From assembly GCA_919902505.1 (NCBI GenBank), contig CAKKRE010000012.1, positions 62,001-126,000 of the forward strand: a stretch of 64,000 nt of DNA, given 5' to 3'. The DNA is from Nitrospiraceae bacterium. GTDB taxonomy: Bacteria; Nitrospirota; Nitrospiria; Nitrospirales; Nitrospiraceae. Positions within the stretch are counted from its first letter, which is position 1; the number at the start of each line of letters is the position of its first letter. Shown piece by piece: positions 1-64,000 of this stretch. The position numbers were made by a program, and so were the translations under genes. Under the pieces are notes generated by a model. It searched no databases. It was given only the letters and a program-made list of their open reading frames with translations, and was not told the DNA's origin.

Positions 1-483
1 CTTCCCTCACGGACCGTCGTGCTGCGCAGCTTTACCAAGTTTTATGGGTTGCCGGGGCTTCGGGTGGGATACGCGGTGGCCAAGCCGGGCGTGATTGCTC
101 AAATTGCGACGCAGCAGCCGCCCTGGTCGGTGAATATGGTGGCGCAGCAAACTGCCCTCGCCGCCTTGCTGGATGTGCGACACGCCGGGCGAAGTCTTGG
201 TTTTATGGAACGGGAGCGAGCCCGCTTTCAGAAGGCACTGACCCGGTTGCCCGGTTGCACGGTCTTTCCCTCTGCCGCCAATTTTCTGCTGATAGAGTTG
301 CCGGTCGGGCAGAAAGCGGCGGCCCTGGTAGCCGCGCTTCGCCGGCAGGGACTCTTGATAAGGGATTGTTCGCAAGTGCCTGGGCTGAATGGCCGTTCGG
401 TGCGCGTCGCAGTGCGTCCCAGGGCCGACAATGATCGCCTCCTGCGAGCCCTGTCGGTTCTCCTTCGCAAGGGTGGCGCATGA
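1..483 (+). CDS. cobD: Threonine-phosphate decarboxylase (CobD/CobC-type), 3' part
   Basis: C-terminal 160 residues of a class I/II PLP aminotransferase-fold enzyme; the frame is open from base 1, so the 5' part lies outside the window. The motif RSFTKFYGLPGLRVGY holds the PLP-binding lysine and is typical of L-threonine-O-3-phosphate decarboxylase, which makes (R)-1-amino-2-propanol phosphate for the nucleotide loop of cobalamin. The stop overlaps the start of the next gene (ATGA at 480-483), and both neighbours downstream are cobamide genes, which favours CobD over histidinol-phosphate aminotransferase. Family knowledge gives the reaction; the sequence shows the lysine motif and the context. 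Confidence 0.85.
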   Translation, partial: LPSRTVVLRSFTKFYGLPGLRVGYAVAKPGVIAQIATQQPPWSVNMVAQQTALAALLDVRHAGRSLGFMERERARFQKALTRLPGCTVFPSAANFLLIELPVGQKAAALVAALRRQGLLIRDCSQVPGLNGRSVRVAVRPRADNDRLLRALSVLLRKGGA

Positions 484-1208
484 CGAGGTGTCCGGATGGT
501 TTCACCACTCGCTCTCGAATTGCCAAGGACACGCTCATCCTCGATCTGGGAACCCGCATGCGGGTGTTGTCGTCCGCTCCAAGAGGGGGAGGGCTTCGAA
601 CGACGCGCTACATAGTGAATCATCGGGTGCCCTCCAATCCTGTTCGGCAGGCGACTCATTCGAAGTGGGAACATCCTGCCCGTTACCTCAAGCGAATCGC
701 GGTGGATTTGGGAGTGGATCCTGATTGTGTCGGCCTGATGACAGCAGTTCCGATGAAACAGGTCGTGACCTGTCGTAAGGCGCAGGATGGAATCTGGGTC
801 GAGTGTTTTGCCACGGTCGGTGTCACCAACGCGGTGCGGGCAGGTGAGCCGCCACCGCGAGAAGAGAGTGAGAGCAAAGTCGACCGAGCCGGGACGATCA
901 ATCTGATGGTGGTCACCAATGCCTGCCTCGCCGTGCCGGCCCTGGTCTGTGCGGTGCAGGTGGTGACGGAGAGCAAAACCGGGGTGTTGCGTGACCATGC
1001 GGTGCCCAGTTGGACCGGTCGTCCCGGCGCGACCGGCACGGGAACGGACGCAGTGGTCGTCGCCTGTGCCCTGCGGGGGAATGGCCTGCGGTCGGACTAT
1101 GCCGGAACCCATACTGTGATCGGGTCCTTGATCGGACGAGTCGTCGCCGAGTGCCTGAAACAAGGTCTGGCTAGCGCGACGGAGTGGACTGCAACACATC
1201 GCGGCTGA
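480..1208 (+). CDS. cbiZ: Adenosylcobinamide amidohydrolase CbiZ
   Basis: A 242-residue protein of the CbiZ family (PF01955), which cleaves the aminopropanol side chain of adenosylcobinamide or pseudo-B12 to give adenosylcobyric acid for salvage. Family signatures visible are VLSSAPRGGGLRTTRYIVNH near the N-terminus, GVTNAVRAGEPP in the middle, and GTINLMVVTNACL followed by RPGATGTGTDAVVVA near the C-terminus. It is translationally coupled to cobD by a 4-nt overlap and is followed 16 nt later by cobQ, whose product uses cobyric-acid intermediates. Its position inside a synthesis block suggests remodelling of imported corrinoids; that role is inferred. Confidence 0.88.
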   Translation: MTRCPDGFTTRSRIAKDTLILDLGTRMRVLSSAPRGGGLRTTRYIVNHRVPSNPVRQATHSKWEHPARYLKRIAVDLGVDPDCVGLMTAVPMKQVVTCRKAQDGIWVECFATVGVTNAVRAGEPPPREESESKVDRAGTINLMVVTNACLAVPALVCAVQVVTESKTGVLRDHAVPSWTGRPGATGTGTDAVVVACALRGNGLRSDYAGTHTVIGSLIGRVVAECLKQGLASATEWTATHRG

Positions 1209-1224
1209 CCATTCATCATTTCCT

Positions 1225-2796
1225 ATGTCCCAATCACCTCGTGCCAAAGCCATCGCGATCCTGGGGACCGGCTCGGACGTCGGGAAAAGCATGATCACGT
1301 CGGGGCTCTGCCGGCTGTTGCATCGCGCCGGGTTCCGCGTCGCGCCTTTCAAGGCGCAGAATATGTCATTGAACTCCTTTGTCACGCCGGAGGGTGGAGA
1401 GATCGGGCGTGCTCAGGCCCTGCAAGCCGAAGCCTGTGGAATTCCCCCCCATGTAGATATGAATCCCATTCTGCTCAAGCCGGAATCCGATTCCAGGTCG
1501 CAGATCATCGTGCAGGGAAAAGTGTTTGCCACGCGCGAGGCCCGGGCCTATTTCGCGCGCAGCCGGGACTCTGAATTGTTTCAGGCGGTGGAACGCAGTT
1601 ACCACCGCCTCGCCTCGCAGTATGAGGTCATGGTCATCGAAGGCGCCGGCAGCGCTGCGGAGGTCAATCTGCGAGATCGCGACCTGGTGAACTGGCCGGT
1701 CGTCGAGATGGCCGATGCCAAGGTGGTGTTGGTGGGGGATATCGATCGCGGCGGCGTGTTCGCGCAGATTATCGGCACGCTCGATCTCATCGCGCCGGAG
1801 GAGCGCGACCGGGTGTGCGGGATCGTCATCAACAAGTTCCGGGGAGACGCGGCGCTCTTTGCCGACGGCGTCCGTTTTTTGACGGAGCGGACAGGGATTC
1901 CTGTGCTGGGCGTCTTGCCGTTTTTGCGCGACCTGGCACTCGATCAGGAGGATAGTCTGGACGTCGATATCCGACGACAGGTCGCGTTTCAGCGTGACCG
2001 TATCAACCTGGCGGTGGTCCTCCTGCCCCACATGAGCAACTTCACCGATTTTAATGCGCTGGCCGGTGAACCGGATGTGGCGTTGCGATATGCGGCGACC
2101 CCGGAAGAAGCGGACGGGGCTGATGCCATTCTGATTCCCGGTTCCAAAACTACATTGGCGGACCTCGCCTATCTGCGCGGCAAGGGGTTCGAATCGCTTC
2201 TGCAGGCTCATGTCCATCGCGGGGGAGAAGTGGTCGGCATTTGTGGCGGGTATCAAATGTTGGGGCGCCGGATCGCCGATCCGGATGCGGTCGAATCAGG
2301 CGGGAGCGGCGAGGGGCTCGGCCTGTTGCAGGTGACGACGGTGTTGATGCGGGAGAAGATCACCGAGCAGGTCGAAGCACGTGCCTTGCATCTCGATGGG
2401 CCGGCGGCGTCCCCGGTGCGGGGGTACTTGATTCACATGGGACGGACGGATCGTCATGGACATCGAGCCTGCTTCGAACTGCAGGGCCAAGAACCGTCGC
2501 CTGCAGGACCACGCGACGTCACCGAGCGGAATGATGCGTGGCTCGACGGCGCGATGAGCGATGACGGTCTGGTCTGGGGGACCTACATCCATGGCCTGTT
2601 CGACGAGCCACTCTGTCGACGCGCATGGTTGAACCGGTTGCGTATCAGAAAGGGGCTTCCAGCCGCCGACATGGCCTTATCGCAACAGGTGAACCGACAG
2701 CGATCCGATGCGATGGATCGATGGGCCGACCACGTCGAACAACATCTTGATCTCACCCCGATCCGGACCCTGCTCCGGCAGGGTCGGATGGACTAG
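1225..2796 (+). CDS. cobQ: Cobyric acid synthase (glutamine-hydrolysing)
   Basis: A 523-residue CobQ/CbiP, the usual length. It amidates four side chains of adenosylcobyrinic acid a,c-diamide using glutamine and ATP. The N-terminal dethiobiotin-synthetase-like ATPase half starts with the P-loop-like GTGSDVGKSMI (about residues 14-24) and the signature PFKAQNMSLNSFVT. The C-terminal type 1 glutaminase-like half has the nucleophile Cys340 in GICGGYQMLG and His456 in GTYIHGLFD. The start at 1225 lies 16 nt after the cbiZ stop. It ends the cobalamin block; what follows is unrelated. Confidence 0.95.
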   Translation: MSQSPRAKAIAILGTGSDVGKSMITSGLCRLLHRAGFRVAPFKAQNMSLNSFVTPEGGEIGRAQALQAEACGIPPHVDMNPILLKPESDSRSQIIVQGKVFATREARAYFARSRDSELFQAVERSYHRLASQYEVMVIEGAGSAAEVNLRDRDLVNWPVVEMADAKVVLVGDIDRGGVFAQIIGTLDLIAPEERDRVCGIVINKFRGDAALFADGVRFLTERTGIPVLGVLPFLRDLALDQEDSLDVDIRRQVAFQRDRINLAVVLLPHMSNFTDFNALAGEPDVALRYAATPEEADGADAILIPGSKTTLADLAYLRGKGFESLLQAHVHRGGEVVGICGGYQMLGRRIADPDAVESGGSGEGLGLLQVTTVLMREKITEQVEARALHLDGPAASPVRGYLIHMGRTDRHGHRACFELQGQEPSPAGPRDVTERNDAWLDGAMSDDGLVWGTYIHGLFDEPLCRRAWLNRLRIRKGLPAADMALSQQVNRQRSDAMDRWADHVEQHLDLTPIRTLLRQGRMD

Positions 2797-3191
2797 CCTC
2801 GTACAGCATGGCATCCGATGAGTTCCTGAAGCGACTTTGACACTTCCCTTGAAAAACGACCAAACTTTGGCGCTCACGACTTGCATCGTGAACAATTCCG
2901 CACCCATGTCAGCCTAGCTGACTATAGTGGGTATAGTAGACCATCCACACATAATCATCCGCAAAATCGCCGACTTCATCGAATCGAATTCTTTCCGCTC
3001 CGCAATCCTAACTAATTGTTTTGTTTGGCACCGATCGTGCACAACGTCTGCCGGGGTTGCAGAATCTTAGCGTGGCTCCATGCGCCGATGAAATTGTCAA
3101 CGAAGAATTTTGCGCTATCTTTGACAGAGGATTGGCTGACTTAGGGGAGTTGGGTTGACCGGGCGCTACGAGGCAGGCAGGAGGAGACGGC
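2797..3191. other. Intergenic region between cobQ and the haem-sensor gene
   Basis: A 395-bp gap without a convincing gene. It holds a short inverted repeat at 2908-2922 (GTCAGC, 3-nt loop, GCTGAC), directly followed by a repeated TATAGT element, and a candidate promoter near its 3' end that is listed separately. The gap is more AT-rich than the flanking genes, as expected for a regulatory spacer. No terminator with a T-run was found after cobQ. Confidence 0.5.
3094..3121 (+). promoter_or_regulatory. Candidate sigma-70 promoter for the DUF3365 gene
   Basis: TTGTCA at 3094-3099 and TATCTT at 3116-3121 are 16 nt apart, close to the sigma-70 consensus. The predicted start would lie about 60 nt upstream of the ATG at 3192, which has a GAGGAG-type ribosome site at 3180-3187. 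This is motif matching only. Confidence 0.35.
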
Positions 3192-3926
3192 ATGGCGAAA
3201 CATATCATCAAGAGAATCGTGATGGCTGCACTGACCGTGACCTGCATGGGTGCGGCTGTTCCCGCATCGGCCAATACCGAGGTGGAAACGGCCGAATTGC
3301 TCATCAAGTTGTTGCAGGTCGGCCGTGGCGTGATTTCCGAACACCAGGCCACGATCAATGACGCCGGCAAGGGCGACAAAGGGTTTAGCGGAGACTTTGT
3401 GTCCAATCAGGTGATCGAACGATTTCGCAAAGCCACCAAGATCGATTTGAGCCGGCCCGCCACGGTTCCGCAAGCGCCGCTGTTTCTCGCCATGGTGGAA
3501 TCCGAAAAAGAAGTCATCGACGAGGCGCAGCCCGTCATCAATAAGCAGGGCGTCGGCTTCAAAGGGATTATCCCGGCCGTCTTCGCCCGCAAGTCCGGCG
3601 AGCGGTTCTATCGGAAAACCGGAATTCGTCTGAAGTTGACGGGCACCGACTATCGGTTTCCCGGCAATCGGCCGGACGAGTTTGAGTCGGAAGTGTTGAG
3701 GATTTTTGCCGACACGCGCCATCCGAAAGGCCAGCCGTACAGCAAGGCCACGATGTTGGACGGCAAGCCGGTCCTGCGCATGATGGATCCGGAGTACGCG
3801 GCGACCACGTGTCTGAGCTGCCATGGCGGTCCGAAAGGGGAGCGCGACATCACCGGCGCGAAGAAAGAAGGGTGGCATGAGGGCGATCTGGCCGGGGCGA
3901 TCAGTATCGTGATTCCCATGCGATAG
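3192..3926 (+). CDS. Exported DUF3365-family c-type haem protein
   Basis: A 244-residue protein with a Sec signal peptide (basic start, hydrophobic stretch at residues 8-22, cleavage likely after ASA about residue 27). The body matches the DUF3365/Tll0287-like sensor fold: a helical N-terminal part, then the stretch AQPVINKQGVGFKGIIPAVF, and a single haem-c motif CLSCH (Cys207, Cys210, His211) followed by GGPKGERD. Such domains are PAS-like periplasmic haem sensors, often the input part of receptors. Here the domain stands alone just upstream of a chemosensory cluster, so it may deliver a redox or gas signal to that receptor; that link is inferred from position. Confidence 0.8.
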   Translation: MAKHIIKRIVMAALTVTCMGAAVPASANTEVETAELLIKLLQVGRGVISEHQATINDAGKGDKGFSGDFVSNQVIERFRKATKIDLSRPATVPQAPLFLAMVESEKEVIDEAQPVINKQGVGFKGIIPAVFARKSGERFYRKTGIRLKLTGTDYRFPGNRPDEFESEVLRIFADTRHPKGQPYSKATMLDGKPVLRMMDPEYAATTCLSCHGGPKGERDITGAKKEGWHEGDLAGAISIVIPMR

Positions 3927-3990
3927 CCGCAGCCGGATCAAACGTCTTGATCGCGCACACATTTAGCAGGTTTGAAGGGGGGATGCACTC

Positions 3991-4353
3991 ATGAGCAAGA
4001 TCGTTGTCGTCGATGATTCGTACGCCGAACTGCAGTTGATCGAAGGCTATTTGAAGTCTGCCAATCACACAGTTGTGTCGTACCCGAACACCGACAAACT
4101 CGAGGATAAACTGGCATTGGATAAGCCGGACCTGATCGTACTGGATGTGGTGATGCCCGGGCGTAACGGGTTCCAGGCCTGCCGCGACCTGAAAAGCGAT
4201 GATCGTTTCAAGGGCATCCCGATCGTCCTCTGCACGTCCAAGGGGCAGGAAAGCGACAAATTCTGGGGCCAGCAGCAGGGTGCCAACGGGTATGTGGTGA
4301 AGCCGTTTAAAGCCGAAGATCTGGTCGCCGCAGTCAAGCGGGCGTTGAACTAA
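3991..4353 (+). CDS. CheY/PilH-like single-domain response regulator
   Basis: A 120-residue receiver domain with nothing attached. The acidic pair DD (residues 8-9), the phospho-acceptor Asp52 in IVLDVVMPG, the Thr/Ser switch in LCTSKG (about residue 82) and Lys104 in VVKPF are all in place, so it should be phosphorylatable. The start has a good GAAGGGGGG-type ribosome site. It lies 3 nt before cheW and opens the chemosensory cluster. The single-domain form and the order REC-CheW-MCP-CheA resemble PilG/PilH of Pil-Chp systems, so it may act on a motility machine or as a phosphate sink. Confidence 0.9.
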   Translation: MSKIVVVDDSYAELQLIEGYLKSANHTVVSYPNTDKLEDKLALDKPDLIVLDVVMPGRNGFQACRDLKSDDRFKGIPIVLCTSKGQESDKFWGQQQGANGYVVKPFKAEDLVAAVKRALN

Positions 4354-4356
4354 TCC

Positions 4357-4902
4357 ATGAGCGACGTGCCAACGATCCAGCCTCACTCCTCAGACTCATC
4401 TCCGGCTCACGGACCCTCTAGCCCATCGAGGTCTCCTGCCGCGTCGATCGAAGGCACGCTGCGTATGTGTGTCCTCACGTTGGGGGGCGAGTTATTTGCT
4501 ATCGATCTCCGCCACGTCAGTGAAGTGTTTGAGGTGGAATCGGTGACCGTCGTGCCCAGCATGCCCAGCCTGTTGACCGGAGTGACCAATCTTCGGGGAA
4601 CGGTCGTTACCCTGGTCGATCTGCGAGGAAGCCTGGGGCTGTCCGTGACCGGGACCGCGCTGCCTTTCGCGGTCGTGATTCGCCATGGCAGCCGACAGGT
4701 GGGAGTGCTCGTCGATCACGTTCCTGAAATTCACACCGTCAGTCGTGAGCACCTGCTGCCGGCCATGCAAGCGGGACCGGCGGGGGCGCGTCCTTGTGTC
4801 TCGGCAGTGCTTCGCCTGGACGAACGTCTGGGGGGAGTGCTGGAGGTGCCGCAGGTCTTTGCACAGGTTGACGGAGGGAGTGCGATATTGTCGATCGCGT
4901 AA
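4357..4902 (+). CDS. CheW-type chemotaxis coupling protein
   Basis: A 181-residue CheW-fold protein. After a Ser/Pro-rich N-terminal extension of about 35 residues come the hallmarks of the coupling domain: CVLTLGGELFAIDLRHVSEV, the conserved LTGVTNLRGTVVTLVDLR hinge and GVLVDHVPEI. It links the receptor to the CheA kinase. It starts 3 nt after the receiver gene and precedes the receptor gene, which fits a PilI-like role. The disordered N-terminal extension is unusual but common in larger CheW variants. Confidence 0.9.
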   Translation: MSDVPTIQPHSSDSSPAHGPSSPSRSPAASIEGTLRMCVLTLGGELFAIDLRHVSEVFEVESVTVVPSMPSLLTGVTNLRGTVVTLVDLRGSLGLSVTGTALPFAVVIRHGSRQVGVLVDHVPEIHTVSREHLLPAMQAGPAGARPCVSAVLRLDERLGGVLEVPQVFAQVDGGSAILSIA

Positions 4903-4997
4903 ACAGCAGGAGCGGTGAATCAGCGCGGTCCTGCGCATCGGAGATTGTGCGACCGACCACCGGACGTTGAGGAAAGCAGAACAAGGAGGAGCGCACC

Positions 4998-6872
4998 ATG
5001 ATCGGGCAAGGCGTCAAGAATCGATTCCAGGACATGAAAACAAAGACGAAGCTGCTGGTCAGCTTCGGTCTCGTGAGTGTCATCATCATGATCATGGCCA
5101 GCGTCGGTGTGTTTACCCTGCGCCAACTCAGCAGTCAGTCGCAAACGGTGTATGCGGACTATACGGTGCCGCTGGCTGAGTTCGCCCAGATGGGAACCGC
5201 GTTGACCAAACACCACCAGATTCTGCTGGATGTCGCGTCCGCTACCAAACAAGGCGACTTCGCCCAGGAAGTGACCAAGTTGCCGCCCCTGAAGGCCCAG
5301 ATCGACAAGGTGGTGAACAACTATAAGAGCACGACGCTGCGCGTATCGCGATCGGGCCGGGACGAGGCGAAGGATCTGACCCTCTTTGAACCGGCATTGA
5401 AAAAATACTTTCAGGATGCCGACGGCGCCCTGAGCGCCATGGCGGATAGTTTCGATCGTAATGTCCTGTCATCGACGCAAGCGGAGCAAATGCGGGCCCT
5501 CGGTATCCTGGCCGTAACGGTCAATTTGACGCCCTCATTCGAAAATGCCGTCAAACGCCACAATGAGCAGGTCACGGCCATCGAGGCCGTCGCCAAGGAC
5601 CTCAACGATGATGCGCAAGGCCTGGCCAACAACGGTACCCTGATTCTGGTGGCCGGCGGTTTGGTCGCCGTGGCACTCGGATTGTTCGTCGGATATCTGT
5701 TAGCGACGTTCCTCTCCCGGAGCATCAGCCACATCGCCAATGTCGCGACGCAGGCCGCCGGCGGCAATCTACAGGCCCGCGCGAAAATTCAGTCGCACGA
5801 TGAGTTGGGCCAGATGGCCACCGCGTTCAACTCCATGCTCGATCGTATTACCGCCCTGGTCTCGACGGAGGAAGAGCGCGACCTGATGCAGAAACGGCTC
5901 ATGCAATTCCTCGTGCTGGTCTCCGAAGTCGGTAAAGGAGACTTGACCCGGCGAGGCGAAGTGACGGCCGACATGTTCGGCAACCTTGCGGACGGGTTCA
6001 ACCTCATGATCGCGCGGTTCGGACAATTGTTGAAGCAGGTGCGCGAGGCGGCCGATCGGGTGAACAAGTCAGCCGGTACCCTGCGGGATTCAGCCGGTCA
6101 CATGTCCGGAACAGCCCGGGCGCAGGCGGAAGAATCCGTGCGTACGCTGGGCGCGGTCGAACAGTTGGCTGCCGGTATGCGTCAAGTGGCCACCACGGCC
6201 GGCGCATCCTCCGACTCCGCCAAGCAGGTGCTGTCCGCCACGGAGCGCGGCAACGTCGCGGTGCAGGAAACCGTGCGCGACATGCAGAGCATCCGGTCGG
6301 CAGTGCAACGTATGTCCAAGCAGGTGAAGGGCCTCGGTGACCGTTCACTCGAAATTTCACAAATCGTGTCGACGATCCGCGATATCGCCAATCAAACGAA
6401 CCTGCTCGCGCTCAACGCCGCCATCGAGGCGGCCGGCGCGGGTGAGGCCGGTGCACGATTCGCCGTCGTCGCCGACCAGGTCCGAAAGCTGGCGGAAAGC
6501 TCCACACAAGCCACACGTGAAATCGCCGACCTCGTGAAAGTGATTCAAACGGAAACGCAGGATGCCGTGGTGGCCATGGAGCACGAAACGCAGGCGGTGG
6601 AAGCCGGATCCGCTTCGGCCCTCCGGACCGGCGACGTGTTCGCTGAAATTTCAGACATTGCAAAACGGTCTTCCGAGTTGGCCCAGAACATCGCGAGCGC
6701 GGCGTCCGAGCAGACCGCCTCGACGGAAAAGGTCGGTCGAGCCATTAAGGAGTTCACCGGCGGCGCCGTGGCGACGCAGAAGCAGACGGACTCGACGCGA
6801 CTTACGATCGAAGACATGGCAAAACTGGCCGAAGGCCTCAACTCTTCGGTCGCTCAGTTCAAGCTCGCGTAA
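4998..6872 (+). CDS. Methyl-accepting chemotaxis protein with two HAMP domains (PilJ-like)
   Basis: A 624-residue receptor. The first membrane helix spans about residues 15-38, followed by a four-helix-bundle-like periplasmic part (about 40-210) and a second membrane helix (about 213-238). A HAMP domain starts with [13 protein letters not shown] and a second HAMP-like unit contains [13 protein letters not shown]. The signalling hairpin carries the tip sequence [19 protein letters not shown] and continues as [28 protein letters not shown]. The tip is canonical in form, so CheA/CheW binding is expected. No CheR/CheB genes lie nearby, so methylation is doubtful. A GGAGG-type ribosome site precedes the ATG at 4998. 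Confidence 0.92.
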
Positions 6873-6924
6873 GAGAACTCTTGAAGAGCGGTGATCTGCC
6901 TCCGCTCGGATGCTGAGTGGGTGA

Positions 6925-9900
6925 ATGAGCGCTGATTTCGATCGCGACCAGTTGCTGGACATTTTCGTGGCCGAGGCCGGCGACGATATGGGGCGCTTCT
7001 GGAAAGCGTTGCATCCCGATGGGAAGGCGCATCCGGAGCCGAGCGACGTCGCCGAGTTTCACACGGTCGGCCACAAGCTCAAAGGCGCGGCGCTCCTCTA
7101 TGGGTTCCCGGCGCTCGGGCAACTCGGGGCCTTACTCGAAGATACACTCGAACGTGTGCAGGAGATTCCGGCGGCGCGCTGGCCCGAAGCCATGCACCTG
7201 ATGCGCGAGATTGCCGCGTCCTTTCGAGAGCAGGTCGAGCAGATCGGGCGTGGGGGAGGGGAAGATGCCTCCGTGGTTGAGGGATTTGTCCGACGCCATT
7301 CCGACTTGATGCCGGCCGTTTCGAGCGACTCGTCGGCCGCGTCTGTGCAGCGTTCCGATCAGCCGACGGATGAGTACCTTATTCCTGTCCTGGACGAAGA
7401 GTTGCTGTCCTACTTCTCGCCGGAGGCAGAAGAATACCTCGACACGATTCAGACCCTGCTCAGACGGTTGGAATCCGACCTGGCAAATGCCGACACGATT
7501 CATCAATTGTATCGGGTGGCACACACGCTGAAAGGGTCGGCCTATACCGTTGGATTTGAGGTCGTGGGAGATGTCGCTCATCCGATTGAATCCTGCATGG
7601 TGGCCGTTCGTGAGTGCGCTGTGACGATCGCGCCGCATTGGATCGCCGTTCTGCGGCAGGCGGTGGACGTGATCCGTTCCCTGATGGCGCGGGACGCTCA
7701 ATCATTGGCCCGCTTGCGTCAGGAGGTGCCTCGTATCAGGACGATGCTCAGAGAATTGGAGCAGGGCGTGAGTCAGGGTGAGTCTGGAGCGGCTGCCACT
7801 GCGATGAGCCGGCCTGAAGAGACGTCGATCCAGGAATCCGTGCCTGCGGCCTCATCCGGTCCCGAATCCGTCGGGCACTCCATGAGCGAGGCGGACTCCG
7901 GCGAGCTCTCCGAGGCCTATTTGATCCCGGCCCTCGATTCTGAGGTGATGTCCTATTTCGCGCCGGAGGCGCAGGAGTATTTGGAAAGCCTTGAAGCCGA
8001 CTTGCTGCGTGTCGATAAGGACGCGGGCAATCCCGACACGATCCACCAACTGTTCCGCACGGCCCATACGCTGAAAGGCTCGGCTTATACCGTGGGCTTT
8101 CAGGCGATCGGTGATCTGACTCATCACATCGAAGATTTCATGGGCGCCGTTCGGGAAGGGCAACTGGAACTGCTTCCGGGTCATACGGATGTGTTGCTGC
8201 GCGCAATCGATGTCATTCGCGCCTTGATGCGACGGGACTTATCCATGGTGGGCCGGACGAGACAACGGTTTGCGAATTCCTTGCAGGAGTTGAAGCGACT
8301 GGGACAGGCTCAGCTGGCACCGGACCAAGATCACCACATCGTCTCATCGATTGCCGAGGGCGCCTCGGTGGAAGAAATTCGCGAAGCCGACGGACAGGAT
8401 TCGGCCACAGGCGTCGATGGAAAGACCGGCGAAGAGCGGGAGGTGATCCGGGTCAGCCGTGATCGTTTAGAACGCCTCCTCAATCTGGTCGGCGAATTGG
8501 TGATCGATCGCGGCCGGCTGGAGCAGCGGCTCCGCACGTTGGATCAATTGGCCACACAGGTCTTGGCCAACAAGAACCGGCTGACCGATGCCGTAGGTAC
8601 GTTCGAAGACAAGCATACCTTTTCCTTTCAGCCCTCTCCCGTGTCCTCGGGCGAAGCCGCGCCGCAGGCGTATCCTGGCGTCAGTGATTTCGGCAGCCTG
8701 GAATTCGATAAGTACGACGACTTCAACATCCTGGCTCGGCGAATCAGCGAGGTCACAGCGGACATCACCGAATCGATGTCACAGCTCAGCGGATCGATCC
8801 ATCGCGCCCAGGACGACATGGGGTCGCTGCAACAGTTAACCTTGGGGATGCGCGATGAAATTGCACGCGCCCGCATGGTGCCGATCGGGACGCCGTTCAC
8901 GCGATTTCGTCGCGCGGCGCGTGAGATGGCCCGTGCCACCGGAAAAGAAGTCAATTTGGTCACGTCCGGCGAACATACCGAAATCGACACCGGTGTCGTG
9001 GAGCGGCTTGTCGATCCGCTTGTCCATCTGGTCAGAAATGCGGTGTATCACGGGATCGAGCCTGCGGGCATCCGTCTCAGCCAAGGGAAGCCGGCGGCGG
9101 GTACGATCTATCTCCACGCCGCGCATCGAGGGAACTCGGTGCTCATCGAAGTCGAGGACGATGGAGCAGGGCTCGACATCGCCAAGATCAAGGCCAAGGC
9201 GGTCAAGCTGGGTCTCGTACGCGCGGATGTTGCGGACTCACTGCCGGAGAGCGAAATCATCAAGTTCATCTTCCTGCCGGGATTTTCCACTGCCGATGCG
9301 GTCGGGGATCAAGCCGGACGCGGCGTCGGTATGGATGTGGTCAAGCGGGTCATCGAAACGATGAACGGCCATATCGAAGTGGAATCCGTCTACGGGCAGG
9401 GCACCAAGTTCACAATGCATTTGCCGCTCACCCTCTTGATCGCAACGGCGCTGCTCGTTCGGGTCGGAAAGGAGCGCTATGCGATTCCGCTTCCGAGCGT
9501 GCGTGAGGTCACGATGTCGACGGCGTCGACGATCCAGCAGATGGGGGATCGATCGGTGCTGCGGATCGGCGACGAAGCCATTGAGGTCTATCCGCTCGGC
9601 AGCCTCATTCGCCGGGATGCCGGCACCATCGACGGGGCGACTCCCGTGGTCGTCGTTCGAACCTCGACCGGCGCGCTCGGCTGCGCGGTCGATGAATTGC
9701 TGGGCCGGCAGGAAATCGTCATTAAATCACTGGGCGGGCTGAAGCCGTATGAACGGTCCGTGTTCGGTGGCGCGACCATCGACCCCGAGGGGCGTGTGGT
9801 GCTGGTTCTGGACGTCAGCCGGTTGACGACTCGCGAATATCGTGAGGCCATGTCGGTCATTCAAAACCCCGCCACCTCGCCGATGCTTGAGGGACCGGCC

Positions 9901-10314
9901 CAGCCCGCTTCGCCGCAGAGTCCGGATACGCAGCTTCCGCTGTTGCTGATCGATGACTCGCTCAGCATCAGAAAGTTTGTCGGACGCATGCTGGAATCCG
10001 CCGGGTATACCGTCGACACGGCGACCGACGGGGAAGAAGGCTGCCGCAAGGCATTGGTGCAGCAGTACCAGCTCATCATCACCGATCTCGAAATGCCGAA
10101 GTTGAACGGCTTTGAAGTGATTCAGGCGCTTCGCGCCAGGCCGCAGACTCAGACCACTCCGATTCTCGTCATGACCACCCGGGCGGGTGAAAAGCATCGT
10201 CAGATGGCCGTGAGTGTAGGGGCCTCAGGGTACATTGCCAAGCCGGTGGAAGAACGCGCCCTGATCCAAGAGGTTCGCAAGTGGACGGGCCGTGAAAGCG
10301 TCGTCAAAAAATAG
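6925..10314 (+). CDS. CheA hybrid histidine kinase with three Hpt domains and a receiver (ChpA-like)
   Basis: A 1129-residue kinase. Three Hpt domains carry the phospho-acceptor candidates His50 (GHKLKGAA), His200 (AHTLKGSAYTVGF) and His381 (identical motif). Then come the P3/dimerisation part (about 505-670), an HATPase domain with N-box HLVRNAVYHG (about 701-710) and G-boxes EDDGAGLDI and GRGVGMDVV, a CheW-like P5 domain (about 835-975), and a C-terminal receiver with phospho-acceptor Asp1054 and Lys1106. The P2 domain of flagellar CheA is absent. Hpt2 and Hpt3 are near-copies, including the lead-in stretch (YLIP, two residues, D). Architecture points to the Pil-Chp or alternative-function class rather than flagellar chemotaxis. 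Confidence 0.94.
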   Translation: MSADFDRDQLLDIFVAEAGDDMGRFWKALHPDGKAHPEPSDVAEFHTVGHKLKGAALLYGFPALGQLGALLEDTLERVQEIPAARWPEAMHLMREIAASFREQVEQIGRGGGEDASVVEGFVRRHSDLMPAVSSDSSAASVQRSDQPTDEYLIPVLDEELLSYFSPEAEEYLDTIQTLLRRLESDLANADTIHQLYRVAHTLKGSAYTVGFEVVGDVAHPIESCMVAVRECAVTIAPHWIAVLRQAVDVIRSLMARDAQSLARLRQEVPRIRTMLRELEQGVSQGESGAAATAMSRPEETSIQESVPAASSGPESVGHSMSEADSGELSEAYLIPALDSEVMSYFAPEAQEYLESLEADLLRVDKDAGNPDTIHQLFRTAHTLKGSAYTVGFQAIGDLTHHIEDFMGAVREGQLELLPGHTDVLLRAIDVIRALMRRDLSMVGRTRQRFANSLQELKRLGQAQLAPDQDHHIVSSIAEGASVEEIREADGQDSATGVDGKTGEEREVIRVSRDRLERLLNLVGELVIDRGRLEQRLRTLDQLATQVLANKNRLTDAVGTFEDKHTFSFQPSPVSSGEAAPQAYPGVSDFGSLEFDKYDDFNILARRISEVTADITESMSQLSGSIHRAQDDMGSLQQLTLGMRDEIARARMVPIGTPFTRFRRAAREMARATGKEVNLVTSGEHTEIDTGVVERLVDPLVHLVRNAVYHGIEPAGIRLSQGKPAAGTIYLHAAHRGNSVLIEVEDDGAGLDIAKIKAKAVKLGLVRADVADSLPESEIIKFIFLPGFSTADAVGDQAGRGVGMDVVKRVIETMNGHIEVESVYGQGTKFTMHLPLTLLIATALLVRVGKERYAIPLPSVREVTMSTASTIQQMGDRSVLRIGDEAIEVYPLGSLIRRDAGTIDGATPVVVVRTSTGALGCAVDELLGRQEIVIKSLGGLKPYERSVFGGATIDPEGRVVLVLDVSRLTTREYREAMSVIQNPATSPMLEGPAQPASPQSPDTQLPLLLIDDSLSIRKFVGRMLESAGYTVDTATDGEEGCRKALVQQYQLIITDLEMPKLNGFEVIQALRARPQTQTTPILVMTTRAGEKHRQMAVSVGASGYIAKPVEERALIQEVRKWTGRESVVKK

Positions 10315-10360
10315 AAACGAGTTGTCGATTCGTACCGATCTTGGCAGAAGAAGGACAGGT

Positions 10361-10933
10361 ATGGGACTCCGGGGACATAAGACAGCAGTGGTGTCGAGCG
10401 GGCTGGCGGTACGGTTTCTCGTGGCGCTCATGGGCTCCACGCATGTGGCCTTTCCCTCCCGTTGGGTTCGAGGCATTGTCATCCCGGCTGAGGGGGGGCA
10501 GGACGGGCACGCCACCTGCGCCAATGCTTCCTACGAACGCACCGATCTTGCCCGTCGTTTGACGATCCAGGCCAAGGGTGTCACCTCTGAGACCCGGATC
10601 GTGCTGTATGCCAATGAGCAACGGTCGCGGTCCTTTGTGGTGGACAAGGTCGTGGGCCTCATCGATGTCGAACGAGCGCTGATCCAGCCGCTTCCTGCGC
10701 AGTTTCGAGGAGGGGAGCGGGAGCGATTGCTTGGATTGTTTGTCGAGTCGTCGTATATCGCCCTCATTGCCAATCCGTTTTGGGTGCTCGAGCTTCCGTC
10801 TCAGAATAATGTTTTGGATGTGTTTGCCCTTCAGGTTTCAGAACGCCGGCCGGGAGAATTCGATTCCAGGCTCCGCTTGCCTTCGTCCGTACTGGAAGCC
10901 ACACCGGTAATGTCAGCCGGAGCAACGAAGTAG
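10361..10933 (+). CDS. Divergent CheW-like protein
   Basis: A 190-residue protein, using the ATG at 10361, which has AAGGACA eight nucleotides upstream; an upstream in-frame start at 10292 would overlap the kinase gene. The central part resembles a CheW fold (VRFLVALMGSTHVAFPSRWVRG like a CheW strand pair, then RIVLYANEQRSRSFVVDKVVGLIDVERALIQPLP like the CheW hinge and second barrel), but conserved CheW glycines are missing. It sits between the kinase and a more typical CheW, so it is probably an accessory coupling or inhibitory subunit. Family assignment is by pattern and context. Confidence 0.6.
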   Translation: MGLRGHKTAVVSSGLAVRFLVALMGSTHVAFPSRWVRGIVIPAEGGQDGHATCANASYERTDLARRLTIQAKGVTSETRIVLYANEQRSRSFVVDKVVGLIDVERALIQPLPAQFRGGERERLLGLFVESSYIALIANPFWVLELPSQNNVLDVFALQVSERRPGEFDSRLRLPSSVLEATPVMSAGATK

Positions 10934-10948
10934 TTCGGAGGATCGACT

Positions 10949-11425
10949 GTGTTACGTGCTCAGCTACGCAGACAGTCACACACGGGCATGAAAGGCGCTG
11001 CTGAGGCGCGGATGCAGAATATGGTCGTCTTTTCGGTCGGAGGGCAACGGTTGGCCGCCAGAACCGATGAGATCGGCGGTGTCATGCCCTGGCCGGGCTC
11101 GACGGCGGTCCCTAGCGATACGCCGTTTGTGACTGCGCTGGTGCGGCAGGAGAAGGGGTGCCTTCCGGTGTTCGACCTGGCGGCAAAATTCAACCGCCCC
11201 ATGCAGGATGATGAGCCGCTGTGTCTGGTTGTCAAACATGTGGAGGGACCGCTGGCAATCTGTATCGATTCCCAGGTTCCTTCCTTGCACATGGTGTCAC
11301 GCTCGGCAGTGCAGTATCGCGCCGGCAACGATCCCGACATCGCGGGAACGTGCATCGCCGGCGAAGAAGAACTTCCTATCATCAACCTGACAACCTTGGG
11401 AGTCTCATCGAACCGTCCCGCGTGA
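10949..11425 (+). CDS. CheW-type coupling protein
   Basis: A 158-residue CheW-domain protein starting at GTG 10949, which has CGGAGG eight nucleotides upstream. Visible features: MVVFSVGGQRLAARTDEIGG as first strands, TPFVTALVRQEKGCLPVFDL as the hinge region (the usual LRG is LVR here), and CIDSQVPSLHMV as the second-barrel region. The cluster thus has three CheW-like genes plus the CheW domain of the kinase; the copies may serve different array positions. It lies 28 nt before the receiver/coiled-coil gene. Confidence 0.78.
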   Translation: MLRAQLRRQSHTGMKGAAEARMQNMVVFSVGGQRLAARTDEIGGVMPWPGSTAVPSDTPFVTALVRQEKGCLPVFDLAAKFNRPMQDDEPLCLVVKHVEGPLAICIDSQVPSLHMVSRSAVQYRAGNDPDIAGTCIAGEEELPIINLTTLGVSSNRPA

Positions 11426-11453
11426 TGAGCCTTGCCTTGTGTAGAGGAACGAC

Positions 11454-12944
11454 ATGCCAAAGATCTTGATTGCCGACGACAGTATCGCAGTCCGTAAGGT
11501 AGCCGAGCGTCTCCTGACAGAGGCCGGCATGGGGGTGACACTGGCGGCGAACGGATCGGAGGCTCTGGCGCTCTTGAGTAAGGATCGCCCAGACCTCATC
11601 GTGTCCGACGTCATTATGCCGGACAAGAGCGGCTATGAGGTCTGTGCGTTCATTCGGGGACAGGCAAACCTCGCGGATCTCCCAGTACTCCTGATCAGCG
11701 GTATTGTGAACGATGAAGTGTCCCGGCAAGCAGAATCCTGTAAGGCCGACGGAGTCTTGAAGAAGCCGTTTCAGGGCTCCTCGCTCAAGGATCGTGTGCT
11801 GGACCTGCTGATGAAGCGCCCACAAAAGCCTGCTCCGATGCCAGAAGCGCCGCAGACGCAAACGGCCGTGGAACCATCCACCGTGGCAGAGGTTGCGGCC
11901 GTACCCGCCGCGCATGTGCCGGAAGAAATAGCAGTACCCCGTGCAGAAGCCCAGGAGCAGCGGCTGTCGCTCGAGCCGATCACGATCAGTGTTGAAGACC
12001 CTCACGCCATACCGGCGACGATGACCCGCGATACGATCGTAGATGCGGCCCCCGCATTCCATGCCGCTGAGCCGACTCCGTCGGCGCATGACGATGAACA
12101 TCATCTGGCAATCCTGGCGGAACGTGACAGGCGAATCGGCGAACTCGAAGCGCAGTTGGACGAGGAGCGTCGGCGGAGTCTGGAGCAAACCCAGCAGATC
12201 GGGCACATCCAGGGTGTGTTGGATGAGCAGCACGAGCAGGTTGCAGCCCTGTCGTCCCACGCACAAACATTGGACCGGAGTCTGGCCGACGAGCGGGCGC
12301 AGCGAACCGCTCTCGCAGACCAATTGGATGAAGTCTCGAGGCAGATACACCGGATCGGTGAACTGGAGGCGACTTTGGCCGATGAGCAACATCGTGCCCA
12401 GCAATTGTCTCAACAGGTTTCGGAAGGGGCCCGCCACGCCGCGCGCATCGTGGAATTGGAGGCCCATCTGGAGGCTGAGCGGGAAGCGGCGAATCAATTG
12501 GTGCAACAGATTGCCAATCTTGAGCAGGTCGAAACGCGCGTCCACGAGCTTGAAACGACCCTGGCGGCTGAACGTGAGCAAGCAGAGCTGCAGCGGCGGG
12601 AGCGTGTCGAGCTGGAACAAAGTGCAGACAAGGTGCCGGTGCTGGAAGAGGCCTGTGCGAAAGCCCATGCTCAGATCGTTGAGCTCGACGCCGCGCTCTC
12701 GGCGGAACGCGAGGCTGCAGCGGCTCTGCTGATTCAGGTCAAGCAGTTGGAAGCGACAGCGCAACGTGCCAGTGAGTTGGATCTCGCTCTTGTGAGCGAG
12801 CAGGAGCGTTCGATGCAGCTCGAGAAACGGGCGATGGAAGCCGAGCACATGGCGGAGCAGTCGACTCGCCGGTTCGAAGATATGGCGAGGAAGCTGGGGG
12901 AGATCGCGGGGCTGGCCTCCCAACTCGGTAATGGAAAACGCTAG
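11454..12944 (+). CDS. Response regulator with long C-terminal coiled coil
   Basis: A 496-residue protein. Residues 1-122 form a complete receiver (acidic pair DD at 8-9, phospho-acceptor Asp52 in IVSDVIMPDKSGYEV, Lys104 in VLKKPF). A Pro/Ala-rich linker (about 123-215) leads to about 270 residues of Leu/Glu/Gln-rich heptads with recurring blocks of the form RIGELEA-Q-LDEERRR, ELEATLADEQHRAQ and ELETTLAAEREQAE, expected to form an extended parallel coiled coil. No output enzyme or DNA-binding domain is present. It may act as a phosphorylation-controlled scaffold or polar localiser for the chemosensory array; this is inferred from shape only. Confidence 0.85.
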   Translation: MPKILIADDSIAVRKVAERLLTEAGMGVTLAANGSEALALLSKDRPDLIVSDVIMPDKSGYEVCAFIRGQANLADLPVLLISGIVNDEVSRQAESCKADGVLKKPFQGSSLKDRVLDLLMKRPQKPAPMPEAPQTQTAVEPSTVAEVAAVPAAHVPEEIAVPRAEAQEQRLSLEPITISVEDPHAIPATMTRDTIVDAAPAFHAAEPTPSAHDDEHHLAILAERDRRIGELEAQLDEERRRSLEQTQQIGHIQGVLDEQHEQVAALSSHAQTLDRSLADERAQRTALADQLDEVSRQIHRIGELEATLADEQHRAQQLSQQVSEGARHAARIVELEAHLEAEREAANQLVQQIANLEQVETRVHELETTLAAEREQAELQRRERVELEQSADKVPVLEEACAKAHAQIVELDAALSAEREAAAALLIQVKQLEATAQRASELDLALVSEQERSMQLEKRAMEAEHMAEQSTRRFEDMARKLGEIAGLASQLGNGKR

Positions 12945-12979
12945 GAGGCCGTCACTCGTCCGTATGTTCAGGCGAGTGC

Positions 12980-13951
12980 ATGGGCCAGAAGCAGGGTGCC
13001 ACTGTGTCGACCGAACCAGAACTGACCGAAGACGATTTTCAAAAAGAGCTGATTGAACTGTTCGGTCAAGAGGCACAAGAGTGGCTCATCCAGATCCATT
13101 CCGCCCTGACCGAACTTGAAAGCCAGCCGGATACCGATCGGCATGCACAACTGGTGGATGCCGTGGTGAGAGGCATCACCAGTCTCGGTGGTTCTGCCGC
13201 CACGGTGAACCTCCCCGATGTCGAACGTACCACCTTCGCGCTGCTGCCCTTCATCGACACCCTGAAAGATCGGACCACGGCGACCAAGCAGGATTTCGGC
13301 ACGGTCCGTGAACAGTTCTGTCTCGTCATCGCGTCCGTGACGATGGCCACTGGCATCACGCTGGACCTTGGTCCTGCGCAGGCCACGCCTCTACAACCGG
13401 AGCTGGCCATCGATTTCCTCACGCTCCTGAACGCGCTTCGCATGCTTCAAGACGAGGCGGCTGCTAAGGGGGGCTCTTCCCGCAGTTTGATTCCACAAGT
13501 CATGCATCGATTGGAGCAGGAAGCGAGACAAGGGGAGAGCCAGATACAGATCACCGCGTTTCAGCAACTGCTGGACGAGCTTCACAGCACGGATGCCCGA
13601 TGCCTCGACTCGCTACGACAAGCATTGCCCGGCATTGCGCAGAACCTGAACAGGCTTCGGGTCGAGGGCTTGACGGTGTTGGAACCCGACAACGTGCTCG
13701 GCACATGCATGCAACAGATCCAACAACTCCAGGGCATTGCCAAGCAGGTCAATGCCACCCCGTTGGTGACCTTTCTCGCCGGCCTTCAGAACTTCCTGTC
13801 CTTGATGATCCAGCGTCGTATCGTGATCGCGTCCCAGCGTGTCCAGGCGGTCGAAGCACGCATTCTCGCCGTGATGACCACGATCGAGGACTGGATCACC
13901 GCCGGACAACAGGAACGTGATCTGATGAGCCGCCTGCTGCCTGTCGCCTGA
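12980..13951 (+). CDS. His-less Hpt-like protein of the chemosensory cluster
   Basis: A 323-residue protein. Residues about 23-90 look like an Hpt helix bundle (LFGQEAQEWLIQIHSALTEL, then ITSLGGSAATVNLPDVE), but the phospho-acceptor position that aligns with the His of HTLKGSA is Thr67, so phosphotransfer through that site is unlikely. A second helical part (about 125-323) follows. The whole protein resembles the C-terminal 330 residues of the next gene, including the ending (ER, then LLPVA versus ILPMA). I do not recognise a named family. A role as a docking or regulatory element for the CheA/REC proteins is inferred from position. Confidence 0.75.
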   Translation: MGQKQGATVSTEPELTEDDFQKELIELFGQEAQEWLIQIHSALTELESQPDTDRHAQLVDAVVRGITSLGGSAATVNLPDVERTTFALLPFIDTLKDRTTATKQDFGTVREQFCLVIASVTMATGITLDLGPAQATPLQPELAIDFLTLLNALRMLQDEAAAKGGSSRSLIPQVMHRLEQEARQGESQIQITAFQQLLDELHSTDARCLDSLRQALPGIAQNLNRLRVEGLTVLEPDNVLGTCMQQIQQLQGIAKQVNATPLVTFLAGLQNFLSLMIQRRIVIASQRVQAVEARILAVMTTIEDWITAGQQERDLMSRLLPVA

Positions 13952-14148
13952 GGAAGCTCCTTACAGTGTGCGACCGGCCAGGGCAGAACCTTCAAGAGAG
14001 AGTTCGTCGAGTTGAAGGTGCCTCCCCGCCGTGGGGATCGGTTCGGACGGCTTTGCGGATCCGCGTGAGCCGGAATATCGGACCATGCAAAGGTGGACAC
14101 AAAGGCGTGCCGCGTGACGAAGCGCGTGAGGCTGGAGGCTAAGAGGAA

Positions 14149-16218
14149 ATGGAGCAGAATCACTATCGGCAGGCTGAGGATGCGCTGATGAGGGTCACTG
14201 CCGCCGTGCAACGGCAGGAATCGGTGAACCTGACGGAGTTGACCCAGCTGGCCGGCAGCATCGTCGAGTCGATTCAGGAAAACGATCAATTAGTCGTTGA
14301 AGCCCTCTCTAGTCCTGTCGGCCCTCCGCTGGTTACCAATCTAGTCAATGTGAGCATTCTCGCGACGAAGGTCGGGATCGGCCTCGGCTATTACGGCGCA
14401 GAGTTGCGGCGTCTGGCGTTGGCCGGGCTCCTGCATGACATCGGAATTTTTGCCGTGCCGCAGCATTTGCTGACGAAGACCGGCCGCCTGAGCGCCGATG
14501 AGCGGGCTCTGGTCGAGCAACATCCGCGCTTGGGGTATGGGGTGATCGAACGTCTCGGCGCGGACTATGCCTGGCTGGCAGAGGTGGTCTTGCAGGCCCA
14601 TGAGCGCGGGAAGGGGCAGGGGTACCCGAATCGTTTGAAGGGGCGTGAAATCAATGAGCTGGCGCAGATCATCGGGCTTGTCGATATCTTCGATGCGTTG
14701 GTCAGTCCGCGCCCCTACCGCCGGCGCCTCCTTCCGCACGAGGCGATCCGCGAGTTGTTGAACACGGAACGTACCGCGTTTCCCCGTGAAATCATGAAAG
14801 GGCTGGTCGAGCAACTCTCGGTCTATCCGCTGGGCACCAAGGTGCGCCTGAGCAGCGGCGAAGAAGGTGTGGTGGTGCGCATCATGCCTCGATACCCATC
14901 CCGTCCTGTCCTCCGTGTGAACGGTTCACAGGAGGCAGCTGTATCCGACCCGCCGCGATATCTCGATCTCAGCCTCTTGCCGCATGTATCGGTTGCAGAG
15001 ACGGTCGATCCGCCGGTCTTGGAGCGCGTCACTTTCGCGGCCGCACCGGTAGCGGTCGAACCCGCCACGCCCCCGACGAGCGCATCGGATCAGTTTGCCG
15101 CCTTACTCGAAAGTCTGGATGCGATTGCCGGTGTGATTCAGGCCGCAGTGGAGCAACCTAATGCGGCTGCGCAGGTCCAGTCGGCTATTGAGGCGCCTGA
15201 CCAGGAGGGGTCGCATGTCCGTCGGGAAATTCTCGGCCTGTTCGTATTGGAGGCCCGTGAATGGCTCAATCAGATTCAGACGGCGCTTGAACGGCTCGAC
15301 ACGACAAGTGAACAGGGGCGCCGCGCCAAGTTGACGACGATTTTATGGCAGAGCGTCAGCAACCTCGCCCGATCCGCCGCGACCGTCGGTCTGACGGCCG
15401 TGGAGGACATGGCGACTCGACTGCTGCCGCTCCTTCAGGCCGCCGCAAAACATGAGCGCACTGTGGCGGCCAATCACGTGGCCTCGCTTCGAGAAGGATT
15501 GCTCGACATCAGTAAGATGGTGCAGGCGCTTCAGGCAGTCGAGCGGCCACCCCAGAATCATCTCGAAGCTGCCGTCGCTGTGCAACAGCCGGTGACTGCA
15601 ACGCCTGAGCCGATGGTCGCTGAAGTGTCGGCGCCCGTCGAGGTTGACGTTCCGGATGAGGTACCTTCCGCCTCCTTGCCGGCCGCATCCATTCTTGATG
15701 CCTTGCGGCAGTTGCATCACGCGCGAGGTCGATCACTGCAACCGGTGCGCGATGTGCTGGAAACCGTGATTCAGCGCGCCGAGCAGGAGCTGGAGCGAGG
15801 GACGACCGTGGTGGATGCACGTGCCGTCGGGCGACTGTTGCAGGAGCTGGATGAGTTGGACGAGCGATTTCTCGCGCACATGCAGGCGCATATCCCGACG
15901 GTGATCGCCACGCTCAGGCATGTCGCTCTCACCAGTGAGGATCGCATATTTCCACCCCAGGCGTTGGAACCCATTTTTGTCGAAATTGAGGCGCTTTCCG
16001 CTGCGGCCGAACGGGTGGCCGCGGCGAATATCAGTCTGTTCCTGCATGGCCTCCGCACATTCCTCCGCGTCACAGCTCAGCACAAGCCGACGGTCATCCG
16101 AGAGCGACTGGCAGCCGTGGAAGAACGATTGGCGACGCTCATTCCGCTGGCCCAGCAATGGGTCGATGTCGGCCGCGTGGAACGGGCGGCCATTTTTGAC
16201 ATCCTCCCCATGGCGTAG
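14149..16218 (+). CDS. HD-GYP protein fused to a His-less Hpt-like module
   Basis: A 689-residue protein. Residues about 60-225 are an HD-GYP-type phosphodiesterase domain: HD pair His96-Asp97 in LLHDIGIF, His125 in EQHPRLGYGV, His151-Glu152 in AHERGKGQGYP, and Asp179/Asp182 in VDIFDAL. The usual double His of HHExxDGxGYP is Ala-His here and the D of DG is Lys, so metal binding may differ. A short beta-rich part (225-280) and linker follow, then an Hpt-like bundle (about 358-430, Ser404 where His should be) and a helical tail, both paralogous to the gene before. Probable c-di-GMP phosphodiesterase or sensor output of this chemosensory system. AGAGGAA precedes the ATG. Confidence 0.85.
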   Translation: MEQNHYRQAEDALMRVTAAVQRQESVNLTELTQLAGSIVESIQENDQLVVEALSSPVGPPLVTNLVNVSILATKVGIGLGYYGAELRRLALAGLLHDIGIFAVPQHLLTKTGRLSADERALVEQHPRLGYGVIERLGADYAWLAEVVLQAHERGKGQGYPNRLKGREINELAQIIGLVDIFDALVSPRPYRRRLLPHEAIRELLNTERTAFPREIMKGLVEQLSVYPLGTKVRLSSGEEGVVVRIMPRYPSRPVLRVNGSQEAAVSDPPRYLDLSLLPHVSVAETVDPPVLERVTFAAAPVAVEPATPPTSASDQFAALLESLDAIAGVIQAAVEQPNAAAQVQSAIEAPDQEGSHVRREILGLFVLEAREWLNQIQTALERLDTTSEQGRRAKLTTILWQSVSNLARSAATVGLTAVEDMATRLLPLLQAAAKHERTVAANHVASLREGLLDISKMVQALQAVERPPQNHLEAAVAVQQPVTATPEPMVAEVSAPVEVDVPDEVPSASLPAASILDALRQLHHARGRSLQPVRDVLETVIQRAEQELERGTTVVDARAVGRLLQELDELDERFLAHMQAHIPTVIATLRHVALTSEDRIFPPQALEPIFVEIEALSAAAERVAAANISLFLHGLRTFLRVTAQHKPTVIRERLAAVEERLATLIPLAQQWVDVGRVERAAIFDILPMA

Positions 16219-16708
16219 CAGCCTGAGGAAGCGCTCCTAATTGATAGCCGGTTTGCCGGCCTGCCCTTGTCGGCCGTCCTCCACTGTTCAAAGCTGAACA
16301 CGTTTCTGTCCTGCTGAGAAATCTCACGTCACGCCGCCTAATTATTGAGCACATTGCAGGCATTCTTACGCAGCCACTGCCGGCGGAGGGTCTGTCCACA
16401 TGGTTGCGCACAGTCCGTCCACAGTTCTTGTGGACAGGGAAGAATGATGCCATTTAGTTGAGATCGCCGGTTCCCCACGTCAATCCTGAACGATCGATCC
16501 ACTGCCTGCTGAACACCTGTCTCTGTGCGAGCTTGGAGGGAATCAACTCCGTCGGCCTGCGCCCCCTGTGCTCACGCCTCTTGCTCGTCGAGTGAAGAGG
16601 TGGCCCTGCACAGGAAAGGTACGCGTGCTTCGCCGCTCGCTGAAATTTGTCACGGCCCGACACATTTTCTCTTGCGGTTGAGGTTGCGATTGTACGACCA
16701 TCACGCCC
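16219..16708. other. Intergenic region after the chemosensory cluster
   Basis: A 490-bp gap. Only a weak 5-bp hairpin (GCCGG/CCGGC near 16246-16260) follows the HD-GYP gene. The middle part contains a cluster of TGTCCACA-type boxes, listed separately. Open frames across 16525-17013 run over the true membrane-protein gene in another frame and are not supported. No tRNA or small RNA was recognised. Confidence 0.45.
16392..16437. promoter_or_regulatory. Cluster of three TGTCCACA boxes
   Basis: CTGTCCACA at 16392-16400, CCGTCCACA at 16415-16423 and the inverse TGTGGACAG at 16429-16437. The last two form a 7-bp stem with a 5-nt loop. The core TNTCCACA resembles the DnaA box TTATNCACA, with mismatches at the 5' end. 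It could be a DnaA-responsive regulatory element or an operator for the gene at 16709; no origin is implied. Confidence 0.3.
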
Positions 16709-17233
16709 ATGGCAAAACTAGTCTCTCTCAAGCAGCAGGAAGGGCACGACGCGCGGGCGACGGCCTACATCAAAGCGTACATGTTATTTCCGGCCGGCAT
16801 CCTCGGCCTGATTTCCATGATCGGCGGGGTCGGCGGGCTCGGGTATCAGCTCATCGCCACCGACACCTACACGTGGTGGACCTTTCTCCAAAGTTCCGGG
16901 TTATTGCTGCTGGGCGGGGTGCTGGGGTGGTTGCAGACGACGTACCACCGATGGATCTTGAGCCATCGCCCGGAGGTGTTTGCGGCGCGCATGCGGCAGC
17001 CGACGGTCAGTAAGAGTGGCAAACCGAAACGAGAAAGTGCGGCCAGTCAGGAACAGGCCAGCGGGTCGCCCTGGGCTCCGGGCGCCTATATGGTCGGCCT
17101 GGCGTTATTGCTCGCGGGCTCGATGGTCGGCATGCTCTATGGCGCGGTTCATCCGATCGCGGCCTGTTTCCTGCCCTGGGCTGGATTTTTCTGGGCCAAG
17201 CTGTTCTTTTGGAAGTCGTTGCTGAAGAACTAA
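16709..17233 (+). CDS. Four-helix membrane protein, unknown function
   Basis: A 174-residue protein with four predicted membrane helices: about 24-48 (LFPAGILGLISMIGGVGGLG), 58-78 (LLLLGGVLGWLQT), 128-148 (YMVGLALLLAGSMVGMLYG) and 152-172 (ACFLPWAGFFWAKLFF). A charged loop rich in Lys/Ser/Gln separates the pairs. I do not recognise the family. It is convergent with lpxD, 18 nt between stops, and monocistronic. The ATG at 16709 follows a weak ribosome site, so the start is less certain than the frame. Confidence 0.7.
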   Translation: MAKLVSLKQQEGHDARATAYIKAYMLFPAGILGLISMIGGVGGLGYQLIATDTYTWWTFLQSSGLLLLGGVLGWLQTTYHRWILSHRPEVFAARMRQPTVSKSGKPKRESAASQEQASGSPWAPGAYMVGLALLLAGSMVGMLYGAVHPIAACFLPWAGFFWAKLFFWKSLLKN

Positions 17234-17251
17234 CGATCCGGCTGACGCGGA

Positions 17252-18334
17252 CTATTTGCGACGGGGTGTCCGGGACTTGGCGGGAGTTTGCCGGGTCTGT
17301 TCCAGTTTTGCGAGGCGCTCTTCCAAGTCGCGGACGCGCTGGCGTAGTTCCGGCAACTGCGGAATCACCGCCTGGGCCTTCAGAAACGTCGCATGGGGCA
17401 TCACCGGCGCGCCGGAGACGATTTGATTGGGCTCCAGGCTTCTTGTGACGCCGGATTTCGCCGCAATCATCACCTGATCGCCGATCTGCAAATGGTCGGC
17501 GAGGCCGGCCTGGCCACCCACCATCACATACTTTCCCAGCGTCGTACTTCCGGCGATCCCGACTTGCGCGACGAGGATATTGTGCTCACCCACCACCACG
17601 TTGTGGGCGATCTGGACGAGGTTATCGATCTTCGTCCCGCGCTTGATGACGGTGTTGCCGAACGTCGCGCGATCCACGCTCACATTGGAGCCCAGTTCCA
17701 CGTCATCTTCGATGAGCACGCCGCCCAATTGCGGAATCTTCTGGTGACGTCCCTGATACTGGACGTAGCCGAATCCGTCGCTGCCGATCACCGTGCCGCT
17801 GTGCACGATCACGCGAGCTCCGAGACGGCAGCCTTCACGAACCACTACGTTGGGGTAGAGGAGGGCATCATCACCGATGACGCTATCGTCGCCGATGAAG
17901 ACCCCCGGATAGAGGGTCACCCGCGCGCCGATGGAGACGCGGTCTCCGAGGGTCACGCCGGGCCAGATCGACACATCCGCGCCGATCGTCACGTCCTCGC
18001 CGCGGGTGATGCTCTGGGCGATGCCGCGCATGCGGGTCGGTCGCGTAAAAAATTGTTGGGCGGCCCGCGCAAAGGCATAGGCAGGATTGTCCACCACGAG
18101 TTGCGGTGACGGGCAATCCGGCAGGCGACGCCCCACGAGCAGGGCCCCGATGATGGTGGTGTGCGGAGACTTCAAATTGCGTTCGGAGGTCAGGAAGGCG
18201 AGGTCGCCAGGTCCGGCCTCTTCCAGGCTCGCCACCCCGGTGACGGTCGCATCCGGTGAACCGACCAGCTCTCCTCCGACATAGCTGTGGAGTTCCCGGA
18301 GTGTCAGCGGCGTGTGTCTCGGTGCGGTCGTCAT
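17252..18334 (-). CDS. lpxD: UDP-3-O-(3-hydroxyacyl)glucosamine N-acyltransferase
   Basis: A 360-residue LpxD, the third enzyme of lipid A synthesis, which adds a 3-hydroxyacyl chain from acyl-ACP. The N-terminal domain has LTLRELHSYVGGELVGSPDA and GDLAFLTSER; the rest is a left-handed beta helix of hexapeptide repeats, with the signature DGFGYVQYQGRHQKIPQLGG and the catalytic region LVQIAHNVVVGEHNI. I use the ATG at 18334; the open frame upstream overlaps acp in another frame. It starts 4 nt after the acp stop, consistent with co-translation with its acyl-donor carrier. A C-terminal coiled coil with basic tail ends the protein. Confidence 0.93.
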   Translation of the reverse strand: MTTAPRHTPLTLRELHSYVGGELVGSPDATVTGVASLEEAGPGDLAFLTSERNLKSPHTTIIGALLVGRRLPDCPSPQLVVDNPAYAFARAAQQFFTRPTRMRGIAQSITRGEDVTIGADVSIWPGVTLGDRVSIGARVTLYPGVFIGDDSVIGDDALLYPNVVVREGCRLGARVIVHSGTVIGSDGFGYVQYQGRHQKIPQLGGVLIEDDVELGSNVSVDRATFGNTVIKRGTKIDNLVQIAHNVVVGEHNILVAQVGIAGSTTLGKYVMVGGQAGLADHLQIGDQVMIAAKSGVTRSLEPNQIVSGAPVMPHATFLKAQAVIPQLPELRQRVRDLEERLAKLEQTRQTPAKSRTPRRK

Positions 18335-18338
18335 ACGG

Positions 18339-18680
18339 CTAGGCCTTCTTGCTCTTGGTAGAACGCTTGGCGGCAGGTGTCTTCGCGGCGGCTTTCGCCG
18401 GAGTTTTCGCGGCCGCCTTCGCGGGAGCCTTCGGAGGGGCGACGCGGCCCTGCACATAGGCGATCACCTGGCCGACGGTCGTCAGGCCGACGAGGTCCTG
18501 GTCGGGGATCTGGAGATTAAAGACTTCTTCGATGCGGTACAGCATTTCGATCACCGCCATCGAATCCAAACCCAGGTCGTCCCGCAGGTGATGGGTCGTC
18601 TGAATCGACGCCGCATCCCGCTTGAGATAGTCCGCCAGCGCCTGAATGATCTTGTCGGAAACGTCTGAAGTCTTAGCCAT
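18339..18680 (-). CDS. Acyl carrier protein with a histone H1-like basic tail
   Basis: A 113-residue protein. Residues 1-80 are a normal four-helix acyl carrier protein with the phosphopantetheine site Ser40 in LGLDSMAVIEML. Residues 81-113 form a tail rich in Lys, Ala and Pro with repeats of KAPAK and AAAKTPAK, ending in KSKKA. Such tails are usual for H1-like DNA-binding proteins, not ACPs, and the tail would reverse the acidic charge of the carrier. The ATG at 18680 has an AAGGAA site. Position between fabF and lpxD suggests a dedicated carrier for hydroxyacyl chains of lipid A. A tail function (membrane, DNA or LPS contact) is unknown. Confidence 0.9.
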   Translation of the reverse strand: MAKTSDVSDKIIQALADYLKRDAASIQTTHHLRDDLGLDSMAVIEMLYRIEEVFNLQIPDQDLVGLTTVGQVIAYVQGRVAPPKAPAKAAAKTPAKAAAKTPAAKRSTKSKKA

Positions 18681-18743
18681 AACCGGTTCCTTCGTTCCTT
18701 GCCGGCACATCGCACGTGCACGAATGTCGTCGCCCAACGAGGG

Positions 18744-20000
18744 TCAGGTCGACAGAGATTTTAAGACGACCGCAGCATTGTTACTGCCGAAGCCGAACGC
18801 GTTGATCAGCGCGACCTTGGTTTTGCGGGTTTGCGGTTGCGCAGACAGCCCCGCGAGGGCGCAGGCCGGATCCGGATCGTCGAGGTTGAGCGTCGGGTGA
18901 ATCTGCCCGCTGGTGAGGGTCAGGGCCGAGACGATCCCGGCCAGCGATCCTGCGGCACCGAGCGTATGGCCCACGAGTGACTTCGTGGCGCTCACCGCCA
19001 GCTTATCCGCCCGGGATTTGAACAAGAGACGAATGGCCTTCACCTCGACCGCATCGCCCACCGTGGTGGATGTCGCATGGGCATTGATGTAATCGACGTG
19101 TGCCGGCGTGACGCCCGCATCCTTCAAGGCCAGGCGCATCGTGATGGCCACCTCTTCGCCGTCTTCGCGCGGAATCACCATGTGATGCGCTTCGCTGGTG
19201 GCGGCGTAGCCCGCCACTTCCGCATACATCCGGGCCTTGCGTTTCTTGGCGTGGGCGAACGATTCGAGAATCAGGGCGCCGGCGCCTTCACCCATGACAA
19301 ATCCATCCCGACCGCGATCGAAGGGCCGTGAGGCTCGTTCCGGCGCATCGTTATACTTCGTCGAAAGGGCGCGCAGCGAACAAAATCCGGCAAAGACCAG
19401 GGGGGTGATGCTGGCATCGGCGCCGACGACGATCACTGCATCCGCTGTGCCGGCGCGAATGGCGTGCATGGCCTGACCAAGGGCATGGGCGCTCGATGAG
19501 CAAGCCGTGGAAATCGTCAGGTTGGGTCCTTTGGCCCCATAGGCCATGGCCACGATGCCGGAAGCCGAATTCAGAGTAATGACCGGAATAAAGTTGGGAT
19601 GTACCCGGTGCGGGCGTTTCTGCTCATACAGTTGTGTGATTTCCCGTTCGCCCATTACCATGCCGCCCATACCGGCGCCGACGATGACCCCGACCCGGTG
19701 CGGCTCTTCCCGCTCCATGCGAAAGTCGGCATCCGCCAGTGCTTCCTTGGCGGCCACAAGGGCGAACTGCGCATAGCGGTCTACCCGGTCGCCTTGGCCG
19801 GCCGGGAGATACTGCTCGGGCGAGAATCCGGGAATGCGTCCGGCCACGCGCGACCGGTAACCTTCCAGAGGGAACGGGTCGAAGGAGGTAATGGCCGAAA
19901 TTCCGGACCGGCCTTCCAATGCCGCTTTCCAGAACTGCGGCACCCCGATGCCGATGGGGGAGACGACTCCCAGACCTGTGATGACGACTCTCGTCGACAT
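18744..20000 (-). CDS. fabF: 3-oxoacyl-ACP synthase II
   Basis: A 418-residue KASII, the expected length. The catalytic triad is visible: Cys167 in STACSSSAHALG, His308 in NAHATSTTVGD and His345 in SLVGHTLGAAG with Lys340. It elongates acyl-ACP by condensation with malonyl-ACP. NAHAT instead of the common NAHGT is a small variation. It lies in the run lptF-lptG-fabF-acp-lpxD on the minus strand, 64 nt before acp, so it probably works with that special carrier protein; the link to lipid A or another specialised chain is inferred. Confidence 0.93.
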   Translation of the reverse strand: MSTRVVITGLGVVSPIGIGVPQFWKAALEGRSGISAITSFDPFPLEGYRSRVAGRIPGFSPEQYLPAGQGDRVDRYAQFALVAAKEALADADFRMEREEPHRVGVIVGAGMGGMVMGEREITQLYEQKRPHRVHPNFIPVITLNSASGIVAMAYGAKGPNLTISTACSSSAHALGQAMHAIRAGTADAVIVVGADASITPLVFAGFCSLRALSTKYNDAPERASRPFDRGRDGFVMGEGAGALILESFAHAKKRKARMYAEVAGYAATSEAHHMVIPREDGEEVAITMRLALKDAGVTPAHVDYINAHATSTTVGDAVEVKAIRLLFKSRADKLAVSATKSLVGHTLGAAGSLAGIVSALTLTSGQIHPTLNLDDPDPACALAGLSAQPQTRKTKVALINAFGFGSNNAAVVLKSLST

Positions 20001-20153
20001 AGAACCCTTTCACTGCTTGCCGGTGATGCGTGTGCGGCCTGTCTACTTACCGTACGGTGACGCCACAGTCAATGCTGTAAGCATCAGGCACTCGTGAGCG
20101 ATGCTGCGACTGTCGAATGGCGAACGCCGCTGGCGGACTATTTCGTGATCCTC

Positions 20154-21245
20154 TCAGTAACGGACCTTCAAAAGCAGATAAAAGCCAAACGTCAGAAATA
20201 CCAGATTGGCCATCCAGCCGGCCAGCATCGGCGAGAGTGCCCCGCCGCGTCCCAGCGCAATCGCTACGGAATGGGTCGACCAGTAGAAAAAACCTACCGC
20301 CATGGCCTGCCCGATGCCCATGGCCATCCCGCTGCCGCGCACGCCGGTGCGCCGAAGGCTCAAGGCAATGCCGACGACCACCATAATAAAGGTCACGCAG
20401 GGGAAGGCGATCCGGCCATAATAATCCGTCAGCAGGCGCGGGAGGATAGTGCCTCCCAGATGCAGCCGATCGACATAGGCGCGAATCTCCGGCAGCGTCA
20501 TCGTTTCCGAATCCAACTCCAGCCAGGTCGTGAAGTCGTCCGGAATCTGCGCGAGCGGCAGGGGTTCCGTCTGAAAGCTGTTCACCGAAACCGTGCCATC
20601 CTGCCGGAACGAGCGCCGGATGCCGTCTTCCAGGACCCAGCCCTGCGGCGAATACACCGCTCGCTGTGCCTCCGCAATCTGCTCCAGCTCGAACGTGGGG
20701 CTCAAGCGATAGAGGCGGATCTTTCGCAACACGGCTCCGCCCGGGTCGATGGTGTCGATGTTCATCAATGTTTGGCCGCCCAGACTGACCCAGGGCTGTG
20801 CCGCTTTCACCGAGACCGGCAACGCTCGTTTTTCGATCCGGGTCGTTTTGATTTGCTCGGCCTTGGCGAGGGCGAGGGGAATGACGGTGGAACTGAAGAG
20901 GAACAGGACCATCGCCAGCACGGTACCCAGAAACAGGAACGGGGAGGTGATCCAATAGAGGCTGATGCCGCAACTGCGCATCGCGGTGATTTCATGGCTG
21001 CGCGACAACAGACCGATCGTGAGCAGGGTCGCCATCAGGACCGCCAGCGGCGCGATCTGGTAAGAAATAGCGGGCATCTTCAGGACGAAGTAGGCCAGCA
21101 CATCGAGGGCATGGGCGTCGTACCGCAGGAAGCGGCGCACCTTCTCGAAGAAGTCGATGACGAGGTAAATCGTCATGAGCCCGGCGAAGCACATGCCGAA
21201 GATCTTCACGTACTCGCGCAGCATATAGCGGAACAGAATGTTCAT
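20154..21245 (-). CDS. lptG: LPS export ABC transporter permease LptG
   Basis: A 363-residue YjgP/YjgQ-family permease. Three helices near the N-terminus (about 10-115) and three at the C-terminus (about 270-360) flank a beta-jellyroll periplasmic domain. The N-terminus MNILFRYMLREYVKIF and the stretch LSRSHEITAMRSCGISLY are family signatures. With LptF and LptB it extracts lipopolysaccharide from the inner membrane. It begins 4 nt after the lptF stop. The assignment of F versus G rests on gene order and similarity of pattern, so the two names could be exchanged. Confidence 0.88.
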   Translation of the reverse strand: MNILFRYMLREYVKIFGMCFAGLMTIYLVIDFFEKVRRFLRYDAHALDVLAYFVLKMPAISYQIAPLAVLMATLLTIGLLSRSHEITAMRSCGISLYWITSPFLFLGTVLAMVLFLFSSTVIPLALAKAEQIKTTRIEKRALPVSVKAAQPWVSLGGQTLMNIDTIDPGGAVLRKIRLYRLSPTFELEQIAEAQRAVYSPQGWVLEDGIRRSFRQDGTVSVNSFQTEPLPLAQIPDDFTTWLELDSETMTLPEIRAYVDRLHLGGTILPRLLTDYYGRIAFPCVTFIMVVVGIALSLRRTGVRGSGMAMGIGQAMAVGFFYWSTHSVAIALGRGGALSPMLAGWMANLVFLTFGFYLLLKVRY

Positions 21246-21249
21246 AGGA

Positions 21250-22335
21250 CTATTGGCGGCTCACCCGATAGAACCATAGAATGGTGAGCATGGTGAAGAT
21301 GACGTTGGGTAACCAGGCGCCGGCGAAGGGGGAAATCCACAGGGTGGTGACCAGGAACTCGCAGGCCACATTGAGGACATAGTAGGCGATCACCACCAGC
21401 ACGCCCACCGCAAACCCGCCGATGCTGCCTGAACGCTTGGACACGATGCCGACCGGCACGCCCAGGATACAGAACACCAGCGAGGCCGCAGGGAAGGCCA
21501 GATCCTTATAATATTCCATCAAGCGCCGCAACGCGTTGGTATCCGTCCAGCCGGTACTCTCCAGTTTGGCGCGAATGACGTCGATCGGCGTGCGTTCCTC
21601 CGCGCCGTACAGGCTCGCGCTCAAGCTCAGCTTCAGGTCGTAGGACGTAAACGAAATCTTCTGATACTCCTCCGGATTCTGGGGGCGACTATGGATGACG
21701 CCGTTCATCAGCCGTAGCGCCACCTGGCTGCTGGCCGGATCGGTCATCACCTGATACTGCTGGGCCACGATGATGCGTGGATCGGCCGGGTTCCGTTCAT
21801 CGGCCACGAAAATGCCCCGGTTGTCCTGTCCCTCCTGGGCGTCCGGTACGTAGATCGTCATCTTGGGAATGGCTTCATTAAAGACGCCGCGATCGAGTTC
21901 CAGCACGAGTTCGTCGCGCAACAGGTTCAGCGCCACCTTCTTGAGATTGACGTTGCTCCAGGGCTGCCCGTACTGCGCCATCACCAGCGTCAGGCCGCAG
22001 ACCAGCGCGGCGAAAATAAAGACCGACTGAGACAGCCGCAGGAGGCTGAAGCCGGCGGCGCGCATCGCCACGAGCTCCTTGTCGAGGGAGAGGCGGCCGA
22101 AGGCCGTAATGGTGGCAATGATGCCCGCAATCGGCAGGGTGAGAACCAGAAACGACGGCAGCAAATGGGCGAACACTTTCAGGACCGAGAGAAAGCCGAT
22201 GCCCTTCGTCACCAGCAGTTCCACCAGTCGCAACAGCTCTTTCGTGAGCATCACGAAACAGAGCGCCGCCAGGCTGATGCCGAACGGGGAGAAGAGCTCG
22301 CGGAAAATATAGCGATCGAGGATGGTGTGCAGCAC
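21250..22335 (-). CDS. lptF: LPS export ABC transporter permease LptF
   Basis: A 361-residue YjgP/YjgQ-family permease starting at GTG 22335. The N-terminus MLHTILDRYIFRELFSPFG and the stretch LSLDKELVAMRAAGFSLLRL are typical. The C-terminal helices contain GVPVGIVSKRSGSIGGFAVG. It forms a heterodimer with the downstream gene product in the LptB2FG exporter. It is the first gene of the minus-strand block and has a good sigma-70 promoter about 45 nt upstream. No clear Shine-Dalgarno site precedes the GTG. Confidence 0.88.
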   Translation of the reverse strand: MLHTILDRYIFRELFSPFGISLAALCFVMLTKELLRLVELLVTKGIGFLSVLKVFAHLLPSFLVLTLPIAGIIATITAFGRLSLDKELVAMRAAGFSLLRLSQSVFIFAALVCGLTLVMAQYGQPWSNVNLKKVALNLLRDELVLELDRGVFNEAIPKMTIYVPDAQEGQDNRGIFVADERNPADPRIIVAQQYQVMTDPASSQVALRLMNGVIHSRPQNPEEYQKISFTSYDLKLSLSASLYGAEERTPIDVIRAKLESTGWTDTNALRRLMEYYKDLAFPAASLVFCILGVPVGIVSKRSGSIGGFAVGVLVVIAYYVLNVACEFLVTTLWISPFAGAWLPNVIFTMLTILWFYRVSRQ

Positions 22336-22376
22336 GAGGGCGGTCGAAATCCTACATCGGAGACTTGAGTTGCCGC

Positions 22377-22405
22377 ACTATAGAAGAGTCTACGGAGCTT
22401 GTAAA
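22377..22405 (-). promoter_or_regulatory. Sigma-70 promoter for lptF-lptG
   Basis: On the minus strand TTTACA (22405-22400) and TATAGT (22382-22377) are separated by 17 nt. Both boxes match the consensus in five of six (-35) and four to five of six (-10) positions. The start site would lie about 35 nt before the lptF GTG. Confidence 0.55.
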
Positions 22406-22437
22406 CAGATCTGAGAGCCATTCTCGAAACTTCCCGC

Positions 22438-22466
22438 TTGACAAGATTTGCACCCCATGGTACATC
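22438..22466 (+). promoter_or_regulatory. Sigma-70 promoter for cspA with long leader
   Basis: A perfect TTGACA at 22438-22443 and TACATC at 22461-22466 are 17 nt apart. The implied transcript has a leader of roughly 170 nt before the cspA ATG at 22646. Long leaders are typical of cold-shock mRNAs, where they control stability and translation. No standard cold-box match was confirmed. Confidence 0.5.
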
Positions 22467-22645
22467 GCTGCGCACTTTTCAGTAGGTCACGATGGTTCGG
22501 GTTGAATATTGTCTCAACGCCTCGCAAGAGCTTCCACGCTCGTCGGTTTTATTTCCCCTTTTATCGTCATCATTACCATGCCATGCGACTCAGCCGGCGA
22601 GCTGATGCGCTCATTATGTCTGTGCGTTGAGAAAGGGAGGACCGT

Positions 22646-22864
22646 ATGAAGACCAAAGGGACAGTGAAATGGTTCAACGATCGTAAGGGGTTCGGGTTTA
22701 TCCGGCTCGATGGCGGAGACGATGTCTTCGTGCATTATTCCGCGCTGCAAGGCGAGGGATTCAAGACGTTGAAAGAGGGGGAGAACGTCGAGTTCGACAT
22801 CGTGCAGGGAGCCAAGGGGCCGCAAGCGGCGAACGTGTTGAAGGATCTCGCAACGGCCTCCTGA
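22646..22864 (+). CDS. cspA: Cold-shock domain protein
   Basis: A 72-residue single cold-shock domain. RNP1 (KGFGFIRL) and RNP2 (VFVHYSAL) are intact, so it should bind single-stranded RNA or DNA and act as an RNA chaperone. The start [15 protein letters not shown] is canonical and preceded by GAAAGGGAGG. It is monocistronic with its own promoter, long leader and a strong terminator 20 nt after the stop. Which Csp paralogue it corresponds to cannot be told from sequence alone. Confidence 0.95.
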
Positions 22865-22884
22865 TCGCCGGGGCATCGTAATCC

Positions 22885-22913
22885 GCGGCCCCTCCGTGTT
22901 CCGGAGGGGCCGC
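22885..22913 (+). terminator. Rho-independent-like terminator after cspA
   Basis: A perfect 12-bp GC-rich stem (GCGGCCCCTCCG at 22885-22896 pairing with 22902-22913) with a 5-nt loop. Only a short GTTT follows rather than a long T-run. Confidence 0.75.
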
Positions 22914-23040
22914 CGGTTTGCCGTCGTTGATTTCGTCCGCTCTGGACGCCGCGTTCGCGGTGTTGTTCTTTTATCCATTTGTTTGACAAAGAAAAGGCAG
23001 ACTGTTAGCGTTGACTCTCAACGTCGGGTGAGGAGTCTTC

Positions 23041-24954
23041 TTGGCTGTCGATCGCCGAACAGTTCTCCAAAACGCGCAGCTCTTTGCCTCCAAGGGGCAG
23101 TACGAAGCGGCCATCGCCGAATGGCGAAAACTCACCACCGATACCCCGGCCGACGGGACGATTTTCAACTCCATCGGCGACCTCCAGCTGAAACGCAATG
23201 CCACTCCCGACGCCGTTGCCGCCTTTCTTCAGGCCGCCGGCGCGTTCCGTTCCGAAGGGTCTGTCCTCAAGGCCATTGCCGCCTATAAAAAAATTCTCAA
23301 GGTCGATCCCACCAAGACCGAAATCTATCGACACCTCGGCGACTTGAATGCGGAGCGGGGGTTGTTGAGCAGCGCCGTCCAGGATTATGTGACCCTGGGC
23401 AAGCACTATGTTAAGGACGGACGCAACAAAGAAGCCCTGGAGATCTACCGCAAAATCATTTCACAGGATCCGTCGAACCTCGATGCGCAGCTGCGCGTGG
23501 CGGAACTCTGTGAGCAGGAACAATTAGTCGACGAAGCGATTCGCGTGTATCTCCAACTCGGGCGGGAGCGTTCCGCCGCCCAACAGTACGAACAGGCCAA
23601 TGCCATGTATGCGGCAGTCTTGCGCCTGAATCCGGAGAACGCCGAAGCCAAAGAAATCATCACCATGATCGAGGCGGGCGGAGGCGCGCCCTTGAACCTG
23701 GCACGCGCCGCCAAACCGTCTGCGGCCGCGGCGAAGCCGGGTGAAGGCAGCGACCTCATGGCTGAAGCGACGCGCCGGATCGAAGAAGGGCAGTATGCCG
23801 GCGCCGAAGCCATGTTGACTCAGCTGCTGAGCCGGGAGCCGGGCAATCCGGAAATCTGTCAACTGCTGGCGCGACTGCATCTGTTGCAGGGCAATCTGCA
23901 AGTGGCGTTGGGTGAATATCGATTCCTGGCCGGCGCCGCGTTGCGCGCGCAAGACTATGCCATGGCCGAGTCGTTGATTAACGACTATCTCAAGGTTGAA
24001 CCGGCATCCGTACCGATGTTGGAACTGCTCGGCGAGCTCTATCAGGAAAAAGGGGATGCCGCCACGGCAGCGCAGCATTTCGGCAGGGCGGTGGAGATTT
24101 TGCTGGAGCATCCGGAACCGGGCATGCCCACGCTGCCGGCAGAGCTGTTCGAGAAGGTTCAAGCGCTGGCCCCGGGCAGCGCCATTGCCCGCAAGCTCGC
24201 GCCGGCATTCGACCCGAACGCATCCTCGTCCACCGAACGGGAAGTCACAGAGCCAATGGTGATGACACCGGAGCCTATCGCGATCCAACTCGAACCACAA
24301 CCGGAACCGGCTCCCGCTCCGCTCATCGCCGCGCCCGCGGTAGACATGCCGTTCCGATTGCAGGACAGCTCGGCTACTCCAGCCGCTCCAGCGCCCCCGG
24401 TGGCGCCTGTGCTGGCTCAGGTCGCCCCGCCGCCTACGCCCGCTCCGGCTCCGGCGCCGCCCGTTGCCCAGGCCGCGCCCGTCGAGCCTGCTCCGGCCCC
24501 CGTTCCTGCTGCGCAACCCATCGCCCAGGTGGACGCGGAAACGCAGTACGCGTTGGGCATGGCCTACAAGGACATGGGGTTGTTGGAGGAAGCGAAGGAA
24601 GAGTTCGTCTCCTCGATGAAGGACTCCGGGTTTTTCGTCGATTCCTGCCTGATGCTGGGACTCTGCCTCAAGGAGCAGAACCGGTTCGATCAGGCCATTC
24701 AGTTGCTGGAGAAACTCATCGCCGATTCGCGCTGTCGGGGAGGCAACGCGCAGCTTGTGCGGTATGAACTGGCCATGCTCTACGAGAAAACCGGCGCCCG
24801 CGACCGAGCGCTCGCCATGTATCAGTCCATTCCCTCGTTCCACGACGTGCCCCGCCGGGTTGAAGCGCTACGCATCCTCGGCACCAACGGGGTCGCCCAT
24901 CCGGAACTTCCGGCATCGAGTCAAACCAGCCCTCTGCCGCTCGCCGGCCACTAA
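23041..24954 (+). CDS. Tetratricopeptide-repeat protein
   Basis: A 637-residue soluble protein starting at TTG 23041, with GAGGAG nine nucleotides upstream. Residues about 1-215 and 240-370 are TPR-like helical hairpins (for example YEAAIAEWRKLTTDTPADG and NKEALEIYRKIISQDPSN). A Pro/Ala/Val-rich linker (about 400-500, with many PAPAP runs) precedes a second TPR block (about 500-615, for example ALGMAYKDMGLLEEAKEEF). No signal peptide. TPRs act as protein-docking scaffolds; similar proteins occur with pilus or secretion systems, but no such partner is adjacent here. Confidence 0.85.
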   Translation: MAVDRRTVLQNAQLFASKGQYEAAIAEWRKLTTDTPADGTIFNSIGDLQLKRNATPDAVAAFLQAAGAFRSEGSVLKAIAAYKKILKVDPTKTEIYRHLGDLNAERGLLSSAVQDYVTLGKHYVKDGRNKEALEIYRKIISQDPSNLDAQLRVAELCEQEQLVDEAIRVYLQLGRERSAAQQYEQANAMYAAVLRLNPENAEAKEIITMIEAGGGAPLNLARAAKPSAAAAKPGEGSDLMAEATRRIEEGQYAGAEAMLTQLLSREPGNPEICQLLARLHLLQGNLQVALGEYRFLAGAALRAQDYAMAESLINDYLKVEPASVPMLELLGELYQEKGDAATAAQHFGRAVEILLEHPEPGMPTLPAELFEKVQALAPGSAIARKLAPAFDPNASSSTEREVTEPMVMTPEPIAIQLEPQPEPAPAPLIAAPAVDMPFRLQDSSATPAAPAPPVAPVLAQVAPPPTPAPAPAPPVAQAAPVEPAPAPVPAAQPIAQVDAETQYALGMAYKDMGLLEEAKEEFVSSMKDSGFFVDSCLMLGLCLKEQNRFDQAIQLLEKLIADSRCRGGNAQLVRYELAMLYEKTGARDRALAMYQSIPSFHDVPRRVEALRILGTNGVAHPELPASSQTSPLPLAGH

Positions 24955-25009
24955 TATCGGTATCCACACAGATTTTTCCGGCTAAGGTGATGCATCCGGA
25001 TGAAAGGCG

Positions 25010-25981
25010 CTACGCCTGGGTCCGATTCACCTGATTTGGAGCCAGCCTCCCTGCGCAGACCGCCGCAATATTCTCCAGACAAATTATCCCCATGCGCACA
25101 CGCGTCGCCAGGGTGGCGGAGCCGAGGTGCGGCAGGAGCACCACCTGCCGGAGGTCGCGCAGGCTGGGATGAAAGACCGGCTCCTGTTCAAACACATCCA
25201 GCGCCGCGCCGGCCAGCCGACGTTGCAGGAGCGCATCGACCAACGCGCCTTCGTCCACCACCGGTCCTCGCGACGTATTGATCAGAAACGCCGTCGGCTT
25301 CATGAGCGCCAGCTGCCGCGGACCGATCAAGTGATGAGTCTCCGAGGCGAGTGGTACATGCAGCGTCACGAAGTCGGCCTCTCTCAGCAGATCGGGCAGA
25401 TCGCGCTGTTCCCATTGCGATGAGCCCTGTCCCGATGCCTGCGGGGTCCGTGAGCTGTAACAAATGCGCATGTTGAACCCGGCGGCCCGCTTTCCCACCG
25501 CCTGTCCGATCCGCCCCATGCCGACGATTCCCAGCACCTTGCCCGAGACATCCGTGCCCAGCATCTGAGTCGGTGCCCAACCGGGCCAGGCTCCCGCTCG
25601 TACGTAGGCGTCGCCTTCCGCCACGCGCCGCGCCACCGCCAGGATCAAGGCCCAGGTGAGATCGGCTGTCGAGTCGGTCAACACGTCCGGAGTGTTCGTG
25701 ACCACAATGCCCTTGGCAGTCGCGGCGGCGAGGTCGATGTTGTTGTACCCCACGGCATAGTTCGCCAGGATCTTGAGTCTGGTCGGCTCGGCCAGCAGGG
25801 CTGTATCCACGCGATCGGTCAGGGTGCAGATGGCCGCATCCGCTTCGCGAAGTCCTGCCTTGAAGGTCTCCCACGAGGGTGCGATGTCGCGGGGCTCGTT
25901 GAAGAGCTGAAACTGCTGGCGTGCTGCCGCCATGACCGGATCGGGCAGCAGGCGGGAGATATAGAGGGTAGGAGGTGACAT
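25010..25981 (-). CDS. D-isomer-specific 2-hydroxyacid dehydrogenase (glyoxylate reductase type)
   Basis: A 323-residue NAD(P)H-dependent dehydrogenase, using the ATG at 25981 with GAGG upstream; an in-frame start at 26038 gives an unlikely N-terminus. The Rossmann motif VLGIVGMGRIGQAVG, the catalytic Arg in NTSRGPVVDEGAL, Glu in FEQEP and His in LLPHLGSAT are present. Motifs fit glyoxylate/hydroxypyruvate reductase. It is divergent from the FAD/Fe-S dehydrogenase gene 107 nt away, which oxidises the same class of D-2-hydroxyacids, so the pair may interconvert glycolate/glyoxylate or D-lactate/pyruvate. The substrate is not proven by sequence. Confidence 0.88.
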   Translation of the reverse strand: MSPPTLYISRLLPDPVMAAARQQFQLFNEPRDIAPSWETFKAGLREADAAICTLTDRVDTALLAEPTRLKILANYAVGYNNIDLAAATAKGIVVTNTPDVLTDSTADLTWALILAVARRVAEGDAYVRAGAWPGWAPTQMLGTDVSGKVLGIVGMGRIGQAVGKRAAGFNMRICYSSRTPQASGQGSSQWEQRDLPDLLREADFVTLHVPLASETHHLIGPRQLALMKPTAFLINTSRGPVVDEGALVDALLQRRLAGAALDVFEQEPVFHPSLRDLRQVVLLPHLGSATLATRVRMGIICLENIAAVCAGRLAPNQVNRTQA

Positions 25982-26088
25982 GGCGCCTCGTTCGAATGGC
26001 ACGTATCTTAGCGAATCGTGTGCGACGCAACAACTCACTTGTCCTGCTCTCTGCCGAGCGACTACAATGACGCAACGTAATCACAAGC

Positions 26089-28929
26089 ATGACCCTCATC
26101 CTTCCCAACACCTCATCCGTCGTCGTCAGCGGCCTTCGGCAACTCCTTGGACAGGCGAAGGTCCGGAACGACGTACCCACGCTGACCGCCTACGCCGTCG
26201 ATGCCAGCATTTACCGGATGACCCCGCAAGCCGTCGTGCTCGCGGAACATGAAGGCGACATCGAGACCGTGGTCCGATTTGCGGTCGAGCGAGGCATTCC
26301 GCTCACGCCGCGCGCGGCCGGCACCAATCTGACCGGCTCTGCGATCGGCCCCGGCATCATCCTGGATATCTCCAAGATGAACCGGATTCTCGAAGTGAAT
26401 GAGGAGGAACGTTGGGCCCGTGTGCAGCCGGGGATCGTCCTGGCGGAATTGAACAAGCAGCTCGGACGACGCAATCTCCTCTTCGGTCCCGACCCGTCCA
26501 GCGGAGATATGTGCAAACTCGGGGGCATGCTCGCCAACAATTCGGCCGGGCCGCACACCCTGATCTATGGTGCCGTCAAAGACAACGTCCAGGCCATGCG
26601 TGTCTGCCTGCCGTCCGGGTCTTGGCTTTCCGCCTCGGCGATGAACCTGAACGATCCGGGGTTGGATCAGACCCTCGCGGCCCATCCATCGCTCAAGCCG
26701 ATCCTCGACCTCGTCCAGCGGCAGCGCGGCCTGATCGACAGCAAGAAGCCGACGGTGAGCAAGAATAGTTGCGGGTACAACCTGTTCGGTCTCGCCGACG
26801 GGCTGAGCCGCGGCTGTTTCGATCTGCCGAAACTGTTTGTCGGCAGCGAGGGCACGCTGGGGGTGGTGAGCGAAGCGACGCTTCGTCTCGTACCGAAACC
26901 ACAGGGCACGCTGACGGCGTTGATCCACTTTCGCCGTCTGGAAGAGGTCGGGGAGGCGGTGCCGCATCTCTTGGGCCTCCGGCCGAGCGCGCTGGAAGTC
27001 ATGGATGCGAACACGCTGAATCTGATCGGGCGGTCGGCGCATGGCATTCCTGCCGATGCCGCCGCGACGCTGCTGGCCGAACTCGACAGCAGCGAAGGCG
27101 AGGGCGACCTGCGCGAACGGGCCGACCAGATGGCCGCCATCTGCGCACGCTATCAACTGTGCGGCGACCTCACCATCGCCTATGACAAGGAGCAGCGGGA
27201 CCAACTGTGGAAAGCCAGAAAGGCCCTGTATCCCACGCTCTACCGGTTCGATCCGCGCAAGAAGCCGATTAACTTCGTGGACGACGTCGTGGTGCCCGCC
27301 ACACGGATCAGCGAGTTGATCCGCTACCTGGAAACCTTCTTCGAAGGACAGCATGTGCCGGTGGCGATCTTCGGCCATATCGGCAACGGCAACGCCCACA
27401 TCACGCCCTTGCTCGACCTGAACGACAGGCAGGACTTCGACAAGATGGTGCAGGCCTACCATGAGATTCACGGGGCGGTGCTGTCCCGGTTCGAGGGGTC
27501 CATTTGCGGCGAGCATGGGGACGGCCGCGTGCGGGCGGAATATGTGCGCAAGATGTTCGGGGAGGAGTTGTATCAACTCTTCGTGCAGGTGAAGCAGACG
27601 CTCGATCCCGCGAACGTGATGAACCCCGGCATCAAGATCAGCGAGACGCCCTTCACCGAACACATCGACTACCAGCGGCTGTCGAAACCCTGTGCGACCT
27701 GCGCGAAGTGCAATTCCGTCTGTCCGGTCTACGACGTGTTCCAGTCGGAGGACATGAGCTCGCGCGGCTGGTTCGAAATCGTCACGGCGAAGGACTACAG
27801 CTACCTCGACTCGAAGCGGGTGGTGGAGGCCTGCTTGAACTGCAAATCCTGCCGCACGATCTGTCCGGCCGGGGTGGATGTGTCGGAGCTGATCCTCCAG
27901 CGGCGCGCCGAGAACCCCAATCAGGGCTCGCGCTGGCTCTTCGCGCTGCAGGCGAAGCTGCCGATATTTGAAGCGATACTTAAGCTATTGGCCAAGACGC
28001 AGTCATGGTGGGATCGGCCCGCTCCGCGTGCCCTGCTCGAACGCCTGGCCGCGCCGGTGATGAAACGCATCGCCTCCACGGCAAAACTTCCGGCCGAGAT
28101 GATCTTGCCCAAACTCGCCACGACCCACCTGCGCGACCGGTATCCGGAGCTCACGCAACCATCGACGAAAAAGGCTGGCCCTCGCGTGGCCTACTTTCAT
28201 GGCTGTGCGGCGAACTACTTCGACGACGGGGTGGGGGACGCGGTCATTTCCGTCTTGCGTAAACATCGGGTAGAGCCGGAACTTCCGCCGCAGCGTTGTT
28301 CCGGGACGCCGATCGAGACCTATGGGCATGTGGATCTCGTGAAGGAGAATGCGCGCTTCAATCTGCAGTCCCTGGCGGGCTATGATCAGGTCGTCACCGG
28401 CTGCGCCTCCTGCACGCTGATGCTCAAGGAATACAAAAAGTTTTTCGAGAGTGGTCCGGAACAGCAGGCGGCGGACGCGTTGGCGAAGAAGGTCGTCCAC
28501 ATCACGGAATTCGTGGCGCGATCCGACCAACACCCACCGATGGGAACGCCGGAAGGCCGGACCGGGAAAGTCACCTACCACTCCTCCTGTCATCTGCGAG
28601 CCGCCGGGGTGACGAAAGAACCGCGGCAGTTGCTCAAACAGTTGCCCGGATCGGACTATGTGGAGATGACCGATGCCGATCGTTGCGCAGGCGGGGCCGG
28701 GACTTACATCGTGAAAGATTACGACACCTCGCAGAAGGTCTTCGACCGGAAGCGCCGGAATATCGAGCAGAGCGGGGCGGAGACGGTGGCCACCAGTTGC
28801 CCGGCCTGCATGATTCAGCTCAGCAACGGCATGCGCGGCCGAGTGGCGGTGAAACATGTGGCGCAGCTACTTAACGACGCCTATGAGGCGGGGGCTGCAA
28901 CAGAGACAGGACCAGGAGCCGGGCAATGA
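26089..28929 (+). CDS. Fused FAD-linked and Fe-S D-2-hydroxyacid dehydrogenase (GlcD-GlcF type)
   Basis: A 946-residue fusion. The N-terminal half is a PCMH-type FAD oxidase (FAD-binding region with PLTPRAAGTNLTGSAIGPG near residue 65-83 and a C-terminal FAD-oxidase cap ending near HGDGRVRAEYVRK). The second half is a GlcF-like Fe-S subunit: two 4Fe-4S motifs (Cys535, 538, 541, 545 and Cys582, 585, 588, 592) and two CCG-type domains (GCAANYFDDG and SSCHLRAAGVTKEPRQL). Such proteins oxidise D-lactate or glycolate and pass electrons to the membrane. The last 4 nt overlap the dihaem gene, suggesting that protein as the electron acceptor. D-lactate versus glycolate is unresolved. Confidence 0.92.
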   Translation: MTLILPNTSSVVVSGLRQLLGQAKVRNDVPTLTAYAVDASIYRMTPQAVVLAEHEGDIETVVRFAVERGIPLTPRAAGTNLTGSAIGPGIILDISKMNRILEVNEEERWARVQPGIVLAELNKQLGRRNLLFGPDPSSGDMCKLGGMLANNSAGPHTLIYGAVKDNVQAMRVCLPSGSWLSASAMNLNDPGLDQTLAAHPSLKPILDLVQRQRGLIDSKKPTVSKNSCGYNLFGLADGLSRGCFDLPKLFVGSEGTLGVVSEATLRLVPKPQGTLTALIHFRRLEEVGEAVPHLLGLRPSALEVMDANTLNLIGRSAHGIPADAAATLLAELDSSEGEGDLRERADQMAAICARYQLCGDLTIAYDKEQRDQLWKARKALYPTLYRFDPRKKPINFVDDVVVPATRISELIRYLETFFEGQHVPVAIFGHIGNGNAHITPLLDLNDRQDFDKMVQAYHEIHGAVLSRFEGSICGEHGDGRVRAEYVRKMFGEELYQLFVQVKQTLDPANVMNPGIKISETPFTEHIDYQRLSKPCATCAKCNSVCPVYDVFQSEDMSSRGWFEIVTAKDYSYLDSKRVVEACLNCKSCRTICPAGVDVSELILQRRAENPNQGSRWLFALQAKLPIFEAILKLLAKTQSWWDRPAPRALLERLAAPVMKRIASTAKLPAEMILPKLATTHLRDRYPELTQPSTKKAGPRVAYFHGCAANYFDDGVGDAVISVLRKHRVEPELPPQRCSGTPIETYGHVDLVKENARFNLQSLAGYDQVVTGCASCTLMLKEYKKFFESGPEQQAADALAKKVVHITEFVARSDQHPPMGTPEGRTGKVTYHSSCHLRAAGVTKEPRQLLKQLPGSDYVEMTDADRCAGGAGTYIVKDYDTSQKVFDRKRRNIEQSGAETVATSCPACMIQLSNGMRGRVAVKHVAQLLNDAYEAGAATETGPGAGQ

Positions 28930-29168
28930 CCTTTCGTAAAGTGGATATCATTTTTGTCGTGCTGGCGCTGCTCGTGGTGGGAGGCGTGGCCCTGCTGCCG
29001 TCGCCGCGCGACCGTAACCCGAAGGTGCCGGCCAACGGTGCGCATCAGGCCGTGACGGTGGAGAAGGATTGCCTGGCTTGCCATGTGCCGACAGGCGCGC
29101 GTCCCTTGCCGGTGCAACATCCCAAGCGACAGGATTGCCTGCACTGCCACGCGCGGGTGCAGGGGTGA
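28926..29168 (+). CDS. Small membrane-anchored dihaem c-type cytochrome
   Basis: An 80-residue protein with an N-terminal membrane anchor (residues 6-25, IIFVVLALLVVGGVALLP) and two CXXCH haem-c motifs, CLACH and CLHCH, in the second half, each after a His-containing stretch that could supply distal ligands. The length and layout recall the anchors of NapB/NrfB-like small multihaem proteins. Its ATG overlaps the stop of the FAD/Fe-S dehydrogenase gene, so the two are translationally coupled and it probably accepts electrons from that enzyme at the membrane; the topology of that transfer needs explanation since the enzyme lacks a signal peptide. Confidence 0.82.
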   Translation: MTFRKVDIIFVVLALLVVGGVALLPSPRDRNPKVPANGAHQAVTVEKDCLACHVPTGARPLPVQHPKRQDCLHCHARVQG

Positions 29169-29230
29169 CGGGAGGCCGTCGTTCGTGAAGCGTCGTTCGT
29201 CTCTCGTGTTGAGCTTCCGTCACTGACTCT

Positions 29231-29262
29231 TAGCCATATGCTATAAGCCATACGCTCCTCTT
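29231..29262. repeat. AGCCATA-type interspersed repeat
   Basis: Contains tagccatatgctataagcc followed by atacgctcctctt. One of several copies of a degenerate repeat built from GCTAT/AGCCATA/GGCCATAAGC words ending in GCTCTT, always intergenic here. Confidence 0.55.
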
Positions 29263-29289
29263 ACTAATCTCATGAAGGATCTATAGACC

Positions 29290-29568
29290 ATGGTCAAAGT
29301 ATTGATTCTCGGGCCGACGTTACAACAGCGGGTGACGGAACCGGAATTGGATGTGGAAGTGGAAGGATCGGTGCCCATCAAGCTACTGATCGAAGGCAAT
29401 GCCGACCTCATGGATGCGCTGGCGCCGTTCGTCGTCCGCGGTGAATTGCTGGTGACCGTGAACCGCAAGGTCGGCTCGCTCGATTCCGTGGTGAAAGACG
29501 GCGACGTGTTGAAGATCTCTCATCAATCGCGGGCCTCCTACGACGGCACCACCGACATTCCCACCTGA
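29290..29568 (+). CDS. Beta-grasp (ThiS/MoaD-like) protein without C-terminal Gly-Gly
   Basis: A 92-residue protein. The order of strands and the stretch LLVTVNRKVGSLDSVVKDGDVLKI is that of ThiS/MoaD sulphur carriers (the VNG..V....LKDGDEV region), and ALAPFVVRGELLVTV replaces the usual helix end. The C-terminus continues past the core to TTDIPT and lacks the diglycine needed for adenylation and sulphur transfer. It therefore may be a non-catalytic beta-grasp protein or a member with different chemistry. It stands alone between two repeat-bearing gaps. Confidence 0.65.
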   Translation: MVKVLILGPTLQQRVTEPELDVEVEGSVPIKLLIEGNADLMDALAPFVVRGELLVTVNRKVGSLDSVVKDGDVLKISHQSRASYDGTTDIPT

Positions 29569-29600
29569 GCAGGCGACCACGGGGCGAGGAGGGACAAGAG

Positions 29601-29663
29601 CGTATAGCCGGGGGGCACTTCCTACCATCGGCTATTAGCTATCAGCCATAGGCTCTTCTCTCT
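29601..29663. repeat. AGCCATA-type interspersed repeat
   Basis: The best part (29630-29663) reads ggctattagctatcagcc, then ataggctcttctctctt. It lies between the beta-grasp gene and the WYL regulator gene. Confidence 0.55.
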
Positions 29664-29739
29664 TTCCGCAGCTCTTCTCTCCCTCGGGCCATCCTGGTAG
29701 ACTGGCCGCGCAATCGACCGGACCGGGAGCGGGGAGACG

Positions 29740-30726
29740 ATGGCGCGCAACGATCAGGCGGTGCGTCTGCTGGTGGTGTTGAAGCAGCTGGAGGGGGCCA
29801 GGCAAGGCCTCACGCTGGAGCAGCTGGCTGAGTCGCTCGCGCCCGGATCCACCCGCCATCCCCGCACCCTCCGCCGCGACCTCGCCGCGCTGGAAGAAGC
29901 CGGCTACCCCCTCGTCACCGAACGCATCAACGGCCATACCTGCTGGCGGCTCATGGAAGGATTTCGCAACGTCCCCGGGTTGCGCTTCTCCCCCTCTGAG
30001 CTGATGGCGCTGACCTTCAGCCGCCGGCTCATTACTCCACTGGAAGGCACGGAACTCCACACATCACTACAGTCTGCGTTGGGCAAGGCCGCCGCCGCGT
30101 TGCCGCCGCAGGGCGTGGCGTTGGTGCAACAACTCGACGGTACCTTCAGCGTCGGCCTGGGCCCGCACAAGCGCTATCGGCAGCATCGCGAAACCATCGA
30201 CCGGCTCACGAGGTCCATCGCCGACGCGACCACCGTGCAGATTCGCTACGACTCCGCCTCACGCGGCCGCACGACCAGGCGCGAAGTGGATCCCTATCGA
30301 CTCTGGTACGCCAGCGGCGGCCTCTACCTCATTGCCTACTGCCATCTGCGGCGCGAGCCGCGCATGTTCGCGGTGGAGCGAATCAAGTCCGTTACCCCCA
30401 CCGACCATCCCTATCAGATGCCGCTGCATTTCGATCTCGACGCCTTCGTGCAGGACGCGCTTACGGTCATGCGCGGGCCGCGCATCGAGGTGGAGTTGGA
30501 ATTCAACAAGGCCACCGCCGCCTGGGTGAAAGATCGAGTCTGGCATGCCACGCAGGGAACCAAACGAACCAAAGGTGGCGGCTTACGCATGACCCTCTCC
30601 GTGGCCGATACCAGAGAGTTGACGGGGTGGGTGCTGAGCTTCGGCAGCGGGGTGAAGGTGCTCAAGCCCGACAGCCTCCGGGACGCCGTGCGTCAGGAAG
30701 CGCAACGGATCGCGGCGCAAGCATAG
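29740..30726 (+). CDS. HTH-WYL domain transcriptional regulator
   Basis: A 328-residue regulator. Residues about 1-65 form a winged HTH (LEQLAESL, RTLRRDLAALEEAGYPLV). A WYL domain lies near 145-225, with the variant LWYASGGLYLIAYCHLRREPRMFAVERI containing the R/F/R pattern, followed by a WCX-like C-terminus (GWVLSFGSGVKVLKPDSLRDAV). WYL regulators bind nucleic-acid ligands and often control defence or DNA-damage genes. It stands at the left border of a region full of TA and restriction genes, so it could regulate them; that is inferred. Its stop is abutted by the BrnT remnant. Confidence 0.9.
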   Translation: MARNDQAVRLLVVLKQLEGARQGLTLEQLAESLAPGSTRHPRTLRRDLAALEEAGYPLVTERINGHTCWRLMEGFRNVPGLRFSPSELMALTFSRRLITPLEGTELHTSLQSALGKAAAALPPQGVALVQQLDGTFSVGLGPHKRYRQHRETIDRLTRSIADATTVQIRYDSASRGRTTRREVDPYRLWYASGGLYLIAYCHLRREPRMFAVERIKSVTPTDHPYQMPLHFDLDAFVQDALTVMRGPRIEVELEFNKATAAWVKDRVWHATQGTKRTKGGGLRMTLSVADTRELTGWVLSFGSGVKVLKPDSLRDAVRQEAQRIAAQA

Positions 30727-30866
30727 GCCAATCTCTGTCAGGGCGAATCCTCTTTGTGGTGTATACGATACGAAGGAGAGACCATGAAAAAGAAACCATC
30801 CGGCTCATCAGCGCAAGGCAGGCGAGTCGAAAAGAGCGTCAAGCATATACCGGACTCGCAAATTGA
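30723..30866 (+). pseudogene. 5'-truncated BrnT-like toxin remnant
   Basis: Translation from 30723 gives IGQSLSGRILFVVYTIR, then ETIRLISARQASRKERQAYT before a stop. This matches the C-terminal half of BrnT RelE-fold toxins (GRVLFVVYTxR, then RIISARxATRxERxxYE). The N-terminal half is missing: upstream in this frame is the end of the WYL gene. No start codon or ribosome site serves it, so it is a remnant. It overlaps the BrnA-like remnant in another frame, the gene order known for BrnTA. Confidence 0.6.
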
Positions 30867-30960
30867 TTTCTCCGATATCCCGGAAGCGTCGGATGTAGAG
30901 TTGAAACGTATGCGTCGGGTAGACGGATCTAGGCAGCGGGCAACGGGGAAATGTGATTAA
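30784..30960 (+). pseudogene. 3'-truncated BrnA-like antitoxin remnant
   Basis: A 58-residue frame. The stretch SQIDFSDIPEASDVELKRMR ending RRV matches the N-terminal part of BrnA antitoxins (DFSDIPELTDEQLxxMRRVGRP). After that point the frame reads unrelated residues and stops, so the ribbon-helix-helix part is missing. ACGAAGGAGAG precedes the ATG and could drive translation, but the product would lack DNA binding. Its end overlaps the convergent higA 3' end by 32 nt, which may mark the break point. Confidence 0.55.
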
Positions 30961-31243
30961 TTTGGGCCTTGATATTCCGCGCCGCGTCCCAGAGATCGAC
31001 CGCACGCTGGGCGTTGAGCCAGAACTCGGGGCTGTTCCCAAAGAATCGTGAAAGCCGCAGCGCCATCTCAGGACTGACCCCCCGCCGCTCCTGCAGCAAT
31101 TCGTTCAAGGTCTGGCGAGAAACCCGGATTGCTCTGGCACAGCCGGATACGGTCAAGCCATACTCTGGCAGGAAATCTTCGCGCAGCATCGCGCCCGGAT
31201 GAGTAGGCCGAACTTTGCGTGCTCGCTTATTGGGGATGCTCAT
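30929..31243 (-). CDS. higA: HigA-family antitoxin
   Basis: A 104-residue XRE-HTH protein of the HigA type: THPGAMLREDFLPEYGLTVS, then the HTH ARAIRVSRQTLNELLQERRG and the family ending RFFGNSPEFWLNAQ. It neutralises the HigB toxin and represses the operon. It lies 12 nt after higB on the minus strand (toxin first, the normal higBA order). The last residues (from about NHISPLPAA) extend slightly beyond the family core. Its 3' end overlaps the BrnA remnant from the other strand. Confidence 0.92.
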   Translation of the reverse strand: MSIPNKRARKVRPTHPGAMLREDFLPEYGLTVSGCARAIRVSRQTLNELLQERRGVSPEMALRLSRFFGNSPEFWLNAQRAVDLWDAARNIKAQINHISPLPAA

Positions 31244-31255
31244 GACACACCTCTG

Positions 31256-31537
31256 CTAGTGGTAGTCTGTGATCTCGACGTCGAAGGCGTCGCCGGATTC
31301 AAAGCGGAAGCAGATCCGCCATTGGTCGTTCACGGAAATCGAATACTGCCCAGCCCGATCGTGCTCCAATCTGTGCAGCCGATTACTCGGAGGAACCTTC
31401 AAGTCTGACACGCTCATCGCAAGATCTAGGTACTCTAACTTCCGCAATGCTCGTTCCCACATATCGGGTGGAAAGCGCTTGGACGTACCGGTGTCATACA
31501 GATCCTTCGTGCGCTTGTCGGCAAAGCTTTTGATCAC
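31256..31537 (-). CDS. higB: HigB-family toxin (RelE fold mRNA interferase)
   Basis: A 93-residue HigB. I use GTG 31537, which gives VIKSFADKRTKDLYDTG, the usual N-terminus; an upstream in-frame ATG at 31609 would add 24 atypical residues. Family signatures are FPPDMWERALRKLEYLDLA, LKVPPSNRLHRLEHDRAGQY, then WRICFRF and VEITDYH. It cleaves mRNA at the ribosome when HigA is lost. The gene has no strong Shine-Dalgarno site, common for autoregulated TA modules. The module appears intact. Confidence 0.9.
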   Translation of the reverse strand: MIKSFADKRTKDLYDTGTSKRFPPDMWERALRKLEYLDLAMSVSDLKVPPSNRLHRLEHDRAGQYSISVNDQWRICFRFESGDAFDVEITDYH

Positions 31538-31635
31538 GTGTGAAGTGTAACGTGATGCGTGACACCAGTCAACCATCTCGCTATCGCGTATTGAGGTTTT
31601 CTTTCCCATACCTCAGCCCTCAAGCCCCAGCACTC

Positions 31636-31675
31636 AGGAATTCATCGGCCCCTCCTACGGGGCCGATGAATTCCT
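31636..31675. repeat. Perfect 17-bp inverted repeat with 6-nt loop
   Basis: Arms AGGAATTCATCGGCCCC (31636-31652) and its exact complement (31659-31675) flank TCCTAC. It lies between higB and the next TA module, which read away from each other, so it is not a terminator for either. It could be an insertion scar, a hairpin substrate or a regulatory structure. Confidence 0.7.
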
Positions 31676-31704
31676 TGGAGCAAGGGGGGCAGCTGCCCGG
31701 ATTG

Positions 31705-31730
31705 ATACTATGTCATATATGACATAGTAT
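31705..31730. promoter_or_regulatory. Perfect 26-bp palindrome, likely TA operator
   Basis: ATACTATGTCATA followed by its exact complement, with no spacer. It lies 27 nt before the frameshifted toxin gene, where XRE antitoxins normally bind to repress their operon; it also contains TATGTCATATATGACATA, whose centre could overlap a -10 box. Confidence 0.7.
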
Positions 31731-31756
31731 TCTGCATCGAGTCGGGAGTGTGCGTG

Positions 31757-32099
31757 ATGGCAGGCAGGGGAGGAAAGCCGCTTGTGTGGTTCAAGGGGGA
31801 AGTCAAAACGCCTCCGTTTACCCAAGCGGCACGCCTCGAAGCGGGATATCGGTTACGGCTCTTGCAGGAAGGAGAGTCTCTCGGACTTCCGCACTCACGA
31901 CCCATGCCGGTTATTGGCGTACGATGCCATGAGTTGCGGATCAACGGAGGGGAGCACCTTTCGCATCATCTATCGGGCCGATGCCGATGCCGTGGTCATC
32001 CTTGATGTGGTGAAAAAGAAGACCGAGCAGACCCCGCAGTCGGTTGTTGAAACCTGCCGGCGTCGGCTCAGAGACTATGACAGAGCGATGGGATTGTAG
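31757..32099 (+). pseudogene. Frameshifted Gp49-like (HigB-type) toxin
   Basis: A RelE-superfamily toxin split over two frames. The 5' part (from ATG 31757) reads MAGRGGKPLVWFKGEVKTPP, with LGLPHSRPMPVIGVRCHELR before the break; the 3' part, in the +1 frame, reads STFRIIYRADADAVVILDVV and ends with RRRLRDYDRAMGL. Joined, they give a full phage-derived Gp49-like toxin of about 113 residues. The break lies at about 31940-31955, in the G-rich run ggaggggagc, and is explained by one extra base. Without recoding the toxin is inactive. The antitoxin gene follows 11 nt after the stop. Confidence 0.75.
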
Positions 32100-32110
32100 G
32101 AGGACTTCAG

Positions 32111-32452
32111 ATGAAGAACACAAAACGGGCCAAGCTGGAAGCGGCCGGATGGGCCGTCGGGTCGGTGAAGGAGTTCCTGGGCCTGTCGGAGGCAGAGTCG
32201 GCGCTCATCGACATGAAGTTAGCCCTCAGTCGGAGTGTGCGAGAGCGACGAAATAAACAGGGCCTGTCACAAGTTCAACTGGCTGAGCGCCTCCAATCCA
32301 GCCAATCCAGGGTGGCGAAAATGGAAGCCGGTGACCCGTCCGTCTCAATGGATCTGCTGGTCAGCTCGCTGCTCCTTCTCGGAGCCACCTCCGCAGATCT
32401 CGCCAAAGCGATCAGCGGCGAAGGGCGCAGCAGAAAGGGGCGGGCAACATAG
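32111..32452 (+). CDS. XRE-family antitoxin
   Basis: A 113-residue protein with an N-terminal extension (residues 1-45, WAVGSVKEFLGLSEAESALI) typical of antitoxins paired with Gp49-type toxins, and a C-terminal XRE HTH (RNKQGLSQVQLAERLQSSQS, then RVAKMEAGDPSVSMDLLV). TAGGAGGAC precedes the ATG. The gene is intact although its toxin is frameshifted, so it may persist as a repressor of the palindromic operator at 31705 or as an anti-addiction gene. Confidence 0.9.
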   Translation: MKNTKRAKLEAAGWAVGSVKEFLGLSEAESALIDMKLALSRSVRERRNKQGLSQVQLAERLQSSQSRVAKMEAGDPSVSMDLLVSSLLLLGATSADLAKAISGEGRSRKGRAT

Positions 32453-32798
32453 CCAAAGGGCTGTGACCATACCGTGACCTCTCGTTTCCCTTACATTTCA
32501 CGTCTTCCGCTTCCTGGTCTGCGTTTTACGCCTCCCGTTTCACCTTTCACGATTGACGTTTCACGTGCGATGCCTCCCGTTTCTCAACGAGCGACACTTC
32601 ACGATTCACGAGATACGGTTCTTTCGAGATACGCTTTACGAACGACGAGACCCGATCCCCCAGATTTTGAGGTCCTGCTATCAGCCATTGGCCATAAGCT
32701 ATGAGCTCTCGTTTCCGACCGAGCTACACTGCACAGCGGGGGCTTTCCAGCTGGCCTTCCCCACGGGTTTTGGCTACACTAGGCACAGGAGACAGGTG
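32453..32798. repeat. Repeat-filled intergenic region (TTTCACG and AGCCATA families)
   Basis: A 346-bp gap without a gene. The first half is dense with variants of CGTTTCACG, CTTCACGATTCACGAG and CGAGATACGCTTTACGAACG; the second contains a copy of the AGCCATA repeat (32677-32710, gctatcagccattggcc followed by ataagctatgagctct). The words are degenerate and not evenly spaced. Open frames reading through it are repeat-derived. Confidence 0.6.
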
Positions 32799-33095
32799 AT
32801 GAACATCCGCCAATTACTCCAGTCCAAGCGAGCGCAGATTCTCACCATTGCTGCGCGGCACGGTGCGCGAAAGGTGAGGGTGTTTGGATCGGTCGCGCGT
32901 GGAACCGCTCGTCGGAATAGTGACATCGACTTCCTCGTTGAGATGGAGGAAGGTCGAAGCCTGCTGGACCATGCGGCACTGATCCTCGACCTGGAGCGAT
33001 TGCTGAAACGATCGGTCGATGTGGCATCCGAACGTGGCCTTCGACGCCTGGTTCGAAAGAATGTCTTAAAAGATGCCATTGCTTATGAGGGATGA
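32799..33095 (+). CDS. Minimal nucleotidyltransferase (MntA-like)
   Basis: A 98-residue MNT-type nucleotidyltransferase. The active-site motif GSVARGTARRNSDIDFLVEM (GS..RG....SD.D) is complete, and KRSVDVASERGLR provides the usual second half. The ATG at 32799 has AGGAGA upstream; earlier in-frame starts fall in repeats. In MntA-HepT modules this enzyme adds AMP units to the HEPN RNase partner. Here no HEPN gene follows, only a 13-codon start (33085-33126) that resembles a HepT beginning, so the antitoxin appears orphaned. Confidence 0.88.
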   Translation: MNIRQLLQSKRAQILTIAARHGARKVRVFGSVARGTARRNSDIDFLVEMEEGRSLLDHAALILDLERLLKRSVDVASERGLRRLVRKNVLKDAIAYEG

Positions 33096-33138
33096 CCGAA
33101 GTCAGACTGCGAATCGTATCCGATGAAACGGGAGTGCG

Positions 33139-33399
33139 ATGCCTGAACTCTGTCGTTTCTTCGGGATGATCATTACCATGTTTTATGATGACCATGCCCC
33201 ACCGCATTTTCATGTGCGCTATGGTGAGCATAAGGCCATCATCGCCATTGAGTCATTGGCGCTCTTAGAAGGATATTTGCCGCCGCGTGCATTGGGACTC
33301 GTTGCCGAATGGGGCGCACTTCATCGAGATGAGTTGAAAGACGACTGGACACTTGCAGAGCAGCGGGCACCGCTCAAGAAAATTAAGCCGCTGGAGTAA
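33139..33399 (+). CDS. DUF4160 protein
   Basis: An 86-residue protein of the DUF4160 type: MPELCRFFGMIITMFYDDH, then APPHFHVRYGEHKAII and LPPRALGLVAEWGALHRDEL. The His-rich PPHFHVRY core is the family hallmark. It lies 5 nt before a DUF2442 gene, a pair often seen together and widely suspected to be a small TA-like or phage-derived module. The biochemical role is unknown; no active site is established. Confidence 0.85.
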   Translation: MPELCRFFGMIITMFYDDHAPPHFHVRYGEHKAIIAIESLALLEGYLPPRALGLVAEWGALHRDELKDDWTLAEQRAPLKKIKPLE

Positions 33400-33403
33400 G
33401 GCC

Positions 33404-33685
33404 ATGCTAAAGGATATTGTCGAAGCCACTGCGTTGGATGGTTACTCAGTCCGCCTAAGATTTGAAGACGGAGTGGTGGGTGAACTTGATCTCTCGGCCA
33501 TCTTACAATTTGAGGGCGTGTTTGCTCCGCTTAAGGATCTCAATCGCTTCCGGGAGCTACGCGTACATCCGGAGCTTGGCACCATCTTCTGGCCGAATGG
33601 GGCCGATCTTGATCCCGCCGTTCTGTACGCCCGAGTGACAGGTACCTCGATCCCGACCTATGAGATAAAGACTGGTACCCGGTAA
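33404..33685 (+). CDS. DUF2442 protein
   Basis: A 93-residue DUF2442 protein. Characteristic stretches are YSVRLRFEDGVVGELDLSAI, FAPLKDLNRFRELRVHPELG and TIFWPNGADLDPAVLYARV. I use the ATG at 33404 (GGAGTAAGGCC upstream); an in-frame start inside the DUF4160 gene is unlikely. The two genes are probably co-transcribed. The family is found in mobile and TA-rich loci; its activity is unknown. Confidence 0.87.
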   Translation: MLKDIVEATALDGYSVRLRFEDGVVGELDLSAILQFEGVFAPLKDLNRFRELRVHPELGTIFWPNGADLDPAVLYARVTGTSIPTYEIKTGTR

Positions 33686-33993
33686 GACTGCCGTCTCACG
33701 CCGCTCCTCTTCCATCAGTTATCTGCCATGAGCCCGTTTCTCTTTCGCTATCAGCCATAGGCTCTTGTGCCCGGTCATCAGTTCTTCTTCCCTGCGAGCG
33801 ACGCTTCACGAACGACGAGTTGTGGTTTTCAAGATTCTCAGGTATTGCAATAAGCCATAGGCCATAAGCTATGAGCTCTTCCTCTGGCACCATGCGCTTC
33901 CTCCCGCCATACGCCATCAGCTCTTGTTTTCGATCGAGATACGCTTCACGAACCACGAGTGACGATTCCAAGAACGATTGAAAGAGGTGTTAC
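33686..33993. repeat. Repeat-filled intergenic region
   Basis: A 308-bp gap made largely of the two repeat families: AGCCATA copies at 33747-33767, 33846-33881 and 33906-33926, and TTCACGAACGACG-type words near 33798-33820 and 33940-33965. No gene is supported; open frames on either strand here (for example 33696-33971 minus) are composed of repeats. Confidence 0.6.
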
Positions 33994-34305
33994 ATGGCGA
34001 CAGCTAAAACAGGCAAGCGGGTGACTGTTCGATCCGCGGAGGAACTTGGCCGCGCATTGGGCCTCTCTGCGGCCGATACAGCCGAGATGGAGTTTCGTTC
34101 CGACCTCACCGTCTCACTCGTCAGCATTATCGAGGCCGGGTCGCTCACACATGCGGAAATTGCGAAGCGCGCGGGGACATCGCGGACCCGCGTCACGGCT
34201 ATTGCGAATGGGAATACCCAGGGAGTGTCCACCGACGTGCTCATCCGCGTCCTGGCGGCCACCGGGCATCGGGCAGAGGTTCGGGTTAAGAAAACGGCAG
34301 CCTAA
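33994..34305 (+). CDS. Orphan XRE-type HTH protein (HigA2/antitoxin-like)
   Basis: A 103-residue protein. An N-terminal part (EELGRALGLSAADTAEMEFR) leads to an HTH (SLTHAEIAKRAGTSRTRVTA, then IANGNTQGVSTDVLIRVLAA) and the ending TGHRAEVRVKKTAA, a layout common in antitoxins whose RelE-type toxin gene lies just upstream. Here the upstream gap holds only repeats, so the toxin is absent. GAAAGAGGTG precedes the ATG. It may be a solitary antitoxin or a general regulator. Confidence 0.85.
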   Translation: MATAKTGKRVTVRSAEELGRALGLSAADTAEMEFRSDLTVSLVSIIEAGSLTHAEIAKRAGTSRTRVTAIANGNTQGVSTDVLIRVLAATGHRAEVRVKKTAA

Positions 34306-34594
34306 CCTCTCGTCTGTTTGCCATTAGCCAGCACAGTTCTCTCTACGAACGACGCTTCACGAGATTCTAGATACGCTCTCCCAGATTCTGAGATCTTGCT
34401 ATCAGCCATTGGCCATAAGCCATGAGCTCTTGATCGAGCGACGTTTCACCTTTCACGTTTGACGTTTCACGCCCCCCAGTCCCCTAGGCACCCACCAGCC
34501 GCTTGTGCCCGTAAAAACGCGGGTGATTAAAGGCGCGGGAAAGAGTATCCTGCGGCGCAAACTGCACGAATTGTGTCTGGTGGAGAGATTCTTC
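34306..34594. repeat. Repeat-filled gap upstream of hsdM
   Basis: A 289-bp gap with TTCACG words (34345-34365, 34440-34475) and an AGCCATA copy at 34397-34430. The last 100 bp is repeat-free and must hold the hsdM promoter; no clear -35/-10 pair was found. Confidence 0.5.
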
Positions 34595-36049
34595 ATGTTT
34601 GAACAAGCCTTTAGAAACATCGACGATGTGCTTCGCAAGGAAGCCGGCTGTACCACCGAGCTGGACTATACCGAGCAGACCTCGTGGCTGTTGTTCCTCA
34701 AGTACCTCGATGGGCTAGAGCAGGACAGGGCAGACGAAGCCAAGTTGGAGGGCAAGCGCTACAGCTTCATCTTGGACAAAGACTATCGATGGGAAAGCTG
34801 GGCCGCGCCCAAAGGGAAAGACGGCAAGCTCGACCATAACAAGGCCATGACCGGCAGTGACCTGAGTGAGTTCGTCACCCTCAAGCTCTTTCCTTACCTG
34901 CACAGCTTCAAGCAGAAGGCCAGCGGGCCGAACACCATCGAGTACAAGATCGGCGAAATCTTCGGCGAGATTAAGAACCGGATCCAGAGCGGCTACAACC
35001 TGCGCGAGATCATCGACCGCATCGACGAACTGCGATTCCGGTCACAGGTGGAAAAGCACGAGCTGTCGCACCTCTACGAAGCCAAGATCAAGAACATGGG
35101 CAATGCCGGGCGCAACGGGGGCGAGTATTACACCCCGCGCCCGCTCATTCGCGCCATGGTGCAAGTGGTCAAACCGAAGATCGGCGACCGCATCTACGAC
35201 GGGGCTTGCGGGTCGGCGGGGTTCTTGTGCGAGGCATTCGATTACTTGAGGTCCAAGGGGAACCTCACGACGAAAGACCTCACCACGCTCCAGACCCGCA
35301 CTTTCTACGGGAAGGAAAAGAAATCCCTCGCCTACGTCATGGCAATCATGAACATGATCCTGCACGGCATCGAGGCGCCGAACATCATCCATACCAACAC
35401 GCTGACTGAAAATCTCGCCGACATTCAGGAGAAGGACCGCTATGAGGTCGTGCTAGCCAATCCGCCCTTCGGCGGCAAGGAACGGAAGGAAGTGCAGCAG
35501 AACTTTCCCATCCGCACCGGCGAGACGGCGTTTCTCTTTCTCCAACACTTCATCAAGATGCTCAGGGCGGGTGGGCGAGGCGGCGTGGTCATTAAGAATA
35601 CCTTCCTCTCCAACACCGACAATGCGTCCGTGAGCCTGCGCAAGCTGCTGCTGGAAAGCTGCAATCTCCATACGGTGCTGGATTGTCCCGGCGGCACGTT
35701 CCAGGGTGCGGGTGTGAAGACCGTGGTGCTTTTCTTTGAAAAGGGCGCGCCCACGCGCAAGGTCTGGTACTACCAGCTCGACCCGGGCCGCAGCCTTGGC
35801 AAAACAAACCCGCTCAACGACGACGATCTCAAAGAGTTCGTGAAGCTGCAAAAGACCTCAGCCGACTCGCCGAAAAGCTGGAGCATAGACGCCAAGACCA
35901 TCGACCAGACGACCTTCGATCTCTCTGTGAAAAACCCGAACGGCGGCGAGATCGTCACGCATCGCAGTCCGCAGGAGATCATGGACGAAATCGCTGCGCT
36001 GGATGAGGAGAGCGCGGAGGTACTAGGCAACATCAAGGCGTTGCTATGA
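34595..36049 (+). CDS. hsdM: Type I restriction-modification DNA methyltransferase subunit
   Basis: A 484-residue HsdM. The N-terminal helical domain starts MFEQAFRNIDDVLRKEAGC; the N6-adenine methyltransferase core has the SAM motif YDGACGSAGFLCEAFDYL and the catalytic NPPF in VVLANPPFGGKERKEVQQNF. I use the ATG at 34595, with TGGAGAGA upstream; the longer frame from 34505 adds unrelated residues. Its stop overlaps the hsdS start (ATGA). It methylates the host target and is part of the M2S and R2M2S complexes. Confidence 0.95.
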   Translation: MFEQAFRNIDDVLRKEAGCTTELDYTEQTSWLLFLKYLDGLEQDRADEAKLEGKRYSFILDKDYRWESWAAPKGKDGKLDHNKAMTGSDLSEFVTLKLFPYLHSFKQKASGPNTIEYKIGEIFGEIKNRIQSGYNLREIIDRIDELRFRSQVEKHELSHLYEAKIKNMGNAGRNGGEYYTPRPLIRAMVQVVKPKIGDRIYDGACGSAGFLCEAFDYLRSKGNLTTKDLTTLQTRTFYGKEKKSLAYVMAIMNMILHGIEAPNIIHTNTLTENLADIQEKDRYEVVLANPPFGGKERKEVQQNFPIRTGETAFLFLQHFIKMLRAGGRGGVVIKNTFLSNTDNASVSLRKLLLESCNLHTVLDCPGGTFQGAGVKTVVLFFEKGAPTRKVWYYQLDPGRSLGKTNPLNDDDLKEFVKLQKTSADSPKSWSIDAKTIDQTTFDLSVKNPNGGEIVTHRSPQEIMDEIAALDEESAEVLGNIKALL

Positions 36050-37239
36050 GGCAAGGGTGGCCAATGAAAACGCTCGGCGAGGTTCTGCAAAAGACCGAAA
36101 CGGTTAATCCACTCCAATCGCCTCAAGCGGAGTTCGACTATATCGATGTTTCGAGCGTTTCCAATACGACGTTTCAGATTACGACGACACAACGCCTCAA
36201 AGGAAAGGACGTCCCAAGCCGGGCTCGGAAGCTCGTGAGAGCAAACGACATTCTTTTCGCGACAATCCGGCCCACCTTACAACGAATTGCTGTCGTGCCA
36301 GAACACCTGGATAAGCAAGTCTGTAGCACCGGGTATTTCGTTCTCCGCCCAAAGCCGGAAATTGAGAACCATTTTGTTTTCTACTCCCTTTTCACCGAAA
36401 GCTTCATAGGGCAGATGGAAAGCCTTCAGAGGGGTGCAAGCTATCCGGCTGTCAGTGACGGCGACGTGAAAGCGCAATCTATTCCCGTTCCCCCACTTCC
36501 CGAGCAGCAACGGATCGTCGGTATCCTCGACGAAGCGTTTGAGGGCATCACCACCGCCACAGCCAACGCCGAAAAGAACCTCCACAACGCCCGCGCCCTC
36601 TTCGAAAGCCACCTCCAATCCGTCTTCACTCAGCGCGGGCCAGGGTGGATGGAGAAGCGACTCGACGAAGTTTGCACTTTTAGTAGTGGCGGCACACCGT
36701 CCAAAAGCAACAGCAGTTATTGGAGCGGCGAAATACCTTGGGTTTCCGGACGTGACATGAAATCAACCCGCCTGTCCGATTCGCTGTTGCACATTTCGCG
36801 GTCCGCAGTTGATGAGTCCTCAACTCGCATGGCACCAGCAGGTGCACTCCTGATTCTTGTTCGTGGAATGGGGCTGGCGCATGGTGCCCAAATCGCCGAG
36901 CTAATGGTTCCCTGTGCGTTCAATCAAGACATCAGAGGAATCCACCCAGAACCTGACCTGATACCTCGGTATCTCCTTTTCGCGCTACGAGACCGAATCA
37001 ATTCGAGCGACACCGTCTTGAGTAATGCGGCTCACGGAACACTCAAGATAGACTCGGACGAACTACAGAGCGTGATGATTCCTGTCCCTCCGCACGAACA
37101 TCAACAGAGAATTGTGACCACAATCGACTCCCTCACGGAAGAAACCCAACGCCTCGAATCCCTCTACCAGCAAAAGCTCGTCGCGCTGGAGGCGTTGAAA
37201 AAGTCGCTGCTGCACCAGGCCTTCAGCGGCAAGCTGTGA
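36046..37239 (+). CDS. hsdS: Type I restriction specificity subunit
   Basis: A 397-residue HsdS with the normal two target-recognition domains. TRD1 covers about residues 1-150 and is followed by the conserved helix PPLPEQQRIVGILDEAFEGI; TRD2 covers about 200-350 and is followed by PPHEHQQRIVTTIDSLTEET with a coiled C-terminus (QKLVALEALKKSLLHQAFSG). These set the bipartite DNA target; which sequence cannot be read out. Start and stop overlap with neighbours. Both TRDs look complete. Confidence 0.94.
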   Translation: MRQGWPMKTLGEVLQKTETVNPLQSPQAEFDYIDVSSVSNTTFQITTTQRLKGKDVPSRARKLVRANDILFATIRPTLQRIAVVPEHLDKQVCSTGYFVLRPKPEIENHFVFYSLFTESFIGQMESLQRGASYPAVSDGDVKAQSIPVPPLPEQQRIVGILDEAFEGITTATANAEKNLHNARALFESHLQSVFTQRGPGWMEKRLDEVCTFSSGGTPSKSNSSYWSGEIPWVSGRDMKSTRLSDSLLHISRSAVDESSTRMAPAGALLILVRGMGLAHGAQIAELMVPCAFNQDIRGIHPEPDLIPRYLLFALRDRINSSDTVLSNAAHGTLKIDSDELQSVMIPVPPHEHQQRIVTTIDSLTEETQRLESLYQQKLVALEALKKSLLHQAFSGKL

Positions 37240-37250
37240 AGGATGTTGGC

Positions 37251-38213
37251 ATGAGCGAAATCAGCATCTACGAAACAAATAGCGGCAGCATTGAGGTCCG
37301 GCTGGAGCGCGAGACGGTCTGGTTGTCACAGGAGCAGATGGGCCAACTGTTCGGACGGGAACGGTCGGTCATCACCAAGCATGTGCGCAATGTCTTTGCT
37401 GAAGGGGAGCTAGAGGAGGGGAGCAATGTGCAAAATATGCACATTGCTGGTTCTGACAAACCAGTCAGGTTCTACAACCTGGATGTCATCATTTCAGTGG
37501 GTTATCGCGTGAAGTCGCCACAGGGCACCCGTTTCCGCCAGTGGGCCACCCGCATCCTGCGCGAGCATCTCACCCAAGGTTATACCCTCAATCGCCAACG
37601 TTTCGAGGCCAACGCCCGCGAACTGGAAGCGGCCCTCCAATTGGTGCGCAAGGCCGCACGCAGCCCTGAGCTTCAAGCGGATATGGGCCGCGGGCTGGTG
37701 GATATCGTCACCCGCTATGCGCAGACCTTTGTGCTGCTACAGCGCTACGACGAAGGACTGCTGACCGAGCCGCCGACGACCACCGGCGGAACGCTCTTCA
37801 CGCTTGAGGCGGCACGCGCGGCGCTGGCCCGATTAAAAGCCGATCTGATCGCGCGCGGGGAGGCGTCCATGCTCTTCGCGCAGGAACGGCAAGAGGCCTT
37901 CGAATCTTTGCTCGGAAACCTCGATCAGAGTGTGTTCGGCGAACCGGCCTATCCGAGTGTGGAATCTAAGGCTGCGCATCTGTTGTACTTCGTCATCAAG
38001 AATCACCCCTTTGCCGACGGCAACAAACGCAGCGGCGCATTCCTGTTCGTCGATTTCTTGAATCGCAACGGCCGCCTGCTGGATCGCACCGGGCAACCGG
38101 TCATCAACGATATTGGTTTGGCGGCGCTGGCGCTGCTGGTGGCCGAATCCGATCCGTCGCACAAAGACACGATGATCCGTCTCATCATGAACATGCTGGC
38201 CCAGGGAGCCTGA
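37251..38213 (+). CDS. RhuM-Fic/Doc fusion protein
   Basis: A 320-residue protein, using ATG 37251 with AAGGA eight nucleotides upstream. Residues about 1-110 are the RhuM domain (VWLSQEQMGQLFGRERSVIT, then YNLDVIISVGYRVKSPQGT); the C-terminal part is a Fic/Doc domain with the motif HPFADGNKRSGAFLFVDFL. The catalytic His is present; the second Arg of classical FIC (GNGRxxR) is not, as in Doc kinases. It sits between hsdS and hsdR, a position seen in several type I loci, and may act as a toxin released when the system is disturbed. Confidence 0.9.
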   Translation: MSEISIYETNSGSIEVRLERETVWLSQEQMGQLFGRERSVITKHVRNVFAEGELEEGSNVQNMHIAGSDKPVRFYNLDVIISVGYRVKSPQGTRFRQWATRILREHLTQGYTLNRQRFEANARELEAALQLVRKAARSPELQADMGRGLVDIVTRYAQTFVLLQRYDEGLLTEPPTTTGGTLFTLEAARAALARLKADLIARGEASMLFAQERQEAFESLLGNLDQSVFGEPAYPSVESKAAHLLYFVIKNHPFADGNKRSGAFLFVDFLNRNGRLLDRTGQPVINDIGLAALALLVAESDPSHKDTMIRLIMNMLAQGA

Positions 38214-38214
38214 A

Positions 38215-40548
38215 GTGAACGAAGCGGAGACTCGTGCTGAACATGTCGATCCCGCATTGAAAGCGGCGGGTTGGGGCGTCGTGGAAGGCAGTCGCGTTCT
38301 GCGGGAATATCCCATTACTCTTGGTCGCATCGAAGGCTACGGGCGGCGCAGTAAGCCGTTGATCGCCGACTACGTGCTGGTCTATCGCAATCACAAATTA
38401 GCCGTGATCGAGGCCAAGGCCTGGGATGAAGAACTGACGGAAGGTGTGGCGCAGGCCAAGCAGTACGCCGGAAAGCTTGCCATTCGGTTCACCTACGCCA
38501 CCAACGGGCAGGGCATCTACGGCATCGACATGGACAACGGCACCGAGGGAGAGGTGCCGCACTATCCCGCCCCGGACGACCTCTGGAAGCGCACTTTCGC
38601 CAAGCAGAACGCGTGGCATGACCGTTTCGCCACTGTCCCGTTCGAGGACAAAGGCGGCTATTTTCAAGGCCGCTACTACCAGGACATCGCCGTGGAACGG
38701 GTGATGGAGGCCATCGCAGTAGGCAACCCCCGTATCCTGCTCACCCTGGCTACCGGCACGGGCAAGACCTTCATTGCCTTCCAGATCGCTTGGAAGCTCT
38801 TTCACAGCCGCTGGAATCTCAGCCGCGAGCCGTCGCGCCGCCCGCGCATTCTCTTTCTCGCCGACCGCAATATCCTCGCGGACCAGGCCTATAACGCCTT
38901 CTCCGCATTTCCTGAGGATGCGTTGGTGCGGATCGAGCCCGACGATATTCGTAAGAAGGGCAGGGTGCCGAAGAACGGCAGTCTGTTCTTTACCATCTTC
39001 CAGACCTTCATGAGTGGGCCGCCGAAAGATGGAAAGCCCTCGCCCTATTTCGGCGAATATCCTCCGGACTTCTTTGACTTCATCGTCATCGACGAGTGCC
39101 ATCGCGGCGGAGCCAACGATGAAAGCAACTGGCGAGACATTCTCAACTACTTTGCCCCGGCGGTACAGCTCGGCCTGACGGCCACGCCCAAGCGCAAAGA
39201 CAACGTGGATACCTATGCCTATTTCGGGGAGCCGGTCTTTATCTATTCGCTGAAGGACGGCATCAATGATGGCTTCCTGACGCCCTTCAAGGTGAAGCAA
39301 ATTTCCACGACGCTCGACGACTATGTCTACACGCCCGACGACAAGCTGATCGAGGGTGTGATCGAATCCGGGAAGCGTTATACCGAACCAGACTTCAACA
39401 AGATCATTGAGATCAAGGAACGGGAAGCGCACCGGGTCAAGCTCTTCATGGACCTGATCAATCAGAATGAGAAGACGCTGGTCTTCTGCGCCACTCAAGA
39501 CCATGCGCTGGCGGTGCGCGATCTGATCAACCAAATGAAGTCAGTCACCGACCCGAACTACTGCCAACGGGTGACGGCCAACGATGGTGCGCTCGGCGAG
39601 CAGCACTTGCGAGACTTTCAAGACAATGAGAAGGCCATTCCGACAATCCTCACCACCTCACAGAAACTTTCCACCGGCGTGGACGCGCGGAACATTCGGA
39701 ACATCGTGCTCATGCGTCCGATCAACTCCATGATCGAGTTCAAACAGATCATCGGGCGAGGCACGCGGCTCTATGACGGGAAGGACTACTTCACGATCTA
39801 CGATTTCGTGAAGGCGCACCACCATTTTAGTGACCCGGAGTGGGACGGCGAGCCGATAGAGCCGGAACCGAAGCCTGCCCCTCTCCCGCCGCGACCGGAT
39901 CTATTGCCTGACAGAGTGCGGGAGAAGCCGGGCGAATATGTGAAGCGGCAGAAGATCAAAGTGAAACTGGCCGACGGCAAGGCCCGCACCATTCAGCATA
40001 TGATGGTCACGTCGTTCTGGCATCCCGACGGCACGCCGATGTCGGCGCAGCAGTTTATGGAACTGCTCTTCGGTAAGCTGCCGGAGTTCTTCAAAGACGA
40101 AGCGGAACTCCGCGCCTTGTGGAGTCTGCCCGACACGCGAGCCAGATTGCTGGAGCGGTTGGCCGAGAAAGGTTTCGGCAAGGAGCAGATGGCGGAGATG
40201 CAGAAGATTATCGACGCAGAAAAGAGCGACCTCTTCGATGTGTTGGCGCATGTGGCCTATGCGCTGCCGCCCTTGAGCCGCGAAGATCGCGCCTCAAAGG
40301 CCAAGGTAGAAATCAGCCACCACTTCAACAGCAAGCAGCAGGTCTTTCTCGACTTCGTGCTTTCCCACTACGTTACGGTGGGAGTGGAGGAACTCGAACA
40401 GGAGAAGCTGACTCCGCTGCTGCGCCTCAAGTACCACAACTCCATCGCCGACGCCGTGGCCGATCTGGGGAAGCCGGAAGAGATCGGGCAGGTGTTCGCT
40501 GGATTCCAGAAGTATCTATACCAACCGCAGATTCAGGCAAATCCATGA
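38215..40548 (+). CDS. hsdR: Type I restriction endonuclease subunit R (EcoEI type)
   Basis: A 777-residue HsdR starting at GTG 38215. The N-terminal nuclease domain has IADYVLVYRNHKLAVIEAKA (PD-ExK-type D and EAK) and QAKQYA. The SF2 translocase shows Walker A LATGTGKTFIAFQ, motif II FIVIDECHRGG, motif III LGLTATPKR and motif VI QIIGRGTRL. The C-terminal EcoEI_R domain (about 600-770) binds HsdM. With hsdM and hsdS the operon is complete and looks active. It starts 1 nt after the RhuM-Fic stop, so all four are co-transcribed. Confidence 0.94.
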   Translation: MNEAETRAEHVDPALKAAGWGVVEGSRVLREYPITLGRIEGYGRRSKPLIADYVLVYRNHKLAVIEAKAWDEELTEGVAQAKQYAGKLAIRFTYATNGQGIYGIDMDNGTEGEVPHYPAPDDLWKRTFAKQNAWHDRFATVPFEDKGGYFQGRYYQDIAVERVMEAIAVGNPRILLTLATGTGKTFIAFQIAWKLFHSRWNLSREPSRRPRILFLADRNILADQAYNAFSAFPEDALVRIEPDDIRKKGRVPKNGSLFFTIFQTFMSGPPKDGKPSPYFGEYPPDFFDFIVIDECHRGGANDESNWRDILNYFAPAVQLGLTATPKRKDNVDTYAYFGEPVFIYSLKDGINDGFLTPFKVKQISTTLDDYVYTPDDKLIEGVIESGKRYTEPDFNKIIEIKEREAHRVKLFMDLINQNEKTLVFCATQDHALAVRDLINQMKSVTDPNYCQRVTANDGALGEQHLRDFQDNEKAIPTILTTSQKLSTGVDARNIRNIVLMRPINSMIEFKQIIGRGTRLYDGKDYFTIYDFVKAHHHFSDPEWDGEPIEPEPKPAPLPPRPDLLPDRVREKPGEYVKRQKIKVKLADGKARTIQHMMVTSFWHPDGTPMSAQQFMELLFGKLPEFFKDEAELRALWSLPDTRARLLERLAEKGFGKEQMAEMQKIIDAEKSDLFDVLAHVAYALPPLSREDRASKAKVEISHHFNSKQQVFLDFVLSHYVTVGVEELEQEKLTPLLRLKYHNSIADAVADLGKPEEIGQVFAGFQKYLYQPQIQANP

Positions 40549-40604
40549 CTGCCATATGAGCAATGAACAGACAACGGTGACAGTCGCGCAACAAGGGGAT
40601 CCGC

Positions 40605-41510
40605 ATGCCAGATGAAGAAGATAAAGAAAAACTCAAAAGTGTCGCGCAACAGATATTACGTCCACTGCCAGTAAGGCTAAGAGGGCTCGCCAATGTTCGC
40701 ACGGAAGCCAAGCTGAAGGAGTCTTACACCAAAGGGTGGCGCGTAGAGCTTGGATCTTTGAAGCACTGGAATCTAAGATTTGAGGTCTGGTTTTGTCAGT
40801 ACCCCAAACAAGGTCAGCGATTTTTCTGGTACGGATTTTATGCAGCACAAGCTGAAAACCTTCGCGCATTTGTCGATGTATTACCTGAGTCCCTGCGGCC
40901 TGTTAAACAGCTCTCAGCTTTGGATATGCGGCCAGCAACTGGCTCCAGTCAGGACTATGTTTTAAAGCGGCCACTGGAAAATGAACTGTTTAACTTTCCA
41001 ATATACGAAGAATACCAAGAGTCTGGGCAGAGGGGTTCCTTCTACGGGAAATTCGATTCCTCCTTGTCGGAAGACAACGATGCAATAGCGGCTATCGTCG
41101 TGCGCGCGCTGTCATTTTTCGAGGAAGTCTTTGCGAGTTTTCGTGGGACGAAAGCGGCAGCAGGTAGTGGCGCACCTGATGAGTCAGCAGCGTATAGAGC
41201 CATCGAACGGCGCGTCGTAGAGCAGCACTTGGCACGAGAGCGCAGCCGCGAATTGGCAGAACGTTGCAAGCGGCGAGATAACTATCGCTGTCAAGTGTGC
41301 GAGATGACATTCAGGGAAGTCTATGGAGATATAGGAAAGACGTTCGCTGAAGCGCACCATGTCATCCCTCTCAGTAAACTTTCTGACACGGTTGAGTCTT
41401 CCCTTGACCACCTCATCACGGTCTGTTCGAACTGCCACCAGATGCTACACCGACTGGACGGTGAGGCGGGGGATGTCCCGAAGCTGCGAAGAATGTTACA
41501 CCGCCGATGA
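40605..41510 (+). CDS. HNH endonuclease
   Basis: A 301-residue protein with a C-terminal HNH nuclease domain: CKRRDNYRCQVCEMTF, then FAEAHHVIPLS and LDHLITVCSNCHQMLHRLDG, with the two CxxC-type pairs and the catalytic His of AHHVIPL. The first 200 residues are an unassigned N-terminal domain, probably target recognition (WRVELGSLKHWNLRFEVWFC). Position just after hsdR suggests an extra restriction activity of the same defence island (type IV/McrA-like), perhaps acting on modified DNA. Base composition is lower in GC than in the neighbours, hinting at separate acquisition. Confidence 0.85.
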   Translation: MPDEEDKEKLKSVAQQILRPLPVRLRGLANVRTEAKLKESYTKGWRVELGSLKHWNLRFEVWFCQYPKQGQRFFWYGFYAAQAENLRAFVDVLPESLRPVKQLSALDMRPATGSSQDYVLKRPLENELFNFPIYEEYQESGQRGSFYGKFDSSLSEDNDAIAAIVVRALSFFEEVFASFRGTKAAAGSGAPDESAAYRAIERRVVEQHLARERSRELAERCKRRDNYRCQVCEMTFREVYGDIGKTFAEAHHVIPLSKLSDTVESSLDHLITVCSNCHQMLHRLDGEAGDVPKLRRMLHRR

Positions 41511-41795
41511 ATAACCATAAACCAGTCCTAAACCAGGGGCTGGCCTTGAAATCAAACATTCTGAAATTGCGGGAGGCTATCCCTTCCGTGAGCCCACACC
41601 TCGGTGCCTTCGGCTTGTTCACCGTCACTCACGCCGTCTCACGCATCGCTGGCCCGTGACTTTCCGTTCCTACCACGCCGCTGATAGTTCGATCCTGTGC
41701 GTTGCCATCGAGCCAAATTGATCCTTCACGGACTGCCTGTTATCCTCAATCGTGATCGTGTGCCGGGGCGGTGCTCACCCCTCAAGGAGGACGTG

Positions 41796-42194
41796 ATGAA
41801 GCGAATGACTCCAGCCATGCTCCTGAAGGCGTTGACGATGTTTCGAGGGTTCACACAGACGGCGGCGGAGTATCTCAGGGACAAAGAGCGGCTGCGTTAT
41901 CTGTTGGCCGCGGCAGTCTCGATTGCGCAGGGTCGCGGTGGCAAGCTCTTGAAGGACCTTCAACTATTGGTGCGGCTGCTGAAAGCGTCCGTGAGCGGTG
42001 CGTATACAGGCCTTTCGGTCCATAAGCTTGTGACCATCGTGACGGCGATTCTGTATCTCATCAGTCCGTTCGATGTGATCCCGGACTTCATTCCTGTGGT
42101 CGGCTATGCGGATGATGCGGCGGTGATTGCCTGGGTGCTGAACAGCATTGCTGAAGAACTCAGGGACTTTAGGAGTTGGGAACAGGGGACTTGA
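41796..42194 (+). CDS. DUF1232 (YkvA-like) membrane protein
   Basis: A 132-residue protein with a strong AAGGAGGACG site before the ATG at 41796. The DUF1232 core is plain: LVTIVTAILYLISPFDVIPD followed by FIPVVGYADDAAVIAWVL, a membrane-associated hairpin. The N-terminal 75 residues are amphipathic helices. The function of the family is not established. It stands alone 285 nt after the HNH gene; the upstream gap contains no recognised feature. Confidence 0.85.
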   Translation: MKRMTPAMLLKALTMFRGFTQTAAEYLRDKERLRYLLAAAVSIAQGRGGKLLKDLQLLVRLLKASVSGAYTGLSVHKLVTIVTAILYLISPFDVIPDFIPVVGYADDAAVIAWVLNSIAEELRDFRSWEQGT

Positions 42195-42240
42195 CCGGGC
42201 CTCCCATGATTTGGACTTGGCCGTGCAAAGCGTCTGTGCC

Positions 42241-42274
42241 GTCGATGGTGAAGCGCAGTGCTGAACGCCGAGTG
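42241..42274 (+). repeat. 34-bp direct repeat, left copy
   Basis: A 34-nt sequence that recurs at 43115-43148 with 4 mismatches (core CAGTGCTGA(A/G)CGCCGAGTG). The two copies flank the TA module at 42486-43033. Confidence 0.65.
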
Positions 42275-42485
42275 TGGAGCAAGGGGTAAAAAGAAATGGT
42301 TGGGGTCTGCTCTTGCCCTGTGGGTGCTCTTTTCTGATGCGATCCCCGGTCAAGACAACCCGGGCGTGTATGGCAATACCCTCGTCGTCGAACGCGCGGG
42401 CGGGGAGCCTGACAAATCGACCGGGAGTCGTGCGTTGCCCTGTGTGAGATCCCTTCAAGAAGGCGCTTCTAGCAAGGTGTGGTCG

Positions 42486-42752
42486 TTAGGCAGCGGATTG
42501 TTTGGTGACGTTCCAGCCGGGAAACACGAGGACGGCGGGATGACACTGCAGAACGCGCGCCAGGGTTTTGGCCCGTTCGACCCCCAGATTGATGGTATCG
42601 TTTTCGATAGCTGAGATGGTGGACTGGGGAATCTTCGTCCTTCGAGCCAACTCGCTCTGCGTGAGCCCCTGGAGTTCACGAACGATCCGAACGGATTCTC
42701 CCACCGACACGGCCACTCGAGCTTTTGCCGGACGGATGTCCTTGTGTTTCAT
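42486..42752 (-). CDS. XRE-family antitoxin (HigA/RelB-like)
   Basis: An 88-residue HTH protein: a basic N-terminus (MKHKDIRPAKARVAVSVGES), the XRE domain (RIVRELQGLTQSELARRTKI, then PQSTISAIENDTINLGVERA) and the ending HPAVLVFPGW. The ATG overlaps the stop of the RelE-type toxin by 4 nt (toxin first), so the pair is translationally coupled. It should bind the operator at 43045-43064 and neutralise the toxin. Confidence 0.9.
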   Translation of the reverse strand: MKHKDIRPAKARVAVSVGESVRIVRELQGLTQSELARRTKIPQSTISAIENDTINLGVERAKTLARVLQCHPAVLVFPGWNVTKQSAA

Positions 42753-43033
42753 GATTGCCTCCGATAATCGTGCGCGGTGACGTCCATGACGACCACCTGA
42801 ATGAGGTGCTCCTCAACCTTATAGATGACGCGATACTGTGCATTCAGCCGTGACGAGCGATGTCCTTCCCATTCCCCTTGAAGCCGTTCATCATGGAACC
42901 CCTTGATGAAGCGTAGACCTGCCGGCCCGGAGATTCGCACGATGTCTTTCCACTTCTCGTAGCGTTTCAGTAACTCGAGCGGAAGGCGATCAAGGCTCTT
43001 GCTCGCTCGACGGCGTTCGTAGATCTCCCACAT
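42749..43033 (-). CDS. RelE/HigB-type toxin
   Basis: A 94-residue RelE-superfamily protein: MWEIYERRRASKSLDRLPLE, LKRYEKWKDIVRISGPAGLR, then GEWEGHRSSRLNAQYRVIYK and IQVVVMDVTAHDYRR. The arginine-rich strand and final Tyr-Arg match ribosome-dependent mRNA interferases of the RelE/YoeB group. It is the first gene of the module on the minus strand. Both genes appear intact, unlike the frameshifted module at 31.8 kb. Confidence 0.9.
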   Translation of the reverse strand: MWEIYERRRASKSLDRLPLELLKRYEKWKDIVRISGPAGLRFIKGFHDERLQGEWEGHRSSRLNAQYRVIYKVEEHLIQVVVMDVTAHDYRRQS

Positions 43034-43044
43034 GGCCGGATGTA

Positions 43045-43064
43045 CTATATCATATTAGATATAG
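43045..43064. promoter_or_regulatory. Operator-like inverted repeat of the RelE-type TA module
   Basis: CTATATC at 43045-43051 and its exact complement GATATAG at 43058-43064, separated by ATATTA. It lies 11 nt before the toxin ATG (minus strand), the position expected for the antitoxin operator, and is far more AT-rich than its surroundings. Confidence 0.6.
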
Positions 43065-43114
43065 CCTGCCTCAAGGCCTTGTTGGTTTCTGAAGTGTCCA
43101 CCCCCCACCACGCT

Positions 43115-43148
43115 GCCGATGGCGAAGCACAGTGCTGAGCGCCGAGTG
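43115..43148 (+). repeat. 34-bp direct repeat, right copy
   Basis: The partner of 42241-42274, same orientation, 4 mismatches. It continues into further variants of GTGCTGAG (for example near 43178-43185), so the repeat belongs to a looser family of GTGCTGAGCGCCGAGTG words. Confidence 0.65.
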
Positions 43149-43296
43149 CCGGGTCCTGAGTGCTCCTCAGAAGTGCTGAGTGTGGGATGTGGGGTCAATA
43201 TCCCCGATCCCTGGTCCTGATGTGAGCTGGCCTTAAAACGAAATTCCCTGTTAATATGACCACCCTCACGAAGATGTGGTCAAGGAAAGGCCTGCG

Positions 43297-44685
43297 ATGT
43301 CGAAGCCCTCACAATCGAATGCCGTGCTTGTGGCGATCCGCACCCCTCGCGTGACTGCGGAGGAGTTGGAAAGTTCGCTGCAAGAGCTCACCCGTCTGGT
43401 GAAAACCCTCGGGTACACCGTCGTGGGCCGTGTGACGCAAAAGCGTAGTTCCGATAAATATGCGGCGGTCCTGGGTCAGGGCAAACTTGCCGAATTGGCG
43501 CTGTGGACCGGTGGTTCCGGGAAAATCGAGGCCGCGTTTGAACGGCCGATGCACAAAGCCGCGTCGAAGCGCGAGGCGGAGGCTTCGGACGTCACGGAAG
43601 AATCAGACGACGACGAATCGGATGACACCATCGAGACTGCCCCCGGCCCTCGCGAACAGGCGCAGATCGTCATCGTGGACTGTGATCTGTCGCCGTCCCA
43701 ATTGAAGAATCTTGAACGGGCTGCCGGCGTGCCGGTGCTCGATCGGACCGGGGTCATCATTGAGATTTTCAGCCGGCACGCGCGAACCAGAGCGGCCCGG
43801 CTGCAGGTGGAGATCGCGCGGCTCAATTATCTCGCGCCACGATTGCGGGAAACCGGCGGCGGGAGCGAGCGGCAAGGCGGGGGAGTCGGTGGCAAAGGGG
43901 CCGGGGAGACGAGTCTGGAGCTCGATAAGCGCAGAATCCGCGATCGCATGAAAGAACTCCGGGCGGAATTGGCGGCGATCGGGGACGAGCATCGGACGCG
44001 CCGCGCGAGGCGGGAGCACGAATTGACGGTCGCGCTCGTGGGGTACACCAATGCCGGGAAATCCTCGCTCATGCGTGCGATGACGGGCATCGAGGTGTTC
44101 GTGGCCGATAAGCTGTTCGCCACGCTCGATACCACGATCCGGCCCTTGTATCCTGACACGCGTCCCAAAGTGCTCATGTCCGATACGGTGGGATTCATTA
44201 AAAAGCTCCCGCATGACCTGGTGGCGTCGTTCAAGTCGACGCTTGATGAAGCGGCCTCTGCCTCGCTCTTGCTGTTTGTCGTCGATGCCTCAGATCCGTC
44301 CTTTCGATCCCAACTCGACGTCACGCGGAAGGTGTTAGCCGAAGTCGGCGCCACGGATGTTCCCAGCCTGTTGGTGTTGAATAAACGAGATCGTCTCGGG
44401 CCGGACGAGCTCGCGGCACTGAAGGCGGAATATCCCGACGCATTCTTTCTGTCCACGAGAAGCAAGGACGATCTGCAGGCGCTCCGTGAGCGCATGATGG
44501 GGTACTTTGAGAGCGATATGATCGACGAGGAATTACGTATTCCTTTTACGGCTCAAGGGGTCGTTGCAGAGATTCGCGCCCGGATGCGTATCTTGTCCGA
44601 AGAATACGATGCCGAGGGACTCACGATACGGGTGCGCTCGACCTCTGAGAACCTGACCGCTATTAAAAAGAAGCTCGCGCGATGA
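43297..44685 (+). CDS. hflX: GTPase HflX
   Basis: A 462-residue ribosome-associated GTPase that splits stalled or hibernating ribosomes. The ATG at 43297 follows AAGGAAAGG. The HflX N-terminal domain holds GQGKLAELA and LDRTGVIIEIFSRHARTRAA; the Gly-rich linker GSERQGGGVGGKGAGETSLE is typical; the G domain has ALVGYTNAGKSSLM, SDTVGFIKKLPHDLV and LVLNKRDRLG. Residues about 70-120 contain an acidic insert (EESDDDESDD region) that most HflX proteins lack. It is monocistronic. Confidence 0.95.
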   Translation: MSKPSQSNAVLVAIRTPRVTAEELESSLQELTRLVKTLGYTVVGRVTQKRSSDKYAAVLGQGKLAELALWTGGSGKIEAAFERPMHKAASKREAEASDVTEESDDDESDDTIETAPGPREQAQIVIVDCDLSPSQLKNLERAAGVPVLDRTGVIIEIFSRHARTRAARLQVEIARLNYLAPRLRETGGGSERQGGGVGGKGAGETSLELDKRRIRDRMKELRAELAAIGDEHRTRRARREHELTVALVGYTNAGKSSLMRAMTGIEVFVADKLFATLDTTIRPLYPDTRPKVLMSDTVGFIKKLPHDLVASFKSTLDEAASASLLLFVVDASDPSFRSQLDVTRKVLAEVGATDVPSLLVLNKRDRLGPDELAALKAEYPDAFFLSTRSKDDLQALRERMMGYFESDMIDEELRIPFTAQGVVAEIRARMRILSEEYDAEGLTIRVRSTSENLTAIKKKLAR

Positions 44686-45090
44686 GGGCAAAATCACAAA
44701 TTAGGGTCAGGTCTTGTAATCGAACAATTGATTGAGAGACGTCAGGATGAGGTCTTTTTCGAGAGGCATCTTAGCGGCGGTATCAGGCCCCGGGCGGTTT
44801 GAGAGGAAGGATGGCTCAGAGAGGATGGTTCAGCCGGCCGTTTGCCAGAGCGGGTATCAGTCGGCTGTGATTGCTGAACACTTGGGGACCATCGCCGCCC
44901 ACCGACCCTCCCACCAGCGAATTGGTTACCTCCCAACATTGAATCCCTGGTTCGGTATTCCATGTCCTCCTATCTCTTCTCTTCATGATTCACAGAGGCC
45001 CTGGGGCAGGGGGTCTTCCCAGTATGTGATCCTTCGCATGAGGGTTACGGTAAGAGCTGATACCGGCTCAGTTACCACATGGGAGGACGT
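44686..45090. other. Intergenic region after hflX
   Basis: A 405-bp gap. It contains a solo copy of the RAYT end sequence (44704-44721, listed separately) and otherwise no recognised gene. The last 30 nt carry the GGAGG site of the following gene. No clear terminator for hflX was found. Confidence 0.45.
44704..44721 (+). repeat. Solo copy of the RAYT unit end
   Basis: GGGTCAGGTCTTGTAATC, one mismatch to the ends of the element at 45711-46610, same orientation as its left end; the following 8 nt (gaacaatt) also resemble the left flank (taacaatc). Confidence 0.75.
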
Positions 45091-45408
45091 ATGATGAAAC
45101 GAAGTCTTGAAATGCTGCTCGTCGCAGCTCTAGTCACCGGAGGGGGAGGACTCGCGTTTGCGGCCGATCCCATGAAAGAGAAGGAAGCCACGCCGACCAT
45201 CGGTGAGAGGATCACCAAGGATGCCGTCAAGGGCACCCTCATGAAGATGGACGGGGAGTTTTATCAGATCAGAAATACAGATGGGGAACTCGTCAAAGTG
45301 CATGTGGACAAGAGCACGAAGCTCGACAAGGTGGTCGAAGGCGATATGGTGAAGGCCTACGTGACCGATAAAGGCCATGTGACCACGTTGCAGCGGGTTG
45401 AGCCCTAA
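45091..45408 (+). CDS. Small exported protein, OB-like
   Basis: A 105-residue protein with a signal peptide (MKRSLEMLLVAALVTGGGGL, cleavage likely after AFA). The mature part, about 80 residues, has the pattern KGTLMKMDGEFYQIRNTDGE, VKVHVDKSTKLDKVVEGDMV and KAYVTDKGHVTTLQ, repeated beta strands as in DUF5666-like OB-fold proteins. ATG 45091 has GGAGG six nucleotides upstream. Its role is unknown; such small periplasmic proteins are common in this type of genome. Confidence 0.75.
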   Translation: MMKRSLEMLLVAALVTGGGGLAFAADPMKEKEATPTIGERITKDAVKGTLMKMDGEFYQIRNTDGELVKVHVDKSTKLDKVVEGDMVKAYVTDKGHVTTLQRVEP

Positions 45409-45566
45409 TCCCGCTCCGAAGTAATCGGAGGCGGTGGGCTCGCGAGCCTGCCCCCCGGCTCGGTCGGGTAGGTGGAGACGACAGGAAGCTCCGCCTGACC
45501 GCACTCCACTCGCTAGGAAGTTCGAATTCTGGACATCCGGCGCAATCCCGCGTAGATTTTCCTGCC

Positions 45567-45731
45567 GTGGCCGCTACAGCTCCGAAACATTTTTCGATGC
45601 TCCGCGAATTTTATCTGGCCGACGTGCTCACGTTGGGCAACGCCGCCTGCGGGCTCGCGGCCGTGTTCTTCGCCATGCACTACATGGGCAGCCGGTCGAC
45701 TAACAGTATTGGGTCAGGTCTTGCAATCTAA
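45567..45731 (+). pseudogene. 5' fragment of a CDP-alcohol phosphatidyltransferase (PssA-like)
   Basis: From GTG 45567 the frame reads HFSMLREFYLADVLTLGNAA, then CGLAAVFFAMHYMGSRST, which is the first membrane helix of CDP-diacylglycerol-serine O-phosphatidyltransferase-like proteins (ADLLTLGNLACGxxAIFFA). It then runs into the RAYT element end at 45711 and stops at 45729. The catalytic DG...AR...D motif is missing, and no continuation was found on the far side of the element. It is a truncated copy; an intact gene is expected elsewhere. Confidence 0.65.
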
Positions 45732-46610
45732 CAATCTCACAGGCTACATTCCCGCTCATGGCACGTCCCCTTCGTCTCTCATTCCCGGGTGCCGTCTACC
45801 ATGTCACGAGTCGGGGCAACGCCCGGCATGACATCGTGGCTGACGACCGTGATCGTTCACAGTGGCTGAGCCTGCTGGCCCACGTCGTCGATCGCTATGG
45901 TTGGATCTGCCACGCCTACTGCCTGATGGACAATCACTATCATCTGTTGATCGAGACGCCGAAGCCGAATCTCTCGCTCGGCATGCGGCAGTTAAATGGC
46001 CGCTACACGCAGGCCTACAACCTCCGGCACGAGCAGGTCGGGCATGTGTTTCAGGGGCGGTTCACGGCGATTCTGGTGGAAAAGGACGCGCATCTCCTTG
46101 AATTGTGCCGGTACGTCGTGCTGAATCCCGTCCGCGCGAAGATCGTGTCGCATCCCCGGCTATGGGCGTGGAGCAGTTATCGGGCCACGGTGGGAGAGAC
46201 GAAGGCACCTGGCTGGCTGACGACGGACTGGATTCTGAGCCAATTCGGCCAACGCGCGGGGCCTGCGCAGGAGCGGTATCGCACTTTTGTGGCTGAGGGG
46301 CGGGGAGAGCCGGGGCCCTGGGAACAGCTCACCGGCCAGATCTACCTGGGGTCGGAAAAATTTGTGGCCCAGCACCAGCCGAATCGGGTGATCCGTGACA
46401 TTCCCCGCCGACAGACGCAGGCTCAACGGCCCTCGTTGGAGACGCTGTTTCAGCAGAAGGGCAACCTGGAGAAGACGATCCACCAGGCCTATCGGCAATA
46501 CGGGTATCGATTGGCCGAGATTGCGGACCATTTGGGTGTGCATGCCGCCACGGTGAGCCGCCGCTTGAAGCGGGCCGAGCAGGAAAATATTTGATTGCAA
46601 GACCTGACCC
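45711..46610 (+). mobile_element. RAYT transposon-like unit with 18-bp inverted ends
   Basis: Exactly 900 bp bounded by GGGTCAGGTCTTGCAATC (45711-45728) and its perfect inverse (46593-46610), with one transposase gene inside. No target duplication is visible, as expected for Y1/HUH elements. The stop codon of the transposase lies within the right end. Further single copies of the end lie at 44704-44721 (same orientation as the left end) and 47513-47530 (same as the right end). Confidence 0.8.
45758..46594 (+). CDS. REP-associated tyrosine transposase (Y1_Tnp family)
   Basis: A 278-residue IS200/RAYT-type HUH transposase. The N-terminus MARPLRLSFPGAVYHVTSRG is the family start; the HUH motif is DNHYHLLIE (His60 and His62); the catalytic tyrosine lies in NGRYTQAYNLRHEQVGHVFQ, followed by QGRF and VVLNPVRAKIVSHP. 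The C-terminal part (about 225-275) is an HTH, YRLAEIADHLGVHAATVSRR, used to bind end sequences. All catalytic residues are intact. It presumably acts on the GGGTCAGG ends around it. Confidence 0.92.
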   Translation: MARPLRLSFPGAVYHVTSRGNARHDIVADDRDRSQWLSLLAHVVDRYGWICHAYCLMDNHYHLLIETPKPNLSLGMRQLNGRYTQAYNLRHEQVGHVFQGRFTAILVEKDAHLLELCRYVVLNPVRAKIVSHPRLWAWSSYRATVGETKAPGWLTTDWILSQFGQRAGPAQERYRTFVAEGRGEPGPWEQLTGQIYLGSEKFVAQHQPNRVIRDIPRRQTQAQRPSLETLFQQKGNLEKTIHQAYRQYGYRLAEIADHLGVHAATVSRRLKRAEQENI

Positions 46611-46629
46611 CGGTGGGGGAAAGGGAGGC

Positions 46630-47178
46630 TCATTTCTTGGCGGGGTACACCTCGACCGTCTCCCGGATCTTGACCCACTTATCCCACCCATAACTTCTGG
46701 CCGTGCTTCTGATCGATTCCCGAGCAGTCTCGATGGCTTTGTTCAGGCTGTTCCGGTCCAGCGTGGAAGCATGTCGCACGACAATCTGGATGGTCTGGGG
46801 ATCGGCGAGCACGATGTCGAGCGAATAAGGATGGTCGGGTGTGGCCTCTCGTCTCAGGCCGGCTCGCATGAGTAACGCCAGCCACTCGCCTTCCGTTGGG
46901 GTGTACGGCGTGACGCCCGGCCGACTGCGCGTCGGCTGCGTCTCCGTGGTCGCTACTTCCTCTCTGTCCTCCCGACATTGATTATCGCTGCAGGCCTTGG
47001 TCCGGATTTGCCGAGTCTCCAGGCAGTCGTTCCGATCGCCTGCGCTAATGGCATTGTCGAGGCATTTTTTCGCCTCCGTTTGCGCCGCGTTGAAACAATT
47101 CGAACAAGGGCTCTGTGCGTAGACAGGTGTGGCGACAAGCACAAGTGCACAGGACGCGAGCACAAGACGATCGACCAT
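46630..47178 (-). CDS. Exported Cys-rich protein, unknown function
   Basis: A 182-residue protein with a signal peptide (LVLASCALVLVATPVYAQ, cleavage after YAQ). The mature N-terminus has six cysteines in about 50 residues (SPCSNCFN, KKCLD, NDCLE, KACSDNQCRED), probably disulphides or a metal site. The second half (TPTEGEWLALLMRAGLRRE to VEVYPAKK) resembles a small alpha/beta domain. I do not recognise the family. It lies just outside the right end of the RAYT unit and reads towards it. Confidence 0.7.
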   Translation of the reverse strand: MVDRLVLASCALVLVATPVYAQSPCSNCFNAAQTEAKKCLDNAISAGDRNDCLETRQIRTKACSDNQCREDREEVATTETQPTRSRPGVTPYTPTEGEWLALLMRAGLRREATPDHPYSLDIVLADPQTIQIVVRHASTLDRNSLNKAIETARESIRSTARSYGWDKWVKIRETVEVYPAKK

Positions 47179-47547
47179 AAGCGGACCTCCTGCACTGTTT
47201 CAGCAAGCGGAGGGGAAGCGGCCAGAGGATCCCCATTTGCCTCTCCTCCTCTACGCTACTCGTGATTAAATTTCAATCATCCCCTTGGGGCGAGCCGTGA
47301 AGGCACAAATCTGAGTTGCGTCGGGCATGGCAATCACACATTGCGCAGCCGTACACTGTAGCCTTATGAATTGCCGGATCGCGAGCAGCCGGCTCACAGG
47401 ATTCTGCAAGGAGTCAGAACCTTTCCGGGCAGCAGGCCGGCCGTACGAGGTTCGACGTGTTTGGATGAACGCGGGCAGAGGTCGCCTGCTGCTTGAATGG
47501 CGAAGAAAGTGTGATTGCAAGACCTGACCCCAGCCTGGAGGAATGTC
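47179..47547. other. Intergenic region between the Cys-rich gene and the MazG-like gene
   Basis: A 369-bp gap with a solo RAYT end at 47513-47530. The rest contains short open frames on both strands without family features. The minus-strand gene at 46630-47178 must be transcribed from its left part; no clear promoter was seen. Confidence 0.45.
47513..47530 (-). repeat. Solo copy of the RAYT unit end (inverted)
   Basis: GATTGCAAGACCTGACCC, a perfect copy of the right end of the 45711-46610 element, 18 nt before the next ATG, so it overlaps the leader of the MazG-like gene. Confidence 0.8.
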
Positions 47548-47892
47548 ATGTTGAACGACGAGGTGCTTGCCGCGGTGCTGGAATTCCGTCGGAGGCGTGA
47601 TTGGAAACAGTTTCACAAGCCCAAAGAGTTGGCCGCGGCGATTGCGGTGGAGGCGAGTGAATTGCTGGAGGTCTTCCAATGGAAATCTCACGACGAGGTA
47701 GCCCGTCTCCTGGAGAGCCCGTCTCGGGTTCGTGTGGAGGATGAAATCGCCGATGTGGTGATTCTCCTTTCGTACCTCTGCCATGATCTCGGCTTGGATG
47801 TGAATGCCGCGGTGAGCGCGAAGCTGAAGAAAAACGAGGCCAAGTATCCAGTCGAGAAGTCCTATGGCAATGCCAGGAAGTATGACGAGTGA
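47548..47892 (+). CDS. MazG-like nucleotide pyrophosphohydrolase
   Basis: A 114-residue all-alpha NTP pyrophosphatase of the MazG/dCTPase group. ATG 47548 has GGAGG upstream. Signatures: RRRRDWKQFHKPKELAAAIA, EASELLEVFQWKS (the EAxELLE metal-binding helix), VEDEIADVVILLSYLC (the second ExxD helix) and a C-terminus KNEAKYPVEKSYGNARKY. It hydrolyses non-canonical or excess dNTPs to dNMP and PPi. The mobile-element end immediately upstream may have replaced the native promoter. Confidence 0.93.
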   Translation: MLNDEVLAAVLEFRRRRDWKQFHKPKELAAAIAVEASELLEVFQWKSHDEVARLLESPSRVRVEDEIADVVILLSYLCHDLGLDVNAAVSAKLKKNEAKYPVEKSYGNARKYDE

Positions 47893-47992
47893 GCGGATGC
47901 ACAGAGTTCACATCCGTCTCGATTCACCGTGCTCGTCTTGAATCCCGCTGCCGGGCCGAGCAGGATTGGTCTTCATTCTTTCCGGAGGATGT

Positions 47993-48547
47993 ATGGCGCA
48001 GATTACCGAAGTTGCTCCAGACCTGTTTCGCATCACCACCTTCCTCGAACCGTTCAATCTGCAAGTCAGCCAGTTCCTGGTCCGTGATGCCGAGCCGCTC
48101 CTGTATCACACCGGCCCGCGCGCGCTGTTTCCGGCGGTGAGGGAGGCGGTGGCGTCGCTCATCGACGTCCGCACCTTGCGCTGGATCGGGTTCAGCCGTT
48201 TCGAGGCCGATGAGTGCGGGTCGCTGCCGGAGTGGCAGCAGCTGGCGCCGCAGTCCGATGCGGTCTGCAGTCTGGTGGGCAAACTCGTGAGTGTGGATGA
48301 TTGTCTCGTGCTCCGGCCGGCGAAGGGGATGACAGATGGCGAGGTGCTGGAGACGGGGAAATACCACTTTCGTTTTGTGGCCACGTCGCACGTGCCACAC
48401 TGCTGGGAGTCGGGCCTGATGTTCGAAGAAACGCAGCGGACGAAGCCACTCAGTGCCGGGAGTCATTCATCGACGAATCGGACACGATGTGGGAGCGAGA
48501 ATGCCGGGTGGCAGCTCAGCATTGCATCTGCTCGCCTGACAGCTTAG
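47993..48547 (+). pseudogene. Metallo-beta-lactamase-fold protein with decayed C-terminus
   Basis: The ATG at 47993 has CCGGAGGATGT upstream. Residues 1-150 follow an ODP/MBL-type oxygen-binding di-iron fold: [20 protein letters not shown], the metal-site variant [19 protein letters not shown], then [20 protein letters not shown]. Right after FEETQRT, where the family continues with a strand such as LLCSDLF, the frame changes to an unrelated Ser/Arg-rich tail. About 60 C-terminal residues of the family are therefore missing, by frameshift or deletion near 48440. It may be inactive. Confidence 0.6.
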
Positions 48548-48589
48548 GCTGCATGTCGATTCAGTGACCTCTGTAGAAAGGGGAGTTGC

Positions 48590-49492
48590 ATGCGGTTGAT
48601 TACGATCCTGCTCACGTTGAGTGTTCTCGGCGCGTCCGGCTGTGCGGAATCCACTCAGCCCGCTCGTAACAACCGCACCCAGCAGGCCTTAGCCGAGTCC
48701 ATGCCCCCCGGCCATCTGTTCCAACGCCATATGATCGATCTCAACCGCTTGACCCTCAGCGTGCTGGAGGCAGGCAGTGGCGATCCGGTTATCTTTGTCC
48801 ACGGCGTGGTGACGACCAGCAATATCTTTCCCCAATATGTGAGTGCTTTTTCGCCTGATTTTCGAGGTATTGCCGTGGACTTGCGTGGATACGGCGATTC
48901 GGAGAAACCGCCGAGCGGGTTCACGATCGAGCAGTTTTCGAAGGATCTCATCACCCTCGCTGATGTGCTCAAGATCGATCGTGCTGTGTGGGTGGGCGTG
49001 TCCATGGGCGGGATGATTCTGCAGCGTCTCGCGCTGGATCGTCCTGAGCGGGTGCGGGCGCTGGTGTTGGTGTCCACGACCGACGGGGCGATGATTCTCG
49101 ACGACGACATTCCGACCATCGGCGCGCCGCGTGACTATCGGGAGGTCTCGAAGAACATGATCGTCGAAAGTTTTCCTCCCGATGCGCCGGCTCATACCTA
49201 CAGGCCATTGCTTGAACGGATCCCCACCTGGAATGCCACGGTGATCCGGGAGGCGCTGACGTCCATGTCGCAGTTCAACGTGCATGGCCAGCTCAGCCGC
49301 ATCACTGTGCCGACCCTGGTGATGGTCGGAGCCAAGGACGGTGTCGCCACGCCGACCATTGCAAAGGGAATTCAGGCGCAGATCCCCGGGGCGCAGTTGG
49401 TCGAGTTCAACACCGGCCATTTTATGATGGCGGAAGACCCCGACCAGTTTCGCACCGTGCTGGGAAATTTTCTGAAAGGCCTGGCGCGGTAA
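48590..49492 (+). CDS. Lipoprotein alpha/beta hydrolase
   Basis: A 300-residue protein with a lipoprotein signal (LTLSVLGASGC, Cys18 as lipidation site). The hydrolase core shows the oxyanion HGVVTT, the nucleophile elbow GVSMGG (Ser near residue 143), the acid in VGAKDGVAT and His in NTGHFMMAED. Similar to epoxide-hydrolase/haloperoxidase-like esterases; the substrate is not evident. GAAAGGGGAG precedes the ATG. It is probably anchored in the periplasmic face of a membrane. Confidence 0.88.
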   Translation: MRLITILLTLSVLGASGCAESTQPARNNRTQQALAESMPPGHLFQRHMIDLNRLTLSVLEAGSGDPVIFVHGVVTTSNIFPQYVSAFSPDFRGIAVDLRGYGDSEKPPSGFTIEQFSKDLITLADVLKIDRAVWVGVSMGGMILQRLALDRPERVRALVLVSTTDGAMILDDDIPTIGAPRDYREVSKNMIVESFPPDAPAHTYRPLLERIPTWNATVIREALTSMSQFNVHGQLSRITVPTLVMVGAKDGVATPTIAKGIQAQIPGAQLVEFNTGHFMMAEDPDQFRTVLGNFLKGLAR

Positions 49493-49680
49493 GGCGTCGC
49501 GTGCGCCGGTGGACGCGACCGACCGACGGAGGTCCAGCCTGTGCAAGTGTGCCCTTCCCGGCCGGCTCCATGCCCCTGCTCGACCTGCCGGCTGAATCCT
49601 CCGTTCGAAATGGGCGGCGAGAATGGTATGATGACGCTGGTTGTTTGACCGGATCTTCATTCACCATCTGAGAGGACATC

Positions 49681-50100
49681 ATGGCTACGCTTTCGACACG
49701 TCTTGTCATTACGGCTTCATTGGGCGTCGTGCTGTTCGCAGGGAATGGCCTGGCGGCGGAACCGGCCGATGTGGAGAAGTTTGTGAACGCCCGCATCGAG
49801 ATCGGCGAAATGATGACGAATTATTTTAAGGGCGGGGAGTCCTACGGGTCCGGGCAGCGTCCGTCACCGGAGAAAATGAAGGAGATGGGCGACGACATCA
49901 ATGCGAAACTGACCACGCTCTTGTCCAAGCATGGCTTGACGCTGGAGGATTACCGCGCGCGCAGCAAAGACGTGTTCGCCGATGACGTGGCGGTGAAAGG
50001 ATATCTCGTCCAGCATCCGGATCTGAAGACCAGATATGAAGCGCTTCCGTTGAATCGGATGAGTGGGGGTGGAGGAGGCAGCACCGGACGGGGCTACTAG
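49681..50100 (+). CDS. Small exported protein, paralogue 1
   Basis: A 139-residue protein with a signal peptide (LVITASLGVVLFAGNGLAAE, cleavage after AAE or LAA). The mature part is helical and charged: EKFVNARIEIGEMMTNYFK, GQRPSPEKMKEMGDDINAKL and VAVKGYLVQHPDLKTRYEAL, with a Gly-rich tail. It is clearly homologous over its length to the gene at 52083-52496. No known domain is recognised. A strong terminator follows. Conserved spacing of Glu/Asp/Lys suggests a protein-binding or stress-related periplasmic role, not established. Confidence 0.8.
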   Translation: MATLSTRLVITASLGVVLFAGNGLAAEPADVEKFVNARIEIGEMMTNYFKGGESYGSGQRPSPEKMKEMGDDINAKLTTLLSKHGLTLEDYRARSKDVFADDVAVKGYLVQHPDLKTRYEALPLNRMSGGGGGSTGRGY

Positions 50101-50141
50101 CAGGCGGGTGAATCTCGCCACACTGTGTGCTCACAAATTCG

Positions 50142-50178
50142 AACGCTCGGTGTATTGCATCAGTACGCCGAGCGTTTT
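50142..50178 (+). terminator. Rho-independent terminator
   Basis: AACGCTCGG at 50142-50150 pairs perfectly with 50168-50176, extended by four more pairs (one G-U) around a 9-nt loop, followed by TTTT (50175-50178). It ends the exported-protein gene at 50100 and faces the convergent gene at 50223. Confidence 0.8.
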
Positions 50179-50222
50179 CATTTGACCGTGGCTATGCTGG
50201 AGAGGCTATTTGACCAGTCTGG

Positions 50223-50672
50223 CTAGACGACTTGAATCAGCAGGTTGGTGAGATGCTCCATGCCGATGCAGTCGAGGATGCAATAGGCGCGGTATTGGGT
50301 GCGGCTCTTCTCTCCGGCGAGAAAGCTCACGCTCGATTCCCGGTTCATCACCCAGACTGAGCCGGTCTCCTGCTTCCAGCCATCCTCGGCTCGGATCGTA
50401 ATCTGGTGCGTGTCCCCCACGGCCAGGCTGGTCATGTCTTCGGCAAAGACGAAGGTGATCTTCACCATCGTATCTTTCGGCACCTGCAGGGCGCGCTTCG
50501 CTCCGTAAGGTCGGCCCTTGTCATCCAAGAACCCCTTTTCACTGACTCGAACCTTGATCTCGACCGGGGTCTTTTCCAGGGGCGCCGCCGCGGTCATCGC
50601 TGGTCCGGCGACGCTCGCGACAAACGCCAGCATGGTGGCCATGGTTGCCAATCGCTGTGTCATCTGAGTCAT
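50223..50672 (-). CDS. Exported cupredoxin-like protein
   Basis: A 149-residue protein with a signal peptide (LATMATMLAFVASVAGPAMT, cleavage near AAA). The mature part reads as a beta-sandwich: EIKVRVSEKGFLDDKGRPYG, VKITFVFAEDMTSLAVGDTH and SVWVMNRESSVSFLAGEKSR, ending YRAYCILDCIGMEHLTNLLI. The C-(x3)-C-(x2)-M pattern near the C-terminus, with DTHQI upstream, resembles the copper loop of cupredoxins (CxxxC..H/M). Family assignment is by pattern. ATG at 50672 is used; start sites at 50663 and 50640 are possible. Confidence 0.6.
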   Translation of the reverse strand: MTQMTQRLATMATMLAFVASVAGPAMTAAAPLEKTPVEIKVRVSEKGFLDDKGRPYGAKRALQVPKDTMVKITFVFAEDMTSLAVGDTHQITIRAEDGWKQETGSVWVMNRESSVSFLAGEKSRTQYRAYCILDCIGMEHLTNLLIQVV

Positions 50673-50994
50673 TACTCTCGTGCTCCTCTATTCAGACCGC
50701 CTGCGATCGCAGGTGTGCCATCCCCTGTCATAGGGTGGCTGCGAGTCTTGCTGGTGGTGGACTACAGCTGGGGGCGACTCTTACGACGATGCGGAACGTC
50801 ACGCTCCAAAATTTCGTGTGCTGTATTCACCATAGCACAGGCAAGCAGGTTGGCAAGTTCTTTCACCCGCCTCGGAACAGTAAGCGAAACGATTGAGGGA
50901 AACGGCTTAGGGAGTCAGCGTAGACGCCGCGGTTCGGCGAGCGGTCGGTCGTAGCCTCGCAGGATTTCAGCCGACCCGCGAGGTGAGTGGGTGC
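50673..50994. other. Intergenic region between the cupredoxin-like gene and rluB
   Basis: A 322-bp gap. It contains an inverted repeat TGTGCT/AGCACA (50817-50822 and 50834-50839) that overlaps a weak minus-strand promoter candidate, TTGCCA 16 nt before TATGGT. No gene is supported. Confidence 0.4.
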
Positions 50995-51885
50995 TCAGGT
51001 AGCGCGTCTGTCGAGGGCGCCCGGTTTCGCCTGTGATGACGGTGCCGTCTTGGTGGGCCGCGCCCGGAGTTGCGCCCTGGCTGCTTCGATCGGGAGTTCG
51101 CGCCAGGTGCCCGGTTGGAGATCGCCGAGTGTGAAGGGGCCGTATTGAATCCGCCTGAGCCTGGTCACCTCATGTCCCAGCGCCTGGAACAGCCGTCGGA
51201 TCTCACGATGCTTTCCCTCCGTCAACGTGACGGTCAGGTGGGATTCCCGGCCTGAGCGTTTCTGAATGGTGACGGAGGCGCAGTGCAACCGCTCGCCCTG
51301 ATCGTCCACCCCGTCAAGCGCCGCCCGGCCTGTCTCGTCCGAGACCTCACCACGCACCGTGACGAGATAGAGGCGCGGCACCTGCTGTTTCGGATCGGTC
51401 AGGAAGCTGGAGAGCGTCGAGTCGTTGGTGAGCAGGAGGAGCCCACTCGTCGCCTGATCCAAGCGACCGACTGCGTGCAGGCTTTTCAACTCAGGGGGAA
51501 GTACATCGAAGATGGTCTTTCGGCCCTTCTCGTCGTGATGTGTCGTGACCACACCCTTGGGTTTATGGAAGAGAATGAATTGAGGAGGGCGCTGCTGGAT
51601 CGGTCGGTCGTCGAGTGTGACGGCATCGCCGGGCCAGTCGATCCAGGCATCCGGCGTGCGTACCAGGCGTTGATTGATGCGAACCCGTCCGGCCCTGATC
51701 CATTCCTGTGCCTGGCTCCGGCTGGCAATGCCGAGTTTGGAGAGCAGTCGATCCAGCGTCACACGTTTCGCGCTGCTTGCCTTCGCGCGTGGCATGCTCC
51801 GCGCCGGCTTTCGGGTAGCGGAAGGCACCCTGCCGGACGACGACGGATCTCGTTGTGTGAATGGCGGTTTGCCGGTCATGCTCAC
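50995..51885 (-). CDS. rluB: 23S rRNA/16S rRNA pseudouridine synthase (RsuA/RluB family)
   Basis: A 296-residue RsuA-family enzyme. A basic, low-complexity N-terminal extension (about 1-40) precedes an S4 domain (VTLDRLLSKLGIASRSQAQE, WIRAGRVRINQ), then the catalytic core with LFHKPKGVVTTHH, HAVGRLDQATSGLLLLTND (catalytic Asp) and TEGKHREIRRLFQALGHEV. It converts uridine to pseudouridine in rRNA, RluB or RluE/RsuA specificity being uncertain. The start is set at GTG 51885; ATG 51879 is possible. Confidence 0.88.
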   Translation of the reverse strand: MSMTGKPPFTQRDPSSSGRVPSATRKPARSMPRAKASSAKRVTLDRLLSKLGIASRSQAQEWIRAGRVRINQRLVRTPDAWIDWPGDAVTLDDRPIQQRPPQFILFHKPKGVVTTHHDEKGRKTIFDVLPPELKSLHAVGRLDQATSGLLLLTNDSTLSSFLTDPKQQVPRLYLVTVRGEVSDETGRAALDGVDDQGERLHCASVTIQKRSGRESHLTVTLTEGKHREIRRLFQALGHEVTRLRRIQYGPFTLGDLQPGTWRELPIEAARAQLRARPTKTAPSSQAKPGALDRRAT

Positions 51886-52082
51886 CGGGTTTACGAGTGG
51901 GAGTTGTCGTGGAGCGGTCGCATGGCATGACTGTACACTGACGGGTGTTGAAAGAGAAGTCGATCGATTACAGCTGCTGTAGAGCGTGGGGCGGGGATCA
52001 GTTGGATGTATGTCGCATGCCTGTGATGGTATGATGGCTGCGCCTTTGCAGCGAAAGAGGAAGCAATCTCTGAGGGGGCACC

Positions 52083-52496
52083 ATGGTGATCAATCCGGCG
52101 CGTCTGATGAGCGGCATCCTGTCGGCGGTGGTCCTGTGCGGGGGAATCGGCCGGGCTGCCGAGCCGGCAGAGGTGGAGAAGTTTGTGAACGCGCGGGTCG
52201 AGGTCGGCGAGCTGATGACCAGCTACTTTCAGGGGTGGGAGCGATATGGAGAGGGGCAGCGTCCGTCGCCCGAGCGGATGGAGGAAATGAGGGCCGAGAT
52301 CAATGCCAAGCTCGAGCCGCTCCTGGCTAAATACGATCTGACTGTTGAGAGCTATCGTCAACGGATCAAAGACGTATTGGCCGATGAAGCCGCCGTCAAG
52401 GGCTATCTCTCTCAGCACCCCGACGTGAAGAAGCGGTATGACGCTCTGCCCTTTGATCGTATGAGGCGTGATGGGGGCAGCGGACGGGCGTTTTGA
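52083..52496 (+). CDS. Small exported protein, paralogue 2
   Basis: A 137-residue paralogue of the gene at 49681-50100: signal peptide (LMSGILSAVVLCGGIGRAAE), then EKFVNARVEVGELMTSYFQ, GQRPSPERMEEMRAEINAKL and AAVKGYLSQHPDVKKRYDAL. More than half of the mature residues are identical to the other copy; the Gly-rich tail is shorter. The two lie on the same strand with the cupredoxin-like and rluB genes between. No function is known. Confidence 0.8.
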   Translation: MVINPARLMSGILSAVVLCGGIGRAAEPAEVEKFVNARVEVGELMTSYFQGWERYGEGQRPSPERMEEMRAEINAKLEPLLAKYDLTVESYRQRIKDVLADEAAVKGYLSQHPDVKKRYDALPFDRMRRDGGSGRAF

Positions 52497-52590
52497 GGTC
52501 AGTCTGTTGGATTTCCGTCAGCCGTCGGATGTGCCATGAGAAGGGTAGTGCGATAGTGACTGACTGTGCGGTTCCAGGTATGATACTAAG

Positions 52591-52776
52591 ATGAAGCTGA
52601 ACGATTCGGCTCCCGGTTCTAGCGATTCACGACGCGCCAGCAGGCTCGGCGAGGATCTTGCTCGGCGCAAGTTCGACGAGGTTCGCGCTCTCACCCCAGG
52701 CCAGCGGCTGATGATTGCGTTTCAGTTGTCTGACGCGGCCGCCGCTCTCTATCACGCGTGTTCCAAGAAGCCTTAA
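52591..52776 (+). CDS. Small protein coupled to a nucleotidyltransferase gene
   Basis: A 61-residue protein: SSDSRRASRLGEDLARRKFD, then LTPGQRLMIAFQLSDAAAAL, a short helical protein of the kind found upstream of AbiEii-type nucleotidyltransferases. The final 19 nt overlap the next gene, which points to coupled expression. I do not recognise a domain. No strong ribosome site precedes the ATG. Confidence 0.55.
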   Translation: MKLNDSAPGSSDSRRASRLGEDLARRKFDEVRALTPGQRLMIAFQLSDAAAALYHACSKKP

Positions 52777-53306
52777 CGAGAATTGTGTCCCAGCTGGCCG
52801 AGGCTCGGACCTGCGGGTTGGTGCATGACTATGCGCTGATCGGCGGGTTAGCCGTGTCTGCCTGGGGAGTACCGAGAGCGACCCAGGATATTGATTTCGC
52901 AATTGCGATTGGGACTGCAGACCCACAGGCGCTTGCCACATTCGTCCGTGGTCGATATGTCTCCGGCGAGACTGATGATCCCTTGCGGGGGGTCATCCAC
53001 GCATCGATCGAGGCCGGGACCGAATCGATCCCCGTCCAGTTGATCCTGCTTCCCCCAGCCTTCACCGCTTTCATTTTTCGCGATGTGGAGGCTGTGCCTG
53101 TCATGGAGCGCGTTGTTCCGGTTGTATCCTGGCAAGCGTTAGTGCTGCTCAAATTGTACGCTGGCGGGCCTCAAGATCGGCTCGATGTCGAACAGATTTT
53201 GCGGGCCAGGCACCCACAGAACGATGACATGCAGAAGGTCTCCGCGATGGTTCAATCAGTTGGGCTGTTGGATGAATGGACGGCACTCGTGAGTCGCGTG
53301 AGCTAG
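52758..53306 (+). CDS. Nucleotidyltransferase-fold protein (AbiEii-like)
   Basis: A 182-residue protein starting at GTG 52758. The nucleotidyltransferase core has YALIGGLAVSAWGVPRATQD followed by IDFAI (GG....RxTxDID type) and the later SWQALVLLKLYAGGPQDRLD, typical of the AbiEii/MenT-like toxin superfamily (lysine and Asp of the second half). It may be the toxin of the pair formed with the 61-residue protein, or a non-toxic relative. Active-site residues look intact. Confidence 0.8.
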   Translation: MFQEALTRIVSQLAEARTCGLVHDYALIGGLAVSAWGVPRATQDIDFAIAIGTADPQALATFVRGRYVSGETDDPLRGVIHASIEAGTESIPVQLILLPPAFTAFIFRDVEAVPVMERVVPVVSWQALVLLKLYAGGPQDRLDVEQILRARHPQNDDMQKVSAMVQSVGLLDEWTALVSRVS

Positions 53307-53315
53307 GAGGGTCGG

Positions 53316-53708
53316 ATGGTGAAGTACACGGGGTTGGTGATGTTCGCGATGTTGCTGTGGTGCAACGCGGCGTCGGCGGATTGGGTTTTGGTCGGTGGGA
53401 CGCACAAGTATGACGGCTACGTGGACGTGGCCACGATCGGTCCGACCGGCAAGACCGTGACGCTCTGGACCCTGAAGGACTTCAACATGGATCGGCAGAT
53501 CCCGCAGGGGGCGTATCGTTCCGTGAGCATTAAGAAGCAGATCGATTGCCTTGCCCAGAAGAGCCGTCCCCTGCAGACCAAGTACTATGCGAGTCAACTG
53601 GGAAAGGGGCGCCCGTTGCAGTCCGGTAAAGCCACCAGAGAATGGTCACGGGTGACGCCCGGCAGTGACGGCGAGGCGGAAATGAAGGTCGCCTGCAAGA
53701 AGGTCTAA
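53316..53708 (+). CDS. Exported surface-adhesin E-like protein
   Basis: A 130-residue protein with a signal peptide (LVMFAMLLWCNAASADW, cleavage after ASA). The mature part matches the surface-adhesin protein E-like domain: WVLVGGTHKYDGYVDVATIG, GKTVTLWTLKDFNM, KKQIDCLAQKSRPLQTKYYA and a C-terminal disulphide-capable Cys. TAGGAGG precedes the ATG. These small proteins are exported and of unclear function in environmental bacteria. Confidence 0.8.
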   Translation: MVKYTGLVMFAMLLWCNAASADWVLVGGTHKYDGYVDVATIGPTGKTVTLWTLKDFNMDRQIPQGAYRSVSIKKQIDCLAQKSRPLQTKYYASQLGKGRPLQSGKATREWSRVTPGSDGEAEMKVACKKV

Positions 53709-53771
53709 CAGGTTGAGAATCGTGCCAAGGAAGTCGGGGTCTGGTCCCGCCCGCATTTAGAATGCCGCAAC

Positions 53772-53927
53772 ATGTCTACTAATCCTCGCGTGATCATCGT
53801 CGGCGCCGGTCTTGCCTGTGCGCTTGTTCGCCTCTTTTCAGCAAGGTGTGTCGGGGTGCGCGTGGGTGATTCCTTGAATTATTCGTCATGCGGAATGGTT
53901 GTCACCGTGAGCAACGGTTGCGGGTGA
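53772..53927 (+). pseudogene. N-terminal remnant of a Rossmann-fold oxidoreductase
   Basis: The frame reads MSTNPRVIIVGAGLACALVR before unrelated residues and a stop after 51 codons. VIIVGAGLAC is the FAD- or NAD-binding start of a flavoprotein (GxGxxx); the expected continuation is missing. It is a broken 5' end, cut near 53818, directly before the Sel1 gene. Confidence 0.5.
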
Positions 53928-53931
53928 GGTG

Positions 53932-54378
53932 ATGGTGTCGCGTGCAGGATGGAGAATGCTGCTGATGGCAGTGGTGGCACTGCTGTTCAGTCACGTGCCG
54001 GTCGCCATGGCCGACCCTTCCTCCCAGCATCAGCTGCAGGCGCTTGCCGGCCAGGGCGATGCGAACGCGCAATGGATGTTGGGGCAGGCCTTGCTCACGG
54101 GTAGTCTCGGGGAAACCGATGAGGCCGAAGCGGTGAGGTGGCTGCAGTTGGCGGCCGATCAGGGCCACGCCTTGGCGCAACGGGACATGGGCATGTTGTA
54201 TGAGCAGGGCCAGGGGGTGACGCAGGATGCGCTGGAGGCGTTCTTCTGGTATTCCCTCGCGAGTCGTCAGGACAGCAGCCGGGCGAGGCTCCGCCGTGAT
54301 GCGCTGGCGGCGATGCTCACCGTCGAGCAACATGAGGCCATTGCGGCACGTCTCAAGGGATGGCGGCCGAGAAAGTAA
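53932..54378 (+). CDS. Sel1-repeat protein, exported
   Basis: A 148-residue protein with a signal peptide (MLLMAVVALLFSHVPVAMAD, cleavage after AMA) and two to three Sel1-like repeats: GDANAQWMLGQALLTGS, EAVRWLQLAADQGHALAQRD and MGMLYEQGQGVTQDALEAFF. Sel1 repeats are docking modules in signalling or cell-envelope proteins. ATG 53932 is preferred to GTG 53929 because both share the GTGAGG site. It is convergent with def. Confidence 0.85.
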   Translation: MVSRAGWRMLLMAVVALLFSHVPVAMADPSSQHQLQALAGQGDANAQWMLGQALLTGSLGETDEAEAVRWLQLAADQGHALAQRDMGMLYEQGQGVTQDALEAFFWYSLASRQDSSRARLRRDALAAMLTVEQHEAIAARLKGWRPRK

Positions 54379-54394
54379 TTGTCGGTGTCGGGTG

Positions 54395-54892
54395 TTATTT
54401 TTTTCGTCTGAAGAGATCGGTGCTGAGCGACTGAATGCGGTCGAGGAAGAGCAGGCCGTTCAGATGGTCCACTTCATGCTGAAACGCGAGGGCTTCGAAT
54501 CCTGACGTACTCACCGTGACGACCCGACCGTCCGGCGCCAGGCCCTCCACCAGCGCCTCCTCGTAGCGCAGCACATTGCCTGTATAGTCCGGGACGCTCA
54601 GGCAACCTTCTCGCACGCTCTTCTTCCCGTCCAGCGACAGGATGACCGGGTTCAGCAGCACGATCAACCCATGGCCGGTCTCGCCATTTTTTCGTGAGAC
54701 GTCCACGGCGATCACCTGTACGGCATACCCGATCTGAGGCGCCGCCAGTGCCACGCCGGGCGATGCGGCGAGCGTATCCAGCATATCTTGAACCACCGCT
54801 TGCACGGCCGGATCGGAGGGGACGACGGCGGTGTTCCTGGATTTGAGTGCCTGATGGGGATACAGCAGAATCGGACGGATAGCCACGATCAA
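54395..54892 (-). CDS. def: Peptide deformylase
   Basis: A 165-residue metallohydrolase that removes the formyl group from nascent proteins. The three motifs are present: GVALAAPQIG (motif I), EGCLSVP (motif II, Cys ligand) and QHEVDHLNG (motif III, the HExxH ligands His, Glu, His). The length is normal. It overlaps the ACT-domain gene upstream by 4 nt, so they form one unit. Family knowledge gives the Fe2+ requirement. Confidence 0.95.
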   Translation of the reverse strand: MIVAIRPILLYPHQALKSRNTAVVPSDPAVQAVVQDMLDTLAASPGVALAAPQIGYAVQVIAVDVSRKNGETGHGLIVLLNPVILSLDGKKSVREGCLSVPDYTGNVLRYEEALVEGLAPDGRVVTVSTSGFEALAFQHEVDHLNGLLFLDRIQSLSTDLFRRKK

Positions 54893-55443
54893 AAAGTGAC
54901 ACTTTCGAGCGGGCGGAAGGTCAGATCGACACCCAGCAGCGGCTTGAGTTGTTCAAGGGCCTGTCTGAGCTGGTCGGCTTGCTGAGCCTCCTGCAGTTGA
55001 ATCTCCAGGACCATGACATAGATAGGAAGCTCCCCCGATCCAACCACGCGGGTATTCATGTCCGTGATGTTGCCGTTGTGCTGGGCGACGGTGCGGGCCA
55101 CCTGCGCCACGATGCCCGGATGGTCGGCCCCGTAGACCGACAACATGAACGTGGGGACGTCCAGGGTCGTCTGCCTGGTTGCCGCCTGGTCCGGCATCGC
55201 TCTGCACAAGACGGCAAGGTCCAGCGGAGTCGTATAGGGCGTCAGGCGTTGGCCAAGCTCCTCGGCGGCGATTCCCTCTGGAAGGCGCACCATGAGCATC
55301 ATGGTGAACTCGCCACGAAGTCGGGTCATGCAGGTATCTTCGATATTACAGCCGAGTCGGTAGAGGCTATCCGCCATCAGGGCGACGATTCCGGGACGGT
55401 CTTGTCCGAAGGCGGTGACAATCGCGAAATGGTCCATTGGCAT
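54889..55443 (-). CDS. Double-ACT-domain regulator (GcvR-like)
   Basis: A 184-residue protein with two ACT domains: residues about 5-85 (AIVTAFGQDRPGIVALMADS, LYRLGCNIEDTCMTRLRGEF) and 95-175 (FMLSVYGADHPGIVAQVART, VAQHNGNITDMNTRV). This is the layout of GcvR, which binds GcvA in Escherichia coli to control glycine cleavage, and of glycine-responsive ACT proteins. No GcvA gene is nearby. Four nt overlap with def suggest co-expression; the ligand is not evident. Confidence 0.85.
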   Translation of the reverse strand: MPMDHFAIVTAFGQDRPGIVALMADSLYRLGCNIEDTCMTRLRGEFTMMLMVRLPEGIAAEELGQRLTPYTTPLDLAVLCRAMPDQAATRQTTLDVPTFMLSVYGADHPGIVAQVARTVAQHNGNITDMNTRVVGSGELPIYVMVLEIQLQEAQQADQLRQALEQLKPLLGVDLTFRPLESVTF

Positions 55444-55551
55444 CTCGTGGGTCGCAAGAGCGGGAGCAGACTGCGAGTAGAATGCTGCAATTGCCGAAGA
55501 TTAGCAAGCGCCGTCGCACGTGCGTGCTTGGACAAGCGGCATGGCCCGGTC

Positions 55552-58050
55552 CTACGTCCGTCGCTTCGTCCGATTCGTGGGTTGAGCGGTGAAAGGATCA
55601 TCCGGCCAGTGGTGGCGTGGGTAGCGGCCTCGCAGTTCTTTCTTCACCTCTTGATAAGCCGAGCGCCAAAAGCTGGCCAGGTCTTTCGTGACTTGTACCG
55701 GCCGGCCCGCCGGCGACAACAGATGCACCATCACCGGCACCCTTCCACCCGCGATGCGCGGCGTCTCCTGACAGCCGAACATCTCCTGTAGTCGTACGGC
55801 CAGCACCGGTGTCTCGCCCTGATCGTAATCCAGTTTCACATGCGAGCCACTCGGGACGGTGAGGTGTGTGGGCATGAGCTTGGGCAGTTCCTGCCGCTGC
55901 TGCCATGTGAGCAGGCTTTCAAGCGGCGGTTGAAGATCGATGCGACGGACCTGCGCGAGGCTCGTAAGGCCGCTGACGAATGGCCCTAGCCATGCTTCGA
56001 GGTTGGTTGCGAACGCGTCGTCTGACAGGTCCGGCCAAGTGGGGTCGATCCGATGGAGGAACCCGACGCGTGCGCGCCACTGCTGCAACTCTTTGGACCA
56101 TGGCAGACAGGTGAGCCCCGCTCGCCGGATGCCGAAGAGTAAGGCGGCGGTGACTTGAGTCGGGTCCGGGTCGTGGGTGGCCCGATCATCGAGGATGAGT
56201 TGTCCCAATCGGCGCTGCCGTCTGGCGCGTACGGATTCCGACCGGTCATCCCATTCCAACAGGTCGACGGCTTGGATCTGCTCGGCGCAATGGTGCTGCA
56301 GATCTACCAATCCAACCGGCGCCGCCAGGAGGATACGCGCCCAGTCGCCGGTGCCGTCGAGTTGAGCCACCACCAGATACTCTTCTTGAGAGAGACCTTG
56401 TACGGTGTGAAATGCCGCGCCTCGGCCGTTGGCCAAACGATAACGACCCTCGCTGCCTGCGATTCGCTGCGCGATGCGGTCGGGATAGGCGAGGGCGAGT
56501 AGTGTGCCGGTATGGTCGGTGCCGTCGACGGAAGATGGTGTGAGCTGCAGTTGGCGTCGCCACTGTTCGGAGGCGCGTTGCACCCGTTCACAACCGGCGC
56601 GGTTGATGGTCGCTCCTGCGAGATGGTCTCTGGTGCCGCGCAACGCTTCAACTCGGATGCGCAGGTCGGCGTTTCGCCAACCCGGTCCGCCCTGCAGAAT
56701 GTCCCGTTCACTCAGCAGTGCCGCCAGGTCGCAGGCGTGGGCACCGAGGCCGATCGGCACAGCGGTGACCATCATGTGGGCCAGTCGTGGATTAACAGTG
56801 ACGTGGGCGAGCCGGCGGCCGTGCGCGGTGAGGGCTCCTTGCGCATCGAGCGCTCCGAGCTGTCGCAGCAGATCACGAGCCTGGGCCAGCGTGCCTGTCG
56901 GCGGCGGATCGAGGAAGGAGAGTTCGGCCGTTTCAATGACGCCCCATTCCGCGAGATCCAGTGCCAGCGGAGCCAGGTCCGCCTCCAGGATTTCCGGAGG
57001 GCGGCGAGGGAGGAGCGCTTGCTGCTCGGCCGTCGTCCAGAGGCGATAACAGGTGCCCGCTTCCAATCGGCCGGCTCGACCACGTCGTTGATCGGCTGCG
57101 TCCTGGGTAACACGAATGGTATCCAGCCGCGTCAGCCCTGAGCGGGGATCGAAGCGCGGAACCCGCATCAGTCCTGCATCGATGACGACCCGCACACCTT
57201 CGATAGTCAAACTGGTTTCTGCGATTGAGGTCGCGAGTACGATCTTTCGTCGCCCTGCCGGGGCGGGAAGAATCGCCTGTTCCTGTTCACTCTGCGGGAG
57301 TTCACCATGCAGCGGTGCGATGAGAATATCCGGGCCGAGGGAGGCCTCGACAAGTTGCCGCTCGACGCGCCGGATCTCCGCCATGCCGGGGAGAAATACC
57401 AACAGACTGCCCTCGTCACGAGCCAGGGCCTGACGAATGCTCCGGACCACTGCCGGTTCCAGATGCCCTTCGATCGGCCGGTCGAGATATTGCGTGGTGA
57501 CGGGGAACAGGCGGCCTTCGCAGGAGATGGTGTCCGCATCCTGCAGCAGGCGGGTGACCGCCGCGCAGTCGAGGGTCGCCGACATCACAAGCAGGCGAAG
57601 GTCCGGTCTGAAGAGGCGTTGCGATTCCCTGGCGAAGGCCAAGCCGAGATCCGCCTGCAGGCTGCGTTCGTGAAATTCGTCGAAGATGACGAGGCCGTAT
57701 CCGGCGAGTGACGGGTCGTGCTGCAGCAGCCTTGTGAGAATGCCTTCGGTGACGACTTCGATCCGCGTGTCCTTCCCGACCCTGGTATCGTGGCGGATGC
57801 GGTACCCGACCGTCTTGCCGACGGGCTCACCTATCATTGCAGCCATGTAGGCTGCGGCGGCGCGGGCGGCCAGTCGCCTGGGTTCCAGCAACACCAGTTT
57901 CTGTCCGGCCAGCCAGGGTTCATGCAGCAGGGCCAGCGGGACACGCGTGGTTTTTCCCGCGCCCGGTTGCGCCGTCAGTAAGGCTGCGCGTCCGGTTGCC
58001 AGGGTCTGACGCAGTGCCGGGATCGCCTCTTCTATTGGTAATCGGACCAT
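55552..58050 (-). CDS. hrpB: ATP-dependent RNA helicase HrpB
   Basis: An 832-residue DEAH-type helicase. Motif I is TAQPGAGKTTRVPL, motif II DEFH (VIFDEFHERS), motif III SATLD, motif VI QRRGRAGRLEAGTCYRLW. The C-terminal part has the HrpB-specific domain (LTVPSGSHVKLDYDQGETPV, LAVRLQEMFG). The biochemical role of HrpB is not fixed; in enterobacteria it is an orphan helicase. The gene is monocistronic, with repeats on its 5' side. Confidence 0.94.
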   Translation of the reverse strand: MVRLPIEEAIPALRQTLATGRAALLTAQPGAGKTTRVPLALLHEPWLAGQKLVLLEPRRLAARAAAAYMAAMIGEPVGKTVGYRIRHDTRVGKDTRIEVVTEGILTRLLQHDPSLAGYGLVIFDEFHERSLQADLGLAFARESQRLFRPDLRLLVMSATLDCAAVTRLLQDADTISCEGRLFPVTTQYLDRPIEGHLEPAVVRSIRQALARDEGSLLVFLPGMAEIRRVERQLVEASLGPDILIAPLHGELPQSEQEQAILPAPAGRRKIVLATSIAETSLTIEGVRVVIDAGLMRVPRFDPRSGLTRLDTIRVTQDAADQRRGRAGRLEAGTCYRLWTTAEQQALLPRRPPEILEADLAPLALDLAEWGVIETAELSFLDPPPTGTLAQARDLLRQLGALDAQGALTAHGRRLAHVTVNPRLAHMMVTAVPIGLGAHACDLAALLSERDILQGGPGWRNADLRIRVEALRGTRDHLAGATINRAGCERVQRASEQWRRQLQLTPSSVDGTDHTGTLLALAYPDRIAQRIAGSEGRYRLANGRGAAFHTVQGLSQEEYLVVAQLDGTGDWARILLAAPVGLVDLQHHCAEQIQAVDLLEWDDRSESVRARRQRRLGQLILDDRATHDPDPTQVTAALLFGIRRAGLTCLPWSKELQQWRARVGFLHRIDPTWPDLSDDAFATNLEAWLGPFVSGLTSLAQVRRIDLQPPLESLLTWQQRQELPKLMPTHLTVPSGSHVKLDYDQGETPVLAVRLQEMFGCQETPRIAGGRVPVMVHLLSPAGRPVQVTKDLASFWRSAYQEVKKELRGRYPRHHWPDDPFTAQPTNRTKRRT

Positions 58051-58068
58051 GGTAGGGTGCGTCTCCTG

Positions 58069-58200
58069 AAGAGCCTATAGCCTATAGCACATAGCCTATA
58101 GTGAATGGGACAGTGGCCGGAGCTAATAGCATATTGCTGATAGCGTACTTTTCGTCCGGCCATACGCTATAAGCCATCAGCCATACGCTCTTATCCCTGA
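58069..58200. repeat. AGCCATA-type repeat cluster before the small hypothetical gene
   Basis: Contains agagcctatagcctatagc, agctaatagcatattgctg and catacgctataagccatcagcc followed by atacgctctt. Same word family as the repeats at 29.2-34.4 kb, here in the gap between divergent hrpB and the small gene at 58232. It is the only copy group outside the island. Confidence 0.55.
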
Positions 58201-58231
58201 CGAGATGCGCGTCACGATTCAGGGGAGGATT

Positions 58232-58432
58232 ATGAGTAGTTTGGTATGGACGAGCGACAAACCGACCGCGGCCGGGTGGTATTGGTGGCGCGGGCTTGGA
58301 GAGGACATGGACCCGCTGATCCTCTATGTCGATGAGGTGGGGTATTTCCAATGGCCCGACGGGGCCTCGCAGGAAGTCGGGCTGGCGAAGGGCGAGTGGG
58401 CCGGTCCGATCGCCCCGCCGAGTGAGGATTGA
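58232..58432 (+). CDS. Small conserved-looking protein, unknown function
   Basis: A 66-residue acidic protein: MSSLVWTSDKPTAAGWYWWR, then LILYVDEVGYFQWPDGASQE. ATG 58232 follows GGGGAGGATT. The pattern of aromatic residues (WYWWR) and the phrase TSDKPTxxGWYWWR resembles small phage- or plasmid-type proteins often seen next to metabolic genes, but no family is certain. Its stop lies 7 nt before the ferritin-like gene, so the two are co-transcribed. Confidence 0.7.
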   Translation: MSSLVWTSDKPTAAGWYWWRGLGEDMDPLILYVDEVGYFQWPDGASQEVGLAKGEWAGPIAPPSED

Positions 58433-58439
58433 CGGTGCA

Positions 58440-59024
58440 ATGATGGTTCTGCCTCAGACCTGTGAACGGGCCTTGCTCGAACGGTTTTTGCGCGCCGAAG
58501 CCATGGCGCTCTGGGCGGTGCGGGCCGCTCAGACTCAGAATCTTCCCCGTCACGTCCAGACGTTTCTCCAGCGCCACGAGACCGACGAGCAGGATCACCT
58601 GCGGCAATTCGAAGGGATGCTGGGTACCACGTCGCAGCGGGCGCCGACCCTGCCGACCGTGCCGTCGCAGTGGGCAATGCTGGCGGTGTTGTTGTTCGGG
58701 TACGAGGCGCTCGGACTGGAATTCGCGACGCTCCTCGCGACGGTGCGGCCGGACCTGGCGGACATCCTCGAAGACGAACAGGTGCATGTCGGATTCTTCG
58801 AGAAGGAATTGAGGGCGGTTCTGGCGGGCGGGGAGACCGGAGCGCAACAGGCGCGGGAGGCGGCACGCACCTGGTGGAAGAAGCTGCCCCGCACGGTGGA
58901 CCGGTATCTCGGCGATCCTTCACTCGTACCCTACCGGACCGAACTTCGACACCATATCCTATCGGTCATTCAACAGCGATTCCTCGCGTTGGGTCTCCTG
59001 CCTGCCGGGCAGGCCGGCCGGTAA
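58440..59024 (+). CDS. Ferritin-like di-iron protein
   Basis: A 194-residue helical protein, using the ATG at 58440 (58443 also possible). Two EX(x)H-type helices are visible: FLRAEAMALWAVRAAQ with HETDEQDHLRQFE, and FGYEALGLEFATLLATV with DILEDEQVHVGFFEKEL, giving the four-helix di-iron site of the ferritin-like superfamily. Substrate unknown (oxidase, rubrerythrin-like or ferroxidase roles are possible). Its stop codon lies in the loop of a GC-rich hairpin. Confidence 0.82.
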   Translation: MMVLPQTCERALLERFLRAEAMALWAVRAAQTQNLPRHVQTFLQRHETDEQDHLRQFEGMLGTTSQRAPTLPTVPSQWAMLAVLLFGYEALGLEFATLLATVRPDLADILEDEQVHVGFFEKELRAVLAGGETGAQQAREAARTWWKKLPRTVDRYLGDPSLVPYRTELRHHILSVIQQRFLALGLLPAGQAGR

Positions 59025-59037
59025 TTTCCGGCCGGCC
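59012..59037. terminator. Bidirectional GC-rich hairpin terminator
   Basis: GGCCGGCCGG (59012-59021) pairs with 59028-59037 around the loop TAATTT, in which TAA is the stop codon of the ferritin-like gene. It lies between this gene and the convergent porin gene (ends at 59057). No T-run follows, so its strength is uncertain. Confidence 0.5.
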
Positions 59038-59056
59038 CGCTCCGTTCCACCTCGCG

Positions 59057-60373
59057 CTAGAACTGCAACGTGCCGTTGATGGCGGCCAGGACCTGATTCT
59101 TGTTCAGGCCGTCGTTATACGGCGAGCGCTGCCCGTCGAACCAATCGGCCCGCACTTCCGGACGGATCAACACATTGGGGTGTGGCCGATAGTTGAGGCC
59201 GGCGCTGAGCGAGTAGAAGGATCCGGCAAACGGCCCGAGGTTCGGGTTGTCGCGTACCGGGTTGCCGCCGACCCTGGTGCCGGCTTCGTCGCGCATCCAC
59301 TCGAAGCGCAGACCCGCCCGCCATTGATCGGTGAGCGCATAGTACAGATAGTTGTCGATGCCGTACCAGCGCGCGGTGCCGCCGTCGACCTTGCCCTGGT
59401 TTTGATAGGCATAGTGATGGTGGAAGACGTATTCCCATCGCTCGGCCGGATGTGCCGTGAAGATCAGGCTGTATCGCGTGCGGGTTTCAAATTGTGTGGC
59501 CACGGCGCTGGGTTCGTTGCCCGTGACCATGGAGAATGAGAGCGACCAGAGATTCTCCGGTGCGGTGTACTTGATGCTGGCCAGACCCGTGGTGCTGTCC
59601 TTCGTCCGATCCAGCGAATCCCAGCCGTTCACCAGGCCGCCTTGCAACGTGATGCGGTCGTTCAGGTGCCAGGTGGCCAGTCCGCCCCAGTGAGTGAAGG
59701 GGCCGGCGAATTGGTAGGCAAAGGATTTGGAGTAGAAGAAATTGTTGATGGACGGCACACCTTCGTAGCCGATGATCGTGTAGAAATGGCCGACCTTCAC
59801 CGAGAAGGTCTGATTCCCGATTTCAGCATAGGCCTGCGGCATCGCCAGCCCGTAGTGCTGACCCTGGGCGTTCCAACGCTGCGCGCCGTTCTCACGCCGC
59901 TCGACCCCGTTGCTCTGTGTCAGGAAGTAATCGTACCCATACATGAAATCCAAACGTCCGCCGATGCCCCAATTGCTGCCCGTGGCGGTCAGCGGCTTTT
60001 CGACAATCATGTACAACTGGTTGAGGACCGGAATGTCGCGGTCGATGGCGTTGTAGGGTCCGCTGAAGTTGCTGCGCGGATTGCTTGCATTATACGTATA
60101 CCCGCCGTCCACCCAGCCGCGCACGCGGAGGAATCCGTCTTGAGGAAAAAAACGGTGCACACCCTGTTGATCGGCTTGCCACAGGGCGTCGGTCCACAAT
60201 GGATCCGACGAGGAGCGACCTTCCAGGCCGGACGTTTGTGCTGAGAAGACCGGGGTGGGCGTGTCACCCAGCGGGATGCCGGTGAGCAGCGATTGCCCGA
60301 AGGCGCCCCCCGTCCAGACTCCCCAACTCCATAACATGGTTACCACGAATGCGTTCACGATCGACTTCGACAT
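59057..60373 (-). CDS. Outer-membrane beta-barrel porin (BBP2 type)
   Basis: A 438-residue protein with signal peptide (VNAFVVTMLWSWGVWTGGAF, cleavage after FGQ). The N-terminal plug-like part has FLRVRGWVDGGYTYNASNPR; the rest is alternating beta strands with YDYFLTQSNGVE, KVGHFYTIIGYEGVPSINNF and an ending aromatic residue (GTLQF), the usual BamA recognition. The pattern fits OmpL-like BBP2 porins (DUF1597). ATG 60373 has TACAGGAGGTA upstream. Porins of this class carry small solutes across the outer membrane. Confidence 0.9.
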   Translation of the reverse strand: MSKSIVNAFVVTMLWSWGVWTGGAFGQSLLTGIPLGDTPTPVFSAQTSGLEGRSSSDPLWTDALWQADQQGVHRFFPQDGFLRVRGWVDGGYTYNASNPRSNFSGPYNAIDRDIPVLNQLYMIVEKPLTATGSNWGIGGRLDFMYGYDYFLTQSNGVERRENGAQRWNAQGQHYGLAMPQAYAEIGNQTFSVKVGHFYTIIGYEGVPSINNFFYSKSFAYQFAGPFTHWGGLATWHLNDRITLQGGLVNGWDSLDRTKDSTTGLASIKYTAPENLWSLSFSMVTGNEPSAVATQFETRTRYSLIFTAHPAERWEYVFHHHYAYQNQGKVDGGTARWYGIDNYLYYALTDQWRAGLRFEWMRDEAGTRVGGNPVRDNPNLGPFAGSFYSLSAGLNYRPHPNVLIRPEVRADWFDGQRSPYNDGLNKNQVLAAINGTLQF

Positions 60374-60652
60374 ACCCGTACCTACCTCCTGTAAAAAAAA
60401 CCGGTCACGCGATGAATGGCGATCCTGCGAACGAGGATGAAAACGGGGCGACGCGTATCGAGGTGATCTTGTCGAGACGGGACCCATTCGGCGCACGCAG
60501 GCGGGCGGCAGTGTAACAAGTCGTCGGGCAATGGAAAATCAGGGCGAGTATGTAGGTGGTTTCAGCGGGTCTTGATGGCCAGGGCCGGATGCAGGGGATA
60601 GAGCAACGTTAAGTCAGGCGTACAAATGGTGGAGAGGAAGAATTCCAGGGGG

Positions 60653-61621
60653 TTAGGCTCCTACCGGTACGAGTCCGCCGACGACACCGATCTTACGGAA
60701 TTTTTGATCTCGCTGAGCGATAAGCTGGTCGGTCGGGAGTTCAGCCAGGGCATAGAGCTGGTTAGCCAAGGCCTTGGCAACCCGGTCGCACATGGCCCGG
60801 GGGTCACGATGCGCGCCGCCCAACGGTTCCGGAATCACTTCATCGACGATGCCGAGTCCGACCAGATCCTGCGCGGTCATTTTCAGCGAGGCTGCGGCAT
60901 CCGGGACCTTTGACGGGTCATCGTACAGAATCGCCGCGCAGCCTTCGGGGGAAATGACGGAGTAGACGGAATGTTCCAGCATGAGGATGCGGTCGCTCAC
61001 GCCCAACGCGAGGGCGCCGCCGCTGCCGCCTTCGCCGATGACGACGGACATGATGGGCACTGACAGTCGGGACATCACGAACAGATTGCGGGCGATGGCT
61101 TCGGCCTGTCCGCGTTCTTCCGCGCCGATGCCGGGATAGGCGCCGGGGGTGTCGATCAGCGTAATGATCGGACGGCCGAACTTTTCCGCCAGACGCATCA
61201 AGCGCAACGCCTTCCGGTAGCCTTCCGGATTGGGCATGCCGAAGTTCCGCTGCATACGCTCTTTGAGCGTCTTCCCTTTTTGGTGCCCGATAATCATGAC
61301 TGAGCGATCGTTGAACCGGGCGAAGCCGCCCACGATTGCGCGGTCGTCGCCGAAGCTGCGGTCGCCGTGCAGTTCGAGGAATTCGCGCGAGAGTTCGTTG
61401 ATATAGTCGAGGGTCGTGGGCCGCTGCGGGTGGCGGGCCAGTTGGGTGCGCTGCCAGGGCGTCAGGGTTGTATAGAGCTGGTGCTCGATCTGGGCGAGTT
61501 TCGTCCGGAGCTTGCGAATTTCATCCTGCGTGCCGGACTTGGGAGACTCGGCGGAGGCCAGCTTCTCGATTTTCTCTTCGAGTTCGCGGATCGGTTTTTC
61601 AAATTCGAGGTAGTCTCTCAT
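60653..61621 (-). CDS. accA: Acetyl-CoA carboxylase carboxyltransferase subunit alpha
   Basis: A 322-residue AccA, the expected length. It transfers carboxyl from biotin to acetyl-CoA in fatty-acid synthesis. Family features: MRDYLEFEKPIRELEEKIEK, the core TLIDTPGAYPGIGAEERGQA and GSGGALALGVSDRILMLEHS, and a C-terminus GGAHRDPRAMCDRVAKALAN. It follows dnaE by about 27 nt on the minus strand, a dnaE-accA order known in other bacteria. AccD is not in the window. Confidence 0.96.
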   Translation of the reverse strand: MRDYLEFEKPIRELEEKIEKLASAESPKSGTQDEIRKLRTKLAQIEHQLYTTLTPWQRTQLARHPQRPTTLDYINELSREFLELHGDRSFGDDRAIVGGFARFNDRSVMIIGHQKGKTLKERMQRNFGMPNPEGYRKALRLMRLAEKFGRPIITLIDTPGAYPGIGAEERGQAEAIARNLFVMSRLSVPIMSVVIGEGGSGGALALGVSDRILMLEHSVYSVISPEGCAAILYDDPSKVPDAAASLKMTAQDLVGLGIVDEVIPEPLGGAHRDPRAMCDRVAKALANQLYALAELPTDQLIAQRDQKFRKIGVVGGLVPVGA

Positions 61622-61648
61622 ACTGCTGAACCCCCTTAAGGGTGTTGC

Positions 61649-64000
61649 CTAGGTTACCAAAGTGATGGCGCCCTTGCCTAGCACTTCCTCAATATCGGCG
61701 ACGAAATGCTCGCTGGGAGTGATCTTGACGTTGGGGAGGGGAGAGGTCCGCGCTTCCATCGTGCCGCCGAGGGCCATGACCAGAGAGACGCTCGACGAAC
61801 CGGGATATTTCTGGAACACCTGCCGGAGCATCGGCAGTCTGGTGGAGGCCGTCGGTCCGTCGTGCAGGCGAATCATCACCCGCGAAATCCCTGTGTTCTG
61901 CAAATCGGCCAGCGGTTCGATCTTGGTTCCGCGCAACTTGGTGCCTTTGTCTCCGCGATCCACGGTACCCGTCAATCGCACGACCCGTTCCGGCACGATC
62001 ATCTCGGCATGGTCTCGATACAGGTCGGGGAAGGCTATCACTTCTACCAGCCCATGTAAATCCTCTAGGGTGATGTAGGCCATGCGGTCGCCTTTTTTGG
62101 TGAGCATGGATTTCACCGCCGTGATGATCCCGCAGAGTTTGACCTCGCGTCCGTCCGGCACATCGGGGATCTGCATGGTCGTGGTGTTGGCGAAGAGTTG
62201 GATGGCCGCTTCATACCGAGCCAGCGGATGGGCGCTGATGTAGAAGCCGGTCAACTCCCGTTCGTATTTCAGCAGCTCGCCCTGGCTCCACTCGGGCACG
62301 TCGGGAAGCGCCGGCTCATCGAGCTTCTGCGGCATGCCGATGGTCTCGTCGCCGAAGATGCTGGTCTGGCCGAGTGCGCGTTCTTTCTGGATGCTCATCC
62401 CTTCGTCCATGGCCTGGTCGAGCACGGCCAGGTATTGCGAGCGTCGTCCGCCCATGGAATCGAACGCCCCGGCTTTGATCAATCCTTCCATCATCCGTTT
62501 GTTCAACTTGCGCAGATCGACCCGGCGGAAGAGATCGAAGAAGGAGCGGAACGGGCCGGTTTCGTTGCGGACTTCGATGATGGCCTCGACGGCGCCTTCG
62601 CCGACATTCTTGATGGCCGCCAGGCCGAAGCGGATGCTCTGATCGACGACGGCGAAATTCTTCTGGCTCTGGTTCACGTCCGGCGGCAGCACCGGAATGC
62701 CGAGCCCGCGACATTCGGTGAAGTAGCCGACGATCTTGTCGGCGTTGCCCATGTCGGTGGTCATCAGCGCCGCCATGAACTCGGTCGGATAATGGGCCTT
62801 GAGATAGGCCGTTTGATAGCAGATCACCGCGTAGGCCGCCGCGTGGGATTTGTTGAAGCCGTACCCGGCGAATTTCTGGATCAACTCGTAGAGTTTGTCG
62901 GCCTTCTTCTCGGCTATTTTTTTCTGCTTCGCGCCTTCGAGGAATTGGACGCGGAGCTTCTCCATCTCCTCGGGCTTCTTTTTGCCCATGGCGCGACGGA
63001 GAATATCCGCTTGTCCCAGCGAGAAGCCGGCCACCTTGTTGGCGATGGCCATGACCTGTTCCTGGTACACGATGACGCCGTACGTGTCCTTCAGGATCGG
63101 CTCGAGCTCGGGCATCTCGTAGGCGATCGGGATCTTGCCCTGTTTGCGCTTGATGAAGTCGGGGATGAGGTCCATCGGGCCGGGGCGATAGAGCGCGATG
63201 ATGGCGATGATGTCTTCGAACCGGTCCGGTTTCAGGCCCATCAGGAGGTCGCGCATGCCGGAACTTTCCAGCTGGAACACGCCGGTGGTTTTTCCGGATG
63301 ACAGCAGCGCGAACGTGTCGGGGTCGTCGAACGCCAGTTGCTCGACGCGCAGGGGCGGACGATCGGGGCGCACCTCGTTCACCAGCGTCTCCGCGCGGTG
63401 AATCATGGTGAGCGTTTTCAGTCCGAGGAAGTCGAATTTCACCAGGCCGATTTTTTCCACGTCGCCCATCGAATACTGGGTGACGATTTCGTCCTTGGGG
63501 CCTTTATAGAGCGGCACGTGTTCGGTGAGCGGCTGATCGGAGATCACGATCCCGGCCGCATGGGTGGACGCATGCCGGGCGAGGCCTTCGAGCGACTGCG
63601 CCACCGACATGAGTTCCTTCACCTTCACATCTTTATCGACCAGCTCCTTCAGGCGGGGCTCCTGTTCGAGCGCCTTGTCGAGCGTCATCTTCAAATCATC
63701 CGGGACAAGCTTCGCGATCCGGTCCACTTCGGCGTAGGGCATTTCGAGCACGCGGCCCACGTCGCGAATGGCGGCCTTGGCCTTCATCGTTCCGAACGTG
63801 ATGATCTGTGCAACATGGTCTTCGCCGTATTTATGGATGACGTAGTTGATGACTTCATCCCGGCGATCCATGCAGAAGTCCATGTCGATGTCGGGGAGGG
63901 ACACACGCTCAGGATTCAAGAAACGCTCGAAGAGTAGTGAATAGACGAGCGGATCGAGGTCGGTAATGCGCAGGGCATAGGCGACGAGGCTGCCGGCGGC
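61649..64000 (-). CDS. dnaE: DNA polymerase III subunit alpha, 3' part
   Basis: The C-terminal 783 residues of DnaE1; the 5' part lies beyond the window (frame open to 64000). The polymerase core starts at NPERVSLPDIDMDFCMDRRD with the catalytic Asp pair; further motifs are QIITFGTMKAKAAIRDVGRV, AGFSLGQADILRRAMGKKK and FNKSHAAAYAVICYQTAYLK. A C-terminal OB fold (VKLCGIITAVKSMLTKKGDR) and tau-binding region follow. It is the replicative polymerase. Normal family; no abnormal residue seen. Confidence 0.96.
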   Translation of the reverse strand, partial: AAGSLVAYALRITDLDPLVYSLLFERFLNPERVSLPDIDMDFCMDRRDEVINYVIHKYGEDHVAQIITFGTMKAKAAIRDVGRVLEMPYAEVDRIAKLVPDDLKMTLDKALEQEPRLKELVDKDVKVKELMSVAQSLEGLARHASTHAAGIVISDQPLTEHVPLYKGPKDEIVTQYSMGDVEKIGLVKFDFLGLKTLTMIHRAETLVNEVRPDRPPLRVEQLAFDDPDTFALLSSGKTTGVFQLESSGMRDLLMGLKPDRFEDIIAIIALYRPGPMDLIPDFIKRKQGKIPIAYEMPELEPILKDTYGVIVYQEQVMAIANKVAGFSLGQADILRRAMGKKKPEEMEKLRVQFLEGAKQKKIAEKKADKLYELIQKFAGYGFNKSHAAAYAVICYQTAYLKAHYPTEFMAALMTTDMGNADKIVGYFTECRGLGIPVLPPDVNQSQKNFAVVDQSIRFGLAAIKNVGEGAVEAIIEVRNETGPFRSFFDLFRRVDLRKLNKRMMEGLIKAGAFDSMGGRRSQYLAVLDQAMDEGMSIQKERALGQTSIFGDETIGMPQKLDEPALPDVPEWSQGELLKYERELTGFYISAHPLARYEAAIQLFANTTTMQIPDVPDGREVKLCGIITAVKSMLTKKGDRMAYITLEDLHGLVEVIAFPDLYRDHAEMIVPERVVRLTGTVDRGDKGTKLRGTKIEPLADLQNTGISRVMIRLHDGPTASTRLPMLRQVFQKYPGSSSVSLVMALGGTMEARTSPLPNVKITPSEHFVADIEEVLGKGAITLVT

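Follow-up and report, generated by a model that had tools for sequence, protein, structure and literature searches.

A histidine-less Hpt-like module, present in two copies and fused in one of them to a degenerate HD-GYP domain, beside a CheA-type kinase in Nitrospira

At the end of a gene cluster encoding a CheA-type hybrid kinase, a bacterium of the family Nitrospiraceae carries two genes whose products share an Hpt-like module without the phospho-accepting histidine. One product (P0001) consists almost entirely of this module and the other (P0002) carries it behind an HD-GYP domain. Our preferred reading, to which we assign a probability of about 0.58, sees P0001 and the C-terminal half of P0002 as docking modules that resemble CheA P1 but are dead in phosphotransfer, and the HD-GYP domain of P0002 as a receptor for c-di-GMP. 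The role of the two proteins would thus probably be to dock and to sense, and not to catalyze. Three observations point to docking: the Hpt bundle has no acceptor histidine, this loss extends over the whole family, and the genes are constantly linked to a multi-Hpt hybrid CheA. The window analyzed (the whole stretch of DNA) is 64,000 nucleotides long, and the features discussed here are as follows.

3991..4353, + strand: single-domain response regulator (CheY-like; Pfam), candidate docking partner; a conserved gene, at the opposite end of the cluster
4357..4902, + strand: CheW-like coupling protein (Pfam)
4998..6872, + strand: MCP with 4HB, HAMP and MCP signal domains (Pfam)
6925..10314, + strand: hybrid kinase of the CheA type; its domains (Pfam) are H-kinase_dim, HATPase, CheW, REC and three Hpt domains, each of which has His
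10949..11425, + strand: CheW-like coupling protein (Pfam)
11454..12944, + strand: REC domain (Pfam Response_reg, E 2.7e-22) followed by a long heptad-like tail, probably a coiled coil; candidate docking partner
12980..13951, + strand: P0001, stand-alone pseudo-Hpt protein of 323 aa
13028..13354, + strand: Hpt-like four-helix bundle, P0001 residues ~17-125 (AlphaFold2 helices, VIA-align to 1tqg, residue counts)
13397..13948, + strand: second helical part, P0001 residues ~140-323, ending in LLPVA (AlphaFold2 helices)
14149..16218, + strand: P0002, 689 aa, HD-GYP domain with the second copy of the module fused to it
14326..14778, + strand: HD-GYP domain, P0002 residues ~60-210 (Pfam HD_5, E 3e-28)
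15205..15537, + strand: Hpt-like bundle, P0002 residues ~353-463, with Ser404 at the acceptor position (AlphaFold2 helices, profile match to 2ld6)

The shared module and its acceptor position

The initial annotation had described two proteins, at 12980-13951 and 14149-16218, with a common module of about 300 residues and the same C-terminal tail. Both open reading frames are present, and the module spans almost all of P0001 and, in P0002, residues ~346-689. BLASTP aligned residues 13-323 of P0001 with residues 350-689 of P0002 at 26% identity and 45% positives (95.5 bits, E 5e-26), and the common tails read QQERDLMSRLLPVA and RVERAAIFDILPMA.

By sequence family and by predicted four-helix fold, the first part of the module is an Hpt bundle, as had been proposed. 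The Pfam Hpt model matches P0001 above its curated cut-off (E 9.4e-7) and matches 23 of 23 diverse orthologues (best E 1.3e-13). P0002 alone reaches just E 0.005, and the profile of its family matches the CheA P1 structure 2ld6 in the PDB at E 1.7e-5; CheA P1 chains were also matched by profile at E 6.3e-5 and 1.2e-4. Between them, the two family profiles found the CheA P1 structures 2ld6 and 1tqg, at E values from 1.7e-5 to 1.2e-4. The only NCBIfam match to P0001 is CheA, below the cut-off.

Structure prediction, which had been suggested as a check, does yield an Hpt-like four-helix bundle. AlphaFold2 (pLDDT 85 for P0001) places its helices at residues 17-47, 52-75, 79-93 and 103-124 of P0001 and at residues 353-385, 389-413, 416-434 and 437-463 of P0002. 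Using VIA-align, the P0001 model was superposed on CheA P1 of T. maritima (1tqg) with a Z of 13.6 and an rmsd of 2.4 over 104 residues. Because helical bundles can reach a Z of about 13 unspecifically, we weighed this match jointly with the sequence matches and did not take it as proof on its own. A Foldseek search with the whole P0001 model returned no match at E <= 0.001, and its top rows were helical bundles that are either designed or unrelated. Our fold assignment therefore combines the CheA P1 superposition with the evidence from sequence. In its second half (about 140-323 in P0001), the module is predicted to form a further helical bundle, with helices at 146-162, 171-183, 191-229, 239-256, 260-279 and 285-317. 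We considered whether this half could be another Hpt domain. Its profile comparison with the kinase Hpts gave E 0.01, but reversed-profile controls scored similarly or higher, and we make no claim of Hpt ancestry for it.

At the position equivalent to the acceptor histidine, the alignments place Thr67 in P0001 and Ser404 in P0002, the very residues named by the initial annotation. Among 65 stand-alone orthologues, this residue is Thr in 56, Ala in 7, and Asn and Ser in one each; among 32 fused copies it is Thr in 20, Ser in 8, Asn in 2 and Gly in 2. An L-INS-i alignment of 68 rows (the 65 stand-alone proteins and three stretches of fused module) gives 58 Thr, 7 Ala and a single Asn, Ser and Gly. 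A few other residues appear in the most distant rows of an automatic alignment of 60 members. Histidine is found in none of these sets, and the 65 stand-alone and 32 fused sequences include no two-part family member with an intact phospho-accepting histidine. The initial annotation had asked whether Thr or Ser replaces His in all members: the His is missing throughout, and several lineages have Ala, Asn or Gly instead of Thr or Ser. Other classes of the phylum gave weak matches, which we examined as possible His-bearing homologues; these proved to be CheA kinases with His and do not belong to the two-part family.

The residues that surround the acceptor in CheA P1 have changed as well. P0001 has Gly70 for K51, Phe86 for H67 and Leu89 for E70. 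The Lys51 position is Gly or Met in the stand-alone relatives and Ala or Gly in the fused copies, and the Glu70 position is Leu, Ile or Val in the former and Leu or Phe in the latter. The His67 position, mostly Phe in P0001 relatives and Thr or Ser in fused copies, varies in kinase Hpts too. Among the Hpts of the kinases that these clusters encode, 129 of 129 have the acceptor His and 126 of 129 the Glu. Judged from these alignments, the phospho-acceptor and its supporting residues (K51 and E70) are lost family-wide. We rejected the idea that the sites were lost through pseudogene decay, given the wide conservation and the dN/dS ratios between close relatives of 0.17-0.24 for P0001 and 0.09-0.21 for P0002. 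Ratios in this range (0.09-0.24 overall) show purifying selection and indicate that both are functional proteins and not decaying ones.

Gene cluster, distribution and history

The order of the cluster is response regulator, CheW, MCP, multi-Hpt hybrid CheA, CheW, REC-coiled-coil protein, P0001 and HD-GYP protein. With its multi-Hpt hybrid CheA carrying a REC domain, its MCP, its CheW proteins and its two response regulators, it is by domain content of the Chp/Pil type. The REC-coiled-coil gene lies directly upstream of P0001 and is a conserved neighbor; no output domain was found in its product (11454..12944). The cluster contains no CheR, the only CheR of the genome being encoded on another contig, and the genome also encodes type IV pilus-type ATPases. 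A possible role in pilus control is suggested only by the cluster type, the placement of CheR and these ATPases.

The cluster is conserved across the Nitrospiraceae and relatives. The initial annotation had asked whether the two proteins always sit beside ChpA-type kinases, and a CheA core does lie upstream at every surveyed locus with enough upstream contig; the five loci without one have no more than about 3 kb of contig ahead of the gene. The complete chromosome of N. defluvii (FP929003) has an orthologue that is 90% identical, and the window belongs to the same genus. P0001 was found in 29 of the 29 genomes of this genus that we examined, and matches to the P0002 module in all of these except one partial genome. 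In our sample of the phylum, P0001-like proteins occur in most Nitrospiraceae, and one other family of the order has relatives that match more weakly but over the full length. The deeper lineages have a single copy of the module and no HD-GYP.

For the Nitrospiraceae, a maximum-likelihood tree built from 45 modules separates the stand-alone copies from the fused copies, each set forming a supported group. Around the node between these groups are the deeper lineages with a single copy, together with one early fused copy (L126). Allowing for the midpoint root and some long branches, this pattern fits one old duplication, and a single duplication of the module is probable. We rejected the idea that the duplicate is specific to this genus, as fused copies occur across several genera. 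One clade has the HD-GYP gene without the module. Because it is nested inside the stand-alone clade, beside lineages with the fusion, the module has probably been lost there, and its HD-GYP protein would have to work in trans with P0001.

The HD-GYP domain of P0002

The assignment of the HD-GYP domain to its fold and family is supported by Pfam HD_5 and by matches to the PDB entries 4r8z, 4mcw, 9rbz and 3tm8. In the PDB, the best single-sequence match to P0002 is DvhD (E 3.6e-17), and the family profile puts PmGH first. Compared with PmGH, P0002 has Asn64, Ile100, Ala150 and Lys155 in place of H189, K225, H276 and D281, and it keeps H96, D97, H125, H151, D179, the GYP motif, R188 and R191. We extended the comparison to the orthologues, counting fused proteins together with separate HD-GYP proteins of the same locus. 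In PmGH numbering, H189 is Asn, H276 is Ala or Val and K225 is Ile, Leu or Val, each in 78 of 78; the E185 position is mostly Pro and the D281 position mostly Asn or Lys. Five of the eight metal ligands are kept (H221, D222, H250, H277 and D305), as are the residues that contact c-di-GMP: Y285 in 78/78, R314 in 77/78, K317 as Arg in 77/78, and I294 as Ile or Val. In PmGH, the mutations H189A, H276A and K225A each essentially abolished activity (PMC4159591). Among the nine HD-GYP domains of the genome, that of P0002 is the only one with both H189 and H276 lost, with the alignment of one other (L177) being unreliable.

From these residues, the HD-GYP domain of P0002 is probably not a working phosphodiesterase. 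DvhD, a degenerate HD-GYP protein, is a proven c-di-GMP receptor that does not hydrolyze the nucleotide (PMC13090378). Since catalytic residues are lost and nucleotide-contact residues kept in P0002 as in DvhD, a putative c-di-GMP receptor is the likeliest reading of the domain. The initial annotation had proposed pseudo-Hpt docking proteins that couple the kinase to c-di-GMP turnover. Docking is the best fit to a bundle without His linked to CheA, but turnover is not supported, given the loss of H189, H276 and K225 in all 78 orthologues with the nucleotide-contact residues in place.

Residual or altered hydrolytic activity is possible, because the domain still has five metal ligands and because RpfG, which lacks E185 and H189, is nevertheless cited as active (PMC4159591). 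The domain might even be an active phosphodiesterase for c-di-GMP or another cyclic dinucleotide, with an unusual metal site, with the pseudo-Hpt module coupling this activity to the kinase. Invariant HD, H250, H277 and D305 ligands would suit such an enzyme, and variant metal sites do exist in active HD-GYPs, RpfG being one. However, H276 and K225 are lost here too, in 78/78, and Ala at these positions abolishes PmGH activity; moreover, the other eight HD-GYP domains of the genome have His at both the H189 and the H276 positions (the alignment of L177 being unreliable). We consider an active phosphodiesterase unlikely.

Docking proposal and known systems

In the docking reading that we prefer, the Hpt bundle would keep its surface for docking REC domains although the phosphotransfer chemistry is gone. 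Candidate REC partners in the cluster are the CheY-like protein (3991), the REC-coiled-coil protein (11454) and the REC domain of the kinase. The bundle would bind one or both of these regulators, or else the kinase, and bound regulators would be held or titrated without exchange of phosphate, as in the case of FimL with PilG. In FimL, from the Pil-Chp system of Pseudomonas aeruginosa, both acceptor sites of the Hpt-like domains are Gln; together with ChpA this protein recruits PilG, and it ties the system to cAMP (PMC3019171, PMC10519157). In P0002, the degenerate HD-GYP domain would sense c-di-GMP, so that sequestration of the regulator by this copy would depend on the nucleotide. A more specific version, which we put forward only tentatively, treats P0002 as two pseudo-enzymes: the pseudo-HD-GYP would switch the fused pseudo-Hpt between a free and a regulator-bound state, c-di-GMP would set the amount of regulator that CheA can phosphorylate, and P0001 would be a constitutive competitor.

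The acceptor Thr of 56/65 stand-alone proteins counts against the docking reading, since it could be phosphorylatable and not dead. The modules could accordingly be imagined as Ser/Thr phosphotransfer (Xpt) domains: the kinase, or else a Ser/Thr kinase, would phosphorylate Thr67 and Ser404, and P0001 would take part in a relay. Thr or Ser also occupies the position in 28/32 fused copies, and ChpA carries Ser and Thr Xpt domains, for which a review reports no observed phosphorylation (PMC5812489). Several lineages have Ala, Asn or Gly at the acceptor position, however, and both residues that assist phospho-His chemistry, the Lys and the Glu, have been lost as well. We hold phosphotransfer to be quite improbable, more so than an active phosphodiesterase. 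Least probable of all is that P0001 and P0002 are structural parts of the chemosensory array that pack on the kinase or coupling proteins, docking no regulator and sensing no nucleotide: the strict linkage to CheA, CheW and MCP genes and the second conserved helical bundle would agree with this, but it leaves the kept c-di-GMP-contact residues and the specific Hpt ancestry unexplained.

If the docking and receptor reading is right, it describes a chemotaxis-type kinase that is linked to c-di-GMP directly, by proteins that are all non-catalytic relatives of signaling enzymes. The idea behind FimL, a pseudo-Hpt as a dock for regulators, would then hold outside Pseudomonas and its relatives as well, with c-di-GMP as the second cyclic nucleotide. 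Counts of HD-GYP domains would also overstate the number of phosphodiesterases in these genomes. Nitrospira are nitrite oxidizers of global importance, and the proposed link is conserved in them.

The initial annotation knew of no described system of this build. A partial literature search likewise found no published account of a pseudo-Hpt and pseudo-HD-GYP combination in Nitrospira, so the combination is apparently undescribed, but its parts do have precedents: one half is known from FimL and the Ser/Thr domains of ChpA, and the other from DvhD. CheA P1 of T. maritima (1tqg) shares fold and sequence family with the module of P0001 and P0002, which has other residues in place of its acceptor His, Lys51 and Glu70. 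FimL, compared here by its description, resembles the Nitrospira pair in having a His-less Hpt-like domain in a protein separate from the linked ChpA-type kinase, and in a system tied to a cyclic nucleotide (cAMP there, putatively c-di-GMP for P0002). It differs in having two Hpt-like domains, described as homologous to the N-terminus of ChpA, whereas P0001 has one clear bundle and a distinct second one; a duplicated gene and a fused HD-GYP are features of the Nitrospira pair. FimL is further characterized by binding to the response regulator PilG and to a polar hub. The Xpt domains of ChpA are likewise Hpt-type domains with Ser or Thr for His, in the setting of a multi-Hpt hybrid CheA (PMC5812489). 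They sit inside the kinase, whereas P0001 and P0002 are separate proteins with Ala, Asn and Gly variants among their relatives. DvhD shares with P0002 a degenerate HD-GYP domain in which catalytic residues are lost and the nucleotide site is kept. In DvhD, SQ stands for the HD motif and MN for HH, so that neither His of HHE is left, and P0002 keeps HD and one His; the HD-GYP domain of DvhD belongs to a membrane PAS/HD-GYP regulator of adhesion, and that of P0002 is instead fused to a pseudo-Hpt module.

Proteins flanking and within the chemosensory cluster

Three further genes of the window accompany the cluster:

3192-3926, + strand: Tll0287-like protein (PF11845) that carries a CLSCH motif, directly upstream of the chemosensory cluster
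10292-10933, + strand: diverged CheW-like protein, the third in the cluster, between CheA and the second CheW
11454-12944, + strand: REC domain followed by a long heptad-like tail

The Tll0287-like protein, which occupies an equivalent position relative to the cluster in several genera, is possibly a haem-bearing sensor. The diverged CheW-like product scored 23.0 bits against the Pfam CheW model, slightly below the cut-off of 23.5 bits. The REC protein invariably adjoins the stand-alone pseudo-Hpt protein (P0001). Its tail, ~370 residues long, contains no known output domain, and the overall size of the protein varies strongly across genera (226 to 574 aa).

Reduced clusters in some relatives

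One group of genomes (loci L059, L061, L062, L075 and L076) carries a reduced chemosensory cluster, in which CheA is shorter and no second CheW was found. The pseudo-Hpt motif is further decayed in these relatives, where the acceptor position is occupied by Ala or Ser.

Variation around the HD-GYP gene

Another HD-GYP protein of the source genome (L175, G000 contig C23) apparently lacks equivalents of H250, Y285 and D305 (PmGH numbering) in a provisional alignment. Among the relatives, two loci carry ORFs of note:

L045:10071-10880: 269-aa ORF separating the HD-GYP gene from the P0001 orthologue
L127:10091-13171: fused HD-GYP and module ORF

A Pfam search with the first 60 residues of the 269-aa ORF returned no match, and several further genomes have a similar-sized gap between the same two genes. 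The fused ORF of L127, at 1027 aa, is far longer than the usual ~700 aa.
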